Assembly (NCBI RefSeq): GCF_000702065.1 | Contig: NZ_JNKN01000001.1 | Coordinates: 1-64,000 of the forward strand | Length of the DNA: 64,000 nucleotides | DNA from: Kandleria vitulina DSM 20405 | Lineage (GTDB): Bacteria; Bacillota_I; Bacilli_A; Erysipelotrichales; Coprobacillaceae | Reading direction: 5' to 3' | Part shown: positions 1 through 64,000 of the stretch, piece by piece | How positions within the stretch are numbered: the stretch's first letter is position 1 | Layout of the letters: every line of letters starts with the position of its first letter | Made by a program: the position numbers and the translations under genes | Notes under the pieces: model-generated | What the model saw: only the letters and a program-made list of their open reading frames with translations | Told to the model about the DNA's origin: nothing | Databases searched by the model: none

Positions 1-47
1 AGGATTTCCTGTATGTATATTATACCATATATTTTACTGATATTTAT

Positions 48-74
48 CCCACGGCCTAAAGGCACGTGGGTTTT
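48..74 (+). terminator. Rho-independent terminator of an off-window gene
   Basis: CCCACG (48-53) pairs with CGTGGG (65-70), with an inner GCC/GGC pair, followed by TTTT at 71-74. It points rightward, so it probably ends a plus-strand transcript that starts left of the window. I see no coding sequence in 1-124. Confidence 0.5.
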
Positions 75-90
75 CTGTCGGGAACTTTAT

Positions 91-115
91 AAAAAAGCAA
101 GTGTTCAAAACACTT
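91..115 (-). terminator. purA terminator
   Basis: AAGTGTT (99-105) and AACACTT (109-115) form a 7-bp stem with a CAA loop. Read on the minus strand it is followed by GC and six Ts (91-96). It lies 10 nt past the purA stop codon. Confidence 0.75.
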
Positions 116-124
116 ACTTTTCTA

Positions 125-1439
<1,315 letters not shown>

Positions 1440-1449
<10 letters not shown>

Positions 1450-1468
1450 AAGTCCGTACATAAGTAAA
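1440..1468 (-). promoter_or_regulatory. purA promoter
   Basis: On the minus strand TTTACT (1463-1468), 17-nt spacer, perfect TATAAT (1440-1445). It lies about 47 nt upstream of the purA ATG. No PurR box or riboswitch was recognised in the short leader. Confidence 0.65.
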
Positions 1469-1503
1469 ATTAATATATAGATAATTTAATATAAGGAGAA
1501 CTT

Positions 1504-2376
1504 ATGAGTAATATTAAGCTAGAACAATACAAAATATTCAAAGAAGCTGCTTTTACCTTATCTTTTTCACAGGCCGCTAGAAATCTATACATTACCCAGT
1601 CAGCAGTAAGTCAGACAATTACCCTATTGGAGAAAGAATTGGATACTTCTTTATTCATTCGTCATCGTAAAGGTGTCACTTTAACAAAAGAAGGTGAAAT
1701 GCTTTATCATAAGATCTCTCAGGCTTTATCATTAATTACCAATGCTGAAAATGAACTTTCAAACTATAAGCAACTTACCAGTGGCGAACTAACTATTGGT
1801 GCAGGAGACTCTTTATGTGAACATTATCTTATTCCCTATCTTGTTTCTTTTAGAGAACATTATCCTCAAGTACATATCAAAGTTATCAATGGGACTACTA
1901 GTGAAACAATTAAATTATTAAAAAGTGGAACTATAGATCTAGCCTTTGTCAATATGCCTTTAAATGATCCTAGTATTCAAGTAAAAAGTTGCTATCAAGT
2001 TCATGATATCTTTGTGTCAGGAACAAAAGATCTTCATACCTATTCTTATGAAGAAATTGCCAAAGAAAATCTTATTCTCTTAGAAACATTATCCAATTCA
2101 CGAAATTTTGTAGATAACTACTTCTCCAAACATGGTATTCTACTTAAACCCGCTATGGAACTAGGAGCTTATAGTCTTCTTTTAAAATTTGCACAGAATA
2201 AACTTGGAATATCCTGTGTCATCAAGGAATTCTCTACTGAAGCATTAAAAAACGAACAGGTCTATGCTCTTGATGTTCAACCACCACTCCCTGCTCGTTC
2301 CATTGGTTATGCATCATTAAAAACTGCAGCCTTATCAGCTGCAGCCTTAAAATTCATTGCCTTAATTGAAGAGTAG
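1504..2376 (+). CDS. LysR-family transcriptional regulator
   Basis: A 290-aa LysR-type regulator. Residues about 4-62 hold the winged helix-turn-helix (FSQAARNLYITQSAVSQTI, then LEKELDTSLFIRHRKGVTLT), and residues about 90-288 form the periplasmic-binding-like effector domain (LTIGAGDSLCEHYLIPYL is its typical first strand). The ATG at 1504 follows an AAGGAG site at good spacing. It is divergent from purA with overlapping promoters, which is the usual LysR arrangement with a regulated neighbour. Nothing in the sequence identifies the effector, and purA is not a typical LysR target, so the regulon is unknown. Its 3' end overlaps a small convergent gene by 15 nt. Confidence 0.9.
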   Translation: MSNIKLEQYKIFKEAAFTLSFSQAARNLYITQSAVSQTITLLEKELDTSLFIRHRKGVTLTKEGEMLYHKISQALSLITNAENELSNYKQLTSGELTIGAGDSLCEHYLIPYLVSFREHYPQVHIKVINGTTSETIKLLKSGTIDLAFVNMPLNDPSIQVKSCYQVHDIFVSGTKDLHTYSYEEIAKENLILLETLSNSRNFVDNYFSKHGILLKPAMELGAYSLLLKFAQNKLGISCVIKEFSTEALKNEQVYALDVQPPLPARSIGYASLKTAALSAAALKFIALIEE

Positions 2377-2568
2377 ATATCCATGATGCAAAAGCAAGAT
2401 AATCCCACAAACATAACGTCCTGGTGAAGCAACATATTTATAGAACCATAGCAAGTTGTTGTCCATATTGCGAAAATACATACCTTCATAAATATGACAA
2501 AATACTACAAATGCTACTAATAACACTGTTAATACACCAAATAAAATCACATGTTTTTTACTTTTCAT
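2362..2568 (-). CDS. Small two-helix membrane protein of unknown function
   Basis: A 68-aa protein I do not recognise. It has a basic N-terminus (MKSKK), one hydrophobic segment at about 8-26 and a second at about 51-67, with a hydrophilic aromatic loop between (YEGMYFRNMDNN), so it is probably a hairpin membrane protein. A near-consensus ribosome binding site, AAGGAAGGTGAT, precedes the ATG, which is the main reason to call it real despite its size. It is convergent with the LysR gene and overlaps its last 15 nt, sharing coding sequence on both strands. No partner or function can be inferred. Confidence 0.65.
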   Translation of the reverse strand: MKSKKHVILFGVLTVLLVAFVVFCHIYEGMYFRNMDNNLLWFYKYVASPGRYVCGIILLLHHGYLLFN

Positions 2569-2693
2569 AAAATATCACCTTCCTTATTATATTTAAATTA
2601 TACACATATTATATCTATATATAAATCAAAAAACGCTTATTATTTCAATATTTTTTAAATCAATCAATTCCTATAAAACCAATACTTTTATCA

Positions 2694-2730
2694 TACAAAA
2701 AAACTGATGGAGACCCTTCTCCATCAGTTT
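2694..2730 (-). terminator. Lipoprotein gene terminator containing the stop codon
   Basis: A perfect 13-bp stem, AAACTGATGGAGA (2701-2713) with TCTCCATCAGTTT (2718-2730), loop CCCT, and a minus-strand T run through 2697. The TGA stop at 2724-2726 lies inside the stem. Confidence 0.85.
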
Positions 2731-3617
2731 TGATTTGTTTGTGCTTTCTTCTTTTCTTCAGCTTTTTTCTTTTTTTCTTCTTTTTTCTTATCAGCAGCTT
2801 TCTTTTTCTCATCAGCCTTTTTCTTTTCTTCAGTTTTCTTCTTATACTGATAATATGAATACTTCTTAGTCTGCTGTGCTTTCTTGTATGCTTCTTCTCT
2901 CTTCTTGCGATCTTCAGCACGTTCTGATTTCCAAGAATCATCACCATCATCTGTTTCACCGATCTTATTGCCGGCGACTTTCTTTTTGGTAATATTGAAC
3001 TCATAACTAGTTGAACCAGTATAAGCCCCCTTGCCAGTAATAATAATTGTGGCAATACCAATCTTTTTATTGTTTTTATACTGTACTGTATAATCTGTAT
3101 TTAAGACCAGACGCTGTCTTTTATTATTTCTGATTGTCACTGTCGGTCTTTTTTCTTTTCCATCATAAACAAATGATTTTGGAGAAATAGTAATCTGGAA
3201 TTCTGAGATGTTTGTAGATGATTTATCACCTGTCTCCGATGCAACACTCTTTGATGAGTTTTCTGTGTAGATGACAACATCTCGCTTAAAGCTTGAGCTT
3301 ACATCAACAGACACATATTTTTCCTGATCTCCTACTTTAGCAACAATGGAAGCACTGCCTTCACCGACAGATTCAATCTGTCCATGACTGTTTACAGTTG
3401 CAACCTTTTCCTTAGTTGTTGACCAAGTAATCTTGCTTGCATCAGCACCGGTAGCTCCAATTGTATATTTACATCCCGTTCTCATTTCTATATTGGTGAA
3501 TGCTAAATTGAAATCTACCTCTTGTTCCACTTTCTTTGTCTGCTTTTTTTGTGCAGAACATCCTATCAAGGTAAGGGATACTAGGCAAATTGCTGCAAAA
3601 CGTAGTATTGTTTTCAT
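2724..3617 (-). CDS. Cell-surface lipoprotein with Ig-like Big_2 domain and lysine-rich tail
   Basis: A 297-aa predicted lipoprotein. The signal peptide MKTILRFAAICLVSLTLIGC ends in a lipobox with Cys20 as the lipidated residue. Residues about 35-105 resemble a bacterial Ig-like (Big_2) domain (ITWSTTKEKVATVNSHGQ, then GEGSASIVAKVGD). Residues about 143-212 form a second beta-sandwich of the type repeated in Firmicute surface proteins (SFVYDGKEKRPTVTI ... GKGAYTGSTSYEF). Residues about 213-297 are a highly charged Lys/Glu helix with runs of KKK, probably wall- or DNA-contacting, but that is inference. The ATG at 3617 follows a GGGGG site. It has no obvious operon partner. Confidence 0.85.
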   Translation of the reverse strand: MKTILRFAAICLVSLTLIGCSAQKKQTKKVEQEVDFNLAFTNIEMRTGCKYTIGATGADASKITWSTTKEKVATVNSHGQIESVGEGSASIVAKVGDQEKYVSVDVSSSFKRDVVIYTENSSKSVASETGDKSSTNISEFQITISPKSFVYDGKEKRPTVTIRNNKRQRLVLNTDYTVQYKNNKKIGIATIIITGKGAYTGSTSYEFNITKKKVAGNKIGETDDGDDSWKSERAEDRKKREEAYKKAQQTKKYSYYQYKKKTEEKKKADEKKKAADKKKEEKKKKAEEKKKAQTNQN

Positions 3618-3670
3618 AAAATAATACCCCCATATAGATATTATTATAAACGAAATGAAATAAAAGAGAA

Positions 3671-3702
3671 AGAGAAAAGAAGTCCCTATTTAGGACTTCT
3701 TT
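3671..3702 (-). terminator. Terminator of the metal-efflux operon
   Basis: AAAGAAGTCC (3676-3685) pairs with GGACTTCTTT (3693-3702); a T-rich tract follows on the minus strand. The ATPase stop codon (3690-3692) is in the loop. Confidence 0.8.
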
Positions 3703-5561
3703 AAAATTCTTAATGAATTAATAATACACAAGAATGCGACTCCTACATCCGCAAATACTGCCATCCACATATTCGCAATACCAAGAGCTCCTAGAATCAG
3801 TGTTCCAATCTTGATAAATAGTGAGAAAGCAATGTTTTCTTTAGAAATAGAAAGTGTCTTTTTGGCAATATGAATAACTTTAGAAAGACGACTTAAATCA
3901 TCGTCCATGATAACAACATCAGCTGCTTCAATAGCCGCATCGCTTCCCAGCGACCCCATCGCAATACCAATATCAGCACGAGAAAGAACCGGTGCATCAT
4001 TGATGCCATCGCCAATAAAAGCGAGTGCATTATGTGATCCTGAAAGTATTTCTTCTACTTTCTCTACCTTTTCTCCTGGAAGAAGTTCAGCGTAGTATTT
4101 TGAAATGTGAAGTTCATCTGCCACATGTTTCGCTACTTCTTCTTTATCACCAGTAAGCATCATGAATGTCTTAACACCATTTTTATAAAGTGATTGAATA
4201 GCCCCTCTTGCTTCTGGCTTAATAGCATCTGAAATCTTGATAATGCCTAATAATTCTGTATTCTTTGCAACATAGATGAGTGTTTCATAAGAATCAATTC
4301 TTTCTGCTTCAATATGATGATTATCCATTAATGTCTTATTGCCGACATAAAGAAGATCATCACCTAATCGAGCAATAATCCCCTGTCCTGCTACATTTCG
4401 TGAATCACTGACAAGAGAATGATCAATATCTTCTCCTACTGCATCAAGGATACTTAACGCAATAGGATGCGTTGAATAGCCTTCTGCCAAGGCTGCAAGA
4501 TGAAGGATTTCATCTTTTTTCCCATTAACTTCAATAACTTCATTCACCTTGAACTTACCTTGTGTTAAAGTTCCTGTCTTATCTGATACAATCACATCAA
4601 CTTTAGATAACTGTTCAAGATAGTTGGATCCCTTAACAAGAACCCCTTCACTACTAGCAGCGCCAATACCGCCAAAGAAAGCAAGAGGCACGGAAATGAC
4701 AAGGGCACATGGACAAGAGATAACCAAGAATGTACAGGCACGATAGATCCATGTTGAGAAATGTCCTACAAATAAAGAAGGAACTAAAGCAAGAATAAGT
4801 GCACTGATCACTACTACAGGTGTATAGACTCTTGCAAAACGAGTAATGAAGTTTTCTGTTTTTGATTTTTTAGAAGACGCATTTTCTACAAGTTCAAGTA
4901 TCTTTGATACCGTAGAATCTTCATACATCTTGCTTGCAGAAATACGTAAAGCTGTTTCACCATTAATACATCCTGAAATAACTTCATCCCCCTCTTTAAC
5001 AAAACGAGGAACAGATTCACCTGTTAAAGCTGATGTATTGATCATGCTTGTTCCTGAAAGAACAACGCCATCTACAGGAATACGTTCACCTGGCTTAATT
5101 AGCAAGGTATTTCCTACTTCAACATCATATGGATCTACAACTTCCACTTCACCATCTTCTTTTACCAGATTGGCATATTCAGGGGCAATATCCATTAAGT
5201 CACTAATTGACTTTCTAGAACGTCCCACCGCATAGCTCTGGAACCATTCCCCTACCTGATAAAAGAGCATAACTGCTACAGCTTCTGCATTTTCACCAGT
5301 CACAAAGGCGCCTACTGTCGCAAGGGCCATCAAAAATGATTCATCAAAAAGCTGTCGATGCTTAATTCCTAGCACAGCTTTTCTTACTACGCTATAGCCA
5401 ACAATCATGTATGGAATCAAATAGAGTACAAACATAATCAATCTATTTGAAGACATTGCTGGAACAATATTAGAATGTTCAAATATTATTAAGATAACAT
5501 AGAGCACAAAAGCAATAATAATCTTCTGTAATGCTTTTTTAAGCTTACTTGACATTTCCAT
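3690..5561 (-). CDS. Heavy-metal-translocating P1B-type ATPase (Zn/Cd/Pb efflux)
   Basis: A 623-aa membrane pump that should export a soft divalent metal at the cost of ATP. Visible motifs: actuator TGES at about 180-183, the transmembrane metal-binding CPC at 283-285, the phosphorylation site DKTGT with Asp327, the HP pair of the nucleotide domain at 365-366, and GDGINDAPVL near 527. The last helix carries ADVGV, the Asp-x-Gly typical of the Zn/Cd/Pb (P1B-2) group. It has no N-terminal CxxC metal-binding domain, so it is shorter than CadA proteins. The ATG at 5561 has a GAGGAGG site and begins 2 nt after the ArsR gene ends, so the two are one operon regulated by the upstream operator. Confidence 0.93.
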   Translation of the reverse strand: MEMSSKLKKALQKIIIAFVLYVILIIFEHSNIVPAMSSNRLIMFVLYLIPYMIVGYSVVRKAVLGIKHRQLFDESFLMALATVGAFVTGENAEAVAVMLFYQVGEWFQSYAVGRSRKSISDLMDIAPEYANLVKEDGEVEVVDPYDVEVGNTLLIKPGERIPVDGVVLSGTSMINTSALTGESVPRFVKEGDEVISGCINGETALRISASKMYEDSTVSKILELVENASSKKSKTENFITRFARVYTPVVVISALILALVPSLFVGHFSTWIYRACTFLVISCPCALVISVPLAFFGGIGAASSEGVLVKGSNYLEQLSKVDVIVSDKTGTLTQGKFKVNEVIEVNGKKDEILHLAALAEGYSTHPIALSILDAVGEDIDHSLVSDSRNVAGQGIIARLGDDLLYVGNKTLMDNHHIEAERIDSYETLIYVAKNTELLGIIKISDAIKPEARGAIQSLYKNGVKTFMMLTGDKEEVAKHVADELHISKYYAELLPGEKVEKVEEILSGSHNALAFIGDGINDAPVLSRADIGIAMGSLGSDAAIEAADVVIMDDDLSRLSKVIHIAKKTLSISKENIAFSLFIKIGTLILGALGIANMWMAVFADVGVAFLCIINSLRILKKS

Positions 5562-5563
5562 AA

Positions 5564-5890
5564 TTAATCCTCCTCAATATGTTCTTTTCCTGTCGCAATG
5601 ATTGTTTTCACATGATCATCTGCCAAAGAATAAATCATTGCTTTTCCTTCACGTCTAGACTTAATCAGCTTAGATGTCTTTAATAACTTAAGCTGATGAG
5701 AAATAGCAGACTGATTCATACCTAAATCTTTTGTTATTTCTCCAACGTTCTTTTCCCCTTCAAGAAGATCATATAAGATCTTGATTCTTGTAGAATCAGA
5801 AAACATTTTAAATAAATCAGCTAAATCACTAAGTTCATCTTCACTCATCTCATTAACTGCTAAATCATAATTTTCATATTTACTCATCAT
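5564..5890 (-). CDS. ArsR/SmtB-family Zn(II)-type metal sensor repressor (CzrA-like)
   Basis: A winged-helix dimeric repressor that should release DNA on binding metal. The recognition helix region is VGEITKDLGMNQSAISHQLK. The C-terminal helix contains D-x-H-x10-H-x2-E (DDHVKTIIATGKEHIEE), exactly the alpha-5 Zn/Co site of CzrA and SmtB; the Cys-box of CadC is absent. I start at the ATG at 5888-5890 (108 aa; the adjacent ATG at 5885-5887 is also possible) because a GAGG site sits 5 nt upstream. The nine upstream in-frame codons coincide with the operator and have no ribosome binding site. It is followed directly by the efflux ATPase. Confidence 0.9.
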   Translation of the reverse strand: MMSKYENYDLAVNEMSEDELSDLADLFKMFSDSTRIKILYDLLEGEKNVGEITKDLGMNQSAISHQLKLLKTSKLIKSRREGKAMIYSLADDHVKTIIATGKEHIEED

Positions 5891-5902
5891 GTATACCTCA
5901 CT

Positions 5903-5929
5903 TGAATGTTTATTCATATGAATATTTTA
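5903..5929 (-). promoter_or_regulatory. CzrA/SmtB-type operator and -10 of the metal-efflux operon
   Basis: TGAA-N6-TTCA at 5903-5916 matches the known SmtB/CzrA half-site arrangement, and an overlapping perfect palindrome ATTCATATGAAT covers 5912-5923. The minus-strand -10 TAAAAT is at 5924-5929, with a TTGCAT -35 16 nt further upstream. A repressor here would block the transcription start. Confidence 0.75.
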
Positions 5930-5951
5930 TCATATATTAATATAAATGCAA

Positions 5952-5980
5952 GAAAAACAACCTCTAATTTTAGAGGTTGT
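5952..5980 (-). terminator. Terminator of the amidohydrolase-like gene
   Basis: ACAACCTCTAA (5957-5967) pairs with TTAGAGGTTGT (5970-5980), with Ts following on the minus strand. The gene's TAA stop is at 5970-5972, inside the 3' stem arm. Confidence 0.8.
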
Positions 5981-7184
5981 TTGCATTTAATGTATCCATC
6001 ATCTGATCAAGTGCTTCTTCAAGCTCTTTTTTCTTTTCAATCTTAGGGTGTCTTAAAAGATGACCGCTCTTCATCACAAAAGAAAGTGAAGATAATGCTG
6101 AAAGATCTTCCAATGGATTCTCTTCCATTACGATAAGATCCGCATATTTTCCTGCTTCAATACTGCCAATCACATATTCTAGACCTAATTGTTTCGCATT
6201 ATTTAAAGTTACCATGTACAATACATCCTGATTTGTCAAATCAAAGAAATGCTTGTGATAGGCAAGTTCTCTCCACATATTATAGTGTGTAACGCCTTCA
6301 AGAGAAGAGCCTGTCCCTATTCCTACTTCAATACGGTGTGCATTGCATGTTTCAATACAAGAGACCATCTGTTTAATGAGCTCATAGCCTTCATCCTTGA
6401 GGTCTTCTTGCATGTATTTACCAATCAATGGTGAAAAGATGGCGACTTCAAAAGTAGGATTCATCTGGAATCTATTGATATGGCTCTTGCTCATTGCTCC
6501 ACCATATTCAATAGAGTCGGCACCATTGTTAAGGGCCATAGCTAAGGCATATGAACTATGGACCTGTACGGCAACGCTCATATGGTGATTATGGGCTTCT
6601 ACGATTGTTGAGCGGATCAGTTCTTCATTATCGAGATCATCAATAAGAAGTGTTAAAAAATCTATTTTTTTATGACGATAGCTTCTTAGCTTTTTCATCA
6701 TATCACTGTAGTTTTGTACAACATCAATTCTTTCATCGATAAGCGGATGAAAAGCTAACATCTTAGCACAAAGCATACGGGGACCTAGCATCATCTGTGA
6801 TTGAATCTTATCTCTTACTAGCAGTTCACATGATTCACTATTTCCCATGACACGCATTGTGGTTACACCGCTTTCTAGATGCATACGGGCATAGTTCTCT
6901 GTTCTTTTTAAACGATAAGAATCAGATGGGAAAACCTTTTTTGCAAAAGAGAAAGCTTTGCCTTTCTTTAAAGTCCCACCATCATAAAGATGTGCATGTA
7001 AATCAATCAATCCTGGCATAACGTAGGCATGATGTAAATCAATAACAAGATAACCTTTTGTATCATAAGTATCCGGAACAATGGCTTCAATGCGCTCATC
7101 GTTAGTAAGAATGATCATATTGCGCTGAGGCCGCATATCTCTTGTTCCATCAAGAATAGTTGCATTTATTAGTGCATATTTCAT
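5970..7184 (-). CDS. Amidohydrolase-superfamily protein with altered active site
   Basis: A 404-aa protein of the imidazolonepropionase/Xaa-Pro-dipeptidase-like amidohydrolase group. The metal motif HxH is present (His63, His65 in DLHAHL), as is the His of the next strand (His209, VQVHS), and the C-terminal IGSIEAGKYADLIVM is typical. Three usual ligands look lost: the carboxylated Lys position reads DFLTLL (Thr178), SIEHG reads SIEYG (Tyr227), and the catalytic GTD reads GTG (Gly292). It may be non-catalytic or have changed chemistry. An AAAGG site precedes the ATG; an extended -10 lies upstream at 7224-7232. It is divergent from the MetE-like gene. Confidence 0.85.
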   Translation of the reverse strand: MKYALINATILDGTRDMRPQRNMIILTNDERIEAIVPDTYDTKGYLVIDLHHAYVMPGLIDLHAHLYDGGTLKKGKAFSFAKKVFPSDSYRLKRTENYARMHLESGVTTMRVMGNSESCELLVRDKIQSQMMLGPRMLCAKMLAFHPLIDERIDVVQNYSDMMKKLRSYRHKKIDFLTLLIDDLDNEELIRSTIVEAHNHHMSVAVQVHSSYALAMALNNGADSIEYGGAMSKSHINRFQMNPTFEVAIFSPLIGKYMQEDLKDEGYELIKQMVSCIETCNAHRIEVGIGTGSSLEGVTHYNMWRELAYHKHFFDLTNQDVLYMVTLNNAKQLGLEYVIGSIEAGKYADLIVMEENPLEDLSALSSLSFVMKSGHLLRHPKIEKKKELEEALDQMMDTLNANNL

Positions 7185-7223
7185 AATTATTTTCCTTTCT
7201 TATTCATTCACAAGAACATAACT

Positions 7224-7232
7224 ATTATATCA
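7224..7232 (-). promoter_or_regulatory. Extended -10 of the amidohydrolase-like gene
   Basis: TGATATAAT on the minus strand is a perfect extended -10 (TGn plus TATAAT). No good -35 was seen. It lies about 40 nt upstream of the start codon. Confidence 0.5.
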
Positions 7233-7294
7233 TAACTTCGTTTGTTATAGTTAATATCTATAAGATATCTCCATCAATTCATATAATAACCATA

Positions 7295-7322
7295 TTGAAA
7301 TAATATTTACAACTATTATAAT
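7295..7322 (+). promoter_or_regulatory. Promoter of the MetE-like gene
   Basis: TTGAAA (7295-7300), 16-nt spacer, perfect TATAAT (7317-7322). The start codon is 26 nt downstream, leaving room for the strong AAGGAGGG site. Confidence 0.65.
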
Positions 7323-7348
7323 AATCAATAAAAAAAGGAGGGATCTAA

Positions 7349-8317
7349 GTGAAACACTATGATATCATAGGTAACTTTCTACTGCCTGAAAGCGTAAAGA
7401 AAGCTAACCTTTCCTATAAGAAAGGCATTATTTCCTATAATAAGCTAAAAGAAGCACAGGACAATGCAATCAGAAACCTGATTATCAAACAGAAAGAATA
7501 TGAGTTCCCTTTTATTTATGATGGGCATTATCGAAGAGAAAACGTAACACTTGATTTTATTATTCCCTTTCTCCATGTCAACTATAATGAAGAAGGACTT
7601 TTTCTTAAAGGACCATTAACCTTTAAATCACATCCTCTTCTTGAAGAATTCAGATTCATTCACTCATTTGAAGATGAGAACAGTCATGCTAGAATCAGTA
7701 TTCCTTCTCCTTCTACTTTTATTCATATCTTTAACAATAAAGAAAACATACTAAAATATTATGACTCCCTTGATGATTTCAATAATGATGTCATTTCTAT
7801 TTATCGTTCATTTATTAAAGAAATATATCATGTGGGATGCCGTTATCTTCTTCTAGAAGAAGAAGCATTGGACTATTTAGAAGAAACTGTTCATATCAAC
7901 AATGAGGTTATTGATAATCAGCCTCAAGATTTAATTTTTTCTACTCATATCCAAAAGAATCAGCTTGATTATGATAGCTACAATAAAATAGCTGCTTACC
8001 TGTTTACTCATGAACATGTTCACTCCTATTATATAGAATGTGATCATAAATCATCCTACCCGTTAGCGTTCTTAAGTCATTTACCTAACGATAAAGATGT
8101 AATCTTAAGACTGCTGGTAGCCAATACACCATTTATGGAAAATGAAGAAGAAATCATCGATCGTGTCATTGAAGCTTCACTGTATGTGCCATTGTCTCAT
8201 CTCTCTATTTCTACAAGGGGAGAATTTGATACATCAAGCCTGACTCTTTCTGAGTTTCAGCAATGGGAAAAGATACAGAAACTAAAAGATATCAGCGAGA
8301 AAATATGGCATACATAA
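7349..8317 (+). CDS. MetE C-terminal-domain-like (YxjG/YxjH-type) protein lacking Zn cysteines
   Basis: A 322-aa relative of the stand-alone cobalamin-independent methionine synthase barrel. Its beginning (HYDIIGNFLLPESVKKA) and its end (IDRVIEASLYVPLSHLSIS, then WEKIQKLKDI) match the family. The zinc site is degraded: the family THxCRGN reads THIQKN (His200 kept, Cys replaced by Gln202), and the LSPQCGF region near 285-293 has no Cys. The substrate-side DGE reads DGH (His60). Family members are usually about 370 aa. It probably does not perform normal methyl transfer to a thiol. The start is GTG, with AAGGAGGG 7 nt upstream. It is plus-strand and flanked by two minus-strand genes. Confidence 0.8.
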   Translation: MKHYDIIGNFLLPESVKKANLSYKKGIISYNKLKEAQDNAIRNLIIKQKEYEFPFIYDGHYRRENVTLDFIIPFLHVNYNEEGLFLKGPLTFKSHPLLEEFRFIHSFEDENSHARISIPSPSTFIHIFNNKENILKYYDSLDDFNNDVISIYRSFIKEIYHVGCRYLLLEEEALDYLEETVHINNEVIDNQPQDLIFSTHIQKNQLDYDSYNKIAAYLFTHEHVHSYYIECDHKSSYPLAFLSHLPNDKDVILRLLVANTPFMENEEEIIDRVIEASLYVPLSHLSISTRGEFDTSSLTLSEFQQWEKIQKLKDISEKIWHT

Positions 8318-8342
8318 AAACAGAGCTAAGTGCTCTGTTTTT
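8316..8342. terminator. Bidirectional terminator between MetE-like and EIIB-ROK genes
   Basis: AAAAACAGAGC (8316-8326) and GCTCTGTTTTT (8332-8342) form an 11-bp stem with loop TAAGT. It serves both strands; the minus-strand stop codon (8326-8328) begins at the stem-loop junction. Confidence 0.85.
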
Positions 8343-9717
8343 CTTGTGCAATACATTTCAGCATTTCTCCAAAGAGAAGATATTCTTCAATATTATCAAG
8401 TTTCTTTATTTTTGGAATATAGTGTCTTGGTACATAATCTTCAAGTTTTTTCACTACATCTTCTACATTCACAACATTTGAACAATAGAAAGCTAATACC
8501 TCTGGAGAGAAAGTCATAATAGAAAGAAGGAAATGCTTTGCGACAATATCCAAACATCCTTCTTCACTTAGAATCTGTTCACGAGGATCTTTCTCATAAA
8601 TAAATGGCAGCTGATGAAGATCTCCTGATACATCCATATGACCGTTCATGATCTTTCCTTCATTGATGTTTCCCATACCTGCTACATAGGAAGATTTAGG
8701 CAGATACAAAAATGACAATGATTTATAGTCCTGCAGTTCATATAAAGTCATTGCGATCGCTTCGCTAGCTTTATCTAAATGAATATTCATATACGGATAT
8801 TTTTCTTTAAAATGAGTAATAATATCAACATTAAACAATTGATCTTTTTCTAAAGTCAGATGTCCTTGATCTATTATTCCCGGTGTGGCAATGCCCACCT
8901 TTTTTAAGTGCGGATAGGAAACAAGCATAAAGTCGATAAGATCATCTAGATCATCAATACAGAGTTTCTGTTTAATAATTTGTCCATGTTCCAATACACT
9001 TGAATGTTTGTAGACACGATAGAGGATCCTTGTACTTCTTGTCGTCTTAAAAATACCGATGGATAAAATATCCTCATCATAATCTACAGACAATTGTAAT
9101 GCTTTAGGGATATCTACTACTTCCTGAGCAAGCAGTGAATCACCAACAAGCTTCAGTGCGCCTCTGACATCATATTTTGCAAATACCTGAGAAGGAACAG
9201 TGACCACGGGAATCTGATGGAAGATGGACTGTACTTTAGGCTGCTGATATCCAATCTGGGGTGCAAGAAGAATAATATCACAGTTTCTTCCTACGGCTGT
9301 CAATTCATTATAAGGGACAGCTTCAAAATGATAATCCATACACAATGTAGTCGCTGCCTGATTTAATTCCTGTGCAAAAAAGCCCGTTGTCAGTCCACTT
9401 GTACAAGATAAAAGAACCTGAACTATTTTTGTATTTTCAGCTGTAGCCATAGCATCAATAAGCTCATTAAACAAAGAAGAGGCATGTCCTAAGGTCTGCA
9501 TCTGAAAATGAAGATAAAAATCAATATGATCATTTTTCTTATTGGTTACAGACAATTCAATGACATTCCCCTGAAAAACCACTTTACCGATAGCTCCTAC
9601 ACCATCAAGAACAATTGTCTTTTCATCAACTTCTTTTATATTATACTGTTCACTCTTTTGACCTAGTATCCAAGATCTATAGACTTTAACATAGATTTCT
9701 CTTAAAAAATCGTCCAT
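8326..9717 (-). CDS. PTS EIIB (lactose/cellobiose type) fused to a degenerate ROK-kinase domain
   Basis: An unusual fusion, 463 aa from the chosen start. About 90 N-terminal residues are unassigned. Next is an EIIB-like domain at about 97-180 with VQVLLSCTSGLTT, where the Cys (about 105) is the expected phospho-acceptor, and LLAPQIGYQ as in cellobiose EIIB. From about 215 to the end it resembles a ROK sugar kinase (KKVGIATPGIIDQG; NVDIITHF; MGNINEGKIMNGHMDVSGDLH). The kinase looks dead: the nucleotide motif DIGGT is absent, the catalytic NDAN is replaced by KASE, and the Zn cysteines are missing. I use the ATG at 9715-9717 because GAGGTGA lies 8 nt upstream. A sugar-sensing regulator is a guess. 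No PTS partner is adjacent. Confidence 0.75.
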   Translation of the reverse strand: MDDFLREIYVKVYRSWILGQKSEQYNIKEVDEKTIVLDGVGAIGKVVFQGNVIELSVTNKKNDHIDFYLHFQMQTLGHASSLFNELIDAMATAENTKIVQVLLSCTSGLTTGFFAQELNQAATTLCMDYHFEAVPYNELTAVGRNCDIILLAPQIGYQQPKVQSIFHQIPVVTVPSQVFAKYDVRGALKLVGDSLLAQEVVDIPKALQLSVDYDEDILSIGIFKTTRSTRILYRVYKHSSVLEHGQIIKQKLCIDDLDDLIDFMLVSYPHLKKVGIATPGIIDQGHLTLEKDQLFNVDIITHFKEKYPYMNIHLDKASEAIAMTLYELQDYKSLSFLYLPKSSYVAGMGNINEGKIMNGHMDVSGDLHQLPFIYEKDPREQILSEEGCLDIVAKHFLLSIMTFSPEVLAFYCSNVVNVEDVVKKLEDYVPRHYIPKIKKLDNIEEYLLFGEMLKCIAQEKQST

Positions 9718-9774
9718 AAAACGTTTCACCTCATCCTTATTTTACCATTTTTTAATAGTTTTGGTAGCCTTTTC

Positions 9775-9800
9775 AAAAAAGCAGTGACATTAGTCACTGC
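9775..9800 (-). terminator. Terminator of the MarR-ABC operon
   Basis: GCAGTGAC (9781-9788) pairs with GTCACTGC (9793-9800); six Ts follow on the minus strand (9775-9780). The upstream ABC gene stops at 9800-9802. Confidence 0.85.
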
Positions 9801-11611
9801 TAGGCATTTTCAAACTGTGATTCGTATAATTCACTATAGAATCCTTTTTGTTTTAATAATGTATCATGATTACCAATTTCTACGATATCGCCATCTTTCA
9901 TGACAATGATCGTATTGGCATCTCTAATTGTAGAAAGACGATGTGCAATAATAAACGATGTTCTTCCTTCCATCAGCTTATCCATACCATTTTGAATAAG
10001 TAATTCTGTTCTCGTATCAACGGATGAGGTTGCTTCATCAAGAATCAGAATCTTAGGATTTTTAATAAAAGCTCTAGCAATTGTCAGCAATTGTTTTTGT
10101 CCAGCTGAAATATTGCTTGATTCTTCATTAATTACAGTATCCATTCCTTCAGGCAATGTCTGAATAAAATGGTGAGCATAAGCATTCTGGCAGGCTTCTT
10201 CTATTTCATCGTCACTTGCATCCAATGCTCCATACTTAAGATTGTCCTTGATTGTTCCATTAAAGAGCCATGTATCCTGAAGGACCATTCCAAATAGACT
10301 ACGAAGATCGCTTCTTTTCAATTTGGTAATATCTACTCCATCTATTAAGATAGAACCTTTATTGAGTTCATAGAATCTCATCAACAGTTTAATAATAGTA
10401 GACTTGCCTGCTCCTGTTGGACCAACGATAGCAACTTTCTGTCCTGCATGTACATGAAGATTGAAATCATTGATGATGATCTTATCTTCATTGTATCCAA
10501 ATTGCACATGATCAAATGTAACTGCTCCATTCATCTTAGCTACATCTTCACTTGAAACTTCAGCTTCTTCAAGATCAAGCTCTTTCTCTTCAAGGAACTC
10601 AAAGACACGTTCACTCGCTGCACCAGCAGACTGTAGAAGATTAAGAACCTGAGCCAGCTGAGAGATAGGCTGATTGAAGTTTCTTACATAAGTCACAAAG
10701 GCCTGAATATCACCGATGGTAATAATCTTTCCCGTAGCAAGATAACCACCTACAATACACACTGCCACATAGCCTAAGTTCCCTACAAATTGAGAGATCG
10801 GCATCATAAGTGAACCAAAGAACTGTGATTTCCACGCTGATTCATACAATGACGCATTGTACGTATTGAATTTATCAATAGCCTCTTCTTCTCCATTAAA
10901 AGCCTTTACGACAAGATGTCCACCATATATTTCTTCAATATGTCCATCTACATCCCCTAACGCAGTTTGCTGCTGAGAAAAGTACTTCTGGGATTTTTTC
11001 ATCAGTAAAGCTATTAATGTTAAAGATAAAGGAAGTATCAACAAGGCAATAAGTGTCATCTGCCATGAGATAGAAAGCATCATAATAAGTATTCCTACCA
11101 CTGTAGTAAAAGAGGTAATCATCTGTGATAAAGACTGATTCAATGATTGCGCAATTGTATCAATATCATTGGTTACACGAGAAAGAATATCCCCACTCGC
11201 ATGTTTATCAAAATAAGATAATGGAAGTCTATTCATCTTTTCAGAAAGATCTTTACGTAAAGAATACGCAACCTCCTGTGAAACACCTGAGACAATCCAA
11301 CCTTGAATATAGCTAAAGAAGGCACTAATAAGATAAAGAACAATCAATATAATAGCAATATGAAGAATATACTTAAAATCAATTCCTCCTGTATTATTGA
11401 CTTTAGCCATTACCCCTTGTGCTAGCTTATCAGTTGCTTTAGCAAGAACCTTTGGTCCTACAATAGAGAAGATTGTGGACCCTACCGCAAAGATAGTAAC
11501 GATAATCAAACGTAAGGCATAAGGACGAACATATTTCAATAGTGAGCCCATTGCCTTTTTTAAATCATTGGCTTTTTCTGTAGGCCCTTGAATTTTTCCT
11601 GGTCTAGGCAT
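9800..11611 (-). CDS. ABC exporter half-transporter (permease-ATPase), consensus Walker B
   Basis: A 603-aa type IV ABC exporter subunit. A six-helix membrane domain at about 30-330 precedes the ATPase: Walker A GPTGAGKST, signature NISAGQKQ, Walker B ILILDEATSSVD with the catalytic Glu, and the H-loop IAHRLS. The signature departs from LSGGQ, as expected when the partner carries the degenerate site. It overlaps the preceding ABC gene by 8 nt, so the two should form a heterodimer. The substrate is unknown; MarR control suggests a toxic compound or drug. Confidence 0.92.
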   Translation of the reverse strand: MPRPGKIQGPTEKANDLKKAMGSLLKYVRPYALRLIIVTIFAVGSTIFSIVGPKVLAKATDKLAQGVMAKVNNTGGIDFKYILHIAIILIVLYLISAFFSYIQGWIVSGVSQEVAYSLRKDLSEKMNRLPLSYFDKHASGDILSRVTNDIDTIAQSLNQSLSQMITSFTTVVGILIMMLSISWQMTLIALLILPLSLTLIALLMKKSQKYFSQQQTALGDVDGHIEEIYGGHLVVKAFNGEEEAIDKFNTYNASLYESAWKSQFFGSLMMPISQFVGNLGYVAVCIVGGYLATGKIITIGDIQAFVTYVRNFNQPISQLAQVLNLLQSAGAASERVFEFLEEKELDLEEAEVSSEDVAKMNGAVTFDHVQFGYNEDKIIINDFNLHVHAGQKVAIVGPTGAGKSTIIKLLMRFYELNKGSILIDGVDITKLKRSDLRSLFGMVLQDTWLFNGTIKDNLKYGALDASDDEIEEACQNAYAHHFIQTLPEGMDTVINEESSNISAGQKQLLTIARAFIKNPKILILDEATSSVDTRTELLIQNGMDKLMEGRTSFIIAHRLSTIRDANTIIVMKDGDIVEIGNHDTLLKQKGFYSELYESQFENA

Positions 11612-13889
11612 GAGTCAGTTCCTCCTTTGTTAACTGTGATTGAGCAATTTCCTGATAAATTTGACAAGTTGAAAGAAGCTGTTCATGCGTACCTTTTCCA
11701 ACAATGCGTCCTTCATCAAGAACGATGATCTGATCCGCATGCATGATTGAAGCAATACGCTGCCCAACAATCAATACAGTCGTCTGCTTCTTATCACAAA
11801 GTGTCTTTAATTCTTTTCTTAATGCAGCATCTGTCTTGAAATCAAGAGCACTAAATGAATCATCAAAGATAAGAATATCCGGATCTTTAGCTAGTGCACG
11901 AGCGATGGATAAACGTTGTTTCTGTCCACCAGAAACATTCTGTCCACCCTGTGAAATAGGATGATCTAATCCATCTTCAAATTTATTTACAAACTCATCT
12001 GCCTGAGCAATGCGAAGATATTCTTTTAGCTCATCATCAGTCGCTTCATTTGTACCAAATGTTAAATTGGAACGAATTGTTCCTGAGAATAACAATCCTT
12101 TCTGTGGTACCATTCCGATGCTTTCTCTTAACTTATACAATGATGTATCTCGAACATCCACCCCATTCACTTTTACCTGTCCACTTGTTGCATCATAGAA
12201 ACGAGGAATCAAATTAATTAAGGTCGATTTACCTGACCCCGTTGATCCAATAAAAGCTGTCGTCTTGCCTGGATGTGCTACAAATGAAATATCATTTAAC
12301 ACGGGTGCATCAGCACCTGGGTATGAGAATGAAACATGATCGAATGAGATGACACCTTTTTCTTCTTCATTAAAGTCTTTCACTTCACTTGCCTCTTTAA
12401 TCTGACAATCCGTATCCAATACTTCCGCAATACGTGAAGCTGAAATAGAAGCTCTTGGCACAATGATCGCAATAACTGCAATCATCAAGAAGCCCATAAT
12501 GACCATAATGCTATACTGAAGGAAAGCCATCATATCTCCAATGGCAATATTACCAAGGTCAATCTGTTTTGCACCAACGTAGATAATGACAACTGAGACA
12601 GCGTTCATTAAAAACATCATGATCGGCATCAATGATGACATCATTCTATTAACAAAAAGATTGATTTTCATTAAATCCTTATTTGATTCATCAAAACGAC
12701 GTTCTGCTTCTTTCTCATTGCCAAAGGCACGGATCACAAGAACACCGCTGAGATTCTCTCTCATACGTAAGTTAAGACGGTCAATGAGGGATTGAATGAT
12801 CTTGAACTTAGGCATCGCAATCATAAATGTAACCAAAAGAATCACAAAGATAATCACAATGACAATCGCAATTACCCAAGTCATAGAAGCAGACCCTTCA
12901 ATTGCTCTTAACAGTGCCCCAACACCTAAAACCGGAGCATAACAGATCATACGCACAAACATCGTAATAACTGACTGTATCTGCGTAATATCATTTGTAC
13001 TTCTTGTGATAAGTGAAGCTGTAGAAAACTGATTCATCTCTTCTTGAGAAAAGCTTTCTACCTTCTTAAATAAAGCCACACGCAAATCTCTTGCGATCTT
13101 GCTGGCAAGCAATGACGCAAAAAGTGCTGAGACGATGGATGCCACCGCTCCAGTTAATGCCACCATCAGCATGCGCACCCCAGCATTTTTGATATAGCTG
13201 TTTTGTACTTGGTCAGTGTCCCCACCTAATTTCTTATATTCATTCTTAACCGCACTTCCTGCCGCAATATTGAGATTGGTTTCTCCCATATTCTCAATTT
13301 GTGTCTCAATAGCTGAATAGATTTCTTTTTGTTTTGAAGAAGGCATCTGCTTAACAAAGAATAAAGCATTTCCTTCTTTTAGTGCTTTCTTCATTAAAGA
13401 AGACTGTTCTTTTTCTCCTTTAGCAATAAGATAAGCAATCTGTTTTTCAGCCATTTCTTTAAATGACTCAAACTGTTCACTATTCATATTGGCATGTGTA
13501 AGCATATTTACAACAATAATACGCTTAGATAATGAATCGCTTAATTCATCCTGATCTACATCTTCTTTTAAAACATAGACATCCTCTTTAATATTCTTAA
13601 AACGATCCTTTACATCTTCACTAAGATCTTTCTTATTCGTTAAAGTATAAGATGTCTTAATAAGCTTCTGATCTTTTGACGAAGAGACATCAAGCAAAGC
13701 ATCATAGCTTTCTTTGCTTAATACTTCCGCTACCCCATTCACAAAACCACCTGATTGAATCCCATTTGAAACAATGTTGCTCATCGCATCAGGAAGTGCT
13801 AATTCTGTAGCGACCTGCCCAAAGATAAAGAGTATCGCTAGTACAAACAGGTACCAGTATTTCATCATGTATTTACGTAATTTCCACAT
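11604..13889 (-). CDS. ABC exporter half-transporter with large extracytoplasmic loop, degenerate Walker B
   Basis: A 761-aa partner subunit. Between the first helix (about 12-30) and the second (about 235) is an inserted hydrophilic region of about 200 residues, rich in Lys/Glu, predicted outside the membrane. The ATPase domain has Walker A GSTGSGKST and signature VSGGQKQ, but Walker B reads ILIFDDSFSALD, with Asp instead of the catalytic Glu: the non-hydrolysing site of heterodimeric exporters. The ATG at 13889 directly abuts the MarR stop codon, and a GGGAGG site lies inside the end of the MarR gene. It forms one operon with MarR and the next ABC gene. Confidence 0.92.
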   Translation of the reverse strand: MWKLRKYMMKYWYLFVLAILFIFGQVATELALPDAMSNIVSNGIQSGGFVNGVAEVLSKESYDALLDVSSSKDQKLIKTSYTLTNKKDLSEDVKDRFKNIKEDVYVLKEDVDQDELSDSLSKRIIVVNMLTHANMNSEQFESFKEMAEKQIAYLIAKGEKEQSSLMKKALKEGNALFFVKQMPSSKQKEIYSAIETQIENMGETNLNIAAGSAVKNEYKKLGGDTDQVQNSYIKNAGVRMLMVALTGAVASIVSALFASLLASKIARDLRVALFKKVESFSQEEMNQFSTASLITRSTNDITQIQSVITMFVRMICYAPVLGVGALLRAIEGSASMTWVIAIVIVIIFVILLVTFMIAMPKFKIIQSLIDRLNLRMRENLSGVLVIRAFGNEKEAERRFDESNKDLMKINLFVNRMMSSLMPIMMFLMNAVSVVIIYVGAKQIDLGNIAIGDMMAFLQYSIMVIMGFLMIAVIAIIVPRASISASRIAEVLDTDCQIKEASEVKDFNEEEKGVISFDHVSFSYPGADAPVLNDISFVAHPGKTTAFIGSTGSGKSTLINLIPRFYDATSGQVKVNGVDVRDTSLYKLRESIGMVPQKGLLFSGTIRSNLTFGTNEATDDELKEYLRIAQADEFVNKFEDGLDHPISQGGQNVSGGQKQRLSIARALAKDPDILIFDDSFSALDFKTDAALRKELKTLCDKKQTTVLIVGQRIASIMHADQIIVLDEGRIVGKGTHEQLLSTCQIYQEIAQSQLTKEELTHA

Positions 13890-14336
13890 CTACTCTTCCT
13901 CCCGTAGATTTTGAGTGATTATATCCGCAATACGAATAAAGTGTTCGTAATCTTCAACTGTTAATGAATTGATCATCTTCCTTGTTAATCCATCAATAGC
14001 TAAAGCGGCCTTTTCTAATTCCATTAATCCCTGTTCAGTGATCTCTAATGTATATTTACGATGATCACTGCTAGAAAGACTGCGCTTAATATATCCTGCT
14101 TCTTCAAGTCTTTTGATTCTGACTGAAAGTGTTGCATTGCTTATATGCATCTGTTTCGCAATTTCACTTTGTGTCAGTTTTCCTTCTTCTATCATATGCA
14201 ATAAGAAGCACTGTTCTTTTGTAACATGCACATTCTTTGTAGCTTCCTGGCATTGATTATGAAACAGTTTCTTAATCAAGAACACCTTTCCCATCACACT
14301 TTTAAAATATTCATTTTCAAAAATGATATCTTCCAT
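13890..14336 (-). CDS. MarR-family transcriptional regulator
   Basis: A 148-aa MarR regulator with a winged helix at about 35-110 (LTQSEIAKQMHISNATLSVR, then RLEEAGYIKRSLSSSDHRK, the wing). It is first in the operon ahead of the two ABC genes. Its own promoter region carries two copies of a GTTAG-N4-(C/T)TAAC palindrome flanking the -10, so autorepression and control of the exporter are likely. The ATG at 14336 has AAGGAGG 5 nt upstream. Confidence 0.92.
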   Translation of the reverse strand: MEDIIFENEYFKSVMGKVFLIKKLFHNQCQEATKNVHVTKEQCFLLHMIEEGKLTQSEIAKQMHISNATLSVRIKRLEEAGYIKRSLSSSDHRKYTLEITEQGLMELEKAALAIDGLTRKMINSLTVEDYEHFIRIADIITQNLREEE

Positions 14337-14351
14337 AGCGCCCTCCTTTTA

Positions 14352-14395
14352 GTTAATGTACTAACCATTATAGTTAGCCCACTAACAAAACACAA
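14352..14395 (-). promoter_or_regulatory. MarR operon promoter with two flanking operators
   Basis: Minus-strand -10 TATAAT (14367-14372), with TTGTGT at 14390-14395 as a weak -35 and a 17-nt spacer. Palindrome GTTAATGTACTAAC (14352-14365) lies downstream of the -10 and GTTAGCCCACTAAC (14373-14386) lies within the spacer. The two sites are 21 bp apart, i.e. on the same DNA face. Confidence 0.75.
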
Positions 14396-14396
14396 G

Positions 14397-14426
14397 AAAA
14401 AAGTAGAAATATTCATTTCTACTTTT
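14397..14426 (-). terminator. proB terminator
   Basis: AAAAGTAGAAAT (14399-14410) pairs with ATTTCTACTTTT (14415-14426), loop ATTC, then Ts on the minus strand. The proB stop (14419-14421) lies in the stem. Confidence 0.8.
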
Positions 14427-15543
14427 CATATGTGATATACATATTGTTGGCATGAATGACTTCATCATAGTCTTTATAATGAAGTATATTCTCAATTTCA
14501 GATGTGTTGAAGCCTTTGATCAAGCGGATTTCATCGCTTGCATAATTGACAACACCTTTACCGATTGTCTTCTTGTTTTCATCGATAATATTGACAACCT
14601 GTCCTGAAAGGAACTGCCCTTCTACATCAATGATTCCTGATGGCAAGAGGCTGACATGTTTTCTTACAAGAGCTTTCTTGCATCCTTCATCAACAATGAT
14701 TGAACCTTTTGCATTAGAACGATAAACAAGCCAATGTTCTCTGGCATTAAGATTCTTTCCACCATTGCCATTGAACCATGTTCCTTCATCTTTTAAGGCA
14801 TTAAGAATGCTGTTGGCTTTTTCACCATTGACAATGCACATATGACTACCATAATCATTGACCATACGTGCTGCTTTAAGTTTTGTGGCCATACCACCTG
14901 TTCCTAGATTAGAAGATGTATCACCAGCATAACGCATGACTTCCTTGGTAATCTTTGGCACATAGCTTATAAGTGTCGCATTTTTATCAATTTTTGGGTT
15001 AGCTGTATATAAACCATCAATATCACTTACTAAAATAAGCAGTTCTGCTTCAATGACTGGGACAAGCAATGATGCAAGAGTATCATTGTCTCCAAATTTG
15101 ATTTCTTCTACAGCCAAGGCATCATTTTCATTGATGATAGGTACTACATCATAATCAAGCAAGGCATTGATTGTATAGTTTAAATTATTTAATCTCTTAC
15201 GGTCATCAAAATCATCGTGATTAAGTAAAATCTGTGAACACTTCATATCAAAGATTTTGAAGAACTCTTCATAGATTTCCATAAGCTTAGCCTGTCCAAT
15301 GGCAGCTAAAGCCTGCTTTTGTGGCAATGTGGTAGGCTTGCTTTCTAGTCCAAGCTTTCCCATACCTGCGGCGATTGCACCAGAAGAAACGAGTACTACT
15401 GTGTAGCCCTGTCTTTTTAATGTAGCAATCTGACTGATAATTTTTAAGATTTTTTCTTTATTGATTTTACCATTTGTATCACAAAGTGAAGTTGATCCTA
15501 CTTTAATGATAATTCTATGGATATCCTTTATATTTCTTTTCAT
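14419..15543 (-). CDS. proB: Glutamate 5-kinase
   Basis: Phosphorylates glutamate to gamma-glutamyl phosphate, the first step of proline synthesis. The amino-acid-kinase domain (about 1-255) shows IIKVGSTSLCD, VLVSSGAIAAGMGKLG, the NENDALA segment and SDIDGLYTANP. A PUA domain follows at about 275-355 (KGSIIVDEGCKKAL, SGIIDVEGQF). I start at the ATG at 15541-15543 (MKRNIKDIHR, 374 aa), after an AGGGAGATC site; 47 codons of open frame upstream run into the hydrolase gene and are not family sequence. proA, the usual partner, is not in the window. A TATAAT at 15565-15570 may be its own -10. Confidence 0.95.
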   Translation of the reverse strand: MKRNIKDIHRIIIKVGSTSLCDTNGKINKEKILKIISQIATLKRQGYTVVLVSSGAIAAGMGKLGLESKPTTLPQKQALAAIGQAKLMEIYEEFFKIFDMKCSQILLNHDDFDDRKRLNNLNYTINALLDYDVVPIINENDALAVEEIKFGDNDTLASLLVPVIEAELLILVSDIDGLYTANPKIDKNATLISYVPKITKEVMRYAGDTSSNLGTGGMATKLKAARMVNDYGSHMCIVNGEKANSILNALKDEGTWFNGNGGKNLNAREHWLVYRSNAKGSIIVDEGCKKALVRKHVSLLPSGIIDVEGQFLSGQVVNIIDENKKTIGKGVVNYASDEIRLIKGFNTSEIENILHYKDYDEVIHANNMYITYEK

Positions 15544-15586
15544 GTGATCTCCCTCATTGGCATTATTATAATGAATTTTTGCACAT

Positions 15587-15613
15587 AAGAAAAGCACATT
15601 ATGAAATGTGCTT
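15587..15613 (-). terminator. Terminator of the alpha/beta hydrolase gene
   Basis: AAGCACATT (15592-15600) pairs with AATGTGCTT (15605-15613); a TTTTCTT tract follows on the minus strand. The stop codon 15599-15601 is at the stem-loop junction. It separates the hydrolase gene from proB. Confidence 0.75.
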
Positions 15614-16525
15614 ACATAACCATATATAAATATCTTCATCGCTTTCTTCATGTTCAAGATCATTAAAGATTTCATGTCTTCCATGTCGATAAAGTTTCAT
15701 CTTGACATCCTTGAATCCCGCCTGTCGATATATCATATATAATCCTGTAACTCCTTTACCATATTGTCCAACTGGATCATTGGCTCCGCTGATAAGCAAT
15801 ATTGGCAATGTTTTAGGAATCTGTTTAATTGTCTTTTTCTTTTGAATAAGCTGTATCAATGAGAAAAGATTATAGTATCCATTTAATGTAAATGTATAAG
15901 ATGTCATTGGATCATTCTCATACTTCATGACTTCCTCTTCATTATTGGATAGCCAATCATGCTTAGTAGCAGGATAAGCAATATGACTGTTGTAATTCTT
16001 AAAGCTTAAGGCTTCCACCTGCGCGCTGCGATACTGCCATCCCTTAACTAATGCCATTGATTGACATAACCTCTTTCCAGTAGAAAGAAGCGCAGACGGA
16101 GTCAGTCCAGTTCCCATTAATACACATCCTGCAAGACCTTCTTTATGACGAGCAATATAGAGTCGCATCAGAAATGATCCCATGGAATGTCCCATCATGA
16201 AATACGGTACATCGGGATATTTTTTCTTGATGGATGTTCTTAATTTATGGAGATCCTCAACCACATATTCATAGCCTTTGGTATTTGGAAAAGATCCCCA
16301 TTCACTTTCATCAAGGACAGAAAGGCCATGACCCAAATGATCATTGCCAACCACATAGATGCCACGCTGACACAAATATGTTGCTAAACGATCATAACGA
16401 TCAATATGATCAATCATGCCATGAGCAATCTGAAGAACAGCCTTGACTTCACTTGGAATCCACTCTATTGCGTGAATAAGATGAAGATGATCACTTGATT
16501 GGAAATAAAATTCATTTTTTATCAT
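15599..16525 (-). CDS. Alpha/beta hydrolase (monoacylglycerol lipase / serine aminopeptidase S33-like)
   Basis: A 308-aa hydrolase of the lysophospholipase/monoacylglycerol lipase type. The oxyanion motif is QIAHGMIDH at about 32-40, the nucleophile elbow is GHSMGS (Ser near 115), the acid is in ISGANDPVG, and the His is in RHGRHEIFND. No signal peptide is visible, so it is probably cytoplasmic and acts on lipid esters; the exact substrate cannot be read from sequence. The ATG at 16525 has a GAGGGTG site. It stands alone between thrS and proB, with terminators on both sides. Confidence 0.88.
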   Translation of the reverse strand: MIKNEFYFQSSDHLHLIHAIEWIPSEVKAVLQIAHGMIDHIDRYDRLATYLCQRGIYVVGNDHLGHGLSVLDESEWGSFPNTKGYEYVVEDLHKLRTSIKKKYPDVPYFMMGHSMGSFLMRLYIARHKEGLAGCVLMGTGLTPSALLSTGKRLCQSMALVKGWQYRSAQVEALSFKNYNSHIAYPATKHDWLSNNEEEVMKYENDPMTSYTFTLNGYYNLFSLIQLIQKKKTIKQIPKTLPILLISGANDPVGQYGKGVTGLYMIYRQAGFKDVKMKLYRHGRHEIFNDLEHEESDEDIYIWLCKHIS

Positions 16526-16578
16526 ATTTGCACCCTCTTTATCACTATTATATCTAAAATAGAGATTTTCATAAAGAA

Positions 16579-16608
16579 GAAAAAGTCCTAGATATCTCTA
16601 GGACTTTT
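16579..16608 (-). terminator. thrS terminator
   Basis: AAAAGTCCTAGA (16581-16592) pairs with TCTAGGACTTTT (16597-16608), loop TATC, then T-rich minus-strand sequence. It starts 2 nt after the thrS stop. Confidence 0.85.
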
Positions 16609-16610
16609 CA

Positions 16611-18371
16611 TTATCTTCTGATTGTCTTCTTTTCTACTTCAGTATTTAATAATGAAACAAATTCATCAAATGAAACTGTTGTCTGTTTCTGTTCACCATG
16701 TAAACGATAAGTTACAGTTCCTTCATCTCTTTCACTATTACCTAATACTAATTCATAAGGAATCTTATGAATCTGTGCTTCTCTGATTCTGTATCCAAGT
16801 TTTTCATCTCTGTTATCTAACTCAGTTCTGAATCCTGCTTTTCTTAATTTAGCAACAACTTCTTTGGCATATTCTTCATGATATTTATTATTAACAGGAA
16901 GAACAACAACCTGTTTAGGTGCTAGCCATAATGGGAAGTTACCTTTTGTTTCTTCAAGTAAGAAGGCTACGAAACGATCCAATGATCCAAGAATAGCTCT
17001 ATGGATAACGACTGGTCTTACCTTATCTCCGTTTTCATCAACATATGTTAATTCGAAACGTTCTGGTAACTGATAATCCAGCTGGATTGTAGATAAAGTT
17101 ACATCATGCCCGATTGCGGATTTAACCTGTACATCTAGCTTAGGACCATAGAATGCGGCTTCACCTTTTGCTTCATAGTATTTAACGCCCATTTCGTTAA
17201 GAACATCTCTTAACTGAGATTCAGATTTTTCCCATAATTCATCATTACCAAAATATTTTTCTGTATCGTCTGGATCTCTTAAGCTTAGTCTGAATTCATA
17301 ATCTTCGAAACCAAAGTCTTTGTAGACATCCAAGATCAATTCTGCAACGCTCTTGAATTCCTGTGCAATCTGATCTGGACGACAGAAGATATGTGAATCA
17401 TTCTGTGTGAAGGCTCTTGCTCTTTCAAGACCAGTCAATGCGCCAGAAGCTTCGAAACGGAAATCATTAGCGATTTCAGCGATACGTACTGGAAGATCTC
17501 TATATGAATGTAATGACTGTTTGTACATTACCATGTGATGTGGACAGTTCATTGGTCTTAAGACATAAGCTTCATCATCCATCTTCATTGCTGGGAACAT
17601 ATCATCTTTATAATGATCCCAATGTCCTGATGTCTTATAAAGCTTAACGTTACCAAGTGAAGGTGTCATTACATGTTCATAACCTAATGCTAATTCTTTA
17701 TTCATGATGTAATCAGATAATAATCTTCTTACAGTAAATCCATTTGGCATCCACATAGGTAATCCTCTACCTACTAGATCATGAATCATGTAGATTCCTA
17801 ATTCTCTACCTAATTTTCTATGATCTCTTGCTTTTGCATCTTCAAGATACTGAAGATGTTCTTCAAGTTCTTCTTTAGTAGGGAAACATACACCATAGAT
17901 TCTCTGAAGAACCTTGTTGTTCTTATCCCCTTTCCAATAAGCACCTGAATGCTTGATTAATTTGAAGTTACGGCACTGTTTTACAGTATCTACATGAGGA
18001 CCACGACATAAGTCAGTGAAGTCTCCTTGTGAATATGTAGAGATGATTGTACCATCTTCAAAGTTGTTGATAAGATCTACTTTATATTCATCATCCTTGA
18101 ATTCTTCAAGGGCTTCTTCCTTAGAGATTTCATGACGAACAATTCTCTTTCCATCTTTAGCAATCTTTTTCATTTCTTTTTCAATCTTAGGAAGATCTTC
18201 ATCGGTGATAGTATCATCTCCTAGATCGATATCATAGTAGAATCCTTCTTCTACAACTGGCCCAACCCAGAATTTAGCATGAGGCCATAAATGCTTCACT
18301 GCCTGTGCTAAAACGTGAGCACATGAATGATTCAATGTGTTAAGTTCTTTTTCATTTAAGAAATCTCTCAT
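16611..18371 (-). CDS. thrS: Threonyl-tRNA synthetase lacking the N-terminal TGS domain
   Basis: Charges tRNA-Thr. Order of domains: editing domain at about 1-175 with NHSCAHVLAQAV, whose HxxxH pattern reads H-S-C-A-H; class II catalytic core at about 185-480 with Cys-His zinc residues in RPMNCPHHMVMYK and motif 2 FRFEASGALTGLERAR; anticodon-binding domain at about 485-580. At 586 aa it is shorter than the usual ~640 because it begins almost directly at the editing domain and has no TGS domain. The ATG at 18371 has a GAAGGAGAG site, and no in-frame upstream extension is possible through the T-box terminator. Expression should be controlled by the upstream T-box. Confidence 0.96.
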   Translation of the reverse strand: MRDFLNEKELNTLNHSCAHVLAQAVKHLWPHAKFWVGPVVEEGFYYDIDLGDDTITDEDLPKIEKEMKKIAKDGKRIVRHEISKEEALEEFKDDEYKVDLINNFEDGTIISTYSQGDFTDLCRGPHVDTVKQCRNFKLIKHSGAYWKGDKNNKVLQRIYGVCFPTKEELEEHLQYLEDAKARDHRKLGRELGIYMIHDLVGRGLPMWMPNGFTVRRLLSDYIMNKELALGYEHVMTPSLGNVKLYKTSGHWDHYKDDMFPAMKMDDEAYVLRPMNCPHHMVMYKQSLHSYRDLPVRIAEIANDFRFEASGALTGLERARAFTQNDSHIFCRPDQIAQEFKSVAELILDVYKDFGFEDYEFRLSLRDPDDTEKYFGNDELWEKSESQLRDVLNEMGVKYYEAKGEAAFYGPKLDVQVKSAIGHDVTLSTIQLDYQLPERFELTYVDENGDKVRPVVIHRAILGSLDRFVAFLLEETKGNFPLWLAPKQVVVLPVNNKYHEEYAKEVVAKLRKAGFRTELDNRDEKLGYRIREAQIHKIPYELVLGNSERDEGTVTYRLHGEQKQTTVSFDEFVSLLNTEVEKKTIRR

Positions 18372-18390
18372 TGTTTTCTCTCCTTCTTCT

Positions 18391-18607
18391 AATAAAAAGA
18401 GCCTTCATCCCAAAGGACGAAGACTCGTGGTACCACCTTTATTCGTTATCATACGATAACCTCTAGACTCTTAACGCGAGAAACGGCAATCTCTTTCGAG
18501 CGCAGCTCATAGGGAGTACCCCTATAAAGACCATAAAGACTTTCACCAGCCGTCTTCTCTCTACAATAGCGTTTCATAAGGACATATCCTATATCTTTGC
18601 TTTTAAC
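18391..18607 (-). promoter_or_regulatory. T-box riboswitch leader of thrS (threonine-specific)
   Basis: The leader is about 215 nt. The T-box core AAAGGTGGTACCACG is at 18426-18440, so TGGT would pair with an ACCA tRNA end. Stem I motifs AGAGAGAAG and GGCTGGTGAAA are present near 18541-18565. A likely specifier ACT (Thr) is at 18515-18517, just before CCTAT that pairs with upstream ATAGG. The terminator GAGCCTTCATCC/GGACGAAGACTC (18399-18426) is followed by Ts; the alternative ACGAA/TTCGT pairing gives the antiterminator. Uncharged tRNA-Thr would switch transcription on. Confidence 0.9.
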
Positions 18608-18614
18608 AAGCTTC

Positions 18615-18642
18615 ATTGTACAATACTCTTTTATTTTGTCAA
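18615..18642 (-). promoter_or_regulatory. thrS promoter
   Basis: Perfect TTGACA (18637-18642), 16-nt spacer, TACAAT (18615-18620) on the minus strand, immediately ahead of the T-box leader. Confidence 0.8.
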
Positions 18643-18658
18643 TATGAAATTGAAGATG

Positions 18659-19201
18659 TTAAGCAAAAACAAGTAAAAACTTGATAATACAATCAATAAA
18701 GAAGAATACGACCAGACACTCTGAAATAGTCAAGAAAGCTGGATAGCATTCGAAGAATTTCTTTAGCTGAGGTTCTATGACATATAGAAGAAATAATCCC
18801 ATAAGACCCCATAATATTGAAAATATAATATTAATACGGCTTCCCGTACTTAATGGCATAATGGAATAATCCCATAACAAGCGATGGGTAAATCTTTCAA
18901 AGAATACGGAAGTCACCCATTCAAGAATGGTTGCGCCGGCAAATAGACGAATAAATGAATCAGCAACATTCTTTCCTTCACAAAGATGAATGGCTAATGT
19001 GATCCCTAGCCCATAAATTGGGCACCAAGGACCATTTAAAAAACCAGGTATAACCAGATAGCCACTGTATAGTGAACGGAATATTGTTTCAATAACCCAT
19101 CCGCCAATACTGCCGAATGTGAATAGGAATAAGTTATATTTTACATTTTTAATTGTTTTATCAATAAACAATTCTCTTAATGATTGAAGTACTGTATTCA
19201 T
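18659..19201 (-). CDS. CmpB-type putative ABC-transporter membrane protein (PF06541-like)
   Basis: A 180-aa integral membrane protein with about five hydrophobic segments. The pattern FGSIGGWVIETIFRS, GFLNGPWCPIYGLG, EWVTSVFFERF, LLWDYS and WGLMGLFLLYVIEP matches the family annotated as putative ABC-transporter type IV (CmpB-like). Its biochemical role is not established, and I see no ATPase gene beside it. I start at the ATG at 19199-19201, 5 nt after a GAGGGG site; a GTG six codons upstream overlaps that site. It lies between the thrS promoter and the pyk terminator and appears monocistronic. Confidence 0.82.
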   Translation of the reverse strand: MNTVLQSLRELFIDKTIKNVKYNLFLFTFGSIGGWVIETIFRSLYSGYLVIPGFLNGPWCPIYGLGITLAIHLCEGKNVADSFIRLFAGATILEWVTSVFFERFTHRLLWDYSIMPLSTGSRINIIFSILWGLMGLFLLYVIEPQLKKFFECYPAFLTISECLVVFFFIDCIIKFLLVFA

Positions 19202-19280
19202 TAAAACCCCTCTTCCCACTTTTATTTAATATACCATACAATACTTATAAAATATAGAGGTTTTTTCATAATAAAACTAA

Positions 19281-19311
19281 AAAGAAAAGGATACCCTTTC
19301 GAGTATCCTTT
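19281..19311 (-). terminator. pyk terminator
   Basis: AAAGGATAC (19286-19294) pairs with GTATCCTTT (19303-19311 region); TTTTCTTTTT follows on the minus strand. It is located 18 nt past the pyk stop. Confidence 0.8.
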
Positions 19312-19328
19312 CAAGAAATCAGCAGCTA

Positions 19329-20756
19329 TTATTTTACTGTGATTAATTCTAAGTAGTTAGTCTGTCCGACAACACCTGGAGTACCACCAGTTACTAATAC
19401 TTTTTCACCAGCAGCGATTCCGTTTTCTTTTGCTACAACGTTAGCTAAGTTTACTAAACCTTCTTTAGATTTCATTTCATTTACTAATACAGGTTTAACG
19501 CCCCAAGAAATTGCTAATTTTCTAACTGTTTTTTCATAAGGAGTAGCGGCAATGATTGGGCATTCTGGTTTGTATCTTGACATACGATTTGCAGTTCCAC
19601 CTGTTTCAGTGAATGCGATGATTGCTGATACGTTGAAGTTTGTAGCGATCTGAGCTACTGACATACAGATTGCTTCTGAAGTATTGTCATCAGAAGTTCT
19701 GATTGCACGTCTTAATAAATGACCATAATCTAACTGAGATTCAGCTTTTAAAGCGATCTTGTTCATAGTCATAACTGCTTCTTCAGGATATTTACCCTGT
19801 GCAGATTCACCAGATAACATGATTGCATCTGTACCATCATAGATTGCGTTAGCAACGTCAGATACTTCTGCTCTTGTTGGTCTTGGGTTTTCCTGCATAG
19901 ATTCTAACATCTGAGTTGCAGTGATAACTGGTTTACCAGCAGCATTACACATTTTAATTAACTTCTTCTGGATACCTGGAACGTCTTCAGCTGGAACTTC
20001 AACACCTAAGTCTCCACGAGCAACCATGATACCATCAGATACTTCTACGATTTCAGCTAAGTTTTCAACTGCTTCTACAGATTCAATCTTAGAGAAAATC
20101 TTGATATCTGGTTTACCACATTCACATAATAATTTCTTGATATCTAATACATCCTGAGGTCTTCTTACGAAAGAAGCTGCGATGTAATCAACGTTCTGTT
20201 CACAACCGAACTTGATATCTGATTTATCTTTTTCTGATAAGAAATCGAATGCTAAGATAGCACCTGGTACGTTGATACCACGAGTGTTCTTAACTCTACC
20301 ATCGTTAGCAGCAACTGTATAGATTTCGTCACCTTCTACATGGTCAACTAATAATGCAACCTGACCATCGTTTACTAGGATAAATCCACCAGGTTTAACA
20401 TCTTTGTATAATTCTTTGTAAGAAACTGTGAAACGATCAGCAGTACCTACGATTTCTTCTGGAGTGATTACTGAAACCTGACCTTTTTTGAATTCAGTAA
20501 ATCCACCTTCGAAAGCACCTGTTCTGATTTCAGGACCTTTTGTATCAAGCATGATTGCTACATTAGTTCCTAATTCTTTGTTTACGTTTCTTAACTTATT
20601 CATCTTAGCTGTATGTTCTTCATAATCGCCGTGTGAGAAGTTACAACGCATTACGTTCATACCTGCTTTGATTAATTTTTTAAGCATTTCTTCACTGTCT
20701 GAAGCTGGACCAATTGTACAAACAATTTTAGTCTTTTTCATTTTATCTCTTGCCAT
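19329..20756 (-). CDS. pyk: Pyruvate kinase
   Basis: Converts phosphoenolpyruvate and ADP to pyruvate and ATP. The 475-aa sequence has the N-terminal KTKIVCTIGPAS, the active-site segment IKIFSKIES with the catalytic Lys, MVARGDLGVE, the TATQMLESM helix, and a normal C-terminal effector domain ending VGQTNYLELITVK. It lacks the extra PEP-utilising domain fused to the Bacillus enzyme. The ATG at 20756 follows AGAGGAG. pfkA lies upstream in the same direction, separated by a 150-nt gap with a terminator and a cre-like site, so partial co-transcription or separate CcpA control is plausible. Confidence 0.97.
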   Translation of the reverse strand: MARDKMKKTKIVCTIGPASDSEEMLKKLIKAGMNVMRCNFSHGDYEEHTAKMNKLRNVNKELGTNVAIMLDTKGPEIRTGAFEGGFTEFKKGQVSVITPEEIVGTADRFTVSYKELYKDVKPGGFILVNDGQVALLVDHVEGDEIYTVAANDGRVKNTRGINVPGAILAFDFLSEKDKSDIKFGCEQNVDYIAASFVRRPQDVLDIKKLLCECGKPDIKIFSKIESVEAVENLAEIVEVSDGIMVARGDLGVEVPAEDVPGIQKKLIKMCNAAGKPVITATQMLESMQENPRPTRAEVSDVANAIYDGTDAIMLSGESAQGKYPEEAVMTMNKIALKAESQLDYGHLLRRAIRTSDDNTSEAICMSVAQIATNFNVSAIIAFTETGGTANRMSRYKPECPIIAATPYEKTVRKLAISWGVKPVLVNEMKSKEGLVNLANVVAKENGIAAGEKVLVTGGTPGVVGQTNYLELITVK

Positions 20757-20841
20757 TTTTAATCTCCTCTTTTACTTCGTAAAAATTCACGTATTTCTCG
20801 AGACTTTTCATCTCTCGACATGTATCTTAACAAACAAGAAC

Positions 20842-20902
20842 AAAAAAAACAAGAGGTAATAAAGATGTGAACGTTTTCAATTCAATCTTTTTTACCTCTT
20901 GT
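20842..20902 (-). terminator. pfkA terminator with long stem
   Basis: ACAAGAGGTAA (20849-20859) pairs with TTACCTCTTGT (20892-20902), extended by AAAGAT/ATCTTT inside. The minus strand ends in at least seven Ts (20842-20848). The loop contains the cre-like sequence. Confidence 0.75.
20866..20879. promoter_or_regulatory. Candidate catabolite-responsive element (cre) upstream of pyk
   Basis: TGTGAACGTTTTCA matches every fixed position of the CcpA consensus TGWNANCGNTNWCA. It is 110 nt upstream of the pyk start and within the loop of the pfkA terminator. Some chance matches are expected in 64 kb, so this is a candidate only. Confidence 0.45.
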
Positions 20903-20907
20903 TCATA

Positions 20908-21867
20908 TTAACGTAATTTTAAAACGTCATCATACATTCCCTGAGGAACCTGTCTCTTATGTTCAAACAATGTTAAAATTGGTTCAGATTCAATTTCTTC
21001 ACCATGCTGAACAACGCAAAGACCACCTTTTCCTTCTTCAAGAAGTTCAACGGCCTTAATACCCATACGTGAAGCTAAAACTCTATCACGTGCAGATGGT
21101 CTACCACCACGCTGCATATGTCCTAAGACGTTAGCACGAGTTTCGAATCCAGTAGCTTCTTCTACATGTTTAGCTAATTCATGAACATCAGTAATATGTT
21201 CAGTGATAACTACGATCGCATGTTTCTTATCTGAAGCTTTAGATAATCTTAACTGTTCAATAATTTTCTGTTCATCAAATCCAGTATGATTAGTTACGAT
21301 AATTTCAGCACCTGCAGCTAAACCAGCGTTTACAGCTAAGTCACCACAAGTTCTACCCATTACTTCAAGAATAGTACATCTCTGATGAGATCCAGAAGTA
21401 TCTCTTAATTTATCTAATGCATCAACGATAGTGTTTAATGCAGTATCAAATCCGATTGTGTAATCAGTATCTGGAATATCATTATCAATTGTTCCAGGAA
21501 TACCGATACAGTTAACACCCATCTTTGTTAACTCTAAAGCACCATGGTAACTTCCATCTCCACCGATGACTACCAATGCTTCCAATCCGATTTTCTTCAT
21601 CTGTTCGATAGCTTCTTCTCTGATCTTTGGATCTGCGAATTCAGGGAATCTTGCAGATTTAAGCATAGTACCACCAACATTGATGATATTACGAGTTGAA
21701 TGTCTATTGAACTTATAGAACTGACCTTCATGAAGACCTTTGAAGCCTAACATGACACCATAAACATCGATACCTTTATTTAAACAAGTTCTTGCAACCG
21801 CTCTAACAGCAGCGTTCATTCCAGGAGCATCTCCGCCAGATGTTAAAACGCCAATACTCTTTACCAT
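20908..21867 (-). CDS. pfkA: ATP-dependent 6-phosphofructokinase
   Basis: Commits fructose 6-phosphate to glycolysis. Motifs: GVLTSGGDAPGMNAAVR, GGDGSYHGA (Gly-Gly-Asp of the ATP site), PGTIDNDIPDTDYTIGFDTA with the catalytic Asp, VMGRTCGDLA, and LGHMQRGGRPSARDR. The 319-aa length is that of bacterial PfkA. I start at the ATG at 21865-21867 because GAGAGGTGA lies 8 nt upstream; a GTG four codons earlier overlaps that site. It precedes pyk on the same strand, as in many Firmicutes. Confidence 0.97.
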   Translation of the reverse strand: MVKSIGVLTSGGDAPGMNAAVRAVARTCLNKGIDVYGVMLGFKGLHEGQFYKFNRHSTRNIINVGGTMLKSARFPEFADPKIREEAIEQMKKIGLEALVVIGGDGSYHGALELTKMGVNCIGIPGTIDNDIPDTDYTIGFDTALNTIVDALDKLRDTSGSHQRCTILEVMGRTCGDLAVNAGLAAGAEIIVTNHTGFDEQKIIEQLRLSKASDKKHAIVVITEHITDVHELAKHVEEATGFETRANVLGHMQRGGRPSARDRVLASRMGIKAVELLEEGKGGLCVVQHGEEIESEPILTLFEHKRQVPQGMYDDVLKLR

Positions 21868-21903
21868 TTCTTTCTTCACCTCTCATTAGTTTTTTCTATG
21901 GAC

Positions 21904-21933
21904 ATTTTAGCACATTTCTTACTCACTAAACAA
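21904..21933 (-). promoter_or_regulatory. pfkA promoter
   Basis: Minus-strand TTGTTT (21928-21933), 18-nt spacer, TAAAAT (21904-21909) preceded by TGC, giving an extended -10. Confidence 0.6.
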
Positions 21934-21980
21934 TAATTAATATTGAATGTTTCATAATGATTTTAATGAACTTTATCAAA

Positions 21981-22018
21981 AAAAGAAAAGAAATGAAAAA
22001 ATCAGTGTTTTTTCATTT
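21981..22018 (-). terminator. Terminator of the replication/repair operon
   Basis: AAATGAAAAAA (21991-22001) pairs with TTTTTTCATTT (22008-22018); on the minus strand CTTTTCTTTTTTTG follows. It lies 27 nt beyond the dnaI stop. Confidence 0.7.
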
Positions 22019-22045
22019 CTCCTATTCCATCTTAAAAAAAACATA

Positions 22046-22963
22046 TTATCTCTTGTTAGATTCTAAAGAAAGCTGTGTACAAAGAGACTTGATCTTAAGG
22101 GCAATCTTTTGGGCACGAATCTTTTCTGTCTTATCATTTTTTCTTAATAAATAAACATCTTTTAATTCATCAATGGTATACATGCTTGTCACAAATGTTG
22201 GAAGATGATTAATATCACGATAAGAAAGAATAGTTAGCAGAACTTCATCACGTGACCATGAAGTCACATTCTCTTCTCCAAGTCCATCGAGAAGAAGATA
22301 GGGAATATTTAGAATATGACTCAAGAATGAATCATCGCTGTAGTTTCCAAAGTGTGTCTTCATATCCAGAAGGAATGTCGGAAAATGACAGATGCCAACA
22401 TCCTTTCCTGTTCTTGCCAGCTTATTCATAAGTCCTGCCATCAGCACGGTCTTGCCTGTTCCACTTTCTCCATAAAGATAGAGTCCCTTTTCACTTGGGG
22501 CCATAACATAGGCAAGAATAGATTTCAATGCAGCTTTATTGTTATTGGATAACTCTGTTGCTCTTAATGCATATTGATTATTAGATAAATCAGTCAAGGC
22601 TAAAGAAGAAGAGACATTATTGTAAAGGAAATGAGAAAGAATATGGGATTCCTGTTCTTTCATCTTGCCGTATTTACAATATTTAAGGGGCATATCAAAT
22701 ACACCATTTTCATAAGTCAAAACACGGCAAAGTCCCTTTGAGACTTTAGGACATGACTCAAGAGAAGTACATGATTCACACTGATCACGGTCTTCCTTGT
22801 AGTCGATCAGTTCTGCCCAATAGTCACCAAGCTTCTCCATTGAAAGATGATACTTATTTGCAAAATCCTTGATCGTAGGATCTTTCAATAGCTCATAAAG
22901 CGATTCTTCTTTTCTTTTTTGAATATCAGACTGAAGTTTTAATGTCTTTGATACTTGAATCAT
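22046..22963 (-). CDS. dnaI: Primosomal protein / helicase loader
   Basis: Loads the replicative helicase during primosome assembly. The N-terminal part (about 1-100) holds the DnaI zinc-ribbon cysteines (CESCTSLESCPK and CKYGK); the C-terminal AAA+ domain has Walker A GESGTGKTVL, Walker B LLLDGLGEE and an arginine-bearing C-terminus. The 305-aa length matches Bacillus DnaI. It follows dnaB with only 3 nt between the stop and start codons, and its ribosome binding site AAAGGT overlaps the dnaB stop region, so the two are translated together. It is the last gene of the operon. Confidence 0.94.
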   Translation of the reverse strand: MIQVSKTLKLQSDIQKRKEESLYELLKDPTIKDFANKYHLSMEKLGDYWAELIDYKEDRDQCESCTSLESCPKVSKGLCRVLTYENGVFDMPLKYCKYGKMKEQESHILSHFLYNNVSSSLALTDLSNNQYALRATELSNNNKAALKSILAYVMAPSEKGLYLYGESGTGKTVLMAGLMNKLARTGKDVGICHFPTFLLDMKTHFGNYSDDSFLSHILNIPYLLLDGLGEENVTSWSRDEVLLTILSYRDINHLPTFVTSMYTIDELKDVYLLRKNDKTEKIRAQKIALKIKSLCTQLSLESNKR

Positions 22964-22966
22964 ATA

Positions 22967-24205
22967 TTAAATACCTTTCACTTTCTGCAGCATTGCAACG
23001 AGATCATCATTATCTAAAGGATCACTTATCACTTCTTCATTCGTGATTTCTTCTTTCTTTTCTTCCTCTTCGTCCTGTTTCCCTTTTCTAATACGCATTG
23101 CCTGTTCATAAGCCTGTTTTACTGTATGAATACGACGACGTGCCCATGAGGCACCAATTGTTTCACAGTAGGAACGAGGCAGCTTATTGTTATTGATTCC
23201 CATGACAAGTTCAATTAACACATTCACGACCCCAGGATTAAGACCTAGCTCTACCATCAGTGTTTCAGCAATAGAAAGATCATGAAGAACTGGTTTACCG
23301 CCACCTTGCTTACGTTTCAATAACTCATAGGGACTGATTGTTTCAAGGTAAAGAAGATGCTGATCTAAAGCTGAATGAGAATGAGAATTCATCTTAAACT
23401 GATCAGGCTGTGTACGATAGATTTCCTTAAGTGTAGAGAAGCTGTTCATCTTGTAGACATTCTTAGCTTTCTCTCTTAATAGACGTGTATCAATTTCCTG
23501 ATTATGATAAGACTCTCTTACTACTGATGCTAATGTCAATGCATCAAGACTATAGATGATGGCCAACTGTTTAATAAGATCTTCATGAGCTGCAATCTTC
23601 TTATGGGGAATACCATAATCTCTAAGTGATTCATAGAATAATGATAAATCATACTCAACATGGAATTCTTCATAGCTTTCTTCATCTACATCTTTAAAGC
23701 TTAAAGCTCTAGCATTAGAAAGATCTACACTGTAGACATCAGTAAAACGTGAAGAGATATCTTCATAGTCATTTCTGTTTTCATGTGATGATTTAAAATA
23801 ATGAATAGTAATATTCAATTGTTCTTCACCAAGCGTATGTCTTAATGCCTGCACTAGCACCTGATTGTGAAGAAACTTATTTAATGACAATGGATGCTGA
23901 ACAACATAAAGATAGATTGTCTTTTCTTCCGATTGTCTAAAAGTACGAAGCAATCCAATTCCTTCTAGCATCTTGCAGGCATTTTCTAATTGATCTAATG
24001 AAATATTCAAATACGATGTAAGACGCGATAACCCACAGTAATGATGAAAGTGAGTCATTCTTTTAGATTCTTCATATAAAAAATGATAAACACTGTATGC
24101 TCTTTGTCCAATGAGAGGCAAATACAGATAGGAAAGAATATCTCTTTGACGTTCATCAATAGGATATGTTCTTTCACATATATAAAGATCTGTCTTAAAA
24201 AGCAT
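22967..24205 (-). CDS. dnaB: Replication initiation and membrane attachment protein (Bacillus-type DnaB)
   Basis: A 412-aa DnaB/DnaD-family protein that works with DnaD and DnaI to load helicase at oriC and stalled forks; it is not the helicase. The N-terminal winged-helix region reads LSYLYLPLIGQRAYSVYHFL. The DDBH2-type region near 320-375 has SIAETLMVELGLNPGVVNVLI and the YCETIGASWARRRIHT motif that contacts DNA. The C-terminus is acidic and basic low-complexity. The ATG at 24205 has GGGAGG; its first 11 nt overlap the end of coaE. Confidence 0.92.
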   Translation of the reverse strand: MLFKTDLYICERTYPIDERQRDILSYLYLPLIGQRAYSVYHFLYEESKRMTHFHHYCGLSRLTSYLNISLDQLENACKMLEGIGLLRTFRQSEEKTIYLYVVQHPLSLNKFLHNQVLVQALRHTLGEEQLNITIHYFKSSHENRNDYEDISSRFTDVYSVDLSNARALSFKDVDEESYEEFHVEYDLSLFYESLRDYGIPHKKIAAHEDLIKQLAIIYSLDALTLASVVRESYHNQEIDTRLLREKAKNVYKMNSFSTLKEIYRTQPDQFKMNSHSHSALDQHLLYLETISPYELLKRKQGGGKPVLHDLSIAETLMVELGLNPGVVNVLIELVMGINNNKLPRSYCETIGASWARRRIHTVKQAYEQAMRIRKGKQDEEEEKKEEITNEEVISDPLDNDDLVAMLQKVKGI

Positions 24206-24776
24206 GTTTAACCTCCCTTATGACATCATCCACCTGCTTGTAGAGTTCTTCAAGATTCCCATCATTATGGATGATATAATCTGCCCTTTTTTCCTTTTCA
24301 GCCAAGGACATCTGACTCATGATGCGCACATGCGCTTCTTCTTTAGAAAAATGATTTCTTTCCATGAGTCTTTTAAGCTGTATTTCATAGGAACATGACA
24401 CAACAATAATGAAATCACATAAGATATCATACTGCTTTTCAAAAAGCAGTGGTACATCCAAGATGACTTCTTCATGTTTTTCAATTTCCTTTTCTATTTC
24501 TTCTCTAACATACGGAAGAACATAGGATTCTAAAATATCTTTTTCTTTTTGATCATGAAAAACAATCTTTCCTAATGCTCTCCTGTTGATTTCTCCTTCT
24601 TCTACAACCGTAGGAAAATGAGCACATACTAATTCATAAGGCTTCTTTCCTTTCATCAATGCATCATGAGCGATCATATCAGCATCGATAATAAAATAGC
24701 CTTTCTTCTTAAGATAAGAAGAAACCGTGCTCTTCCCTGTCGCAATACCACCAGTCAATCCAATTACTTTAGTCAT
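24195..24776 (-). CDS. coaE: Dephospho-CoA kinase
   Basis: Phosphorylates dephospho-CoA in the last step of coenzyme A synthesis. The P-loop is GLTGGIATGKST; the DADMIAHD motif and LDVPLLFE are typical, and the length is 193 aa. The start is the ATG at 24774-24776 (MTKVIGLTGG); the codon before it is TTG. It overlaps the upstream oxidoreductase gene by 8 nt and dnaB by 11 nt. Placement between mutM and dnaB matches the Bacillus-type polA-mutM-coaE-dnaB order. Confidence 0.95.
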   Translation of the reverse strand: MTKVIGLTGGIATGKSTVSSYLKKKGYFIIDADMIAHDALMKGKKPYELVCAHFPTVVEEGEINRRALGKIVFHDQKEKDILESYVLPYVREEIEKEIEKHEEVILDVPLLFEKQYDILCDFIIVVSCSYEIQLKRLMERNHFSKEEAHVRIMSQMSLAEKEKRADYIIHNDGNLEELYKQVDDVIREVKHAF

Positions 24777-25716
24777 CAAATGTATCCCTGATGCTTTCTA
24801 TCACCTTAATGACATCAATAGAATCCTGATGTGTCATATAAGGAGATTCAATTTCAATATAGGCAATAGCTTGATGGACGGCCTTGATTTCAGGATAAAA
24901 ATCATCCGGTGCTTTCGCAATGCAGGTCATTGATTCCCCATCATCGGTATCAATGACAGCTTCCATTGGACGATAGAACGGTGACATGGTAATAGTCCCT
25001 CTTGTCCCCTTGATAGTCATATCTCTTCTTTCTGGTGCATCAATACTGCAGGAGAAAGAGGCTGTTGTCCCATTTTCAAATGTGATTTCTACTTCATCAT
25101 GAACATCAACACCATGTTCTTTTCTCACTTTTGATGAAATAGAAGAAATTGGTGAGTGAATATAATCTAAAATACTTGCGACACAGTATGTCCCAGTATC
25201 ATAAAGTGCCCCACCTTGACTTTGATCAAAGAGATAGTGATCAGGATGATAGTCCACCTTTGAATTAAAGTGATTAGAAATATGTACAATATCACCAATG
25301 ATACCTTTTTCTATTTCTTTATGTAGAATATGGGTCAAAGGCATGAATCTTGTCTTCATGGCTTCCATGAAGAACAGATGATGATCCTTGGCATACTTCG
25401 CTACTTCTTCCATCTCCTTGGAACTAAGCATCGCTGGCTTTTCACAAAGAACACATTTATTGTGTTCAAGAGCTTTCATGCTCCAATGATAATGAGAGCC
25501 GTGAGGCAATGCGATATAGACCACATCTACTTCTGGATCTTGAAGGAGTTCATCATAAGAATCATATAGCTTACAAGGATTATATGTCATGAAATCCTTT
25601 CTTTTTTCTTCACTATGACTCGCTCCTGCATAAAACTGTGCTTCTTCAAAATGAGAAAGACTTTCCACAAATCTATGAGCAATGCGTCCTAAACCTAATA
25701 CACCCCACTGTAACAT
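24769..25716 (-). CDS. Gfo/Idh/MocA-family oxidoreductase
   Basis: A 315-aa NAD(P)-dependent dehydrogenase of unknown substrate, probably a sugar or cyclitol derivative. The Rossmann start is MLQWGVLGLGRIAHRF; the CEKP motif (VLCEKPAMLS) with the conserved Lys and a C-terminal beta-sheet domain (about 125-310) are present. I start at the ATG at 25714-25716 after an AAGGAG site, since the 15 upstream in-frame codons lie within the end of mutM. It sits inside a DNA replication/repair operon, between mutM and coaE, with overlaps on both sides, and its role there is unclear. Confidence 0.9.
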   Translation of the reverse strand: MLQWGVLGLGRIAHRFVESLSHFEEAQFYAGASHSEEKRKDFMTYNPCKLYDSYDELLQDPEVDVVYIALPHGSHYHWSMKALEHNKCVLCEKPAMLSSKEMEEVAKYAKDHHLFFMEAMKTRFMPLTHILHKEIEKGIIGDIVHISNHFNSKVDYHPDHYLFDQSQGGALYDTGTYCVASILDYIHSPISSISSKVRKEHGVDVHDEVEITFENGTTASFSCSIDAPERRDMTIKGTRGTITMSPFYRPMEAVIDTDDGESMTCIAKAPDDFYPEIKAVHQAIAYIEIESPYMTHQDSIDVIKVIESIRDTFDD

Positions 25717-25717
25717 A

Positions 25718-26530
25718 TCAATATCTCCTTTTCTGGCAGACGGGACAATAATATGTGCCACGTCCTCCTAACATTATTTTCTTTATTTCCCCATGACATT
25801 TCTTACATGTTTTTTGCATATGTACATCTAGCTGTACTTGAAATAAGCCATGGATGCCATTGGCATCAAATGAATGAATTGTCGTGCCGCCTTGTCTGAT
25901 GGCTTCACTTAATACTTCATCACCAATAGAGATAAGCTGTGCCACTCTTTTCTTAGAAAGACGCTTTCCTCTTGTACGAGGATCCATGCCCATTCTAAAG
26001 CATATTTCATTCGCATAGATATTGCCTATTCCTACAAAAATATGCTGATCTAGTAAAAGCGTCTTAATTGGCAATGCACTTTTATGAAGCTTGTCATAGA
26101 CATCTTCTACATGTGCATCATGAGGATCTACTCCTAGCTTATTAAATGGCGGATATGAAAGATAGTGTAATTTATCGCATAGTTTCATACGACCAAATTT
26201 TCTTGTATCATTGTATCTTAATTCACGGCCATCATTTAAATAAAACACGACGTGATCATGTTTATCTAATGGAGATCCCTGTGGTTTTATATTAAACTTT
26301 CCTTCCATTCTAAGATGGGATATAAAGGCGTAATCATCCAGAATGAAAATCAGATATTTGCCAAAACGATCGATGTCTCTAATATGCTGATCTTTTAAGA
26401 CTCCTTTAAAGAGCGCTGTATCATCTTCTATTATCTTATCATAGAAAACATCCACCGATGTGATTTTTGCATCTAAGATAAAATGCTTCAATGTACGTCT
26501 GACTGTTTCTACTTCTGGTCCTTCTGGCAT
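25718..26530 (-). CDS. mutM: Formamidopyrimidine-DNA glycosylase
   Basis: Excises 8-oxoguanine and formamidopyrimidines and cuts the abasic site. The mature N-terminus PEGPEVETVRR supplies the catalytic Pro and Glu. The helix-two-turns-helix region follows (FVGIGNIYANEICF), and the C-terminal zinc finger has CKKCHG and CPVCQK. Length 270 aa is typical. It lies directly downstream of polA (8-nt gap), the conserved Firmicute arrangement coupling base excision with repair synthesis. Confidence 0.96.
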   Translation of the reverse strand: MPEGPEVETVRRTLKHFILDAKITSVDVFYDKIIEDDTALFKGVLKDQHIRDIDRFGKYLIFILDDYAFISHLRMEGKFNIKPQGSPLDKHDHVVFYLNDGRELRYNDTRKFGRMKLCDKLHYLSYPPFNKLGVDPHDAHVEDVYDKLHKSALPIKTLLLDQHIFVGIGNIYANEICFRMGMDPRTRGKRLSKKRVAQLISIGDEVLSEAIRQGGTTIHSFDANGIHGLFQVQLDVHMQKTCKKCHGEIKKIMLGGRGTYYCPVCQKRRY

Positions 26531-26538
26531 TTTATCAC

Positions 26539-29145
26539 CTACTTAAGATCACACCAGTTATCAGCGTAATTGCCATCTACCTTTAATGGGACATCAAGTG
26601 TAAAGCATGTTTCCATTGCTTCTCTTACTACTTTTGTAAATTCTTCAATTTCTTCTTTATAGACATCAAAGATCAATTCATCGTGTACCTGAAGAATAAT
26701 CTTAGATTTAAAATGATGCTTCTTGATTTCCTGATCTACCTTGATCATCGCAAGTTTCATGATATCAGCACCAGATCCTTGAATTGGCGCATTCATCGCA
26801 AAACGTTTCGCCTGTTCTCTTACCATGTAGTTTTTATCATGAATAGTTGGAATATAACGTTTTCTATTTAATACAGTAGAAACATATCCATCCTGTTCAC
26901 AGTTCTTCACGATATTTTCCATATAGTCCCTGATTTCAGGATATGTCTCATAATACTTCGCAATAAATGCTCTTGCATCAGATAATGACATACCGATATC
27001 TTTAGCTAATCTGAATTCAGTCATACCATAGATAATACCGAAGTTGACCGCTTTAGCCTGTCTTCTCATATTGCTTGTGACTTCTTCATCAGCGACCCCA
27101 AAGACTAAGGCTGCTGTATGCGCATGAATGTCTTTTCCTTGCTTAAAGGCTTCAATCAAGCGTTCTACATGCGCTAAATGCGCAAGAATACGAAGTTCAA
27201 TCTGTGAATAGTCAAGTGACATAAGATAGCCATGATCAGAAACGAAAGCCTTTCTGATCATCTTTCCTTCTTCTGTTCGAACAGGAATATTCTGTAAGTT
27301 TGGATCCACTGATGAAAGTCGACCAGTCTGTGTCAATGTCTGCTTGTACATTGTATGAATCTTGCCATCAGGGAAGATCTGATCCTGCAAACCTTTCAGA
27401 TAAGTAGAAGACAGTTTTGTCAGCATTCTGTATCTTAATACCAATGGTACGATAGGATGCTGATCGATAATCTTTTCAAGAATATCCTGTGATGTAGAAT
27501 AGCCGGTCTTTGTCTTCTTGCCATTCTTTAATCCTAGCTTTTCAAATAAGATTGTTCCTAACTGTTTTGGTGAAGCGACATTAAAGCTTTCTCCTGCCAA
27601 TGTATGGATTTCTTCTTCTAGATGTCTTATATCTTCATCGAAATCATGATCCATCTTCTTAAGAACATCTACATCAACTTTAGCACCGGTCATTTCCATA
27701 TCAGTAAGAATATGTGTAACTGGCATTTCAATATCTTCATAAAGATGATACTGTTCTTCTTCCTTAAGTTTCTTGATAGCTTCTTCTCTTAATTCATAGA
27801 TTGCTCTTGCTTTTGAGACACAGTCTTTCGCAAGCAGATCATCTTCTGGGATATGATGTTTTGCCCCTTTACCATAGACTTCTTCATCATACATGATGTC
27901 ATCGTATTCATAGAAATCACAGACATTCTTCATGTTTTCCTTAATAGAAGGAGAAAGCACATATGTTGCTAGGGAAAGATCGAAATCAAATCCTTTGATA
28001 TCAATGCCATTCCATTTAGCTCCAGCCATGCATCCTTTGATCGCAAAGCCATACTTTTTCTTGTTTTCATCTTGAAGATAATCAATGAACGCCTTGTCAT
28101 TTAAGGCATCTTCAAAAGAGATGAAGTAAGATTGTTCATCATTGTAAAGACCAAATCCTAAAATAATGGATTTATGATAGTTTTCATCAAAGATGGATAC
28201 ATAAAGTGCACTATCTTTCTTGATTTCTGGCATCTTAGAAACAATCTCATATTTTAAAGCACTTCTTTTTGGCTTTTGAGAAAGTGTCAATGATTTAAGA
28301 AGAGAATTCATCTGGTATTTTGTATAGAACTCTTTTAATTTATCAAAAGCAAACCCTTCGTATTTAGCAAAGTCAAGGTCGATGTCCAATGGGACATCTT
28401 TTAAGATGGTTGCCACTTTCTTTGAAATCAAGGCATCATCCTTGCCATTTCTTACTTTTTCTCCTAGTTTTCCTTTGATTTCTTCCGCATGCTCTACGAT
28501 ATCTTCAATTGATCCAAACTGATGAATAAGCTTTAACGCTGTCTTTTCTCCTACACCCTTGATTCCTGGAATATTATCAGCTGTATCTCCCATTAATCCT
28601 AATAAATCTCTTACCTGGTCAGGAGTGATATCCCATTTTTCTCTTAAGACCTCAGGCGTGTAGATATCTAATTCTGTTACCCCTTTGACTGTACGATAGA
28701 TTGTCGTCTTATCGCTACATAGCTGGAAAGCATCTTTATCTCCTGTATAGATAGAGACCTTAAGATTGTTTTCTTCCCCAAATTTAGCCAATGTACCGAT
28801 GATATCATCACCTTCAAAGCCTTCTTTTTCACAATATGATACATTGTGTGCATCAAGGTATTCTCTTACAATCGCAAACTGAGGGATCAATTCATCCGGT
28901 GTTGCTTTTCTTTGTGCCTTGTATTCTTCCATCAGATCATTTCTGAAGGTATGTTTTCCATAATCAAAGGCAACGATGACATACTTTGCATTCTGTTCAA
29001 GAATTTTATCCATCATTCTTGCAAATCCAAAGACACCATTAAGAGGAATGCCATCCTTGTTAATCATATAATTTCCCATATATCCAGTCGCATAAAATGC
29101 TTTAAACAATAGGGAATTTCCATCAATCAATATTAGTTCATTCAT
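26539..29145 (-). CDS. polA: DNA polymerase I
   Basis: An 868-aa repair and lagging-strand polymerase. The N-terminal 5'-3' nuclease (about 1-290) has FDYGKHTFR, YTGDKDAFQL and GLMGDTADNIPG. The central 3'-5' exonuclease-like region (about 300-460) lacks a convincing DxE motif and is probably inactive, as in Bacillus. The polymerase domain has LSSVDPNLQNIPVR, SLDYSQIELRILAHL, RRQAKAVNFGIIYG and QVHDELIFD with the catalytic Asps. Its ATG overlaps the dnaE stop codon by one base (TAATG), so the two are translationally coupled. Confidence 0.97.
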   Translation of the reverse strand: MNELILIDGNSLLFKAFYATGYMGNYMINKDGIPLNGVFGFARMMDKILEQNAKYVIVAFDYGKHTFRNDLMEEYKAQRKATPDELIPQFAIVREYLDAHNVSYCEKEGFEGDDIIGTLAKFGEENNLKVSIYTGDKDAFQLCSDKTTIYRTVKGVTELDIYTPEVLREKWDITPDQVRDLLGLMGDTADNIPGIKGVGEKTALKLIHQFGSIEDIVEHAEEIKGKLGEKVRNGKDDALISKKVATILKDVPLDIDLDFAKYEGFAFDKLKEFYTKYQMNSLLKSLTLSQKPKRSALKYEIVSKMPEIKKDSALYVSIFDENYHKSIILGFGLYNDEQSYFISFEDALNDKAFIDYLQDENKKKYGFAIKGCMAGAKWNGIDIKGFDFDLSLATYVLSPSIKENMKNVCDFYEYDDIMYDEEVYGKGAKHHIPEDDLLAKDCVSKARAIYELREEAIKKLKEEEQYHLYEDIEMPVTHILTDMEMTGAKVDVDVLKKMDHDFDEDIRHLEEEIHTLAGESFNVASPKQLGTILFEKLGLKNGKKTKTGYSTSQDILEKIIDQHPIVPLVLRYRMLTKLSSTYLKGLQDQIFPDGKIHTMYKQTLTQTGRLSSVDPNLQNIPVRTEEGKMIRKAFVSDHGYLMSLDYSQIELRILAHLAHVERLIEAFKQGKDIHAHTAALVFGVADEEVTSNMRRQAKAVNFGIIYGMTEFRLAKDIGMSLSDARAFIAKYYETYPEIRDYMENIVKNCEQDGYVSTVLNRKRYIPTIHDKNYMVREQAKRFAMNAPIQGSGADIMKLAMIKVDQEIKKHHFKSKIILQVHDELIFDVYKEEIEEFTKVVREAMETCFTLDVPLKVDGNYADNWCDLK

Positions 29146-32100
29146 TATTTTATTTCCTTTACTTTATTTACCACAAGTGAGAGTGTCTCTCTCATTTGTA
29201 CTCTTACTTCCATAGCTACTATCTTACCACGCTTAAGTGAATCTTTATAGCGTTCATATGATTGAGAAAAACAAACACAATCCTGCTGACTTGTATCATC
29301 TTGTCCTTCGATAAAAGCCATTTCTCTTCCTCTTTTATCGACGACACTTTTGACTCTGCTAATGCTCATAATGACATTGATGCTCTTTCCTACATATTGA
29401 CTTACATCACATAATGAAATAATAGGAATAGAGAGCTTCTCTTTTACATAAGTCAAAGGATGTGTTGTTAAGTATAATCCTAATACTTCTTTTTCTTCTT
29501 CAAGCTTTCGATAGCGATCTTCTTTAATATAATCGAGAATAGGTTCTTCATCTACACCAATAGTGTTTTTCAAGTGAACATATTCTACCATCTTATCCAG
29601 ATTACCTTTTATATACGCGCGATTCTTTTCAAATTCATCAAAGGCCCCCGCTTCAATAAGCGCATCCATCATGCTCTTATTCATACGTGTCTTTTCCATT
29701 CTAGCCAAGAAATCATAAAGATCAATAAATGGACCTTTTTCTCTTTCTTCACTGATACTGCGATAGCCAGCATAGCCAACATTCTTAATGGCTGTCAAAG
29801 AATAGCGAATGCCTTCTTTCTCTACTGTAAAACGATCCGTTGACTTATTGATCGAAGGAGAAAGAATCTTTACGCCATACTTCTTTGCTTCCTGAATACA
29901 ATGCAATTTCGTTGAAGAAGATGCCCCCACATTAGATAAGATGGATGCAAAGAAAATACGTGGCGCATTTGCCTTGAGATAGGCTAACTGATACGCAATG
30001 ATCGCATAAGCTACACTATGGGACTTATTGAAACCATAGTTTGCAAACTTTTCAATTAAGTTGTAGATTTCCACAGCTTTCTCTTTAGAATGACGATTTT
30101 TTATCGCCCCTTCAATAAATTCCTCTTTCATCATCTGCATAGCCTTGATATTCTTCTTAGAAATCGCCTTTCTAAGCATATCTGCCTTTCCTAAAGAAAA
30201 GCCAGCGATGATTCTCGCAATCTGCATAATCTGTTCCTGATAGATAATAATGCCATATGTTGATGAAAGAATACTCTTCAATTCTTCAGTTAAATAGACA
30301 ATCTCCTTTTGATTTGCTCTATTTTTAAGATACAAAGGAATATTATCCATCGGTCCTGGACGATACAAGGCTATAGCCGCAATGATATCGTTTAGCTCTC
30401 TAGGTTTCATACGTCTTAATAGATTGCGCATTCCCGCTGATTCTAGCTGGAAGACACCAAACGTATCCCCACGCGACAACATTTCATATGTCTTTTGATC
30501 ATTGAGAGGAATATCCTGCAGTGAAAGATCATAGCCTTCTTTATGTAGATCTTTAAGTATATAATCAATCATTGTTAAGTTCTTTAAGCCAAGAAAGTCC
30601 ATTTTTAATAGTCCTGCTTTTTCAATGTAATCCTTGGAATACTGTGACATCACCATATCTGAAGGACCAATCACAAGCGGTACACTTTGACTTAATGGTC
30701 TTCTTGAAAGAACAACCCCTGCTGCATGCATGGAAATATTACGTGGCAGATGTTCTACAACACTCATTGCCCCAATAAGTTTACGCAGGGCTTTATTTTC
30801 ATTGATAAGACTTTGAAAAGAAGCAGAAGTCTGATAGACTTCCGTAATCGTCTTCTTGTTCTTTGGTCCTGTTGGGACCATCTTCGCAATCATCTCTAAT
30901 CGAGGAAGCGGAACATTCATGACTTTCCCGATATCCTTGATTGCGACACGTGGGCCATAGGTTGAAAATGTGACAATCTGACAGACATGATTTTGTCCAT
31001 ATTTTTCTATGACATAACGTACGACTTCGTCACGTCGATCATCCTGGAAGTCGATATCGATATCTGGCATGGAGACACGTTCTGGATTAAGGAATCGTTC
31101 AAATAGTAGATCGTAGGCTAATGGATCTACATTCGTGATTCCTAACACATAAGCCACAAGACTTCCGGCTGCTGAACCTCTCCCTGGACCTACGAGGATA
31201 TGATGTTTCTTTGAAAATTGTACGTAATCCCAGACAATGAGGAAGTAATCATCAAAGCCCATAGAATGAATAACATCAAGCTCATAGCTTAATCGTTCAA
31301 TATAAGGCTTCGTTACCCTCTGCCCTTTAAATCTTTTCTTCAGCCCTACTTTGCATAGCTCTCTTAAATAAGTTTCAGCACTCACATTGGCAGGTGTAGG
31401 ATAAGCAGGAAGATTCTTGATTCCTTGAGGAATAGTTGCCTTGCACATCTGTACAACACGCGCTGTTTCCTCCATCAATGATGCTGGAATGCATGCTTTG
31501 ATTTCTTCTTCACTTTTAAGATATCGTTCGTCACTTACCACTTCATATTGTACAGGAAGTGTGCGTCCCTCCTGACTAGCGCTCATAAGATCGACCGCAA
31601 GGGCATCCTGCTTTCTTAAGTAACATACGTCATTTCCCCATAATAACTTAATATTAAGATATTTTGCTAAAGCGATCAGACGTTCATTTCTATTTTTTTG
31701 TAAGGCGATATGATGATTTTGAATCATGATGTAATAATGATCCTTAAACATCTCTTTAAATCTTCTTAAATATTTTTCAGCTTCCTTTTCCATATCTTTT
31801 AAGACAAGTCGTTCTACTATGCCTTCATCGGAGGCAGAAATAATAAGAAGATGGGCTACATAGGGGATCAGATCATCTAAAACAATGGCTCTTTCTTTAG
31901 AAAGATTGATCTTGCTTGTTAAGGAAATAAGATCAAAGTATCCCTGATCATCAATGGCAAGCAATGTCATAGGATAATGTTCTCCATTGATAAGAACTGT
32001 TGCTTCTAGACCAAATATAGGCTTGATATTGGCCTTTGTACACTCTTCATAGAATTCATAGGCGCCATACATATTATCTTTATCACATAAAGCTAAAGCA

Positions 32101-32198
32101 TCAATATGTTTCTCTTTAGCCATCTTGACAAGATCTTTTATTAGAATTGTACTTCTTTGAAAGCTGTAGGCACTTTTTATTTGTAGATGTCCAAACAT
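29145..32198 (-). CDS. dnaE: DNA polymerase III alpha subunit, DnaE3-type
   Basis: A replicative polymerase of the DnaE family, 1017 aa from the chosen start. The PHP domain begins FGHLQIKSAYSF, where the usual HxH reads H-x-Q, as in Bacillus DnaE, so the PHP is likely inactive. The catalytic core has GPGRGSAAGSL and PDIDIDFQDDRRDEV with the metal-binding Asps. Helix-hairpin-helix and OB-fold regions follow (VMSISRVKSVVDKRGREMAF). I use the ATG at 32196-32198, 5 nt after GGTGGTGA; the GTG codons upstream are part of that site. It leads the operon dnaE-polA-mutM-oxidoreductase-coaE-dnaB-dnaI. A PolC is expected elsewhere. Confidence 0.95.
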   Translation of the reverse strand: MFGHLQIKSAYSFQRSTILIKDLVKMAKEKHIDALALCDKDNMYGAYEFYEECTKANIKPIFGLEATVLINGEHYPMTLLAIDDQGYFDLISLTSKINLSKERAIVLDDLIPYVAHLLIISASDEGIVERLVLKDMEKEAEKYLRRFKEMFKDHYYIMIQNHHIALQKNRNERLIALAKYLNIKLLWGNDVCYLRKQDALAVDLMSASQEGRTLPVQYEVVSDERYLKSEEEIKACIPASLMEETARVVQMCKATIPQGIKNLPAYPTPANVSAETYLRELCKVGLKKRFKGQRVTKPYIERLSYELDVIHSMGFDDYFLIVWDYVQFSKKHHILVGPGRGSAAGSLVAYVLGITNVDPLAYDLLFERFLNPERVSMPDIDIDFQDDRRDEVVRYVIEKYGQNHVCQIVTFSTYGPRVAIKDIGKVMNVPLPRLEMIAKMVPTGPKNKKTITEVYQTSASFQSLINENKALRKLIGAMSVVEHLPRNISMHAAGVVLSRRPLSQSVPLVIGPSDMVMSQYSKDYIEKAGLLKMDFLGLKNLTMIDYILKDLHKEGYDLSLQDIPLNDQKTYEMLSRGDTFGVFQLESAGMRNLLRRMKPRELNDIIAAIALYRPGPMDNIPLYLKNRANQKEIVYLTEELKSILSSTYGIIIYQEQIMQIARIIAGFSLGKADMLRKAISKKNIKAMQMMKEEFIEGAIKNRHSKEKAVEIYNLIEKFANYGFNKSHSVAYAIIAYQLAYLKANAPRIFFASILSNVGASSSTKLHCIQEAKKYGVKILSPSINKSTDRFTVEKEGIRYSLTAIKNVGYAGYRSISEEREKGPFIDLYDFLARMEKTRMNKSMMDALIEAGAFDEFEKNRAYIKGNLDKMVEYVHLKNTIGVDEEPILDYIKEDRYRKLEEEKEVLGLYLTTHPLTYVKEKLSIPIISLCDVSQYVGKSINVIMSISRVKSVVDKRGREMAFIEGQDDTSQQDCVCFSQSYERYKDSLKRGKIVAMEVRVQMRETLSLVVNKVKEIK

Positions 32199-32225
32199 GA
32201 TCTTCACCACCTTTACATTGCAATT

Positions 32226-32234
32226 ATTATACCA
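32226..32234 (-). promoter_or_regulatory. dnaE operon extended -10 promoter
   Basis: TGGTATAAT on the minus strand is a perfect extended -10 (TGn plus TATAAT). No clear -35 was seen. It is 28 nt upstream of the dnaE ATG. Confidence 0.6.
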
Positions 32235-32264
32235 AAGAGTAAATCAAGAAAAAAGCGATACAAA

Positions 32265-32288
32265 AGAAAAAGAGACCGTAGTCCCTTT
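32265..32288 (-). terminator. Terminator of the M16 peptidase gene
   Basis: AAAGAGAC (32269-32276) pairs with GTCCCTTT (32281-32288) with one G-U pair and loop CGTA; Ts follow on the minus strand. The stop codon at 32287-32289 is at its base. Confidence 0.75.
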
Positions 32289-35181
32289 ATCCTAAAGTTT
32301 TAATCTGTCCTAATACATCCTGACACTTCTCTAAAGCAGCCTTGTGTCCAATAACACACACGCTTGCCATTTTACCCATTTCGTCCAATGTATCCGCAAT
32401 ATCTAGTAATGCATCATTTTTCATTTCAAGCATTTCATTACGATATAGACATTCTTTTTCATAATCGATGCCTCTTAGATAATTGCCATCAGCCAATTCA
32501 CCTTGAGAGCGGGCACTTCTCAATGGTTCACATTTAGCAATAGAACTGATGATAAACTGTTCTACATCACCATTTTCTTTTACAAATGTTCTTAGATAAT
32601 CTCCCGCATGACGATAGATAGAAAGACTTCTAGCAACATCTGGATCACGATAAGAGTAATAAGCCAATGTACCTAGACTACCGCTCGCAAAGCCAGTACC
32701 ATAAGCGCCACCTTTGACTCTGACTTCATTCCATAAATGATCAAATGAAAGCATTGTAGAAGCTACTCTCCAGACACCTGAATACTGTCTATGAAGGGCA
32801 TAGAGATTATAAGCTAAGCTGGCATAAGATACCCCATTTGGAATTTCAATACCAACATTTTCTGACTGTTCTACATTTAAATGTGTTCCTTCTATTTCTG
32901 ATGATTCATCGAAAGCATCGACCAATGGCTTAACTAATGATGATTCTAATTCATCATAAGAAGTTGAAGATGTCAATCCAATAAGCATTCTATTTCTAGT
33001 CAACTGCTGGGACTGTACTTCTCTTAGTTTTTCAATGAAGGCATCTCCCTTTTCTTCAAATGAAGAAGAAAGATCTTTCAAGTAGAAATAAGCATCCAAG
33101 CCATCCATCACTTCATTGAAGAATGCTTCTTTTGAATAAGAAGAAAGCGCTCTTCTCATCGCATACTGATGACCACTATTGATAATATCATTTCTAAATC
33201 CTTCCTGTACCTGCAATAGAAGCGGTTTAATGAAGTCTTTACGTGTAAAATCAGTTTCACATAAGATCTCTTTAATAAGTCTGATTGCTTCTGAAACCTT
33301 TGAAGAAAGGACATTACATTTAGCAATCAAGAAGATACGGAGATCATCAGTGTGACCAGGCATAGAAGTTGAACCTAAATCAAAGCTCAATCTTCCAGTG
33401 TTGCCTTTCATGTCAATAAGAAGCTGTGTAAGTTCTCTTTTTGTTGGAAGACTTCCTAAAAGATTAGGGAAGAACGAGATTGCACTTAATGTTTCTTTAT
33501 CTTTTACATCAAGTTCAAAGTAGACATTCAAGTAGACAATACCTTCATTGCCAAATGGGTGAACAAGCACCTTGACTCCATCATATTCACGAACATCAGT
33601 AGGAATCTTTTCTGGTAATGGATTCATATCTTTAAGTGATAAGTGTGGAATTGTCGCAAGGGCTTCAGGTGTATCCTTAGCTTTCTGCCATTCATCCAAT
33701 GCCTTATTTTCTTCAATATGTTCCACTTTTTCTTTTTCTGTCATTTCATTGACACGTGAAAGCAGTCTTTCTTTTTCCTTCTGTTTTTCCTCTTGATCCA
33801 ATGTCACACTAGGAACAGCCGTAATGGATACAAACTGATCTTCAAATAATTCTTTTAGAAGATCTTCATAGTAATGTGTATCAAGATCTTTTCTCAATGA
33901 TGCAAACATATCATTGTATGTTAAATAGGTAGCTGGATCTCCATCATAGAGCCAGGCGTTAAGTACCTGAATATTATGCATTAACGCTTTCGGTTCTCCA
34001 ACATCTCTTGCTGCAAATTCCATCTGGTTCAATGATGCTTCAAGCTGTTTTTTATTTAAGCCTTTTTCTAATAGTTCATCAATGACCTTCTTGATTGTTG
34101 CTCTGATTTCTTCAAGACGAGAAGCTTCTGTATTGACTGCTTGAACCTGGAAGAAGGCCTGTTCAATACCATCAGTTAATACTGTATAGAAATCCTGTGC
34201 GAGATGTGCATCCAAGATTGCTTTTTTTAATGGAGCTTCATTAGAACCAGTCAAGTAGTCACTTAAAATATTAATTGCAGAAAGTTTCTTCTTTTCTTCA
34301 TAGCTTGCAATAACTTTACCAAAGGAAATCTGTGTACGCTCACTGGCATCTTCTCCTTGAGCAAGAGGGTATAACATTGTGATATCTTTCTTTTCCACAT
34401 TATCCTGCATTGGCAATGCATAATCTTCATTGTTTTCTTCATATCCACTTAAGTAAGTGCTGATTTCCAAAAGGACACGATCAATATTCATATCCCCTTC
34501 TAAATAGAAGTAAGCATTAGAAGGATGATAGTATTTCTTATGATTAGCAATAAACTCTTCATAAGTTAAATCAGTGATCGCTTCTGGTGCACCACCAGAG
34601 ACATACTGATAACAGTTATCAGGATAAAGCTGTCTCATCATCTCATTATCGATACGTGTATTAACAGAAGACGTAGCACCCTTCATTTCATTTAAGACAA
34701 CGCCCTTATAGACAGGTTCTTCATCAAGACTGCGCATTTCATAATGCCATCCTTCCTGTAGGAAAATATTCTTGTTTGTATAGATGGCTGGTTTAAATAC
34801 CGCATCAAGATAAACCTTTGTTAAATTCATGAAATCCTGTTCATTCTTGCTTGAGACAGGATACATTGTCTTATCTGGGAAAGTCATCGCATTTAAGAAT
34901 GTGTTCATCGATGACTTTAGTAGTTCTACAAATGGTTCTTTTACAGGGAAATTATCTGAACCACATAATACAGAATGTTCAAGAATATGGAATACGCCTG
35001 TATCATCGCTTGGTAATGTCTTAAAAGCGACTGAGAATAGCTTATTGACATCCTTAGTTGCCAAATAAATAAGCTTAGCACCAGTAGGATGAACAAATTC
35101 TAATAGTTCTGCTTTTTGTTCTTCAATATATCTTTTATTTTTAAGTGTAAATCCATGAAGGATTTCTCCTAGTTTCATCAT
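32287..35181 (-). CDS. M16C (insulinase / presequence-protease-like) zinc metallopeptidase
   Basis: A large single-chain peptidase, about 964 aa, with two M16 halves. The inverted zinc motif HxxEH is HILEH at about 65-69, followed by SVLCGSDNFPVKEPF as in PreP. The domains are M16 (about 30-235), a linker with coiled-coil character (about 450-520, EKEKVEHIEENKALDEW), and the M16C-associated and C-terminal halves (about 500-960). It is expected to degrade oligopeptides inside the cell. Several Met codons cluster at the start; AAGGAGG lies 9 nt before the ATG at 35179-35181 and only 3 nt before the one at 35185-35187. Monocistronic. Confidence 0.92.
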   Translation of the reverse strand: MMKLGEILHGFTLKNKRYIEEQKAELLEFVHPTGAKLIYLATKDVNKLFSVAFKTLPSDDTGVFHILEHSVLCGSDNFPVKEPFVELLKSSMNTFLNAMTFPDKTMYPVSSKNEQDFMNLTKVYLDAVFKPAIYTNKNIFLQEGWHYEMRSLDEEPVYKGVVLNEMKGATSSVNTRIDNEMMRQLYPDNCYQYVSGGAPEAITDLTYEEFIANHKKYYHPSNAYFYLEGDMNIDRVLLEISTYLSGYEENNEDYALPMQDNVEKKDITMLYPLAQGEDASERTQISFGKVIASYEEKKKLSAINILSDYLTGSNEAPLKKAILDAHLAQDFYTVLTDGIEQAFFQVQAVNTEASRLEEIRATIKKVIDELLEKGLNKKQLEASLNQMEFAARDVGEPKALMHNIQVLNAWLYDGDPATYLTYNDMFASLRKDLDTHYYEDLLKELFEDQFVSITAVPSVTLDQEEKQKEKERLLSRVNEMTEKEKVEHIEENKALDEWQKAKDTPEALATIPHLSLKDMNPLPEKIPTDVREYDGVKVLVHPFGNEGIVYLNVYFELDVKDKETLSAISFFPNLLGSLPTKRELTQLLIDMKGNTGRLSFDLGSTSMPGHTDDLRIFLIAKCNVLSSKVSEAIRLIKEILCETDFTRKDFIKPLLLQVQEGFRNDIINSGHQYAMRRALSSYSKEAFFNEVMDGLDAYFYLKDLSSSFEEKGDAFIEKLREVQSQQLTRNRMLIGLTSSTSYDELESSLVKPLVDAFDESSEIEGTHLNVEQSENVGIEIPNGVSYASLAYNLYALHRQYSGVWRVASTMLSFDHLWNEVRVKGGAYGTGFASGSLGTLAYYSYRDPDVARSLSIYRHAGDYLRTFVKENGDVEQFIISSIAKCEPLRSARSQGELADGNYLRGIDYEKECLYRNEMLEMKNDALLDIADTLDEMGKMASVCVIGHKAALEKCQDVLGQIKTLG

Positions 35182-35249
35182 TTTCATATTCCTCCTTAGA
35201 GTAAGGTTCATTATACATCAATTTCTTATCTTCGTGTGCTTAAATGACT

Positions 35250-35277
35250 AAAAAAGAACATGAATTTAATCATGTTC
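35250..35277 (-). terminator. Terminator of the thyA-dfrA-plsC operon
   Basis: GAACATGA (35256-35263) pairs with TCATGTTC (35270-35277); six Ts follow on the minus strand. The plsC stop 35266-35268 is in the loop. Confidence 0.85.
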
Positions 35278-35976
35278 ATTAATATAGCTCTGAATACGTT
35301 CCTGAACCATTTCTGCAATCTCAGTACTTGTGAGATCTTTGTAGTCATCATAGGTTACTGGTTCAAAGAAGTGAATAGCACAATTTACCTTTTTTAATGA
35401 ATTATAATCCAAGACTTTAAAACAGTTGATCATGGCACATGGCACAATTGGTGCTTTTGCATCAATTGCGGCCTTGAATGATCCACCTTTAAATTCAAGA
35501 AGATGATTCCCTTCACGAGAACGTGTTCCCTCTGGGAAGATCACAGCTGGTAAACCATCTTTTAATTCTTTTGTAGTAGAACGAATGACCTTCATGGACT
35601 GACGAAGATTCTTTCGAGAAATAGCATGATATTCCATATTATCAAGAACATCTGCAGCTAAAGAAATTTTTCTTAATTCTTCTTTGTAGACAATCTTGAA
35701 TGGCTGATCTAAGGCATCAAATAAAGCAAGAATATCAAAGAGTCCCTGATGATTAGGTGTTACAAGAAAGCCCCCTTCTTTTGGAAGATATTCTGTACCA
35801 GAGATATCAAGTTTCACTCTTGCTCTTCTTGTTGCTTTTCTTAAAAGTTTTCTTGTCCAGTTAATACGTTCTTCTAAAGAATAGCGTTCTGGATGTTTTT
35901 TATACCTTTTAATCTGAAAAATAAGAAAAGGTATTTCAAATAGGAATCTTATTACAAGATATACGAGTCTTAACAT
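35266..35976 (-). CDS. plsC: 1-acyl-sn-glycerol-3-phosphate acyltransferase
   Basis: Acylates lysophosphatidic acid to phosphatidic acid at the inner membrane. A hydrophobic N-terminal segment (about 1-22) precedes the catalytic motif NHQGLFD (H-x4-D, about 76-82), FPEGTRSREG (about 150) and VPCAMINCF. The length of 236 aa is normal. The ATG at 35976 follows AAGGG in the last codons of dfrA, so it is the third gene of the thyA-dfrA-plsC operon. The link between folate/thymidylate genes and phospholipid synthesis seems to be shared transcription only. Confidence 0.93.
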   Translation of the reverse strand: MLRLVYLVIRFLFEIPFLIFQIKRYKKHPERYSLEERINWTRKLLRKATRRARVKLDISGTEYLPKEGGFLVTPNHQGLFDILALFDALDQPFKIVYKEELRKISLAADVLDNMEYHAISRKNLRQSMKVIRSTTKELKDGLPAVIFPEGTRSREGNHLLEFKGGSFKAAIDAKAPIVPCAMINCFKVLDYNSLKKVNCAIHFFEPVTYDDYKDLTSTEIAEMVQERIQSYINEHD

Positions 35977-35977
35977 A

Positions 35978-36451
35978 TTATACCCTTCTATATACTTCTA
36001 ATGTAAATGTTTCAAATGGTCTTTTTTCCACACAGGTATATCCCATATCATCAAATGATGGGAAATATGTTTCTCCTGTGTGCTTTCCTGGAATACGAGA
36101 TAATAGAATTTCATCTGCCAATGGCAATGCCTGCTTATAGATATTAGCACCACCACAAATGAAAAGATCTTCCCCTCTATCTTTATATTCCTGAATGACA
36201 TCTTCTAATTGATGTCTTACTTCTACTTCATCTGAAGTAAAATCACTTCTTGTTAAAATGATAGTCTTGCGCTTAGGCAATGGACGAGATCCCATTGCCT
36301 TAAATGTATTCATTCCAAATAATACTGTATGATTGAGTGTTGTTTTCTTAAAGTGCTTTAAATCTTCTGAATTAGACCAAGGCATCCCATTTTTTGTACC
36401 TTTTTTTCCAATGAGAAGATCCTGATCTGCTGCAACGATAATTGTGATCAT
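35978..36451 (-). CDS. folA: Dihydrofolate reductase
   Basis: Reduces dihydrofolate, regenerating the cofactor spent by ThyA. The sequence has [18 protein letters not shown], the active-site NGMPW-x5-DL segment (MPWSNSEDLKHFK with the acidic residue), FGMNTFKAMG, and FICGGANIYKQAL. The length is 157 aa. Its ATG overlaps the thyA stop codon (TAATG), consistent with coupled translation of two enzymes acting in sequence. Confidence 0.95.
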   Translation of the reverse strand: MITIIVAADQDLLIGKKGTKNGMPWSNSEDLKHFKKTTLNHTVLFGMNTFKAMGSRPLPKRKTIILTRSDFTSDEVEVRHQLEDVIQEYKDRGEDLFICGGANIYKQALPLADEILLSRIPGKHTGETYFPSFDDMGYTCVEKRPFETFTLEVYRRV

Positions 36452-37329
36452 TAAACGCTCACCTTTCCTACTAGTTTTCCATCTGATACATAATCTTCAA
36501 TCTTGATATCTTCAATCTTGAAATCAAAGATGGATTTCACTTCAGGATTCAATACAAGACGAGGCTTTTTCTTTGGCGTTCTTTGAATTTGTGTTTTTAC
36601 AACATCCACATGATCTAAGTAGATATGTGTATCACCTGTCGTATGCACAAACTCTTTTGGTTCATAGCCACAAACCTGTGCAATCATGCATGTCAATAAG
36701 GCATAAGAAGCAATGTTAAAAGGTACCCCTAAGAACATATCAGCACTTCTTTGATAAAGCTGACAGCTTAAATATTTCTTATCGCTTGAAACATAGAACT
36801 GCATTAATGTATGACATGGTGGCAAAGCCATCTCATCTACCTGAATAGGATTCCATGCACTGATGATATGTCTTCTTGAAAATGGATTATTTTTTAGACC
36901 ATCAATCAGTTTAGCAAGCTGATCTACACCCTGATAATTAAAGTTTCTCCACTGTGCTCCATAAACTGGTCCAAGATTGCCATGCTTTTTCGCAAAGTCG
37001 TCATCTTCTTTAATCTTTGCGACAAACTCTTCCAATGTTTCACCATTATAGTCATCGCTTTTCTTGAAAGCTTCATATGGCCATTCATTCCAGATACGTA
37101 CATTTCGATCTACTAGATATTTAATATTCGTATCTCCTTTTATAAACCAAAGCAATTCTTCCGCGATGGGTCTTATAAACATCTTCTTTGTGGTCATCAA
37201 TGGGAAACCATCACGTAAATCATAACGTGTCTGCATACCAAAAACACTGATTGTTCCAGTGCCGGTACGATCTTTTCTGACTTCTCCGTGATCTAATATA
37301 TACTGTAATTGGTCAAGGTATTGCTGCAA
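36451..37329 (-). CDS. thyA: Thymidylate synthase
   Basis: Methylates dUMP to dTMP with methylenetetrahydrofolate. The catalytic Cys is in [20 protein letters not shown], the Arg of [21 protein letters not shown] and FNIASYALL are all present. The length is 292 aa. The start codon appears to be TTG (37327-37329) with AGGAGGG 7 nt upstream; no in-frame ATG lies nearby. It is first in the operon with folA and plsC, and divergent from ldh across a 139-nt intergenic region. Confidence 0.95.
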
Positions 37330-37415
37330 TGTAAATCCCTCCTCTAAATTTTATATCATCATACCATATCTTCTCCATTTTTTAAAAGAGTATTCTTATC
37401 TTATTGCTTTATTCA

Positions 37416-37444
37416 TTAACATTCCTAAAAAAATAAGCTATAAT
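37416..37444 (+). promoter_or_regulatory. ldh promoter
   Basis: TTAACA (37416-37421), 17-nt spacer, perfect TATAAT (37439-37444), 24 nt before the ldh ATG. No cre match was seen here. Confidence 0.75.
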
Positions 37445-37468
37445 ATCCCCTGTTGGAGGAATGATATT

Positions 37469-38422
37469 ATGTCTTTTAAAAGTTCAAAAATTGCCATTGT
37501 CGGAGTCGGCAATGTCGGTGCTACAACAGCTTATACCATTATCAATCAGGGATTATGTGAAGAAATCGTCCTTATTGATGTCAATAAAGAAAAAGCAGTC
37601 GGTGAAGCCCTTGATATGCAGCATTCTATTTTCTTTATGAACAGAAATATCAATGTACATGCTGGTGATTATGATGAATGCAAAGATGCGGATATTGTCA
37701 TCATTACCGCAAGTGTCCCAATGGATCCTAATGCGACTAACCGATTAGATATGCTTAGCGGTTCTAAACGTGTGATGAAATCTATTATTTCAAGTATTAT
37801 GGGAAGTGGATTTAACGGAATACTTTTAGTGATCTCTAATCCAGTAGATGTAATGACATACTATGCATGGAAACTTTCAGGATTACCAAAGAATCAGGTT
37901 ATCGGTTCAGGTACAACACTTGATACCGCAAGACTTGCAGTAGAAATTTCTAACCTCTTTGATCTTGATTCAAAAAGCATTTCTGCTTATGTCATGGGTG
38001 AACACGGCGACAGTGAATTTGTTTCATGGAATACTGCCACAATTGGTGGAAAACGTCTTATTGATGTCATGAATGATAACACTGAACGTGTCAATGAAGA
38101 ATCATTTGATAATCTTAAAGAACAGACAATCAAGGCAGGATGGGAAATCTTCCATCGTAAAGGTTCTACAACCTACGGTATTGCAGCGAGTGCTGCAGCG
38201 ATTGTAAAATCAATCTTATTTAATGAAAACAAGATTCTACCTGTTTCTGTATATCTTGAAGGAGAATATGGACTAGATGGTGTCTATCTTTCAGCACCAA
38301 CGATCATCAATAACACTGGCGCAAAAGAAATTGTAGAAATCAATTTAGCTGAAGATGAAAAGAAAGCCATGGATGCTTCTAATGATATCGTGAAGTCTTT
38401 CTATGAAGCCTTAAACGATTAA
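37469..38422 (+). CDS. L-lactate / L-2-hydroxyacid dehydrogenase
   Basis: A 317-aa NAD-dependent dehydrogenase of the LDH/MDH family. The Rossmann motif is GVGNVGATTA, the catalytic His is in GEHGDSEF, the substrate Arg is in LDTARL, and ISNPVDV is present. The substrate-specificity loop reads ASVPMDPNATNRLD: the position of Gln102 in canonical LDH is Met85 and the loop is one residue longer. This resembles the divergence of hydroxyisocaproate dehydrogenases, so the substrate could be broader than pyruvate. The ATG at 37469 has TTGGAGG. Its terminator is shared with aroK. Confidence 0.9.
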   Translation: MSFKSSKIAIVGVGNVGATTAYTIINQGLCEEIVLIDVNKEKAVGEALDMQHSIFFMNRNINVHAGDYDECKDADIVIITASVPMDPNATNRLDMLSGSKRVMKSIISSIMGSGFNGILLVISNPVDVMTYYAWKLSGLPKNQVIGSGTTLDTARLAVEISNLFDLDSKSISAYVMGEHGDSEFVSWNTATIGGKRLIDVMNDNTERVNEESFDNLKEQTIKAGWEIFHRKGSTTYGIAASAAAIVKSILFNENKILPVSVYLEGEYGLDGVYLSAPTIINNTGAKEIVEINLAEDEKKAMDASNDIVKSFYEALND

Positions 38423-38448
38423 AAAAGATTCCCTAGGGAATCTTTTTT
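38421..38448. terminator. Bidirectional terminator between ldh and aroK
   Basis: AAAAAAGATTCCC (38421-38433) and GGGAATCTTTTTT (38436-38448) are a perfect inverted repeat with A and T runs at both ends. Confidence 0.9.
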
Positions 38449-38918
38449 GATATTTCTTCTACCATCTTGTTGGCATCTTCATCATTGATAAGATGATAAT
38501 CACAAGCACTCTCATAGAGTGCTTTTCTTTCGTTAAATAAAGCATAAAGCTTATCAGCGCCATCTTTTAGAAGCGGTCTTCCGCTTGTATCGACATCATT
38601 GACAATGTGGTCAATAGGACGATCAAGATAAAATACTGTACCCATCTTTTTAAGAAGTTGTGCGTTGCCTTCTTTCTTGATGACCCCGCCGCCCATCGCA
38701 AAGACAGTATTTTTCTTTTCAATAAAATCTTTTAAACATTCGCTTTCTTTTTGACGGAAGTAATCTTCAGAGATAGCGAACATATCAGGAATGCTCATCT
38801 GATATTTATTGACAAGATAATCATCTGCATCAATGAAATCATAATGAAGCTTTTTGGCTAAGAGCTTTCCAATAGTGCTCTTTCCACATCCCATGATACC
38901 AATCAATACTATATTCAT
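38433..38918 (-). CDS. aroK: Shikimate kinase
   Basis: Phosphorylates shikimate at position 3. Walker A is GIMGCGKST, followed by DADDYL (shikimate-binding Asp) and AMGGGVI (Gly-Gly-Gly shikimate site), with the lid Arg in DTSGRPLL. The length is 161 aa. It is last in the aroB-aroA-aroC-pheA-aroK operon, overlapping pheA by 4 nt. Confidence 0.94.
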   Translation of the reverse strand: MNIVLIGIMGCGKSTIGKLLAKKLHYDFIDADDYLVNKYQMSIPDMFAISEDYFRQKESECLKDFIEKKNTVFAMGGGVIKKEGNAQLLKKMGTVFYLDRPIDHIVNDVDTSGRPLLKDGADKLYALFNERKALYESACDYHLINDEDANKMVEEISKKIP

Positions 38919-40033
38919 ACGCCTTTCCTTTCGTAATTGCCAAGCAATCTAAACTGATCTGTGCTGACTTTTAGTTCCTGTAATGCGGCTAAAACATTGT
39001 AATCTCCTAGATTGCCATCGATATCTACATAGAAGCAGTATTCCCAAGGGTTACCTGGCAACGGACGAGATTCAATTCTTGCCATGTTAATAAAGTGGTC
39101 TTTAATAATGCGCATGACTTCGAAAAGAGAACCAACTTCATGTCTTAATGTGAAGGCCATAGAAATACGTTCTGCATCAATTGGTGCTTCAAGTTCTCTG
39201 CCAATCACAATAAAGCGAGTATGATTGCTTTTATCATTTTCAATACCTGGCGCAAGAATATCCAATCCGTAAAGTTCAGCTGCTTCGCTTGAGGCAATAG
39301 CGCCAACTGTTGGATCGTTGAGTTCTGCGACAAACTTAGCTGCTACCGCAGTATTTCTATAACGGTGTTTTCCAATATGATGTTCATCAAGGAACTTAGA
39401 TGTCTGCAATAATCCCTGAGGATGAGAATAGACGTCCTTGACATCTTCAATCTTAGCGCCTTTAACCCCCAATAGATTTTGAGAAATATAGAGCTGCTGC
39501 TCACCGACGATAAAGAATTCATACTGTGTGATGAAATCATAATTATCATTGATTGCTCCAGTAGAAGAGTTTTCTAGTGGAACAACACCATAATCAATTT
39601 CATTTTTCTTTAATGCTTCAAAAACATCTTCAAAACGTTCATAGTTCTGATTATTGACTTCGCCAAAATATTTCTTTGTAGCCTGATAAGAGAATGACCC
39701 AGGAACACCCTGATAGCCAACCTTGATTCCTTCTCTTCTTGGCTGAGCGATCTTCAATGGACTATTAGGCATCAAGGATGCCTGATAGGCTCTTGAGATA
39801 TTCATATTATTGGTAATAAAGTTTTTAATGTAATTTAATAGCCCCTTATTCTTGACTCTTGCAAGATTCTTATTGATGACTTCTTTTTCACGTTCTTTTT
39901 GAAAAATCTTCATGCCGTGTTCTACTTTATATTTCACAACATCTCTAGAGACAGCCATTCTTTTTTCAAAAAGTCTGATTAATTCTGCATCAATTTCATC
40001 AATTTCCTGTCTGCATGTCTTTAAATCTTTCAT
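38915..40033 (-). CDS. pheA: Bifunctional chorismate mutase / prephenate dehydratase
   Basis: Makes phenylpyruvate from chorismate. Residues about 1-90 are an AroQ-type chorismate mutase (CRQEIDEIDAELIRLFEKR), about 105-285 the dehydratase (KVGYQGVPGSFSYQA; VVPLENSSTGAI), and about 295-372 an ACT regulatory domain with the ESRP Phe-binding motif, so feedback by phenylalanine is expected. It overlaps aroC and aroK by 4 nt each. No tyrA or DAHP synthase gene lies in this operon. Confidence 0.95.
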   Translation of the reverse strand: MKDLKTCRQEIDEIDAELIRLFEKRMAVSRDVVKYKVEHGMKIFQKEREKEVINKNLARVKNKGLLNYIKNFITNNMNISRAYQASLMPNSPLKIAQPRREGIKVGYQGVPGSFSYQATKKYFGEVNNQNYERFEDVFEALKKNEIDYGVVPLENSSTGAINDNYDFITQYEFFIVGEQQLYISQNLLGVKGAKIEDVKDVYSHPQGLLQTSKFLDEHHIGKHRYRNTAVAAKFVAELNDPTVGAIASSEAAELYGLDILAPGIENDKSNHTRFIVIGRELEAPIDAERISMAFTLRHEVGSLFEVMRIIKDHFINMARIESRPLPGNPWEYCFYVDIDGNLGDYNVLAALQELKVSTDQFRLLGNYERKGV

Positions 40034-41091
40034 AGATCCTCCATCATATCAAGCAATCCGATTGCGGCCATAGCTTCTACTACTACGAGTACTCTTGGCA
40101 CAATACATGGATCATGTCTTCCTACGACATTTACTGTATCATTAGTCTTTGTTTTTACATTGATTGTATCTTGTGTTAAAGAGATGGATGGTGTGGGCTT
40201 TACACCAACAGTAAAGATGACTGGCATTCCGTTAGTGATACCTCCAGTAATGCCGCCATTATGATTAGTACGTGTCTTTACCTGTTCTTCTTCATAATAA
40301 TAAGAATCATTGGCTTCACTTCCATACAATGATGTAATATCATCCAGATCACCAAATGAAACACTTTTTACTGCTGGAATTGAAAATAACAATGGAGAAA
40401 GATGTGCTTCTACACTATCAAAGAATGGGTTGCCTAGTCCTGCTTTTACACCGGTGATGGCACATTCGATCTTTCCACCTACGCTATTTTGATGCATGCG
40501 TGCTTCTTCGATGACTTCCTGCATTTTAATGAAAGCTTCTTCATCGATGGTAGGCTGATATCTCTTAAAATCATCACTGATGTCATGAGGAAAACGTGAA
40601 TCCTTGACATCCTTGATAGAAAGAATATGCGCCCCGATATGAATACCCTTTTCTTTTAGAATCTGTTTAGCGATAGCTCCCGCAAAAACAATCGGTGCTG
40701 TCAGACGCCCGGAGAAATGTCCGCCTCCTCTTACATCATTAAAGCCGTGATATTTTACATAAGCAGGATAATCACTATGTCCCGGTCTCATTTTTTCTTT
40801 AAGATAGCTGTAGTCCTTAGAGTGTTGAGAGGTGTTGGCAATCATGGCACAAAGTGGTGCACCTGTTGTTATGCCATCAACGACTCCACTCATGATTTCT
40901 ACTTCATCAGCTTCTTTTCTAGGCGTACTCATTTTATTTTGTCCCGGTGCTCTTCTTTTCATTTCTGCTTTGATCATATCCATATCAAGCTTAAGACCTG
41001 CAGGAAGATTACCGATCACAATACCAATGCCCTTTCCGTGGCTTTCTCCAAATAAAGACAATTCAATATGATGTCCCCAATTAGCACTCAT
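40030..41091 (-). CDS. aroC: Chorismate synthase
   Basis: Converts EPSP to chorismate using reduced FMN. Signatures: GESHGKGIGIVIGNLPAG, MRPGHSDYPAYVKY, DVRGGGHFSGRLTAPIV and GRHDPCIVPR. The length is 353 aa. Third gene of the aro operon; it overlaps aroA by 11 nt and pheA by 4 nt. Confidence 0.96.
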   Translation of the reverse strand: MSANWGHHIELSLFGESHGKGIGIVIGNLPAGLKLDMDMIKAEMKRRAPGQNKMSTPRKEADEVEIMSGVVDGITTGAPLCAMIANTSQHSKDYSYLKEKMRPGHSDYPAYVKYHGFNDVRGGGHFSGRLTAPIVFAGAIAKQILKEKGIHIGAHILSIKDVKDSRFPHDISDDFKRYQPTIDEEAFIKMQEVIEEARMHQNSVGGKIECAITGVKAGLGNPFFDSVEAHLSPLLFSIPAVKSVSFGDLDDITSLYGSEANDSYYYEEEQVKTRTNHNGGITGGITNGMPVIFTVGVKPTPSISLTQDTINVKTKTNDTVNVVGRHDPCIVPRVLVVVEAMAAIGLLDMMEDL

Positions 41092-42346
41092 GATATTGTC
41101 CTCCTAATTTTTTATAATCTTCAAAGAAATGAGGATAGCTCTTGCGTACACATAAAGCATCGTCAATTTCTAATGGTGATGTTAATCTTGTGGCTAGAAT
41201 CGCTTCACTCATGGCCATACGATGATCATTGAAGCTTATCAGTTTGCCTCCATGCAAACTATCTTGACCAATGATAGTTAAGCTATCTTCTGTTTCTTTT
41301 ACTTGAACACCACATGTTTCAAGCATAATGCGTGTGGCTTCTAAACGATCACATTCCTTAATGCGAAGACGCTGCGCATTGATAATATGACTTGTTCCCT
41401 TGGCAAATGCACAAGCTACACCAAGAGCAGGAATAATATCTGGAACCTGTGAGGCATCAATCGTTGTTGCTTTAAGCTCTTCTGCTTCCATCTTGTAACC
41501 CTCATCAGTCTTGATAAGCTTAGCTCCCATTCTCTCTAGAATAGGAATAATGTCTCTATCACCCTGACGTGAAGATAAGTTCATATTAGTAAGCGTTATA
41601 TCATGTCCTATTGCGTCAGCGACCAAGAAAAAGGCTGATTGTGAAAAGTCAGCTTCTACATTATAGTTAGCTGCATGATATTGCTGATGTGGGGGGATGA
41701 TAAAACGTTCATAGTTTTCATTGATGATCGTAATTCCAAAATGTTCAAGCATCTGTAATGTTAAATCAATATAAGCTTTTGATTCAAGCTTGGTTGTAAT
41801 GACAATATGGGATTCTCCTTCTAGTAGAGGCAAAGCAAAAAGCAATCCGGTAATAAACTGTGAAGAGACATCTCCTCGCATATGGAATGTGCCTGGTGTA
41901 AGTGTTCCTTCTACATGAAGATCAAGCACATCTTTCTTGTAGCTATAGGAAATACCTTTTCTATCAAAGATGTCATAGTAAATATCCAAAGGACGCTTAC
42001 CTAGCTGACCTTTTCCAGTAAAATGTGTCTTTGTCCCTTTTACACAGGCAAGTGGAACCATAAAACGAAGCGTAGAACCTGATTCTTCACAATTCATTTC
42101 TGCTTCTTTACTAAAAGAAGAAAGACCTTCAATAGTTACGGTACTGCCTTTTACGACAATATGAGCACCCAGTGCTCTCATACAGCCGATTGTTGCTTCA
42201 ATGTCTTTAGACATAGAGACATCACCAATCACACTTACCCCCTTTGATAATGAAGCGCAGATAATGGCTCTATGGGCAAGTGATTTTGATGTTGGCAAAG
42301 CCAATAATCCCTGAAGCTTTGATGATTCAATGCATATTGGTTTCAT
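41081..42346 (-). CDS. aroA: 3-phosphoshikimate 1-carboxyvinyltransferase (EPSP synthase)
   Basis: Transfers enolpyruvyl from PEP to shikimate 3-phosphate. Motifs: LPTSKSLAHRAIICASL (substrate Lys/Ser/Arg), EESGSTLRFMVPL, GDVSSQFITGLL, PDIIPALGV and FNDHRMAMS. The length is 421 aa. The PEP-site segment is ESGSTLRF rather than the NAGTAxRP of plant-type enzymes, which resembles the class II enzymes; glyphosate response cannot be deduced. It begins 1 nt from the aroB stop codon. Confidence 0.95.
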   Translation of the reverse strand: MKPICIESSKLQGLLALPTSKSLAHRAIICASLSKGVSVIGDVSMSKDIEATIGCMRALGAHIVVKGSTVTIEGLSSFSKEAEMNCEESGSTLRFMVPLACVKGTKTHFTGKGQLGKRPLDIYYDIFDRKGISYSYKKDVLDLHVEGTLTPGTFHMRGDVSSQFITGLLFALPLLEGESHIVITTKLESKAYIDLTLQMLEHFGITIINENYERFIIPPHQQYHAANYNVEADFSQSAFFLVADAIGHDITLTNMNLSSRQGDRDIIPILERMGAKLIKTDEGYKMEAEELKATTIDASQVPDIIPALGVACAFAKGTSHIINAQRLRIKECDRLEATRIMLETCGVQVKETEDSLTIIGQDSLHGGKLISFNDHRMAMSEAILATRLTSPLEIDDALCVRKSYPHFFEDYKKLGGQYHEC

Positions 42347-43405
42347 TTACACAACCTCACTTGTCAAAATAAATGTATTTTCATCTTTATGAATAAAGTA
42401 ATCGCCAATATCTTTAAGCAATACAAAAGAGAATGATTTATTGATATTCTTCTTATCATGTGAAATAGCTTCTAATAGTTCTTTTGTATTCACATCAGCT
42501 TTTAATGGGAGATCATAGTGACGAAGTACTTCTACAATACGATCAGCAGTCCCTTTCTTTGTTAATCCTTGTTCTTCCGCAATACGCGTAATAGCTACCA
42601 TACCAATAGCGACAGCTTCTCCGTGAGAATACTTTTCATAATGATAGTGCTGCTCTATTGCATGACCGATTGTATGTCCGAAGTTTAAGCAAAGACGATC
42701 TCCAAAATCAAAGAGGTCTTTTTCTACGACATCTCTTTTGATATCTACACAACGATAAATGATTTCATCAATATCTTCATACAGTGCATCAAAGTTTTCA
42801 TAGTTAGCCATTCTTTCAAAGAAAGCTTCATCTTTAATACAGCCATACTTGATGACTTCTCCCATACCATCCTTGATGAAATGAGGATCCAATGTCTTTA
42901 ATGTCAATGGGTCAATAAGGACAAGAAGAGGATGCTTAAAAGCACCGACAAGGTTCTTTCCTTCAGGGACATCCACTGCCACTTTTCCTCCTACACTTGA
43001 ATCCACCTGTGCTAATAGTGAAGTAGGAATCTGAATAAACTTGATGCCTCTTAAAAATGTTGCTGCTACAAATCCTGCAAGATCTCCTACAACGCCTCCA
43101 CCCAGGGCAATAATCAAGTCTGTTCTGGTCATATGATATGCTAACAGCTTTGAGTAAAGTTCTGGAAGATGATCGAACTGTTTTGATGGTTCTCCATGTG
43201 GGATAACGATCTCTCCTACAGTATATTTTTCACTTAATTGTTTTTTTAGTTTTTCTCCATATAATGGATAAACATTATCATCAGAAATGATGACAATGCG
43301 TTCTCCTTCAAATAAAGATGAGATAGAAGATAACGCATGATCTAAAATGCCCTTCTCAATGACGATATCATAGCTATCCTTCTCTAAATTCACACGCATT
43401 TTCAT
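42347..43405 (-). CDS. aroB: 3-dehydroquinate synthase
   Basis: Cyclises DAHP to dehydroquinate with NAD and a divalent metal. Key sites: IPHGEPSKQ, GGGVVGDLAGFVAATF (NAD), PTSLLAQVDSSVGGK and NFGHTIGHAIE (metal His residues). The length is 352 aa. The ATG at 43405 has AGGGGG 9-10 nt upstream. It is the first gene of the aro operon and is preceded by a promoter and a structured leader. Confidence 0.96.
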   Translation of the reverse strand: MKMRVNLEKDSYDIVIEKGILDHALSSISSLFEGERIVIISDDNVYPLYGEKLKKQLSEKYTVGEIVIPHGEPSKQFDHLPELYSKLLAYHMTRTDLIIALGGGVVGDLAGFVAATFLRGIKFIQIPTSLLAQVDSSVGGKVAVDVPEGKNLVGAFKHPLLVLIDPLTLKTLDPHFIKDGMGEVIKYGCIKDEAFFERMANYENFDALYEDIDEIIYRCVDIKRDVVEKDLFDFGDRLCLNFGHTIGHAIEQHYHYEKYSHGEAVAIGMVAITRIAEEQGLTKKGTADRIVEVLRHYDLPLKADVNTKELLEAISHDKKNINKSFSFVLLKDIGDYFIHKDENTFILTSEVV

Positions 43406-43427
43406 AATTGTGTCCCCCTATTTAAGA

Positions 43428-43510
43428 AAGCTCCCATCCTAAAAGGACGAGAGCTTGTGATAGTCCATTACAGATTTAAGATAAAATAATGTTTTTTCTC
43501 TCATTTTATT
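43428..43510 (-). promoter_or_regulatory. Structured leader of the aro operon (possible T-box remnant / attenuator)
   Basis: On the minus strand AAGCTCTCGTCC (43445-43456) and GGATGGGAGCTT (43428-43439) form a 12-bp stem with a TTTTA loop, followed by TCTT. Just upstream is TGGAC (43463-43467), whose GGAC could pair with GTCC of the stem in an alternative fold. The stretch resembles the T-box/terminator junction of the thrS leader (about 12 of 17 aligned bases identical), but there is no room for Stem I. Confidence 0.4.
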
Positions 43511-43516
43511 GAAATA

Positions 43517-43545
43517 ATCTTATTATTTATGCCATTATTTGTCAA
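43517..43545 (-). promoter_or_regulatory. aro operon promoter
   Basis: Perfect TTGACA (43540-43545), 17-nt spacer, TAAGAT (43517-43522) on the minus strand. Predicted transcription start is near 43510, giving a leader of about 105 nt. Confidence 0.65.
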
Positions 43546-43560
43546 TATCTAAAATTTTCA

Positions 43561-43923
43561 TCAAAAGCAATAATGATTCAATAATTCCTTATGTCCATTC
43601 TTAATATAGTCATGATATGAAGGATAAGCAAAACGTGAAGTCCCTGTTTTAGCGTTATGCTCATAGATCACATCACCATGATCATAAAACTTCAGATCTA
43701 TTTTCTTATAGAGATCATAATTCTCTTTCAAAAAAGAAATAATTTCCTTGTTGAGCTTATAACCACATCTTCCCTTTTCCCCTAAATGAAGTGTCTGTAT
43801 TAAAAGACGTTCACTTATATGATACGTCTTCATTTCTATCTCATCCGCATGCTTGAATGTATAATCCATCAATGACGAATAAAGAGATATGCAGTTGCTG
43901 TCAATCAAAGTTAATTCTTCCAT
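43561..43923 (-). CDS. Hypothetical protein
   Basis: A 120-aa soluble protein that I do not recognise. It is rich in His, Tyr and charged residues (HADEIEMKTYHISERL; KKIDLKFYDHGDVIYEHN; SRFAYPSYHDYIKNGH). The ATG at 43921-43923 follows GGAGGGG at 5-6 nt, which supports translation; 13 further codons upstream run through a terminator and are unlikely to be used. It lies between the truncated LCP-like gene and the aro promoter. Confidence 0.65.
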   Translation of the reverse strand: MEELTLIDSNCISLYSSLMDYTFKHADEIEMKTYHISERLLIQTLHLGEKGRCGYKLNKEIISFLKENYDLYKKIDLKFYDHGDVIYEHNAKTGTSRFAYPSYHDYIKNGHKELLNHYCF

Positions 43924-43940
43924 GATATCCCCTCCAAACA

Positions 43941-43967
43941 AAAAAAGATTGAATTTCTTCAATCTTT
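43941..43967 (-). terminator. Terminator of the LCP-like membrane gene
   Basis: AAAGATTGAA (43944-43953) pairs with TTCAATCTTT (43958-43967), followed by seven Ts on the minus strand. The ribosome binding site of the next gene begins only a few bases further on. Confidence 0.8.
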
Positions 43968-44618
43968 CTAAATGATATAAGACTTAATGACTTTAGTCTT
44001 ACGAGAAAAATCCTTGTCTATCTTTTCAAAATCCGAGCGATCTTTCTCATTGATAATCAACACCTGAATCTTCGTACTGTAAAGAGCAGCAAGCGTCTCT
44101 TTATGAGTACTGTAGATACATGGTGTAATACTCTGTTTTAAAGATGAAGAAATATTTTCTACAACATCATTAATTCTATGTGCATCATCGCTCATATAGC
44201 CAAATGCACTATTATTAAGGTCATACAATGATTTTGCCTTATCACTGCTTTCGACAAGAACACTGTATCGTTCACGATCTTGTGCATAGCCCTTCATCCA
44301 GCCAAACACCTGTTTCTTTTCAAAAGAAGTCCAGCTTCCTACAATTAAAAAAATACATATCGCCAACTGTACGACCTTAGCGATATAATTAATGCCAATC
44401 GGCTGTTTTACTCTCTTGCCTTTCACTTTAATCAAGCGAGGCTTCTCAAGCTTGTAGAGGAGCATATTGACAAGCAATAAAGATACTCCCATAAATAATG
44501 ATGAAGTAAAATGCATTTCATCATTAATGTAGGATACTAATAAAAACATAAAAATAAGCATTAGGCTTATCATAAACAATAATCTTCTTTGAACTATATT
44601 TTTGCCTTGCTTATCCAT
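43968..44618 (-). CDS. Membrane protein resembling the N-terminal half of LCP (LytR-CpsA-Psr) proteins, without LCP domain
   Basis: A 216-aa protein. Two hydrophobic helices at about 12-30 and 38-56 are followed by a basic segment (LIKVKGKRVKQP) and a third helix at about 77-96. The extracytoplasmic part (about 110-216) has RYSVLVESSDKAKSLYDLN and DFSRKTKVIKSYII, reminiscent of the small solute-binding-like domain that precedes the catalytic LCP domain in some Firmicute wall-polymer ligases. No LCP domain follows in any frame; the gene instead ends at a strong terminator. It may be a truncated or stand-alone form. The identification is tentative. Confidence 0.55.
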   Translation of the reverse strand: MDKQGKNIVQRRLLFMISLMLIFMFLLVSYINDEMHFTSSLFMGVSLLLVNMLLYKLEKPRLIKVKGKRVKQPIGINYIAKVVQLAICIFLIVGSWTSFEKKQVFGWMKGYAQDRERYSVLVESSDKAKSLYDLNNSAFGYMSDDAHRINDVVENISSSLKQSITPCIYSTHKETLAALYSTKIQVLIINEKDRSDFEKIDKDFSRKTKVIKSYII

Positions 44619-44720
44619 GTTTTCATCCTCCTATGTCACTATTATATAGGAAAATCAGTATTCTTTACAAGGTTAAGGACAAAAAAGAAAAAAAGGTGTC
44701 ATTATATTTTCATTTTCATG

Positions 44721-44749
44721 TTGCATTTTCTTAAAAGCCATATTATAAT
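44721..44749 (+). promoter_or_regulatory. tRNA-Leu promoter
   Basis: TTGCAT (44721-44726), 17-nt spacer, perfect TATAAT (44744-44749), with the tRNA beginning 12 nt later. Confidence 0.8.
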
Positions 44750-44761
44750 AAACGAGCAGTT

Positions 44762-44848
44762 GCCCCGGTGGCGAAATTGGTAGACGCAGCAGACTCAAAA
44801 TCTGCCGGCCTTAAAACCGTGCCGGTTCGAGTCCGGCCCAGGGCACCA
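44762..44848 (+). tRNA. tRNA-Leu (anticodon CAA)
   Basis: An 87-nt type II tRNA. The anticodon stem GCAGA/TCTGC encloses CTCAAAA, giving anticodon CAA, which reads UUG. The T arm is GCCGG-TTCGAGT-CCGGC, a long variable arm is present, and CCA is encoded (44846-44848). The acceptor stem GCCCCGG/CCAGGGC has one C-A mismatch at pair 5-68. Confidence 0.95.
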
Positions 44849-44860
44849 GCTTAATAGTGA

Positions 44861-44888
44861 AGCCAGTACAATTGTACTGGCTTTTTTT
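44861..44888 (+). terminator. tRNA-Leu terminator
   Basis: AGCCAGTACA (44861-44870) with TGTACTGGCT (44872-44881 region) is a near-perfect palindrome followed by seven Ts. Confidence 0.9.
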
Positions 44889-44923
44889 CAGCTTTACTCT
44901 GTATAATAGGATTGGTGATAGAT

Positions 44924-46228
44924 ATGGATAAATTTTATGAAAGAATGAAAGATATGCTTGGTGATGAATATGATGATTTTATTGATGCATTAAATAAGCC
45001 AGCAGTTAAAGGTCTTTATCTTAATAATAAGAAACAAAATATTGAAAAGGTTCTTCCTAGCATGAAGCCTCATCCTTTTGTTAAAGAGGGCTTTATTTTT
45101 GATGATCAAAAATATGCTCCAGGGAAATCTCCTTATTTTCTAGCAGGACTCTACTATATCCAAGAGCCTTCTGCCATGCTTGTCGCTAATATGATTGATA
45201 TTAAAGAAGATGACTACGTATTAGATATGTGTGCAGCTCCCGGAGGAAAGAGCTGCTCTGTCGGTGCGCGACTCTCAGATGATGGACTTCTGATTGCTAA
45301 TGATATTTCTCATTCCCGTGCCAAAGTTCTAAGTGAAAACGTTGAACGCTTCGGTTTATCTAATACCATTGTCACATCGACAGATCCTCTTCGTTTTGTT
45401 TCTCTCTTGGATGGCTTTTTTGATAAGATCATCCTTGATGCTCCGTGTTCTGGTGAAGGTATGTTCAGAAAGCTTGATCAGGCCGTAGAGACGTGGTCTT
45501 ATGAAAAGGTATTAGAATGTGCCTCTATTCAAAAGAACCTCATTGAGGCTGCCTATAAGCTACTTAGAGAAGGTGGCGAGGTTATCTACTCTACATGCAC
45601 CTACTCGAAAGAGGAAAATGAGGATATTATCGAGTATGCTCTTTCCAACTTTGATTTTGAACTTGTACCCCTTCCTCATATTGAAGGAGAAACAAGCTAC
45701 ATGGACGGTACCATTCGCTGCTATCCTCATAAACATGAAGGTGAAGGACATTTTATTGCTAAACTAAAGAAAGTAGGATCATCTAATACCATTAAGTCAT
45801 CAGTGCTTAAGCCTCATATATCTAAAGAGGCAGAAACAAATATTAGAGCGTTCTACAAGGAATCTTTAAATTGCAAAGTCCCTCCTCTGCTTCTAGAAAA
45901 CAAGGGGCATATCTATGCAATCAAGCGTCATTTCCCTGATCTTAAGACTATTCGTATTTTAAGAAATGGTCTTTATCTTGGAGAAAGCAAAAAGAACAGA
46001 TTTGTTCCAAGCTATTCTCTTGCCTTGACTTTAACTAAAGATGATGTAAAGAACTTCTATGATTTCAAAGAAGAGAGTGAAGAAATCAAGAAATATATTC
46101 ATGGAGAAACACTTCCCGCCAATAACAAGAAAGGCTATGGGGTCATCTTTGTAGATGGTTATCCACTTTCTTTCTACAAAGAAAGCAATGCAGTAAAGAA
46201 CCTCTTCCCTAAGGGATTAAGACGATGA
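44924..46228 (+). CDS. RsmF/NOL1-NOP2-Sun family rRNA (cytosine-5) methyltransferase
   Basis: A SAM-dependent RNA m5C methyltransferase, 434 aa. The SAM site DMCAAPGGKS, the DAPCSGEGMFR motif and STCTYS provide both family cysteines (release and nucleophile). A C-terminal RNA-binding extension (about 300-434) follows, as in RsmF, so 16S rRNA is the likely substrate. I use the ATG at 44924 (GGTGAT just upstream); TTG/GTG codons at 44912/44915 are alternatives. A TATAAT at 44902-44907 lies very close, so if used the message would have almost no leader; readthrough from the tRNA promoter is the alternative. Confidence 0.92.
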   Translation: MDKFYERMKDMLGDEYDDFIDALNKPAVKGLYLNNKKQNIEKVLPSMKPHPFVKEGFIFDDQKYAPGKSPYFLAGLYYIQEPSAMLVANMIDIKEDDYVLDMCAAPGGKSCSVGARLSDDGLLIANDISHSRAKVLSENVERFGLSNTIVTSTDPLRFVSLLDGFFDKIILDAPCSGEGMFRKLDQAVETWSYEKVLECASIQKNLIEAAYKLLREGGEVIYSTCTYSKEENEDIIEYALSNFDFELVPLPHIEGETSYMDGTIRCYPHKHEGEGHFIAKLKKVGSSNTIKSSVLKPHISKEAETNIRAFYKESLNCKVPPLLLENKGHIYAIKRHFPDLKTIRILRNGLYLGESKKNRFVPSYSLALTLTKDDVKNFYDFKEESEEIKKYIHGETLPANNKKGYGVIFVDGYPLSFYKESNAVKNLFPKGLRR

Positions 46229-46668
46229 AACGTTATCAGATGATTAAAGACGAAGCAATCAAGATGCTTGAAGAAAAGAGTCATGGCTTCTATAAAAGAG
46301 AAGCCTATGCTCATATGTTTCAAGTAGAAACACTCTGTGTTCTTCTTGCAAGAAAAAGAAATCTCAATCAAGAATTAGCTAGTATCATTGGGTTATTGCA
46401 TGATATTGCTATTCCGTTAACAATGAACAGCTTTGATCATGCGAACAGATCTTCCATGATTGCCAAGGAGATATTGATGTCTTCCAAGCAGTTCAATGAA
46501 GAAGAAATCAATCTTATTGTGCATGCTATTTCATGTCATTCTAACAAGAGCATCATCGAAGATGATTATTGTGAATTAATCAAGGATGCAGATGTTCTTT
46601 CTCACTCACTAGAAGGACAGCTTCTTAAAGAAGAAGAAAACAAAAGACTTTCCCATATTGAACTTTAA
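46225..46668 (+). CDS. HD-domain phosphohydrolase-like protein
   Basis: A 147-aa single HD domain. Metal ligands are visible in order: His30 (YAHMFQV), His59-Asp60 (GLLHDIAIPL), His72 (DHANRSS), His100/His105 (IVHAISCHSNK) and Asp121/Asp123 (LIKDADVLSH). Such proteins hydrolyse phosphate esters or nucleotides; the substrate is unknown. The ATG overlaps the end of the methyltransferase gene by 4 nt, so they form a two-gene operon. Confidence 0.87.
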   Translation: MKRYQMIKDEAIKMLEEKSHGFYKREAYAHMFQVETLCVLLARKRNLNQELASIIGLLHDIAIPLTMNSFDHANRSSMIAKEILMSSKQFNEEEINLIVHAISCHSNKSIIEDDYCELIKDADVLSHSLEGQLLKEEENKRLSHIEL

Positions 46669-46693
46669 AAGGATGGCCATCAGCCATCCTTTT
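46667..46693. terminator. Bidirectional terminator between the HD gene and rmuC
   Basis: AAAAGGATGGC (46667-46677) and GCCATCCTTTT (46683-46693) with loop CATCA. Both convergent genes end at it; the rmuC stop lies in the loop region. Confidence 0.9.
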
Positions 46694-47627
46694 CTTCTCC
46701 TTCATACATCCCTTGAATCTTTCCATTGACCTTATCCATGGATATATGAAGATCATCTAATTGTTTAATGAGTGTATTAGCACTCCGATAAGCTTTCTCA
46801 TATCTTTGTATCATACGATCACTATCTTCTTTTAGACTGATCAGCTGCTTTTCAATCTTTTCTATGTTTTGAGCACGCTGAAAATCTTTTGTGATTGCAA
46901 GAAGAGTCATGGTTACTCCCATCAATGTTGAAGGGGATGTCATCATTACATGATGACGATGTGCTTCTTCAATAAGCTGTGGTTCTTCTTCCCATAAATA
47001 AAGATAGATAGCTTCACTAGGAATAAACATGATAGCTTCTTCACTTGTTTCTTGTGGAATAATATATTTTTCCGCAATATCATGAATGTGCTTTTTCACA
47101 TTTTTTCTTAATTCTCTTTGTGCAATGACTGAAGAGGGATCATCTACAAGACGTAGATAGTTTTCACTAGGAAACTTAGAATCAATGCAAAGCACTTGTT
47201 TTTGATTAGGAATATGCAAGATTGCATCTGCAATTTTGCCATTGGAAAGATGATATTGTGTCTCATATAACAAAGAAGAATGACCAAGATAAAGAGAAAG
47301 CAGATGGTAGAGCTGATACTCGCCAAAGTTTCCTCTCTTTTTTGTATTGACCATCACATCATTCATATTGCGAATTGTCTTTGTCAAAAGATTAAGCTTC
47401 GCATCAGAAACGCCGAGGTACTCTTTTGTCTTAGATAGTTCTCCTAAAAGAATTTCATAGCTTTTCGCTAAAGACTGATGATAACTCTTAGATGCTATTA
47501 GTTCACGTTCATTTTGTTCAATGCCCTTTTCTATTCGCGCAAAAGAATCACTGCGATTGAATTTCATATAGATCACGACAAGCATGATCAATATGGCAAT
47601 AAGCAAGACAAGTAGAATCAATTCCAT
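46680..47627 (-). CDS. rmuC: RmuC-family DNA recombination protein
   Basis: A 315-aa RmuC homologue. An N-terminal membrane anchor (about 2-21) and a coiled coil (about 30-95) precede the nuclease-like RmuC domain: KRGNFGEYQLYHLL, ADAILHIPNQKQVLCIDSKFPSENY (acidic/Lys motif of a PD-(D/E)XK-like fold) and EAIMFIPSEAIYLY. It is thought to limit inversions at short repeats in E. coli. Shorter than the ~450-aa enterobacterial protein, mainly in the coiled coil and tail. The ATG directly abuts the stop codon of the TrmA-like gene upstream. Confidence 0.9.
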   Translation of the reverse strand: MELILLVLLIAILIMLVVIYMKFNRSDSFARIEKGIEQNERELIASKSYHQSLAKSYEILLGELSKTKEYLGVSDAKLNLLTKTIRNMNDVMVNTKKRGNFGEYQLYHLLSLYLGHSSLLYETQYHLSNGKIADAILHIPNQKQVLCIDSKFPSENYLRLVDDPSSVIAQRELRKNVKKHIHDIAEKYIIPQETSEEAIMFIPSEAIYLYLWEEEPQLIEEAHRHHVMMTSPSTLMGVTMTLLAITKDFQRAQNIEKIEKQLISLKEDSDRMIQRYEKAYRSANTLIKQLDDLHISMDKVNGKIQGMYEGEEKDG

Positions 47628-48934
47628 TATCTTTCATTTCTTTCTAGTTTCACGATAGCGTGTACCAATGGTGTATTTGGATCAACATCCACGCCTGAAA
47701 CATAAGTAATATGATAGCGATTCTGTAATTTTTCAATACTTAATCCTAAAGCGCTCATATTCTTTCCTTCAAGGATCACTGCTGGCACTTTAGAAAGAAT
47801 GATGGATTTAGCGATTTCTTCTGTGATATCTCCACCGTGTACAACAACTTTGTCATATGTTTTCTTCTTGCATAATCTCACAATTTCTTTATCGATGTTG
47901 CATAACTTGAAGAACTTGTTCATCTCTTTAATGCGATCTCTATTCTTTAATGCATCATCTAACTGATATTCGTTTTCTTCTAATGCTGTGACATCATTAG
48001 GAAGACTCATTTCCCATAATCCTAGTCCACTGTATAATGAAAGGATTTCATCTTCTTCATCAATAAGGGAAGTAAGAACATCATACTTTTTATATTCCAT
48101 TTCAGGATTCATGATCATATGTGATTTCACATTAATCTTATAGTCCTGATCCTTGCATGTTAAAGTCATAGCATTCATGCCATAAATACGCTTAAAGCCT
48201 TTTTCATTGAAATCAGAATGGCTTGATGTATTGATTGAATAGTAGATTGAAACAACTTCATCAATCTGAGCAATTTCTTTTGTTACTTCTTTAGCGATAC
48301 CATCTTTACCAGTAATAAAGACAACCTGTAATCCTTCGTTGAATTCTCTTACCATGATATAGCGTAAGCCACATTTTACTCTTGGATAATAATCTTTACA
48401 TTTATGTTCATTTAAGATCTTCTGAATCTTATTTAATGTTGTATTGATAACAGGAGACTGAAGACGATATAGATCATCTACACTTAAGAAATGATCAACC
48501 CCTTCTAATTCACCAAAGACTAGTTTTCCTCTTGAATAGACAATAGGAAAAGCTGCATAGTGTCTATAATGTTCTACTTCATCACTTGAAAGAACTGGCT
48601 TGACATCTAATTCTTCGACATCAAATTTTGTATACTTCGCAATAGCATCCTTGATAAGTCCTTTCTTGAAAGGAAGCTGATCAAGATAGTTCATATGGAA
48701 AAGACTGTATCCATAAGTCTTCTTATCATTATTATGATGTGGTACACGCATAGATGACTTCTTAAGCACCTTTACGACATGTCCACTTAAATATCTTCTT
48801 TCTCTTACATCAATTTCTGCGAGAACTTCTTCACCTGTTAAAGCACCTTTGATAAAAGCAATCTTCTGATCAATATAGCCGATTCCTTCACCATTGATAC
48901 CCATTTTCTTAATAACTAATTTTTCACTTTTCAT
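47627..48934 (-). CDS. TrmA/RlmD-family protein without catalytic Cys or Fe-S cysteines
   Basis: A 435-aa member of the uracil-5 RNA methyltransferase family. A TRAM-like RNA-binding domain covers about 1-58 (MGINGEGIGYIDQKIAFIKG) and the Rossmann-like region has ILSLYSGLGLWEMSL near 320 in place of DLYCGVG. The expected catalytic SCNP is replaced by YVSGVDVDPNT (Gly414), the DPPR motif is absent, and the four [4Fe-4S] cysteines between the TRAM and methylase domains are missing. It is therefore probably not an active m5U methylase. Start at the ATG 48932-48934 after AAGGG; it overlaps the YihY gene by 11 nt. Confidence 0.8.
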   Translation of the reverse strand: MKSEKLVIKKMGINGEGIGYIDQKIAFIKGALTGEEVLAEIDVRERRYLSGHVVKVLKKSSMRVPHHNNDKKTYGYSLFHMNYLDQLPFKKGLIKDAIAKYTKFDVEELDVKPVLSSDEVEHYRHYAAFPIVYSRGKLVFGELEGVDHFLSVDDLYRLQSPVINTTLNKIQKILNEHKCKDYYPRVKCGLRYIMVREFNEGLQVVFITGKDGIAKEVTKEIAQIDEVVSIYYSINTSSHSDFNEKGFKRIYGMNAMTLTCKDQDYKINVKSHMIMNPEMEYKKYDVLTSLIDEEDEILSLYSGLGLWEMSLPNDVTALEENEYQLDDALKNRDRIKEMNKFFKLCNIDKEIVRLCKKKTYDKVVVHGGDITEEIAKSIILSKVPAVILEGKNMSALGLSIEKLQNRYHITYVSGVDVDPNTPLVHAIVKLERNER

Positions 48935-49730
48935 TCTTTTTCCCTTTCTTATTGCAAATATACATAATGTACATGCCAATATAGAATATTTCACTCGCCC
49001 AGTTAAAGACAAACAAGATGATGACTACTGAAGCAAGTGGTCCATATACGGACTGATAATTGGCATACTTAAAATAAACTGAAAATATGATATATAAAAT
49101 AACCATCCCTACAGCGGCTACCTGTGAACCAATAAAAGCATATCTCTTCTTTTGCACACGTACTCTTGGCACGATCAGATATAATGCATAAAAGAATAAT
49201 GTGATTATGCCATAGATAATTATATACTGGAAAACTTTAATGCTGTAGAGGATCTTAAAAAACTTGTAGATTGGTCCTGATGCAACTACGATCACAAATC
49301 CCATCATTGTCAAAAGCAGGATGAATGTAATCTTAAATACATATCCATAATAAGACAAAGGATTCTCTAATTTTATATCAGGATAAAACATTCTCTTTGA
49401 TGTCTCATAAATATGTGCAACACCACGTGATACAGCATACAGCGATAAAACAATGATCACAATGGATGTTGTCGTCACTCTCGTATTATTTAAGACATCA
49501 ACAATCATTTTAGCATAATCCGGTCTTAAATACTGTTCTAGAATACGTTCCATAATTTCTAGATTAACATGAAAAAACGATGCTGCTATAGCCAATAATG
49601 TCGCCGCTGGAATAATTAATATTAACAAATAAAAAGAGAGTGCGGCACTTGAAGAACTCGGTATACAGATTCTATAGTCATTATAGACTTTCACAGCTTT
49701 ATGATATAAATCTTTTACACCCAGCTTCAT
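48924..49730 (-). CDS. YihY/RNase BN-like integral membrane protein
   Basis: A 268-aa membrane protein of the YihY/virulence factor BrkB family. It has about six hydrophobic helices; SSSAALSFYLLILIIPAAT and NYQSVYGPLASVVIILFVF are the family's characteristic first and late segments. It was once called RNase BN; current knowledge gives no clear biochemical role. I start at the ATG at 49728-49730 with GGGAGAG 6 nt upstream. An ATG 14 codons earlier lies within the end of the CNNM gene. Confidence 0.9.
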   Translation of the reverse strand: MKLGVKDLYHKAVKVYNDYRICIPSSSSAALSFYLLILIIPAATLLAIAASFFHVNLEIMERILEQYLRPDYAKMIVDVLNNTRVTTTSIVIIVLSLYAVSRGVAHIYETSKRMFYPDIKLENPLSYYGYVFKITFILLLTMMGFVIVVASGPIYKFFKILYSIKVFQYIIIYGIITLFFYALYLIVPRVRVQKKRYAFIGSQVAAVGMVILYIIFSVYFKYANYQSVYGPLASVVIILFVFNWASEIFYIGMYIMYICNKKGKKNEK

Positions 49731-49752
49731 ATGCGCTCTCCCTAAAAACGTA

Positions 49753-51030
49753 TTATGTATCCTGTTTTTCATCTTCCATAACAGTCAGTCTTAATGTTTC
49801 AATACGGTTCTTTTCAATTTTCTCAATTACAAATAAGCCATTATCAATAACAACTTTCTGATTGATTTCTGGTACACCGCCAACCGCACCTAAAACAAGT
49901 CCACCGATTGATTCAAATTCTTCAGATTCAAATGAAGTACCACACTCTTCATTGACTTCATCAATATCCAATGAACCATCAAGTAAGAACTGATTATCAG
50001 CTAAAGCAACGACATCGTCATCTTCCTGATCATATTCATCATCGATTTCTCCGACAATCTCTTCAACGATATCTTCCAATGAGACAATTCCACTCATGAC
50101 TCCATATTCATCTAAAACAACCGCCAATGTGACATGATCTTTTCTCATAGATTCAAAGACATCTGAAATCTGGTTAAATTCATAGACAAAATATGGTTCT
50201 CTCATGTAGTTCTTAATATCAAATTGTTCCTGATCTACATCAGCTAAAAGTAAATCTTTTATATTTAATACACCGACAATATCATCACTATCTTCATTAC
50301 GATAGACAGGTATACGTGAAAATTGACAGTTTTTTAAGAAATCAATAAGTTCATCATAGGAGATATCATCTTTGACATCTTCCACATGAATACGTGGTGT
50401 CATAATCTCCTTGATTTCAGTCTCTCCAAACGCAAAGATATTATGAAGCATCTTTCGTTCATCATCTTCCAATACCCCTTCTTCATGAGAGACATTTACA
50501 ATAGTCTTGAGATCTTCCTGTGTAACAGTTGGTCCAGTTGAAGAAAGGTCTCCAAAAGCCTTCATCATAATATGTGTAAAAACATTCAAGATGAAAACAA
50601 TTGGCATAAATACTATTCTAAAAAATGAGATAATCGGCGCAAAGGCCAATACAAATTTTTCAGCATTGTTGCTGGCAAGGGTTTTAGGCGTAATTTCCCC
50701 AAAGATAAGAATCATCAATGTTACAAATCCTGTTGCAAGAGCAACGCCTATACCTTCATTTCCAAATATAGAAATAACAAAAGATGTTGTTAATGATGAT
50801 GCTGCAATATTAACTAGATTGTTGCCAACAAGAATTGTCGACAAGAGCTGTTCATTATTATCAAGAAGCTTCTGTACAAGCTGTGCACGACGGCTATTTT
50901 CTTCTTCCGCTAAAGTCTTGATTCTAATCTTAGATACAGCCATAAACGACGTTTCTGCAGATGAAAAGAATGCAGAAAGCATTATTAATATCAAAAAGGC
51001 AACAATCATAATGGTTTGACTCGGTTCCAC
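49753..51030 (-). CDS. CNNM/CorC (HlyC) family ion-transport-associated protein
   Basis: A 425-aa protein: DUF21/CNNM membrane domain at about 5-190 (SAFFSSAETSFMAVSKIRI; EITPKTLASNNAEK), paired CBS domains at about 200-325 (IMTPRIHVEDV; VVLDEYGVMSGIVSLED) and a C-terminal CorC_HlyC domain (FESIGGLVLGAVGGVPEI). The family is associated with Mg2+/Co2+ transport. The start appears to be GTG (51028-51030) with AAGGAG about 12 nt upstream, longer than ideal; no in-frame ATG lies closer. It heads a possible operon with the YihY-, TrmA- and RmuC-like genes. Confidence 0.92.
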   Translation of the reverse strand: MEPSQTIMIVAFLILIMLSAFFSSAETSFMAVSKIRIKTLAEEENSRRAQLVQKLLDNNEQLLSTILVGNNLVNIAASSLTTSFVISIFGNEGIGVALATGFVTLMILIFGEITPKTLASNNAEKFVLAFAPIISFFRIVFMPIVFILNVFTHIMMKAFGDLSSTGPTVTQEDLKTIVNVSHEEGVLEDDERKMLHNIFAFGETEIKEIMTPRIHVEDVKDDISYDELIDFLKNCQFSRIPVYRNEDSDDIVGVLNIKDLLLADVDQEQFDIKNYMREPYFVYEFNQISDVFESMRKDHVTLAVVLDEYGVMSGIVSLEDIVEEIVGEIDDEYDQEDDDVVALADNQFLLDGSLDIDEVNEECGTSFESEEFESIGGLVLGAVGGVPEINQKVVIDNGLFVIEKIEKNRIETLRLTVMEDEKQDT

Positions 51031-51066
51031 TTATTTATCATTCTCCTTATAATCCAATTTAGTAGC

Positions 51067-51095
51067 ATAATAAGTTAATTTTAACGTTTTGTCAA
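51067..51095 (-). promoter_or_regulatory. Promoter of the CNNM/CorC operon
   Basis: Perfect TTGACA (51090-51095), 17-nt spacer, TATTAT (51067-51072) on the minus strand. The remaining 140 nt up to the BTAD terminator show no feature I can name. Confidence 0.75.
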
Positions 51096-51236
51096 TCTTA
51101 GTATAATTGCATTTTAACATTACTGCAATCGTTTTTTGAATTGAGAAAATATGTACTTTCTTTTATATCTTTATTATAAATGCAGTAGACAATTCATTAT
51201 GCCAGTATTTTTTGAGTCTTCTTAGTAGTTATTAAA

Positions 51237-51262
51237 ACAGAGGACTACCATTAGTCCTCTGT
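51237..51262 (-). terminator. Terminator of the BTAD gene pair
   Basis: ACAGAGGACTA (51237-51247) pairs with TAGTCCTCTGT (51252-51262), followed by TTTT. The stop codon 51251-51253 begins at the loop. Confidence 0.8.
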
Positions 51263-52426
51263 AATAAGATCTCTAATATCTTGTGCAGTGTATTCTACAT
51301 CTACACGGCGATATTTATCTAGAATATAGAATGTATCTACAATACGTTTAATAACACCATCGATATAGACAGGATCACAATAAATTAAAACAAGGAAACG
51401 ATCTTTTCCAACCTGTGTGAAACAATCTCCTGAACGCAGTTTTGTCATAATGGCATTCTTTAATAATGATGCTGTTGATTCTAATATCGCATTAATAAAG
51501 TCTTTATTATGTACATCCTTATTTTTAATTTTAATGGTCAAGTTAACAATAAAGGCATCCTTCTTAGAACGTCTGATTCTCTTGCTTTCAATTAGACATA
51601 AATCCTTGAAGACATCAGGTGATGCTTCAAAAGCAAGGTTGACTTCATTGTTATTATGAACATATGACTTTAATTCATCAAAGTCCATCTTTGTCTGGCC
51701 TTCTATAAGTTGCTGAAGCTTAGAACTTGGTGCAATGCCTAAGTTCTTATTGAACATTGCTGCTACCTGTTCATAGTACTTCTTTGCTAATTCTTCTTTA
51801 CCATCTCTTAAATAATCACTCATTACGTGATAATGAACACCTTCATTATATGGATCAATTTCTAATACTTTCTTACTTAATTCTCTGAATTTAGAAGAAA
51901 GGTTATTTTCAAAATAATAATCCAACAAGATGATCATTGTTGAAAGAATAGTTGATTCTACATAAGAATCATCCATATCCACCCATGACTCACCAGAAAT
52001 CATCGGAAGAACATGTCCACCGTAAAGCGATAAACATTTTTCATAATATTCAATCTTATTATCTGATTCTATCGCCATATTCTTATAATTTTCTAGTTCT
52101 TCAAGATCCAAAATAACTTCAATTTCTGGATTCCAATGATAGATTCCTTTACTGGAAATAATAAAATTATCTTCTCCTAATCCTTGCTTTAATACTGTTC
52201 TTGTACGATAGACTAAAGCTTTTAGGGCATTGATAGGATCAGAAGTTGTTTTATCTTTATAAAGTACATCCGCAATTTCACTATTAAAAATCTTTTTCTT
52301 CCTATTTTTTATAAGATAAGCAATAAACTTAGTAATCTGTAAAGAATGATAATCATTAAAAGTCAGAGTTTTCCCTTTATATTCAAGTTTAAAGGTTCCT
52401 AAGAAATAAGCTTTCATTACACTCAT
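51251..52426 (-). CDS. BTAD-domain (SARP-like) regulator with GGDEF-like C-terminal domain, copy 2
   Basis: A 391-aa predicted transcription factor. Residues about 5-95 form an OmpR/SARP-type winged helix (INALKALVYRTRTVLKQ recognition region). About 100-245 is a BTAD-type TPR bundle (FRELSKKVLEIDPYNEG; AKKYYEQVAAMFNKNLGIAPS). About 280-385 resembles a degenerate GGDEF fold: LRSGDCFTQVGKDRFLVLIY mirrors the GGDEF segment, but the catalytic residues are absent. The ATG at 52426 has AGGGGTGA. It lies 75 nt downstream of its paralogue with no terminator between, so the two are probably co-transcribed. Confidence 0.82.
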   Translation of the reverse strand: MSVMKAYFLGTFKLEYKGKTLTFNDYHSLQITKFIAYLIKNRKKKIFNSEIADVLYKDKTTSDPINALKALVYRTRTVLKQGLGEDNFIISSKGIYHWNPEIEVILDLEELENYKNMAIESDNKIEYYEKCLSLYGGHVLPMISGESWVDMDDSYVESTILSTMIILLDYYFENNLSSKFRELSKKVLEIDPYNEGVHYHVMSDYLRDGKEELAKKYYEQVAAMFNKNLGIAPSSKLQQLIEGQTKMDFDELKSYVHNNNEVNLAFEASPDVFKDLCLIESKRIRRSKKDAFIVNLTIKIKNKDVHNKDFINAILESTASLLKNAIMTKLRSGDCFTQVGKDRFLVLIYCDPVYIDGVIKRIVDTFYILDKYRRVDVEYTAQDIRDLITED

Positions 52427-52500
52427 CCGATTTCACCCCTTTTTAAAATCATATCATAAATTCTTATTGATTAACAATTTATATTTCATTTCTAATTCAT

Positions 52501-53646
52501 CTAATGTTTATATTCCTTAATATTCATACCTTGGAAATAAATTTTACCTTCATGTCCATTATGTTCATAATAATGACTCTTTATACGATCAATAACTTGC
52601 TTTAAGTGATCCCATTCACAATCAATGAGAACCATAAACTTATTTTGATCATATTGTAATACGCAATCATATTCTCTTAGATTATCCATAATTGCTTTCT
52701 TTAGATTAACGCCTAGTGCTTCATTATTCTTTGTATTTTCATCTTTTACGATAATATCTACAATATGATAATGAGAAGTCTCTCTCTGTGCACGACGTTT
52801 TTCAATTTCACAAAGCTGTCTAAATTCTTCAGCACTGCATTCAAAAGCCTGCTTGCTTTTGAACTGATGGAATGTAGACTGGATAGCTTCTAGACGTCTT
52901 TCATTTTCCTGTTGCTGCGACTGGTGGAGCAGCTCCTTTAATGAAATGTTAGGATCAATGCCTAAATCTTTACGAAACAGTGTTTCTAGATTCTTATAAT
53001 TCTTTCTAGCCAATTCAATATTATTTTCTCTAATATACTGTTTCATAATATAGTAATGTGCTTTTTCATTATAAACATCCAGTTCTAAAATCTTTCGTGA
53101 CATCTCTTTAAATTCTTCGATAGATTCTTCTTCATAATACTTAATCATCAATGCCAGCATAGCCTGAAGAACCTTTGATTCAAGATACGTATTTTCCAGT
53201 TTTACCCATAACGTATTCGCAATCATTGGCAGCAGACGTCCTTTATAAAGAGCAACTGCTTTTTCATAATACTCATAATTGATTTCTTCATCTTTTTTTG
53301 CAAGCTGAATATAATGTTCAAATTCATCGAGATCAATTTCTACTGGAATAGATTCATTCCAGTAATAATAGCCCTTTGAAGAGATAATAAAAGGTTCATC
53401 ACCAAACTCTTTTAATAATACTCTCACACGATAAACAAGAGCTTTCAATGCATTCAATGGATCTTGTGATGCATCCTTGAACATGATTTCAGATAATTCA
53501 TGATTACTGATCTGATCAAATGGTTTCTTAAACAAATAAACCAGCAGCTCTGTAATCTTTGACGAATGAAAATCATTATAGGCAATCGTTTTTCCATTAT
53601 AGGACATTTCAAATGTTCCTATCATTTTTACACGCATAGTATTCAT
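52501..53646 (-). CDS. BTAD-domain (SARP-like) regulator with GGDEF-like C-terminal domain, copy 1
   Basis: A 381-aa paralogue of the next gene, with the same order: winged helix (about 1-90, LNALKALVYRVRVLLKEFG), BTAD TPR region (about 100-240, FKEMSRKILELDVYNEKAHYY; NIELARKNYKNLETLFRKDL) and a GGDEF-like tail (YDCVLQYDQNKFMVLIDC). The two share motifs throughout but are clearly diverged, so the duplication is old. I start at the ATG at 53644-53646, 8 nt after GGAGG. A perfect palindrome ATAACTAGTTAT lies upstream at 53702-53713 and could be an operator. Targets are unknown. Confidence 0.82.
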   Translation of the reverse strand: MNTMRVKMIGTFEMSYNGKTIAYNDFHSSKITELLVYLFKKPFDQISNHELSEIMFKDASQDPLNALKALVYRVRVLLKEFGDEPFIISSKGYYYWNESIPVEIDLDEFEHYIQLAKKDEEINYEYYEKAVALYKGRLLPMIANTLWVKLENTYLESKVLQAMLALMIKYYEEESIEEFKEMSRKILELDVYNEKAHYYIMKQYIRENNIELARKNYKNLETLFRKDLGIDPNISLKELLHQSQQQENERRLEAIQSTFHQFKSKQAFECSAEEFRQLCEIEKRRAQRETSHYHIVDIIVKDENTKNNEALGVNLKKAIMDNLREYDCVLQYDQNKFMVLIDCEWDHLKQVIDRIKSHYYEHNGHEGKIYFQGMNIKEYKH

Positions 53647-53701
53647 ACCCATAACCTCCACTTATATGTTCATTGTACAAAACCAAAGTCAAATGGAAGT
53701 C

Positions 53702-53713
53702 ATAACTAGTTAT
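53702..53713. promoter_or_regulatory. Palindrome upstream of the BTAD gene pair
   Basis: ATAACTAGTTAT is a perfect 12-bp palindrome about 56 nt upstream of the first BTAD start codon; a half-site-like AACTAACT follows at about 53727-53734. Operator function is speculation. Confidence 0.3.
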
Positions 53714-53743
53714 AATTATAAAATATAACTAACTAAAAGCATG

Positions 53744-53781
53744 AAAAAAACATAGAAAGTTGTGACTTTCTATGTTTTTTT
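53744..53781 (-). terminator. Terminator of the iron-type alcohol dehydrogenase gene
   Basis: A perfect 17-bp stem, AAAAAAACATAGAAAGT (53744-53760) with ACTTTCTATGTTTTTTT (53765-53781), loop TGTG. It is symmetrical enough to work on both strands. Confidence 0.9.
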
Positions 53782-53783
53782 GA

Positions 53784-54932
53784 CTACTTCATAACTTTTC
53801 TAATTAATTCCTTGAATTCTTCCAAAGTTGTATCTCTAGGATTTCCTGGTGCACATGCATCCGCAAAAGCATCTTTTGCGAGCTGTTCTACATCTTCTTC
53901 TTTTAATCCTTCTACATATGATGGAATACCGACATCCTTGCTTAATGTCTTAACAGCGTCGATTGCAGCTTGACGATATTCACTTTCACTCATCTGATCA
54001 ACACCTTCAACACCCATTGCACGAGCAATTTCTCTAAATTTCTCACCAGTGTAATCCTGATTGAATTCCATGACGATTGGTAACATGATGGCACATGCTA
54101 CGCCATGTGGCGTATCATAGTGAGCTGAGAAAGTATGCGCAATAGAATGAGCAATACCTAATCCTACATTAGAGAATCCCATTCCGGCGATATATTGTGC
54201 TAAGGCCATGCCTTCTCTGCCTTCATCAGTATTCTCTACTGCACCACGTAAGTTTTTAGCGATAAGCTTGATTGCTTCAAGATGGAACATGTCTGTCATT
54301 TCCCATGCTGCTTTTGTTGTATAGCCTTCAATCGCATGAGTCAATGCATCCATACCTGTAGCAGCAGTCAATCCTTTTGGCATAGATGACATCATATCAG
54401 GATCAACGACAGCCCAATTTGGAATATCATTCTGATCGACGCAGACGAACTTTCTTTCTTTTTCTACATCTGTAATAACATAGTTGATTGTAACTTCAGC
54501 TGCTGTTCCTGCAGTTGTAGGTACAGCGATTGTACGTACTGCATGATTTTTTGTAGGTGCTACCCCTTCAAGTGAACGCACATCTTCAAATTCAGGATTT
54601 TCTACGATAATTCCAATCGCTTTGGCTGTATCCATTGAAGAACCACCACCGATAGTAATAATAGAATCCGCATTAGCTTCCTTAAATGCTTTGACACCAT
54701 CCTGAACATTCTTGATTGTAGGATTTGGTTTAATTTCTGAATAGATGACATATTCAAGTCCACTTTCATCAAGAAGATCAGTGACCTTCTTAGTAACACC
54801 AAATTTTACAAGATCAGGATCTGAACATACAAAAATCTTTTTAAATCCTTCTTTTTTAGCAATCTCTGGAATTTGTTTGATTGCTTCTTTACCATGATAA
54901 GAAATTGTGTTTAATACAATTGCATTTGCCAT
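53784..54932 (-). CDS. Iron-containing alcohol dehydrogenase, lactaldehyde-reductase (FucO)-like
   Basis: A 382-aa group III alcohol dehydrogenase. The dinucleotide segment is TIGGGSSMDTAK; the metal site residues sit in GMDALTHAIEGY and GIAHSIAHTFSAHYDTPHG. Overall it most resembles lactaldehyde reductase (propanediol oxidoreductase), but the aldehyde cannot be fixed from sequence; no fucose or rhamnose genes are nearby. The ATG at 54930-54932 follows AAGGAGAG. It lies between the TetR gene and the BTAD pair and may be regulated by either. Confidence 0.9.
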   Translation of the reverse strand: MANAIVLNTISYHGKEAIKQIPEIAKKEGFKKIFVCSDPDLVKFGVTKKVTDLLDESGLEYVIYSEIKPNPTIKNVQDGVKAFKEANADSIITIGGGSSMDTAKAIGIIVENPEFEDVRSLEGVAPTKNHAVRTIAVPTTAGTAAEVTINYVITDVEKERKFVCVDQNDIPNWAVVDPDMMSSMPKGLTAATGMDALTHAIEGYTTKAAWEMTDMFHLEAIKLIAKNLRGAVENTDEGREGMALAQYIAGMGFSNVGLGIAHSIAHTFSAHYDTPHGVACAIMLPIVMEFNQDYTGEKFREIARAMGVEGVDQMSESEYRQAAIDAVKTLSKDVGIPSYVEGLKEEDVEQLAKDAFADACAPGNPRDTTLEEFKELIRKVMK

Positions 54933-55018
54933 ATTATATCTCTCCTTGTTTTCTCTATGATAAAATTTTAACATTTAGATGTTAGGGCTTTCAAGTTACA
55001 CTTTACCCCATTTGTCAC

Positions 55019-55046
55019 ATAAAAAAAGTAGACCGAAGTCTACTTT
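55019..55046 (-). terminator. Terminator of the TetR gene
   Basis: AAAGTAGAC (55025-55033) pairs with GTCTACTTT (55038-55046), loop CGAA, then seven Ts on the minus strand. The stop codon 55040-55042 is within the stem. Confidence 0.85.
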
Positions 55047-55579
55047 AAATCTGATAGATAATATTCAAGCTTAACTGGTAAAGCATCAATGAGATACTGC
55101 GCTAGCTCCTCCGGTGATCTTTTCATTCCATGAGTAGCCCAATCCACTGTCATAGTAATGGAACCATGACAATACATTTTTAACAAGAAACGAATATCAT
55201 CGGGAATTTGTCCACATTTCTTTTTAATGATGCCTTCATAAAAATGATAAATACATTCATAGTCATAATGTTCTACATTATTATAATCCTTTGATAAGAA
55301 CGCCGCTTCAAAGAATAGCTGATCTTCTAGAATGAATTCAAATTTCTTTGTCAATCCTTCTTTCAAGGTTTCCTGTTCACCAATCTGTAAGAATGACTGA
55401 TCAGCTAGCACCTTAAAGTACCAATTGACTAAAGCGTACTTATCTTCAAAGTAACGATAGAATGTCTGTCTTGTCTTACCAGATACTTTTACAAGATCAG
55501 TGACACTCACTTTATCTAAAGGCTGTTTCTTTAACAATTCTTTTAAGCCTTCTGCAAATATATAACGTGTATCTTCCAT
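55040..55579 (-). CDS. TetR-family transcriptional regulator
   Basis: A 179-aa TetR regulator with the helix-turn-helix at about 20-50 (KVSVTDLVKVSGKTRQTFYR, then YFEDKYALVNW). The C-terminal half is a TetR_C_8-like bundle similar to DhaS-type regulators. I start at the ATG at 55577-55579 after AGGTGAT; a GTG three codons upstream overlaps that site. It follows the ABC exporter genes on the same strand, and a 42-bp inverted repeat separates them, so it could regulate them, the downstream alcohol dehydrogenase, or both. Confidence 0.88.
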   Translation of the reverse strand: MEDTRYIFAEGLKELLKKQPLDKVSVTDLVKVSGKTRQTFYRYFEDKYALVNWYFKVLADQSFLQIGEQETLKEGLTKKFEFILEDQLFFEAAFLSKDYNNVEHYDYECIYHFYEGIIKKKCGQIPDDIRFLLKMYCHGSITMTVDWATHGMKRSPEELAQYLIDALPVKLEYYLSDLK

Positions 55580-55588
55580 CTTTATCAC

Positions 55589-55630
55589 CTAGTCTATTTT
55601 ATCAAATATATTTAATTTTGATAAGACTAG
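55589..55630. repeat. Large inverted repeat between the ABC exporter and TetR genes
   Basis: CTAGTC (55589-55594) and GACTAG (55625-55630) form the outer arms; TATCAAA (55600-55606) and TTTGATA (55617-55623) form the inner arms. It includes the ABC stop codon and ends next to the TetR ribosome binding site. There is no T tract on the minus strand, so an operator is at least as likely as a terminator. Confidence 0.5.
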
Positions 55631-57426
55631 AATGCTTTCTTAGTCGCTTGTTCAACTTCTTCACGTGAATAAAGCTGATAATAGTATCCCTTTTTATTCA
55701 TCAGTTCTTCATGCTGACCTGATTCTATGATCTTCCCATCTTTAACAACAAGAATGATATCCGCATTGACAACAGTAGAAAGACGATGCGCAATCATAAA
55801 TGATGTGCGTCCTTCAACTAATTTTTCAATAGCCATCTGAATCTTCTGTTCAGTCATTGTATCAATAGAAGATGTGGCTTCATCAAGAATAAGAATAGCT
55901 GGATTGGCAATAATGGCTCTCGCAAAACTTAACAGCTGCTTTTCACCAGTGGACATTGTATTGCCACCTTCTCCAATATTGCTGTCGAGTCCGTCACCCA
56001 TGCGTTTCACTATTTCTTCTGCATTAACGATCTTTAATGCCTTCCATATTTCTTCATCAGTAGCATCACTTTTGCCATAACGAAGATTATCGCGAATAGT
56101 CCCTGAGAAAAGATGTGGTGTCTGCAACACATATCCAATATGATCATGCAGCCAGGACTGACTTCTTTCTCTTGCATCCCTGCCATCAATCAGAATTCTT
56201 CCTTTTGTAGGTTCATAGAAACGACAGACAAGATTTACAAGCGTTGACTTCCCTGCCCCTGTTTCTCCAACAATAGCAACATTTGTTCCTTGTGGGACAT
56301 GCAGATTGAAATCTTCAAGAACCATCTCTTCGCCATCTGGATATTTGAAGGACACATTTTCAAAGACAATATCACCATGAAGTTTTTCCCAGTTCTCTTT
56401 ACGTGGATGAAAAACATCCCCATATTTCTTAATGACATCCTCACCATCGACAACATCAGAATCAGTATTCATTAAAGTTGTAAAACGTTCAATGTTGACT
56501 TGTACATTGATCAACTGAGAAATCGTTTCAATCATACGCTGAATAGGATCAATCATGCCTAAGGCATACGACATAAACACTGAAAGTGTTCCTATTTTCA
56601 TAAGACCCTCAATACTTAATCGTCCTCCCTGCCATAAAACAATAGCCAAGGCCACACTTGAGAGCGTTGTAACAGTGGCACTAAACAATGCTGAATAGTG
56701 CGTAGAATGAATGGAAGTACGTTTCATCAGATTAGTATCTTTTTCAAAATCATCCTGAATCGTATCTTCTACCACCAATGTACGAATAGTCTTTGCGCCA
56801 GTAATTCCTTCATTGAAATGTCCTGTAATCATTGAATTGATTTCTCTGATCTTACGGTTCAAGAAAACAATTCTTTTCTGGAAGAATAAGATAAACACTA
56901 TGGCAACAGGTACAAGCAAAAGCAACAGCAATGCAAGACGAACATTGATCATGCTCATTACCACAAATACAAAGATAATATAAGAAAGATTCCAGACAAT
57001 ATCCATCAATCGCCATGACACCATTGTACCAATACGATCAGTATCGGACATAATACGTGCATGAACATAGCCAACATTGTTGGTATTGAAATATGAGAAA
57101 GATAATGTCTGGAGATGATTGAATGAAGCATTCTTTAAATCTCTTCCTACTTCAAGTTCAACCTTGCAGCAAAGATAACTGCTAAAGTAATTCAAGAAAA
57201 CCTGAGCAATCAAGAATAAGATGTAGCTTACAATAAATAATGTAAGATTATCTATTTTTCCCTGTCCAATATAATGATTGATCGCATACTGATTAAACAG
57301 TGGATAAATCGTATCAATAAGAGAACTCAATGCGCCAAGTACAACCATGACTACAATCATTAAACGATACTTTTTAACATAGCTAATAATCTGAGGAATA
57401 CCAAAATATTTAAGTTTCTTATTCAT
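55627..57426 (-). CDS. ABC exporter half-transporter, consensus Walker B
   Basis: A 599-aa permease-ATPase fusion with six helices at about 20-320. ATPase motifs: Walker A GETGAGKST, signature MSTGEKQ, Walker B ILILDEATSSID with the catalytic Glu, and IAHRLS. The signature lacks LSGGQ, complementing the partner's altered Walker B. Its start overlaps the preceding ABC gene by 8 nt. Substrate unknown. Confidence 0.92.
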   Translation of the reverse strand: MNKKLKYFGIPQIISYVKKYRLMIVVMVVLGALSSLIDTIYPLFNQYAINHYIGQGKIDNLTLFIVSYILFLIAQVFLNYFSSYLCCKVELEVGRDLKNASFNHLQTLSFSYFNTNNVGYVHARIMSDTDRIGTMVSWRLMDIVWNLSYIIFVFVVMSMINVRLALLLLLLVPVAIVFILFFQKRIVFLNRKIREINSMITGHFNEGITGAKTIRTLVVEDTIQDDFEKDTNLMKRTSIHSTHYSALFSATVTTLSSVALAIVLWQGGRLSIEGLMKIGTLSVFMSYALGMIDPIQRMIETISQLINVQVNIERFTTLMNTDSDVVDGEDVIKKYGDVFHPRKENWEKLHGDIVFENVSFKYPDGEEMVLEDFNLHVPQGTNVAIVGETGAGKSTLVNLVCRFYEPTKGRILIDGRDARERSQSWLHDHIGYVLQTPHLFSGTIRDNLRYGKSDATDEEIWKALKIVNAEEIVKRMGDGLDSNIGEGGNTMSTGEKQLLSFARAIIANPAILILDEATSSIDTMTEQKIQMAIEKLVEGRTSFMIAHRLSTVVNADIILVVKDGKIIESGQHEELMNKKGYYYQLYSREEVEQATKKAF

Positions 57427-59200
57427 GAGAAATTCCTCCTAGTGATTGAATATCACTGATGGTCTTATATAGACCATTCTGGTTCATCAATGACTGATGT
57501 GTTCCTTCTTCGATAATCTTGCCTTCATTCATAACGATAATATGATCCGCATCCTTTAATGTAGAAATACGATGAGAAATCATAATAACCGTAGAATCAT
57601 GAACATTCTCTTTTAAGGCATTTCTTATTTTCTGATCTGTCTGTGTATCAACAGCAGAAAGTGAATCATCAAAAATCATGATAGGTGTCTTAGAAATAAT
57701 CATCTGGGCAATCGCAGTTCTTTGTTTTTGTCCCCCAGATAAAGTGACTCCTCTTTCTCCCACAAAGGTATCATACCCTTTAGTAAAGTGTGATACTGCA
57801 TCATCCAATGAAGCAATACGACTAGCCTCAATCACATCCTGATGAGTTGCTTCCTTTTTCGCAATCGCAATATTTTCAGACAAGCTTCTAGAGAAAAGAA
57901 ATGGTTCCTGTAATACAAATCCAATATTTTCTCTTAAGTGATCTTTCTTGATTGTCGCTATATCTACTCCCCCAATGGTGATTTTCCCTTTGGTAGGTTC
58001 ATAAAGACGATCTAGCAAGTACATCAATGTAGATTTACCAGATCCCGTACTTCCTAATATTCCCAATGTTTCTCCCTTCTTGATTGTAAAAGAAACATCA
58101 TCAAGAATATAAGGAGCCTCCTCTTTATATCTAAATGATACATGATCAAATACGATATCCTGATGCATATCAACAGTTAAAGGATGTTCATGATCTCTTT
58201 CTTCTTGAGAATTCATAATATAGCGAATACGATCAATTGAGACACCCGCCTTGCTCATATCAGAAATGACTCTTCCAAGCTGACGAATTGGCCATACCAG
58301 CATGGCATTATAAGAAATAAAGGCGATATAATCACCCGCTGTCATTTCCCCTTTTACACAAAGAAGAGCTCCCAGTACAACAATCATCATTACCTGTAAG
58401 CCAGAAATGCCATCACCGGCTGACCAGAACATTGAAATATAGACTGAGAATTTCATATAAGCGGATGTATAGATATTATTCTGCTTCTCAAATCGATCAC
58501 GTTCTTCTTTCTCTCTTCCAAATGCACGAACAACTCTTACTCCTGTTAAGTTTTCTTGCGCAATAGAAGAAAGATTTCCTTCTTCTTCATCAGCTACCAG
58601 AAAAGACTGGCTGATCTTTTTTCTAAAGAACAAGGAATATCCCACGATAATAGGGATAAAATTCGCTGCTACAATAGTAAGAAACACAGAAATCTGTGAC
58701 ATAAAGAACAATGATAAAGCCAAGAGAATAATAATTCTAAAGAAACTAGTCAGCTGTTCAGAAAGAAAGTTCTTGATCTGTTCAACATCACTTGTACATC
58801 TTTGAATAATATCTCCCGTAGAATTATCAATATACCAAGAGAAAGGCAATTTCTGAATATGTGAGAACAGACTGTTTCTCATTGTCTGAACCAGCGTCTC
58901 TGATCCTGCAGCATTCATGAGATTATAGATATATCTGCATACTGCTCCAAGCAAGGCAATGCCAATAACCAGAGCACCTACCAGATAAAGATGTTCACGA
59001 AGAAATCCAGTATCTATAAATGAAAGCGAAGAGGCTTTATAGCCAATGATGGAATCAACAGTAAATCCCACAATCTTCGGATTAATCAGATCAATAAACG
59101 ACGCCAGTATTGCAAAAAGGATTCCTATTCCAAAATAACGTTTGCTTGAACGTAAAAAATAGAATACCAGTCTGCTGTTTGAAGAAAATTTCTGGTTCAT
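57419..59200 (-). CDS. ABC exporter half-transporter, degenerate Walker B
   Basis: A 593-aa partner exporter subunit. Motifs: Walker A GSTGSGKST, signature LSGGQKQ, Walker B IMIFDDSLSAVD (Asp in place of the catalytic Glu) and ISHRIS. The membrane domain spans about 15-310, with no large external insertion, unlike the MarR-linked pair. I start at the ATG at 59198-59200 because AAGGAGG lies 6 nt upstream; 45 further open codons upstream do not resemble the family. Confidence 0.92.
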   Translation of the reverse strand: MNQKFSSNSRLVFYFLRSSKRYFGIGILFAILASFIDLINPKIVGFTVDSIIGYKASSLSFIDTGFLREHLYLVGALVIGIALLGAVCRYIYNLMNAAGSETLVQTMRNSLFSHIQKLPFSWYIDNSTGDIIQRCTSDVEQIKNFLSEQLTSFFRIIILLALSLFFMSQISVFLTIVAANFIPIIVGYSLFFRKKISQSFLVADEEEGNLSSIAQENLTGVRVVRAFGREKEERDRFEKQNNIYTSAYMKFSVYISMFWSAGDGISGLQVMMIVVLGALLCVKGEMTAGDYIAFISYNAMLVWPIRQLGRVISDMSKAGVSIDRIRYIMNSQEERDHEHPLTVDMHQDIVFDHVSFRYKEEAPYILDDVSFTIKKGETLGILGSTGSGKSTLMYLLDRLYEPTKGKITIGGVDIATIKKDHLRENIGFVLQEPFLFSRSLSENIAIAKKEATHQDVIEASRIASLDDAVSHFTKGYDTFVGERGVTLSGGQKQRTAIAQMIISKTPIMIFDDSLSAVDTQTDQKIRNALKENVHDSTVIMISHRISTLKDADHIIVMNEGKIIEEGTHQSLMNQNGLYKTISDIQSLGGISHE

Positions 59201-59279
59201 ACAAAACCTCCTTAACCAACCATTTATTGTATAAGATAGATGAAAAAATAAAAAGCAATATGATGAAAAAAGATCATAT

Positions 59280-59537
59280 CTACATATGATCTTTTTCAAA
59301 CCTGTATTTTTGTTTAATAGAAGGATACTTTTCATGATCCACTTCTTCTAAAAACATCTTTAATGGACGTACATACATTTTTTTAGCCCCATAAAGTGCG
59401 CGATAGACCATCATATCCTCATCAGTTTCACTGTGTGTTGCAACACCAACAATTTCATAGAGATAAGTCATTGAAGAAGCATCCACAGTTTCTCTTTTAA
59501 AATGTCTGACAACATCACCCTTATTAAATATTCTCAT
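59280..59537 (-). CDS. DUF1653-domain protein
   Basis: An 85-aa protein matching DUF1653: KGDVVRHFKRETVD, YEIVGVATHSETDEDMMVYR, ALYGAKKMYVRPLKMFLEEV. The family's function is not established. I start at the ATG at 59535-59537 (MRIFNKGDVV); it overlaps the end of the dehydrogenase gene by 14 nt, and no good ribosome binding site is seen, so translation is probably coupled. Confidence 0.85.
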   Translation of the reverse strand: MRIFNKGDVVRHFKRETVDASSMTYLYEIVGVATHSETDEDMMVYRALYGAKKMYVRPLKMFLEEVDHEKYPSIKQKYRFEKDHM

Positions 59538-60387
59538 AATAATGTGCCAACCCCTGTGTTCCTTCTTCGCCGTAGCCTTCTTCTTGCATCTTAGTCTCCA
59601 TGGACAAGACTTTCTCAAGAACTTCTAAAGTCAAGTCACGACTTAACGCTTCTTCATCCGCAATACGCATATCTTTTACAAAATGCTTAATAAAAAATCC
59701 TGGATTAAAATCTCCATCAATAATCTTCTGACCAAGATTTGAAAGCTGCCAGCTTCCGGCAGCGCCATTCGCAATAGTATCAAGCATCTTCTGCACATCT
59801 AGTCCAGCTTTCTTGCCATAAGCGATTGCTTCAACGGTACCTGCAAGCGTACCGGCAATCGCAATCTGATTAGCCATCTTAGTGTGCTGGCCTGCACCGG
59901 CTTCTCCTTCATAGATCACATTTGTTCCCATTACTGATAGTAATGGTTTCATTTTTTCAAAGATCTCCTGATCTCCACCTACCATAATCGCAAGTGTGGC
60001 TTCTTTTGCCCCTTTATCTCCTCCAGATACAGGAGCGTCTAGTGAGTGGAGTCCTCTTTTTTGTGCTTCTTCATAGATGCGCTGTGACAATTTTGGTGAA
60101 GTTGTGGTCATATCAATCATGATAGAGCCTTCTTTCATATTTTCAATAACACCATCTTTGCCAAAGTATACTTCTTCAACATCTTTTGGAAAACCAATCA
60201 TGGTCACCATGACATCAGAGCATCTTGCACATTCAGCAACATCATTGCACCAGATAGCCCCTTTTTCTAATAGATCAAGACATTTTTCTTTTGTACGGGT
60301 ATAAACATACAATTCATGCCCAGCATTCTTTATATGTTCAGCCATAGGTTTTCCCATGACACCTAATCCAATAAATCCAATTTTCAA
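59524..60387 (-). CDS. Beta-hydroxyacid dehydrogenase (2-hydroxy-3-oxopropionate reductase-like)
   Basis: A 288-aa NAD(P)-dependent enzyme of the GarR/3-hydroxyisobutyrate dehydrogenase family. The Rossmann motif is KIGFIGLGVMGKPMA, the substrate loop DAPVSGGDKGA, and the catalytic Lys is in GAGQHTKMANQ. The exact substrate (tartronate semialdehyde, succinic semialdehyde or similar) is open. The best-spaced start is a TTG at 60385-60387, 5 nt after GAGGTGA; an ATG at 60393 is the alternative but lies almost on the ribosome binding site. Confidence 0.9.
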   Translation of the reverse strand: MKIGFIGLGVMGKPMAEHIKNAGHELYVYTRTKEKCLDLLEKGAIWCNDVAECARCSDVMVTMIGFPKDVEEVYFGKDGVIENMKEGSIMIDMTTTSPKLSQRIYEEAQKRGLHSLDAPVSGGDKGAKEATLAIMVGGDQEIFEKMKPLLSVMGTNVIYEGEAGAGQHTKMANQIAIAGTLAGTVEAIAYGKKAGLDVQKMLDTIANGAAGSWQLSNLGQKIIDGDFNPGFFIKHFVKDMRIADEEALSRDLTLEVLEKVLSMETKMQEEGYGEEGTQGLAHYYENI

Positions 60388-60411
60388 TTCCATCACCTCA
60401 TTATTATTATA

Positions 60412-60445
60412 AAAGAAAAAGAAGATGAATCAAATCATCTTCTTA
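60412..60445 (-). terminator. purL-purB terminator
   Basis: GAAGATGA (60421-60428) pairs with TCATCTTC (60435-60442), then TTTTTC and more Ts on the minus strand. It lies right after the purB stop. Confidence 0.8.
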
Positions 60446-61822
60446 TAATTCTTTTTTTGCGATACGAGCAGCATAGCCAATATATCCAGCTGGAGTCATA
60501 TTAACTAATGTTTCTCTATCCTGATCAGAAAGAACTTCTAATCCCTTGGCAAATTCAAGAATAGCATCCTTAGAAATATTCTTTCCTCTTGTCAATGCCT
60601 TTAACTGATCATATGCATCTGCAATACCATATTTTCTAAGCATAGTCTGAATTGGTTCAGCTAATACTTCCCATTTTTCATTTAAGTCAGCAGCTAGCTT
60701 TTCTTCATTGATTACACATTTAGCAAGACCACCAGTTGTTTCATTGATTGCCTGTAAAGAATAACCGAATGCCAAACCTAAGTTACGCTGTGATGAAGAA
60801 TCAGATAAATCTCTCTGCATTCTTGATTTAGGAAGTTTATTGCTTAATGATACACAAATATTATTTGAGAAATCAGCATTGGCTTCAGAGTTTTCAAATC
60901 TGATTGGATTGACTTTATGTGGCATAGTAGAAGACCCTACTTCACCTTTAACTGGAATCTGCTTGAAGTATTCCATTGAGATATATAGCCACATATCTAC
61001 ATCAAGATCCATTAAGACATTATTGAAATGACGAATACCATCTAGAATATGACAAGTATAGTCATGTGATTCAATCTGAGTTGTGAATGGGTTAAATGTT
61101 AAACCAAGATAATCTTCCACAAATTCCTTGTTTGCTTTTTCCCAATCCATATCAGGGAAAGGTACACCGATAGCAGAATAGTTACCTGTTGCACCATTGA
61201 ATTTAGCTTTAATCTTAACTGCTTCTACATTTTCGATGCTAGAAAGGAAACGATAAGCGTACACCTTGAATTCCTTACCAATTGTAGTAGGTGTAGCTGG
61301 CTGTCCATGAGTATGAGCTAACATCGGAATATCAGCATACTGTAAAGCAAGACCATCAATTGTTTTTGCAAATTCTTTTGCTTTCTTAAGCCATACGTTC
61401 TTAAGACCATCTCTGATCATGCAGCCATATGAAGTATTGTTGATATCTTCTGAAGTACATCCAATATGCACAAAGCTTTCTAGCTTATGGAATCCTAATT
61501 CAGCAAGCTGTTCATCAATATAATATTCAACAGCCTTAACATCATGTCTTGTAGTCTTTTCAATTTCCTTAATACGCTTATAAGCATCAAAGTTGAATGA
61601 AGATGCAATATTCATTACACCAGAAAGATCTTTCTTTTTTGCTTCATTTAATACTGGCGTATCAATATGATCAATTAAATATTTTAACCACTGAATTTCT
61701 ACAAAGACTCTATATTTTACAAGGGCATACTCAGAGAAATATTCTCCAAGCATATCCTTGATTACACCATATCTTCCATCTAAAGGTGATAAAGTTGTAC
61801 ATTCAAACTGTAATTTATCCAT
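60443..61822 (-). CDS. purB: Adenylosuccinate lyase
   Basis: Releases fumarate from SAICAR and from adenylosuccinate in purine synthesis. The signature GSSTMPHKVNPIRFEN with the flexible catalytic Ser loop, HIGCTSEDINNTSYG and AHTHGQPATPTTIGK are all present. The length is 459 aa, the type found in Bacteroides-like and enterobacterial enzymes. It begins 15 nt after purL stops, so the two are one operon. It acts both before IMP and after PurA, whose gene is at the left end of the window. Confidence 0.97.
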   Translation of the reverse strand: MDKLQFECTTLSPLDGRYGVIKDMLGEYFSEYALVKYRVFVEIQWLKYLIDHIDTPVLNEAKKKDLSGVMNIASSFNFDAYKRIKEIEKTTRHDVKAVEYYIDEQLAELGFHKLESFVHIGCTSEDINNTSYGCMIRDGLKNVWLKKAKEFAKTIDGLALQYADIPMLAHTHGQPATPTTIGKEFKVYAYRFLSSIENVEAVKIKAKFNGATGNYSAIGVPFPDMDWEKANKEFVEDYLGLTFNPFTTQIESHDYTCHILDGIRHFNNVLMDLDVDMWLYISMEYFKQIPVKGEVGSSTMPHKVNPIRFENSEANADFSNNICVSLSNKLPKSRMQRDLSDSSSQRNLGLAFGYSLQAINETTGGLAKCVINEEKLAADLNEKWEVLAEPIQTMLRKYGIADAYDQLKALTRGKNISKDAILEFAKGLEVLSDQDRETLVNMTPAGYIGYAARIAKKEL

Positions 61823-61837
61823 TCACATTCTCCTCAT

Positions 61838-64000
61838 TTATTTAAAGTAAGCAACACCGGATTCAAATAATTTCTGATCCATGTCACCATAAATATTGAT
61901 GTTTCTGTTGTCTCCCTGACGTTCACTATGTCCCATCTTACCGATGACTCTACCATCTTCAGAAAGAATACCTTCAATACCATACATAGAACCATTTGGA
62001 TTGAATGGAGATTTCATAGTGACTTCATCATTTTCATCAACATACTGACTAAATACCTGACCATTGGCGATTAAACGATCTAAGACTTCCTTGTTTGCGA
62101 CAAAGCGTCCTTCACCATGTGAAACAGGAATAATATGTGTATCTCCAACATTGACATTAGCTAACCATGGAGACTTAACAGATGCAATACGTGTTTTAAC
62201 CATCTGTGATACATGACGTCCAATTGTATTGAATGTTAATGTTGCATCATCTTTAGTCATATCTCTAATGACACCATCTGGCAATAATCCCACTTTGACA
62301 AGTGCCTGGAATCCATTACAGATACCAATGATCAATCCTTCTCTATCAAGAAGCTTTTCAATTGCTTCTTTGATCTTAGGATTACGCAATACTGTCGCAA
62401 TGAATTTACCTGATCCTTCTGGTTCATCAGAAGCAGAGAATCCACCTGGAATCATCATAATCTGAGCACCATCGATAGCTTTAGCAAGCGCATTGATAGA
62501 GTTCTTGATATCATCATCACTTGTATTTTTAATCAATACAATTTCAGGAGTCCCTCCGGCTTTCTTGAATGCTCTAGCAGAATCATATTCACAGTTTGTA
62601 CCTGGGAAAGCAGGAATAACAACTTTAACTTCATCGTAAGTCTTAGAAGCATGTGCTTTTCCTCTTTCGAATGTATCATTCACTTTAATCTCATCAGTTG
62701 GTGCTTTTGCGACTGTAGGATAAACATCTTCAAGTACGGCTGTATGTTCAGCATAGATATCATCAAGCATGACTTCTTCATCCTTGTAGATGACTTTATC
62801 GCTAGCAATAGTCTGACCAACAACTCTTGAATGTTCAAGTGTTACTTCACCTTCAACTTCAAGAATCATATGACCGTAGTTCTTTTCAATTAAGTCTTCT
62901 AAAGTTAATTCTTCATTGATCTTAAGACCAATCTTATTACCAAATGCACTCTTATAGATAGCTTCAAGTAGACCACCATCTTTAATAGTATAAGCACTCT
63001 TGACGATACCTTTTCTCATTAATTCAAGAACAGCATCGTACTGTTTCTTAAGTGCATCAAAATCAAAGATACCAAATTCATCTTTTGGAATCATCACTTC
63101 AACAATAGTGTGTCCTGCTTCTTTCCATTCTGGAGAGATGATGTGTTTTACATCTTCACCAGTAACCGCAAATGACACGAATGTTGGTGGTACATCAATA
63201 TTTTCAAATGTACCTGACATAGAATCCTTACCACCGATTGAAGGCAATAATAATTCCTTCTGTGCTCTATAGGCACCAAGTAATGCAGCAAATGGCTGAC
63301 CCCAACGAGTTGGATTATCCATTAGACGCTGGAAGAATTCCTGGAATGAGAAACGGATCTTATGATAATCACCGCCCATTGCGACAATCTTCGCAACAGA
63401 TTCTACCACTGCACTAATGGCACCATGATATGGAGACCATTCTGTGATTTTTGGATTATAGCCATATGACATTAATGAACATGTTGTTGTTTCTTTACCT
63501 AATACTGGAATTAAAGCAGCCATAGCTTCAGTTTCAGTACGGAATGTCTTTCCTCCATATGGAGAAAGAACAGTACCATTTCCGATAGAAGAGTCAAAAC
63601 GTTCAACCAAGCCCTTCTGACTTGCGACAGAAAGACGAGTCATAACTTCTTTACTAGTTGCTTTAAAAGTATTCTGAGCTTTTACTTTTAATGGGTTCTT
63701 AGAGAAATCTGGTAATGGTACATTGACATCCTGATAACGTTTTGCACCATTCTTATTTAAGAATTCTCTTGAAAGATCAACAATGACTTTACCCTGATAA
63801 CGCATTGTTAATCTACCTTTATCTGTTACATCAGCAACATATGTTGCTTCAAGGTTTTCATCAGCACAGCATGCTAACATAAAGTCTAAATCTTCTTTAT
63901 TGATGACAATAGCCATACGTTCCTGAGATTCAGAAATAGCAAGCTCTGTACCATTTAATCCTTCATATTTCTTAGGTACAGCATCCAAGTTGATATCTAA
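61838..64000 (-). CDS. purL: Phosphoribosylformylglycinamidine synthase, C-terminal part (partial)
   Basis: The open frame runs off the right edge, so only about 720 C-terminal residues are seen of a single-chain enzyme expected to be near 1,240 aa. Present are the second AIRS-type synthetase half (PSIGGKDSMSGTF; TIVEVMIPKDEFGIFD) and a C-terminal glutamine amidotransferase (VVIPAFPGTNCEYDSARAF; nucleophile Cys in GICNGFQALVKVG; His-Glu in SHGEGRF). It converts FGAR to FGAM using glutamine and ATP. The fused glutaminase means no separate purQ is needed. Confidence 0.95.
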   Translation of the reverse strand, partial: LDINLDAVPKKYEGLNGTELAISESQERMAIVINKEDLDFMLACCADENLEATYVADVTDKGRLTMRYQGKVIVDLSREFLNKNGAKRYQDVNVPLPDFSKNPLKVKAQNTFKATSKEVMTRLSVASQKGLVERFDSSIGNGTVLSPYGGKTFRTETEAMAALIPVLGKETTTCSLMSYGYNPKITEWSPYHGAISAVVESVAKIVAMGGDYHKIRFSFQEFFQRLMDNPTRWGQPFAALLGAYRAQKELLLPSIGGKDSMSGTFENIDVPPTFVSFAVTGEDVKHIISPEWKEAGHTIVEVMIPKDEFGIFDFDALKKQYDAVLELMRKGIVKSAYTIKDGGLLEAIYKSAFGNKIGLKINEELTLEDLIEKNYGHMILEVEGEVTLEHSRVVGQTIASDKVIYKDEEVMLDDIYAEHTAVLEDVYPTVAKAPTDEIKVNDTFERGKAHASKTYDEVKVVIPAFPGTNCEYDSARAFKKAGGTPEIVLIKNTSDDDIKNSINALAKAIDGAQIMMIPGGFSASDEPEGSGKFIATVLRNPKIKEAIEKLLDREGLIIGICNGFQALVKVGLLPDGVIRDMTKDDATLTFNTIGRHVSQMVKTRIASVKSPWLANVNVGDTHIIPVSHGEGRFVANKEVLDRLIANGQVFSQYVDENDEVTMKSPFNPNGSMYGIEGILSEDGRVIGKMGHSERQGDNRNINIYGDMDQKLFESGVAYFK

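Follow-up and report, generated by a model that had tools for sequence, protein, structure and literature searches.

An EIIB domain fused to a ROK half lacking both ATP loop and DNA-binding domain in Kandleria vitulina: a candidate PTS-linked signalling protein of Erysipelotrichales

The window, a stretch of 64,000 nucleotides from Kandleria vitulina DSM 20405 (contig NZ_JNKN01000001.1, positions 1 to 64,000), carries on its minus strand an intact gene at 8326..9717 that encodes a protein of 463 amino acids, with the stop codon at 8326-8328, the ATG start at 9717 and the coding part at 8329-9717. The mechanically called start, a GTG at 9729, sits within a Shine-Dalgarno-like GAGGTG and the proteins of the family begin with MDEFL; for both reasons the ATG was taken as the start. 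The protein is composed of a 95-residue N-terminal domain, an EIIB domain of the lactose/cellobiose type, a short linker and a ROK half, and its AlphaFold2 model reached a pLDDT of 87 and a pTM of 0.79. An earlier note, made from the DNA letters and their open reading frames, had claimed that EIIB and ROK segments are fused in this single frame; the intact reading frame, the profile searches and the modelled folds all agree with that claim, and no profile in Pfam or NCBIfam covered the whole protein as one known family.

Upstream, an intrinsic-terminator-like hairpin (9780..9801, minus strand) follows a pair of ABC-transporter genes and separates them from the fusion gene, which is therefore probably transcribed alone. 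Orthologues in conserved gene order were found in Sharpea, Eggerthia and a further genome (G015); since the same ABC pair and an amidohydrolase gene also flank the orthologue in Sharpea and G015, the locus is conserved. An open reading frame of 322 amino acids at window positions 7349-8317 (plus strand) lies between the fusion and the amidohydrolase gene that adjoins the fusion in Sharpea, and gave no Pfam match at 0.001. Among the predicted open reading frames in the first 20 kb of the window, no PTS gene was found.

The EIIB domain (residues 96-195; 9133..9432, minus strand) was assigned to the lactose/cellobiose/chitobiose type by Pfam, NCBIfam and PDB searches and by Foldseek. Pfam sees in the protein only PTS_IIB, at residues 101-178 (E = 2e-6, over the gathering score); the NCBIfam models pts-lac (1e-13, 51 bits) and PRK10499 (38 bits) did not reach their cut-offs of 110 (curated) and 157, respectively. 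The PDB sequence search returned EIIB-chitobiose at 2e-9 with the single protein and at 2e-14 with a family profile built from 33 members. The predicted phosphoacceptor, Cys105 in the motif SCTSGLTT (9403..9405, minus strand), stands at the phosphoacceptor position in the first loop of the fold and is conserved in 85 of 85 non-redundant homologues. The cellobiose-type segment with this motif, described in the earlier note, has an EIIB fold around its cysteine in the predicted structure. The E. coli EIIBs for chitobiose/cellobiose (1h9c, 2wy2, 1iib) match the modelled domain within 1.0-1.2 Å (Foldseek) and have the Cys in the same place, at ~27% identity to the fusion; unlike the fusion, they are stand-alone transport components with an EIIA and an EIIC partner. 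As the genome of K. vitulina encodes two lac-type EIIAs, together with five ordinary EIIBs of ~110 amino acids, a possible phosphate donor for Cys105 is available in trans.

The N-terminal domain (residues 1-95; 9433..9717, minus strand) is modelled with a pLDDT of 94 as a helix, five strands and a helix, and its H70-F71 pair is kept in 85/85 non-redundant homologues. The first 90 residues, left as unassigned in the earlier note, thus form a real, conserved and separate domain. Its best Foldseek match in the PDB is the TriTu immunity protein (7zhm_C, E 0.009, probability 1.00), at 9% identity. The Pfam TriTu model matches an unfused paralogue at E 6e-4 and hits 3 of 28 family members tested at E<1; membership in the TriTu immunity proteins was rejected because the score of the paralogue, 20.0 bits, lies under the gathering score of 27. 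With E-values of only 0.009 and 6e-4, the domain is at most TriTu-like in fold.

The ROK half (residues 213-463; 8329..9081, minus strand) of the window copy alone is invisible to Pfam. However, a search of the PDB with the family profile matched N-acetylmannosamine kinase (5nck) at 1.5e-12, among ROK kinases, ROK repressors and EIIB chains, and the model matches both ROK kinases and ROK repressors in Foldseek, with E-values down to 5e-13; the fold of the ROK repressors (NagC/Mlc/XylR) is therefore present. This half is without the DxGGT ATP loop, the CxCGxxGC zinc motif and a helix-turn-helix (HTH). The DxGGT loop for metal and ATP, including its metal-coordinating Asp, is absent from the window protein and from 85/85 homologues, and the zinc motif occurs in no member of the family. 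The missing DIGGT phosphate loop noticed in this one protein is consequently a trait of the whole family, as is the loss of kinase activity, and ATP-dependent ROK kinase chemistry was ruled out. Furthermore, no HTH was detected in the fusions, and the linker between EIIB and ROK measures 24-33 residues in all 43 aligned fusions, which leaves no room for one and excludes a hidden HTH at that place; the absence of a DNA-binding domain, suspected from the letters, was upheld.

Mutagenesis of PsNagK has verified its metal residue D6 and its base D105, and the sugar is contacted there by N104 and E154 (PMC10031466). The equivalent of D6 is missing throughout the family, but those of N104, D105 and E154 are retained as N316 in 84/85, D317 in 71/85 and E366 in 82/85 homologues; at the position of D317 there is an Asn in 11/85 and another residue in 3 more, the window copy being among those 3. 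Judging from the alignment, the family dispensed with ATP but mostly kept its sugar site.

An alignment-based scan of genome contigs, adopted after a single sequence had given no match, uncovered the same three-part domain order at ~80 loci, mostly in Erysipelotrichales and in a few rumen Selenomonas MAGs; the fusion is thus not one odd gene but a widespread family. The 79 loci found in the scan of named genomes belong mostly to Erysipelotrichaceae and their relatives, such as Sharpea, Eggerthia, Massilimicrobiota, Longibaculum and Faecalibacillus. Genomes of relatives matched in 49 of 60 cases, many of them with several full-length copies, some of the weaker matches being plain EIIBs; a search of 392 genomes of the phylum with the N-terminal domain alone matched 19, all in the same taxonomic order. 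Four Selenomonas-type MAGs are among the carriers of the fusion. LpxC is encoded in each of the four, which favours genuine Negativicutes hosts over mis-binned ones, although single contigs may be contaminants. In a Selenomonas-type MAG, three family members stand in tandem (L150:5953-9386; one N-domain-EIIB protein alone and two fusions), close to an open reading frame that by eye resembles a glucoside-type EIIB/EIIC transporter. A search of the open-access full-text literature found no EIIB-ROK fusion, which, given that scope, is weak evidence of novelty.

The genome of K. vitulina itself holds one further fusion (contig C2), one unfused pair (contig C24) and two unfused N-domain-EIIB proteins on contig C10 (C10:7730-8308 and C10:17429-18028). 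The latter two are ~195 amino acids long and keep the Cys, and the invariant His of the fusions is missing from the protein at C10:7730-8308; no PTS genes were recognised among the neighbours read around both.

In a survey of the five nearest genes on either side of each of 80 fusions, no neighbour dominates: the most recurrent cluster, RpiR-type by eye, is present at 17 loci and stands at varying positions. As no neighbour is shared by the majority of relatives and 23 of the 80 fusions are without an operon partner, no target is indicated. A minority, at least five relatives (L089, L100, L104, L109 and L155), have an orphan EIIB gene in the operon-like run of the fusion. One such run (L100:945-3801), a sugar-linked set, comprises the orphan EIIB, RbsD/FucU, maltose acetyltransferase, the fusion and PHP, with no EIIC seen in it, and a similar layout occurs in L048. 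The paralogue on contig C2 lies beside sugar transporters and a rhamnosidase. A BrxF-like P-loop protein (L087:9511-9939) directly follows the fusion on the same strand, and occupies the same position in 9 loci; it scores 80.5 bits against the BREX-3 BrxF model (cut-off 50), and no other BREX-3 genes were recognised by eye around it in L066.

The origin of the fusion is illuminated by five genomes, that of K. vitulina included, in which an N-domain-EIIB protein and a ROK protein are encoded by neighbouring or overlapping genes. The ROK partner of these unfused pairs has an N-terminal HTH-like segment, which exceeds the gathering score of HTH_24 in 2 of 5 and is weaker in the rest. The HTH-ROK protein of L049 gives a continuous alignment that takes in the HTH, both with Lmo0178 and with NagC (residues 3-236), the closest solved and curated relatives of these partners; Lmo0178 and NagC are without an EIIB, and the fused form is without the HTH. 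In a tree of the N-EIIB half the unfused pairs are placed within the fusions, but the support for this is weak (41 and 25). We infer that the fusion lost the HTH, as the canonical HTH-ROK layout is more likely to be ancestral than regained, and the fusion is best read, from its sequence, as a ROK repressor minus its DNA-binding domain, joined to an EIIB. At two further loci (L151:7956-10440 and L154:3057-5541) the gene after the fusion encodes a ROK protein whose ROK half is of the family type and which has no EIIB; the one in L151 has an HTH-like N-terminus by eye, and the two proteins may be a partner pair.

The domain order, the modelled folds, the conservation, the lack of ATP loop and HTH, and the existence of an unfused HTH-ROK counterpart lead us to propose, at roughly even odds, that the fusion is a PTS-linked signalling protein, in which an EIIB is joined to a former repressor of the NagC/Mlc/Lmo0178 type that lacks its HTH and is gated by the phosphorylation of the EIIB. 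Cys105 would receive its phosphate from a lactose-type EIIA~P encoded elsewhere in the genome as long as PTS flux is low, and would lose it again to EIIA during sugar uptake. Depending on whether Cys105 is phosphorylated, the EIIB-ROK unit would take a different shape and thereby change its contacts with a partner; these would be made by the TriTu-like N-terminal domain, by the ROK half or by both, and one conceivable partner is the HTH-bearing ROK protein of contig C24. The fusion would thus probably sense sugar uptake rather than make sugar phosphate, and its output is likely to rely on binding to other proteins and not to DNA. A second signal could be integrated by the ROK half in most relatives, where the sugar-binding residues are kept.

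The copy in the window departs from its relatives in this last respect. It reads KASE (8761..8772, minus strand) in place of the N-D-x-N motif that contains the equivalents of PsNagK N104/D105 (PMC10031466): N316, D317, N319 and E366 are all replaced, with K, A and D at N316, D317 and E366, so that the Asn-Asp pair of sugar contact and catalytic base found in ROK sugar kinases is Lys-Ala here. The change from NDAN to KASE described in the earlier note is indeed present; Lys-Ala at this pair is peculiar to the window copy, most relatives keeping Asn-Asp, whereas the absence of the ATP loop is family-wide. Being a lineage-specific loss of the sugar-contact and base residues, KASE suggests that this ROK half has probably lost sugar binding too. 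The reading of the protein as a sensor rather than an enzyme accordingly stands in part: the fusion, the missing ATP chemistry, the invariant Cys and the NagC-like HTH-bearing sister favour it, but KASE speaks against the sensing of sugar by the window copy, and a sugar sensor would suit the relatives better, with the EIIB as the main sensor in the window copy, where the sugar site would have decayed.

Another interpretation of the same changes is that only the N-domain-EIIB half still works in K. vitulina, the ROK half being a decaying remnant, which we consider possible but rather doubtful. Between the window copy and its nearest relatives the ROK halves are 34-39% identical, against 45-59% among those relatives themselves, while the EIIB half of the window copy is normal; relative to the whole tree its ROK half changed ~2.2 times faster than its N-EIIB half, and this terminal-branch ratio of 2.2 is the highest among tips with an N-EIIB branch >0.1. 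Together with the four replaced residues and with unfused N-domain-EIIB proteins of ~200 amino acids, which are common and also found in this genome, these values fit decay. However, the reading frame is intact, the ROK half is still modelled with confidence and retains most of the conserved glycine and proline positions, and faster change can also mean a new function. For the window copy, moreover, decay of the ROK half can coexist with the proposed signalling role.

It is improbable, in our estimate, that the fusions of the relatives are soluble phosphotransferases, in which EIIB~P would give its phosphate directly to a sugar bound by the ROK half, without ATP and in a cytosolic EIIC role. 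Such a role would account for a family that dispensed with the ATP/metal loop and mostly kept the sugar contacts and base, and the fusion sets a phospho-Cys domain beside the sugar pocket. Nevertheless, the base Asp is replaced in the 14 homologues given above, the unfused form resembles a repressor and not an enzyme, and the window copy could hardly perform the reaction; to our knowledge, no EIIB phosphorylates a sugar without an EIIC. The extended version, a family-wide soluble PTS enzyme replacing both the kinase ATP site and the membrane EIIC, with the window copy derived and non-catalytic, seems very improbable. An ordinary sugar-specific EIIB working with an EIIC in trans, its ROK half being accessory, is likewise improbable: the EIIB fold and Cys are good and PTS EIIC and EIIA are present in the genome, but neither EIIC (among the matches listed) nor EIIA was seen as a regular companion of the fusions, genomes carry several copies, and the extra N-terminal domain with its invariant HF motif is absent from solved transport EIIBs.

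The proposed signalling protein has its closest parallel in Mlc and EIICB-Glc/PtsG of E. coli, where a ROK repressor is controlled by the phosphorylation state of EII(C)B, Mlc being sequestered by dephosphorylated EIICB-Glc (PMC3901232). Weighing against the analogy, two separate proteins act there in trans, the EIIB belongs to the glucose-type class and Mlc has an HTH, whereas the fusion is one chain with a cellobiose-type EIIB and without HTH. If our reading is right, an EIIB and a ROK regulator, which exchange signals as separate proteins in E. coli, have become one polypeptide throughout a gut-bacterial family, whose genomes carry several copies and in which an HTH-bearing unfused form allows comparison. 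The effect of EIIB phosphorylation on a ROK domain could then be tested directly, and the carbohydrate biology of Erysipelotrichales would gain a class of regulators not characterised before. The fusion would also be an example of a ROK protein that abandoned ATP as well as binding to DNA. A precedent for an EIIB-like domain as a regulatory phosphorylation switch is provided by PRD regulators of the MtlR type, in which such domains gate MtlR (PMC3217849); unlike the fusion, these regulators combine an EIIB of the Gat-like class with PRD and DNA-binding domains, and contain no ROK.
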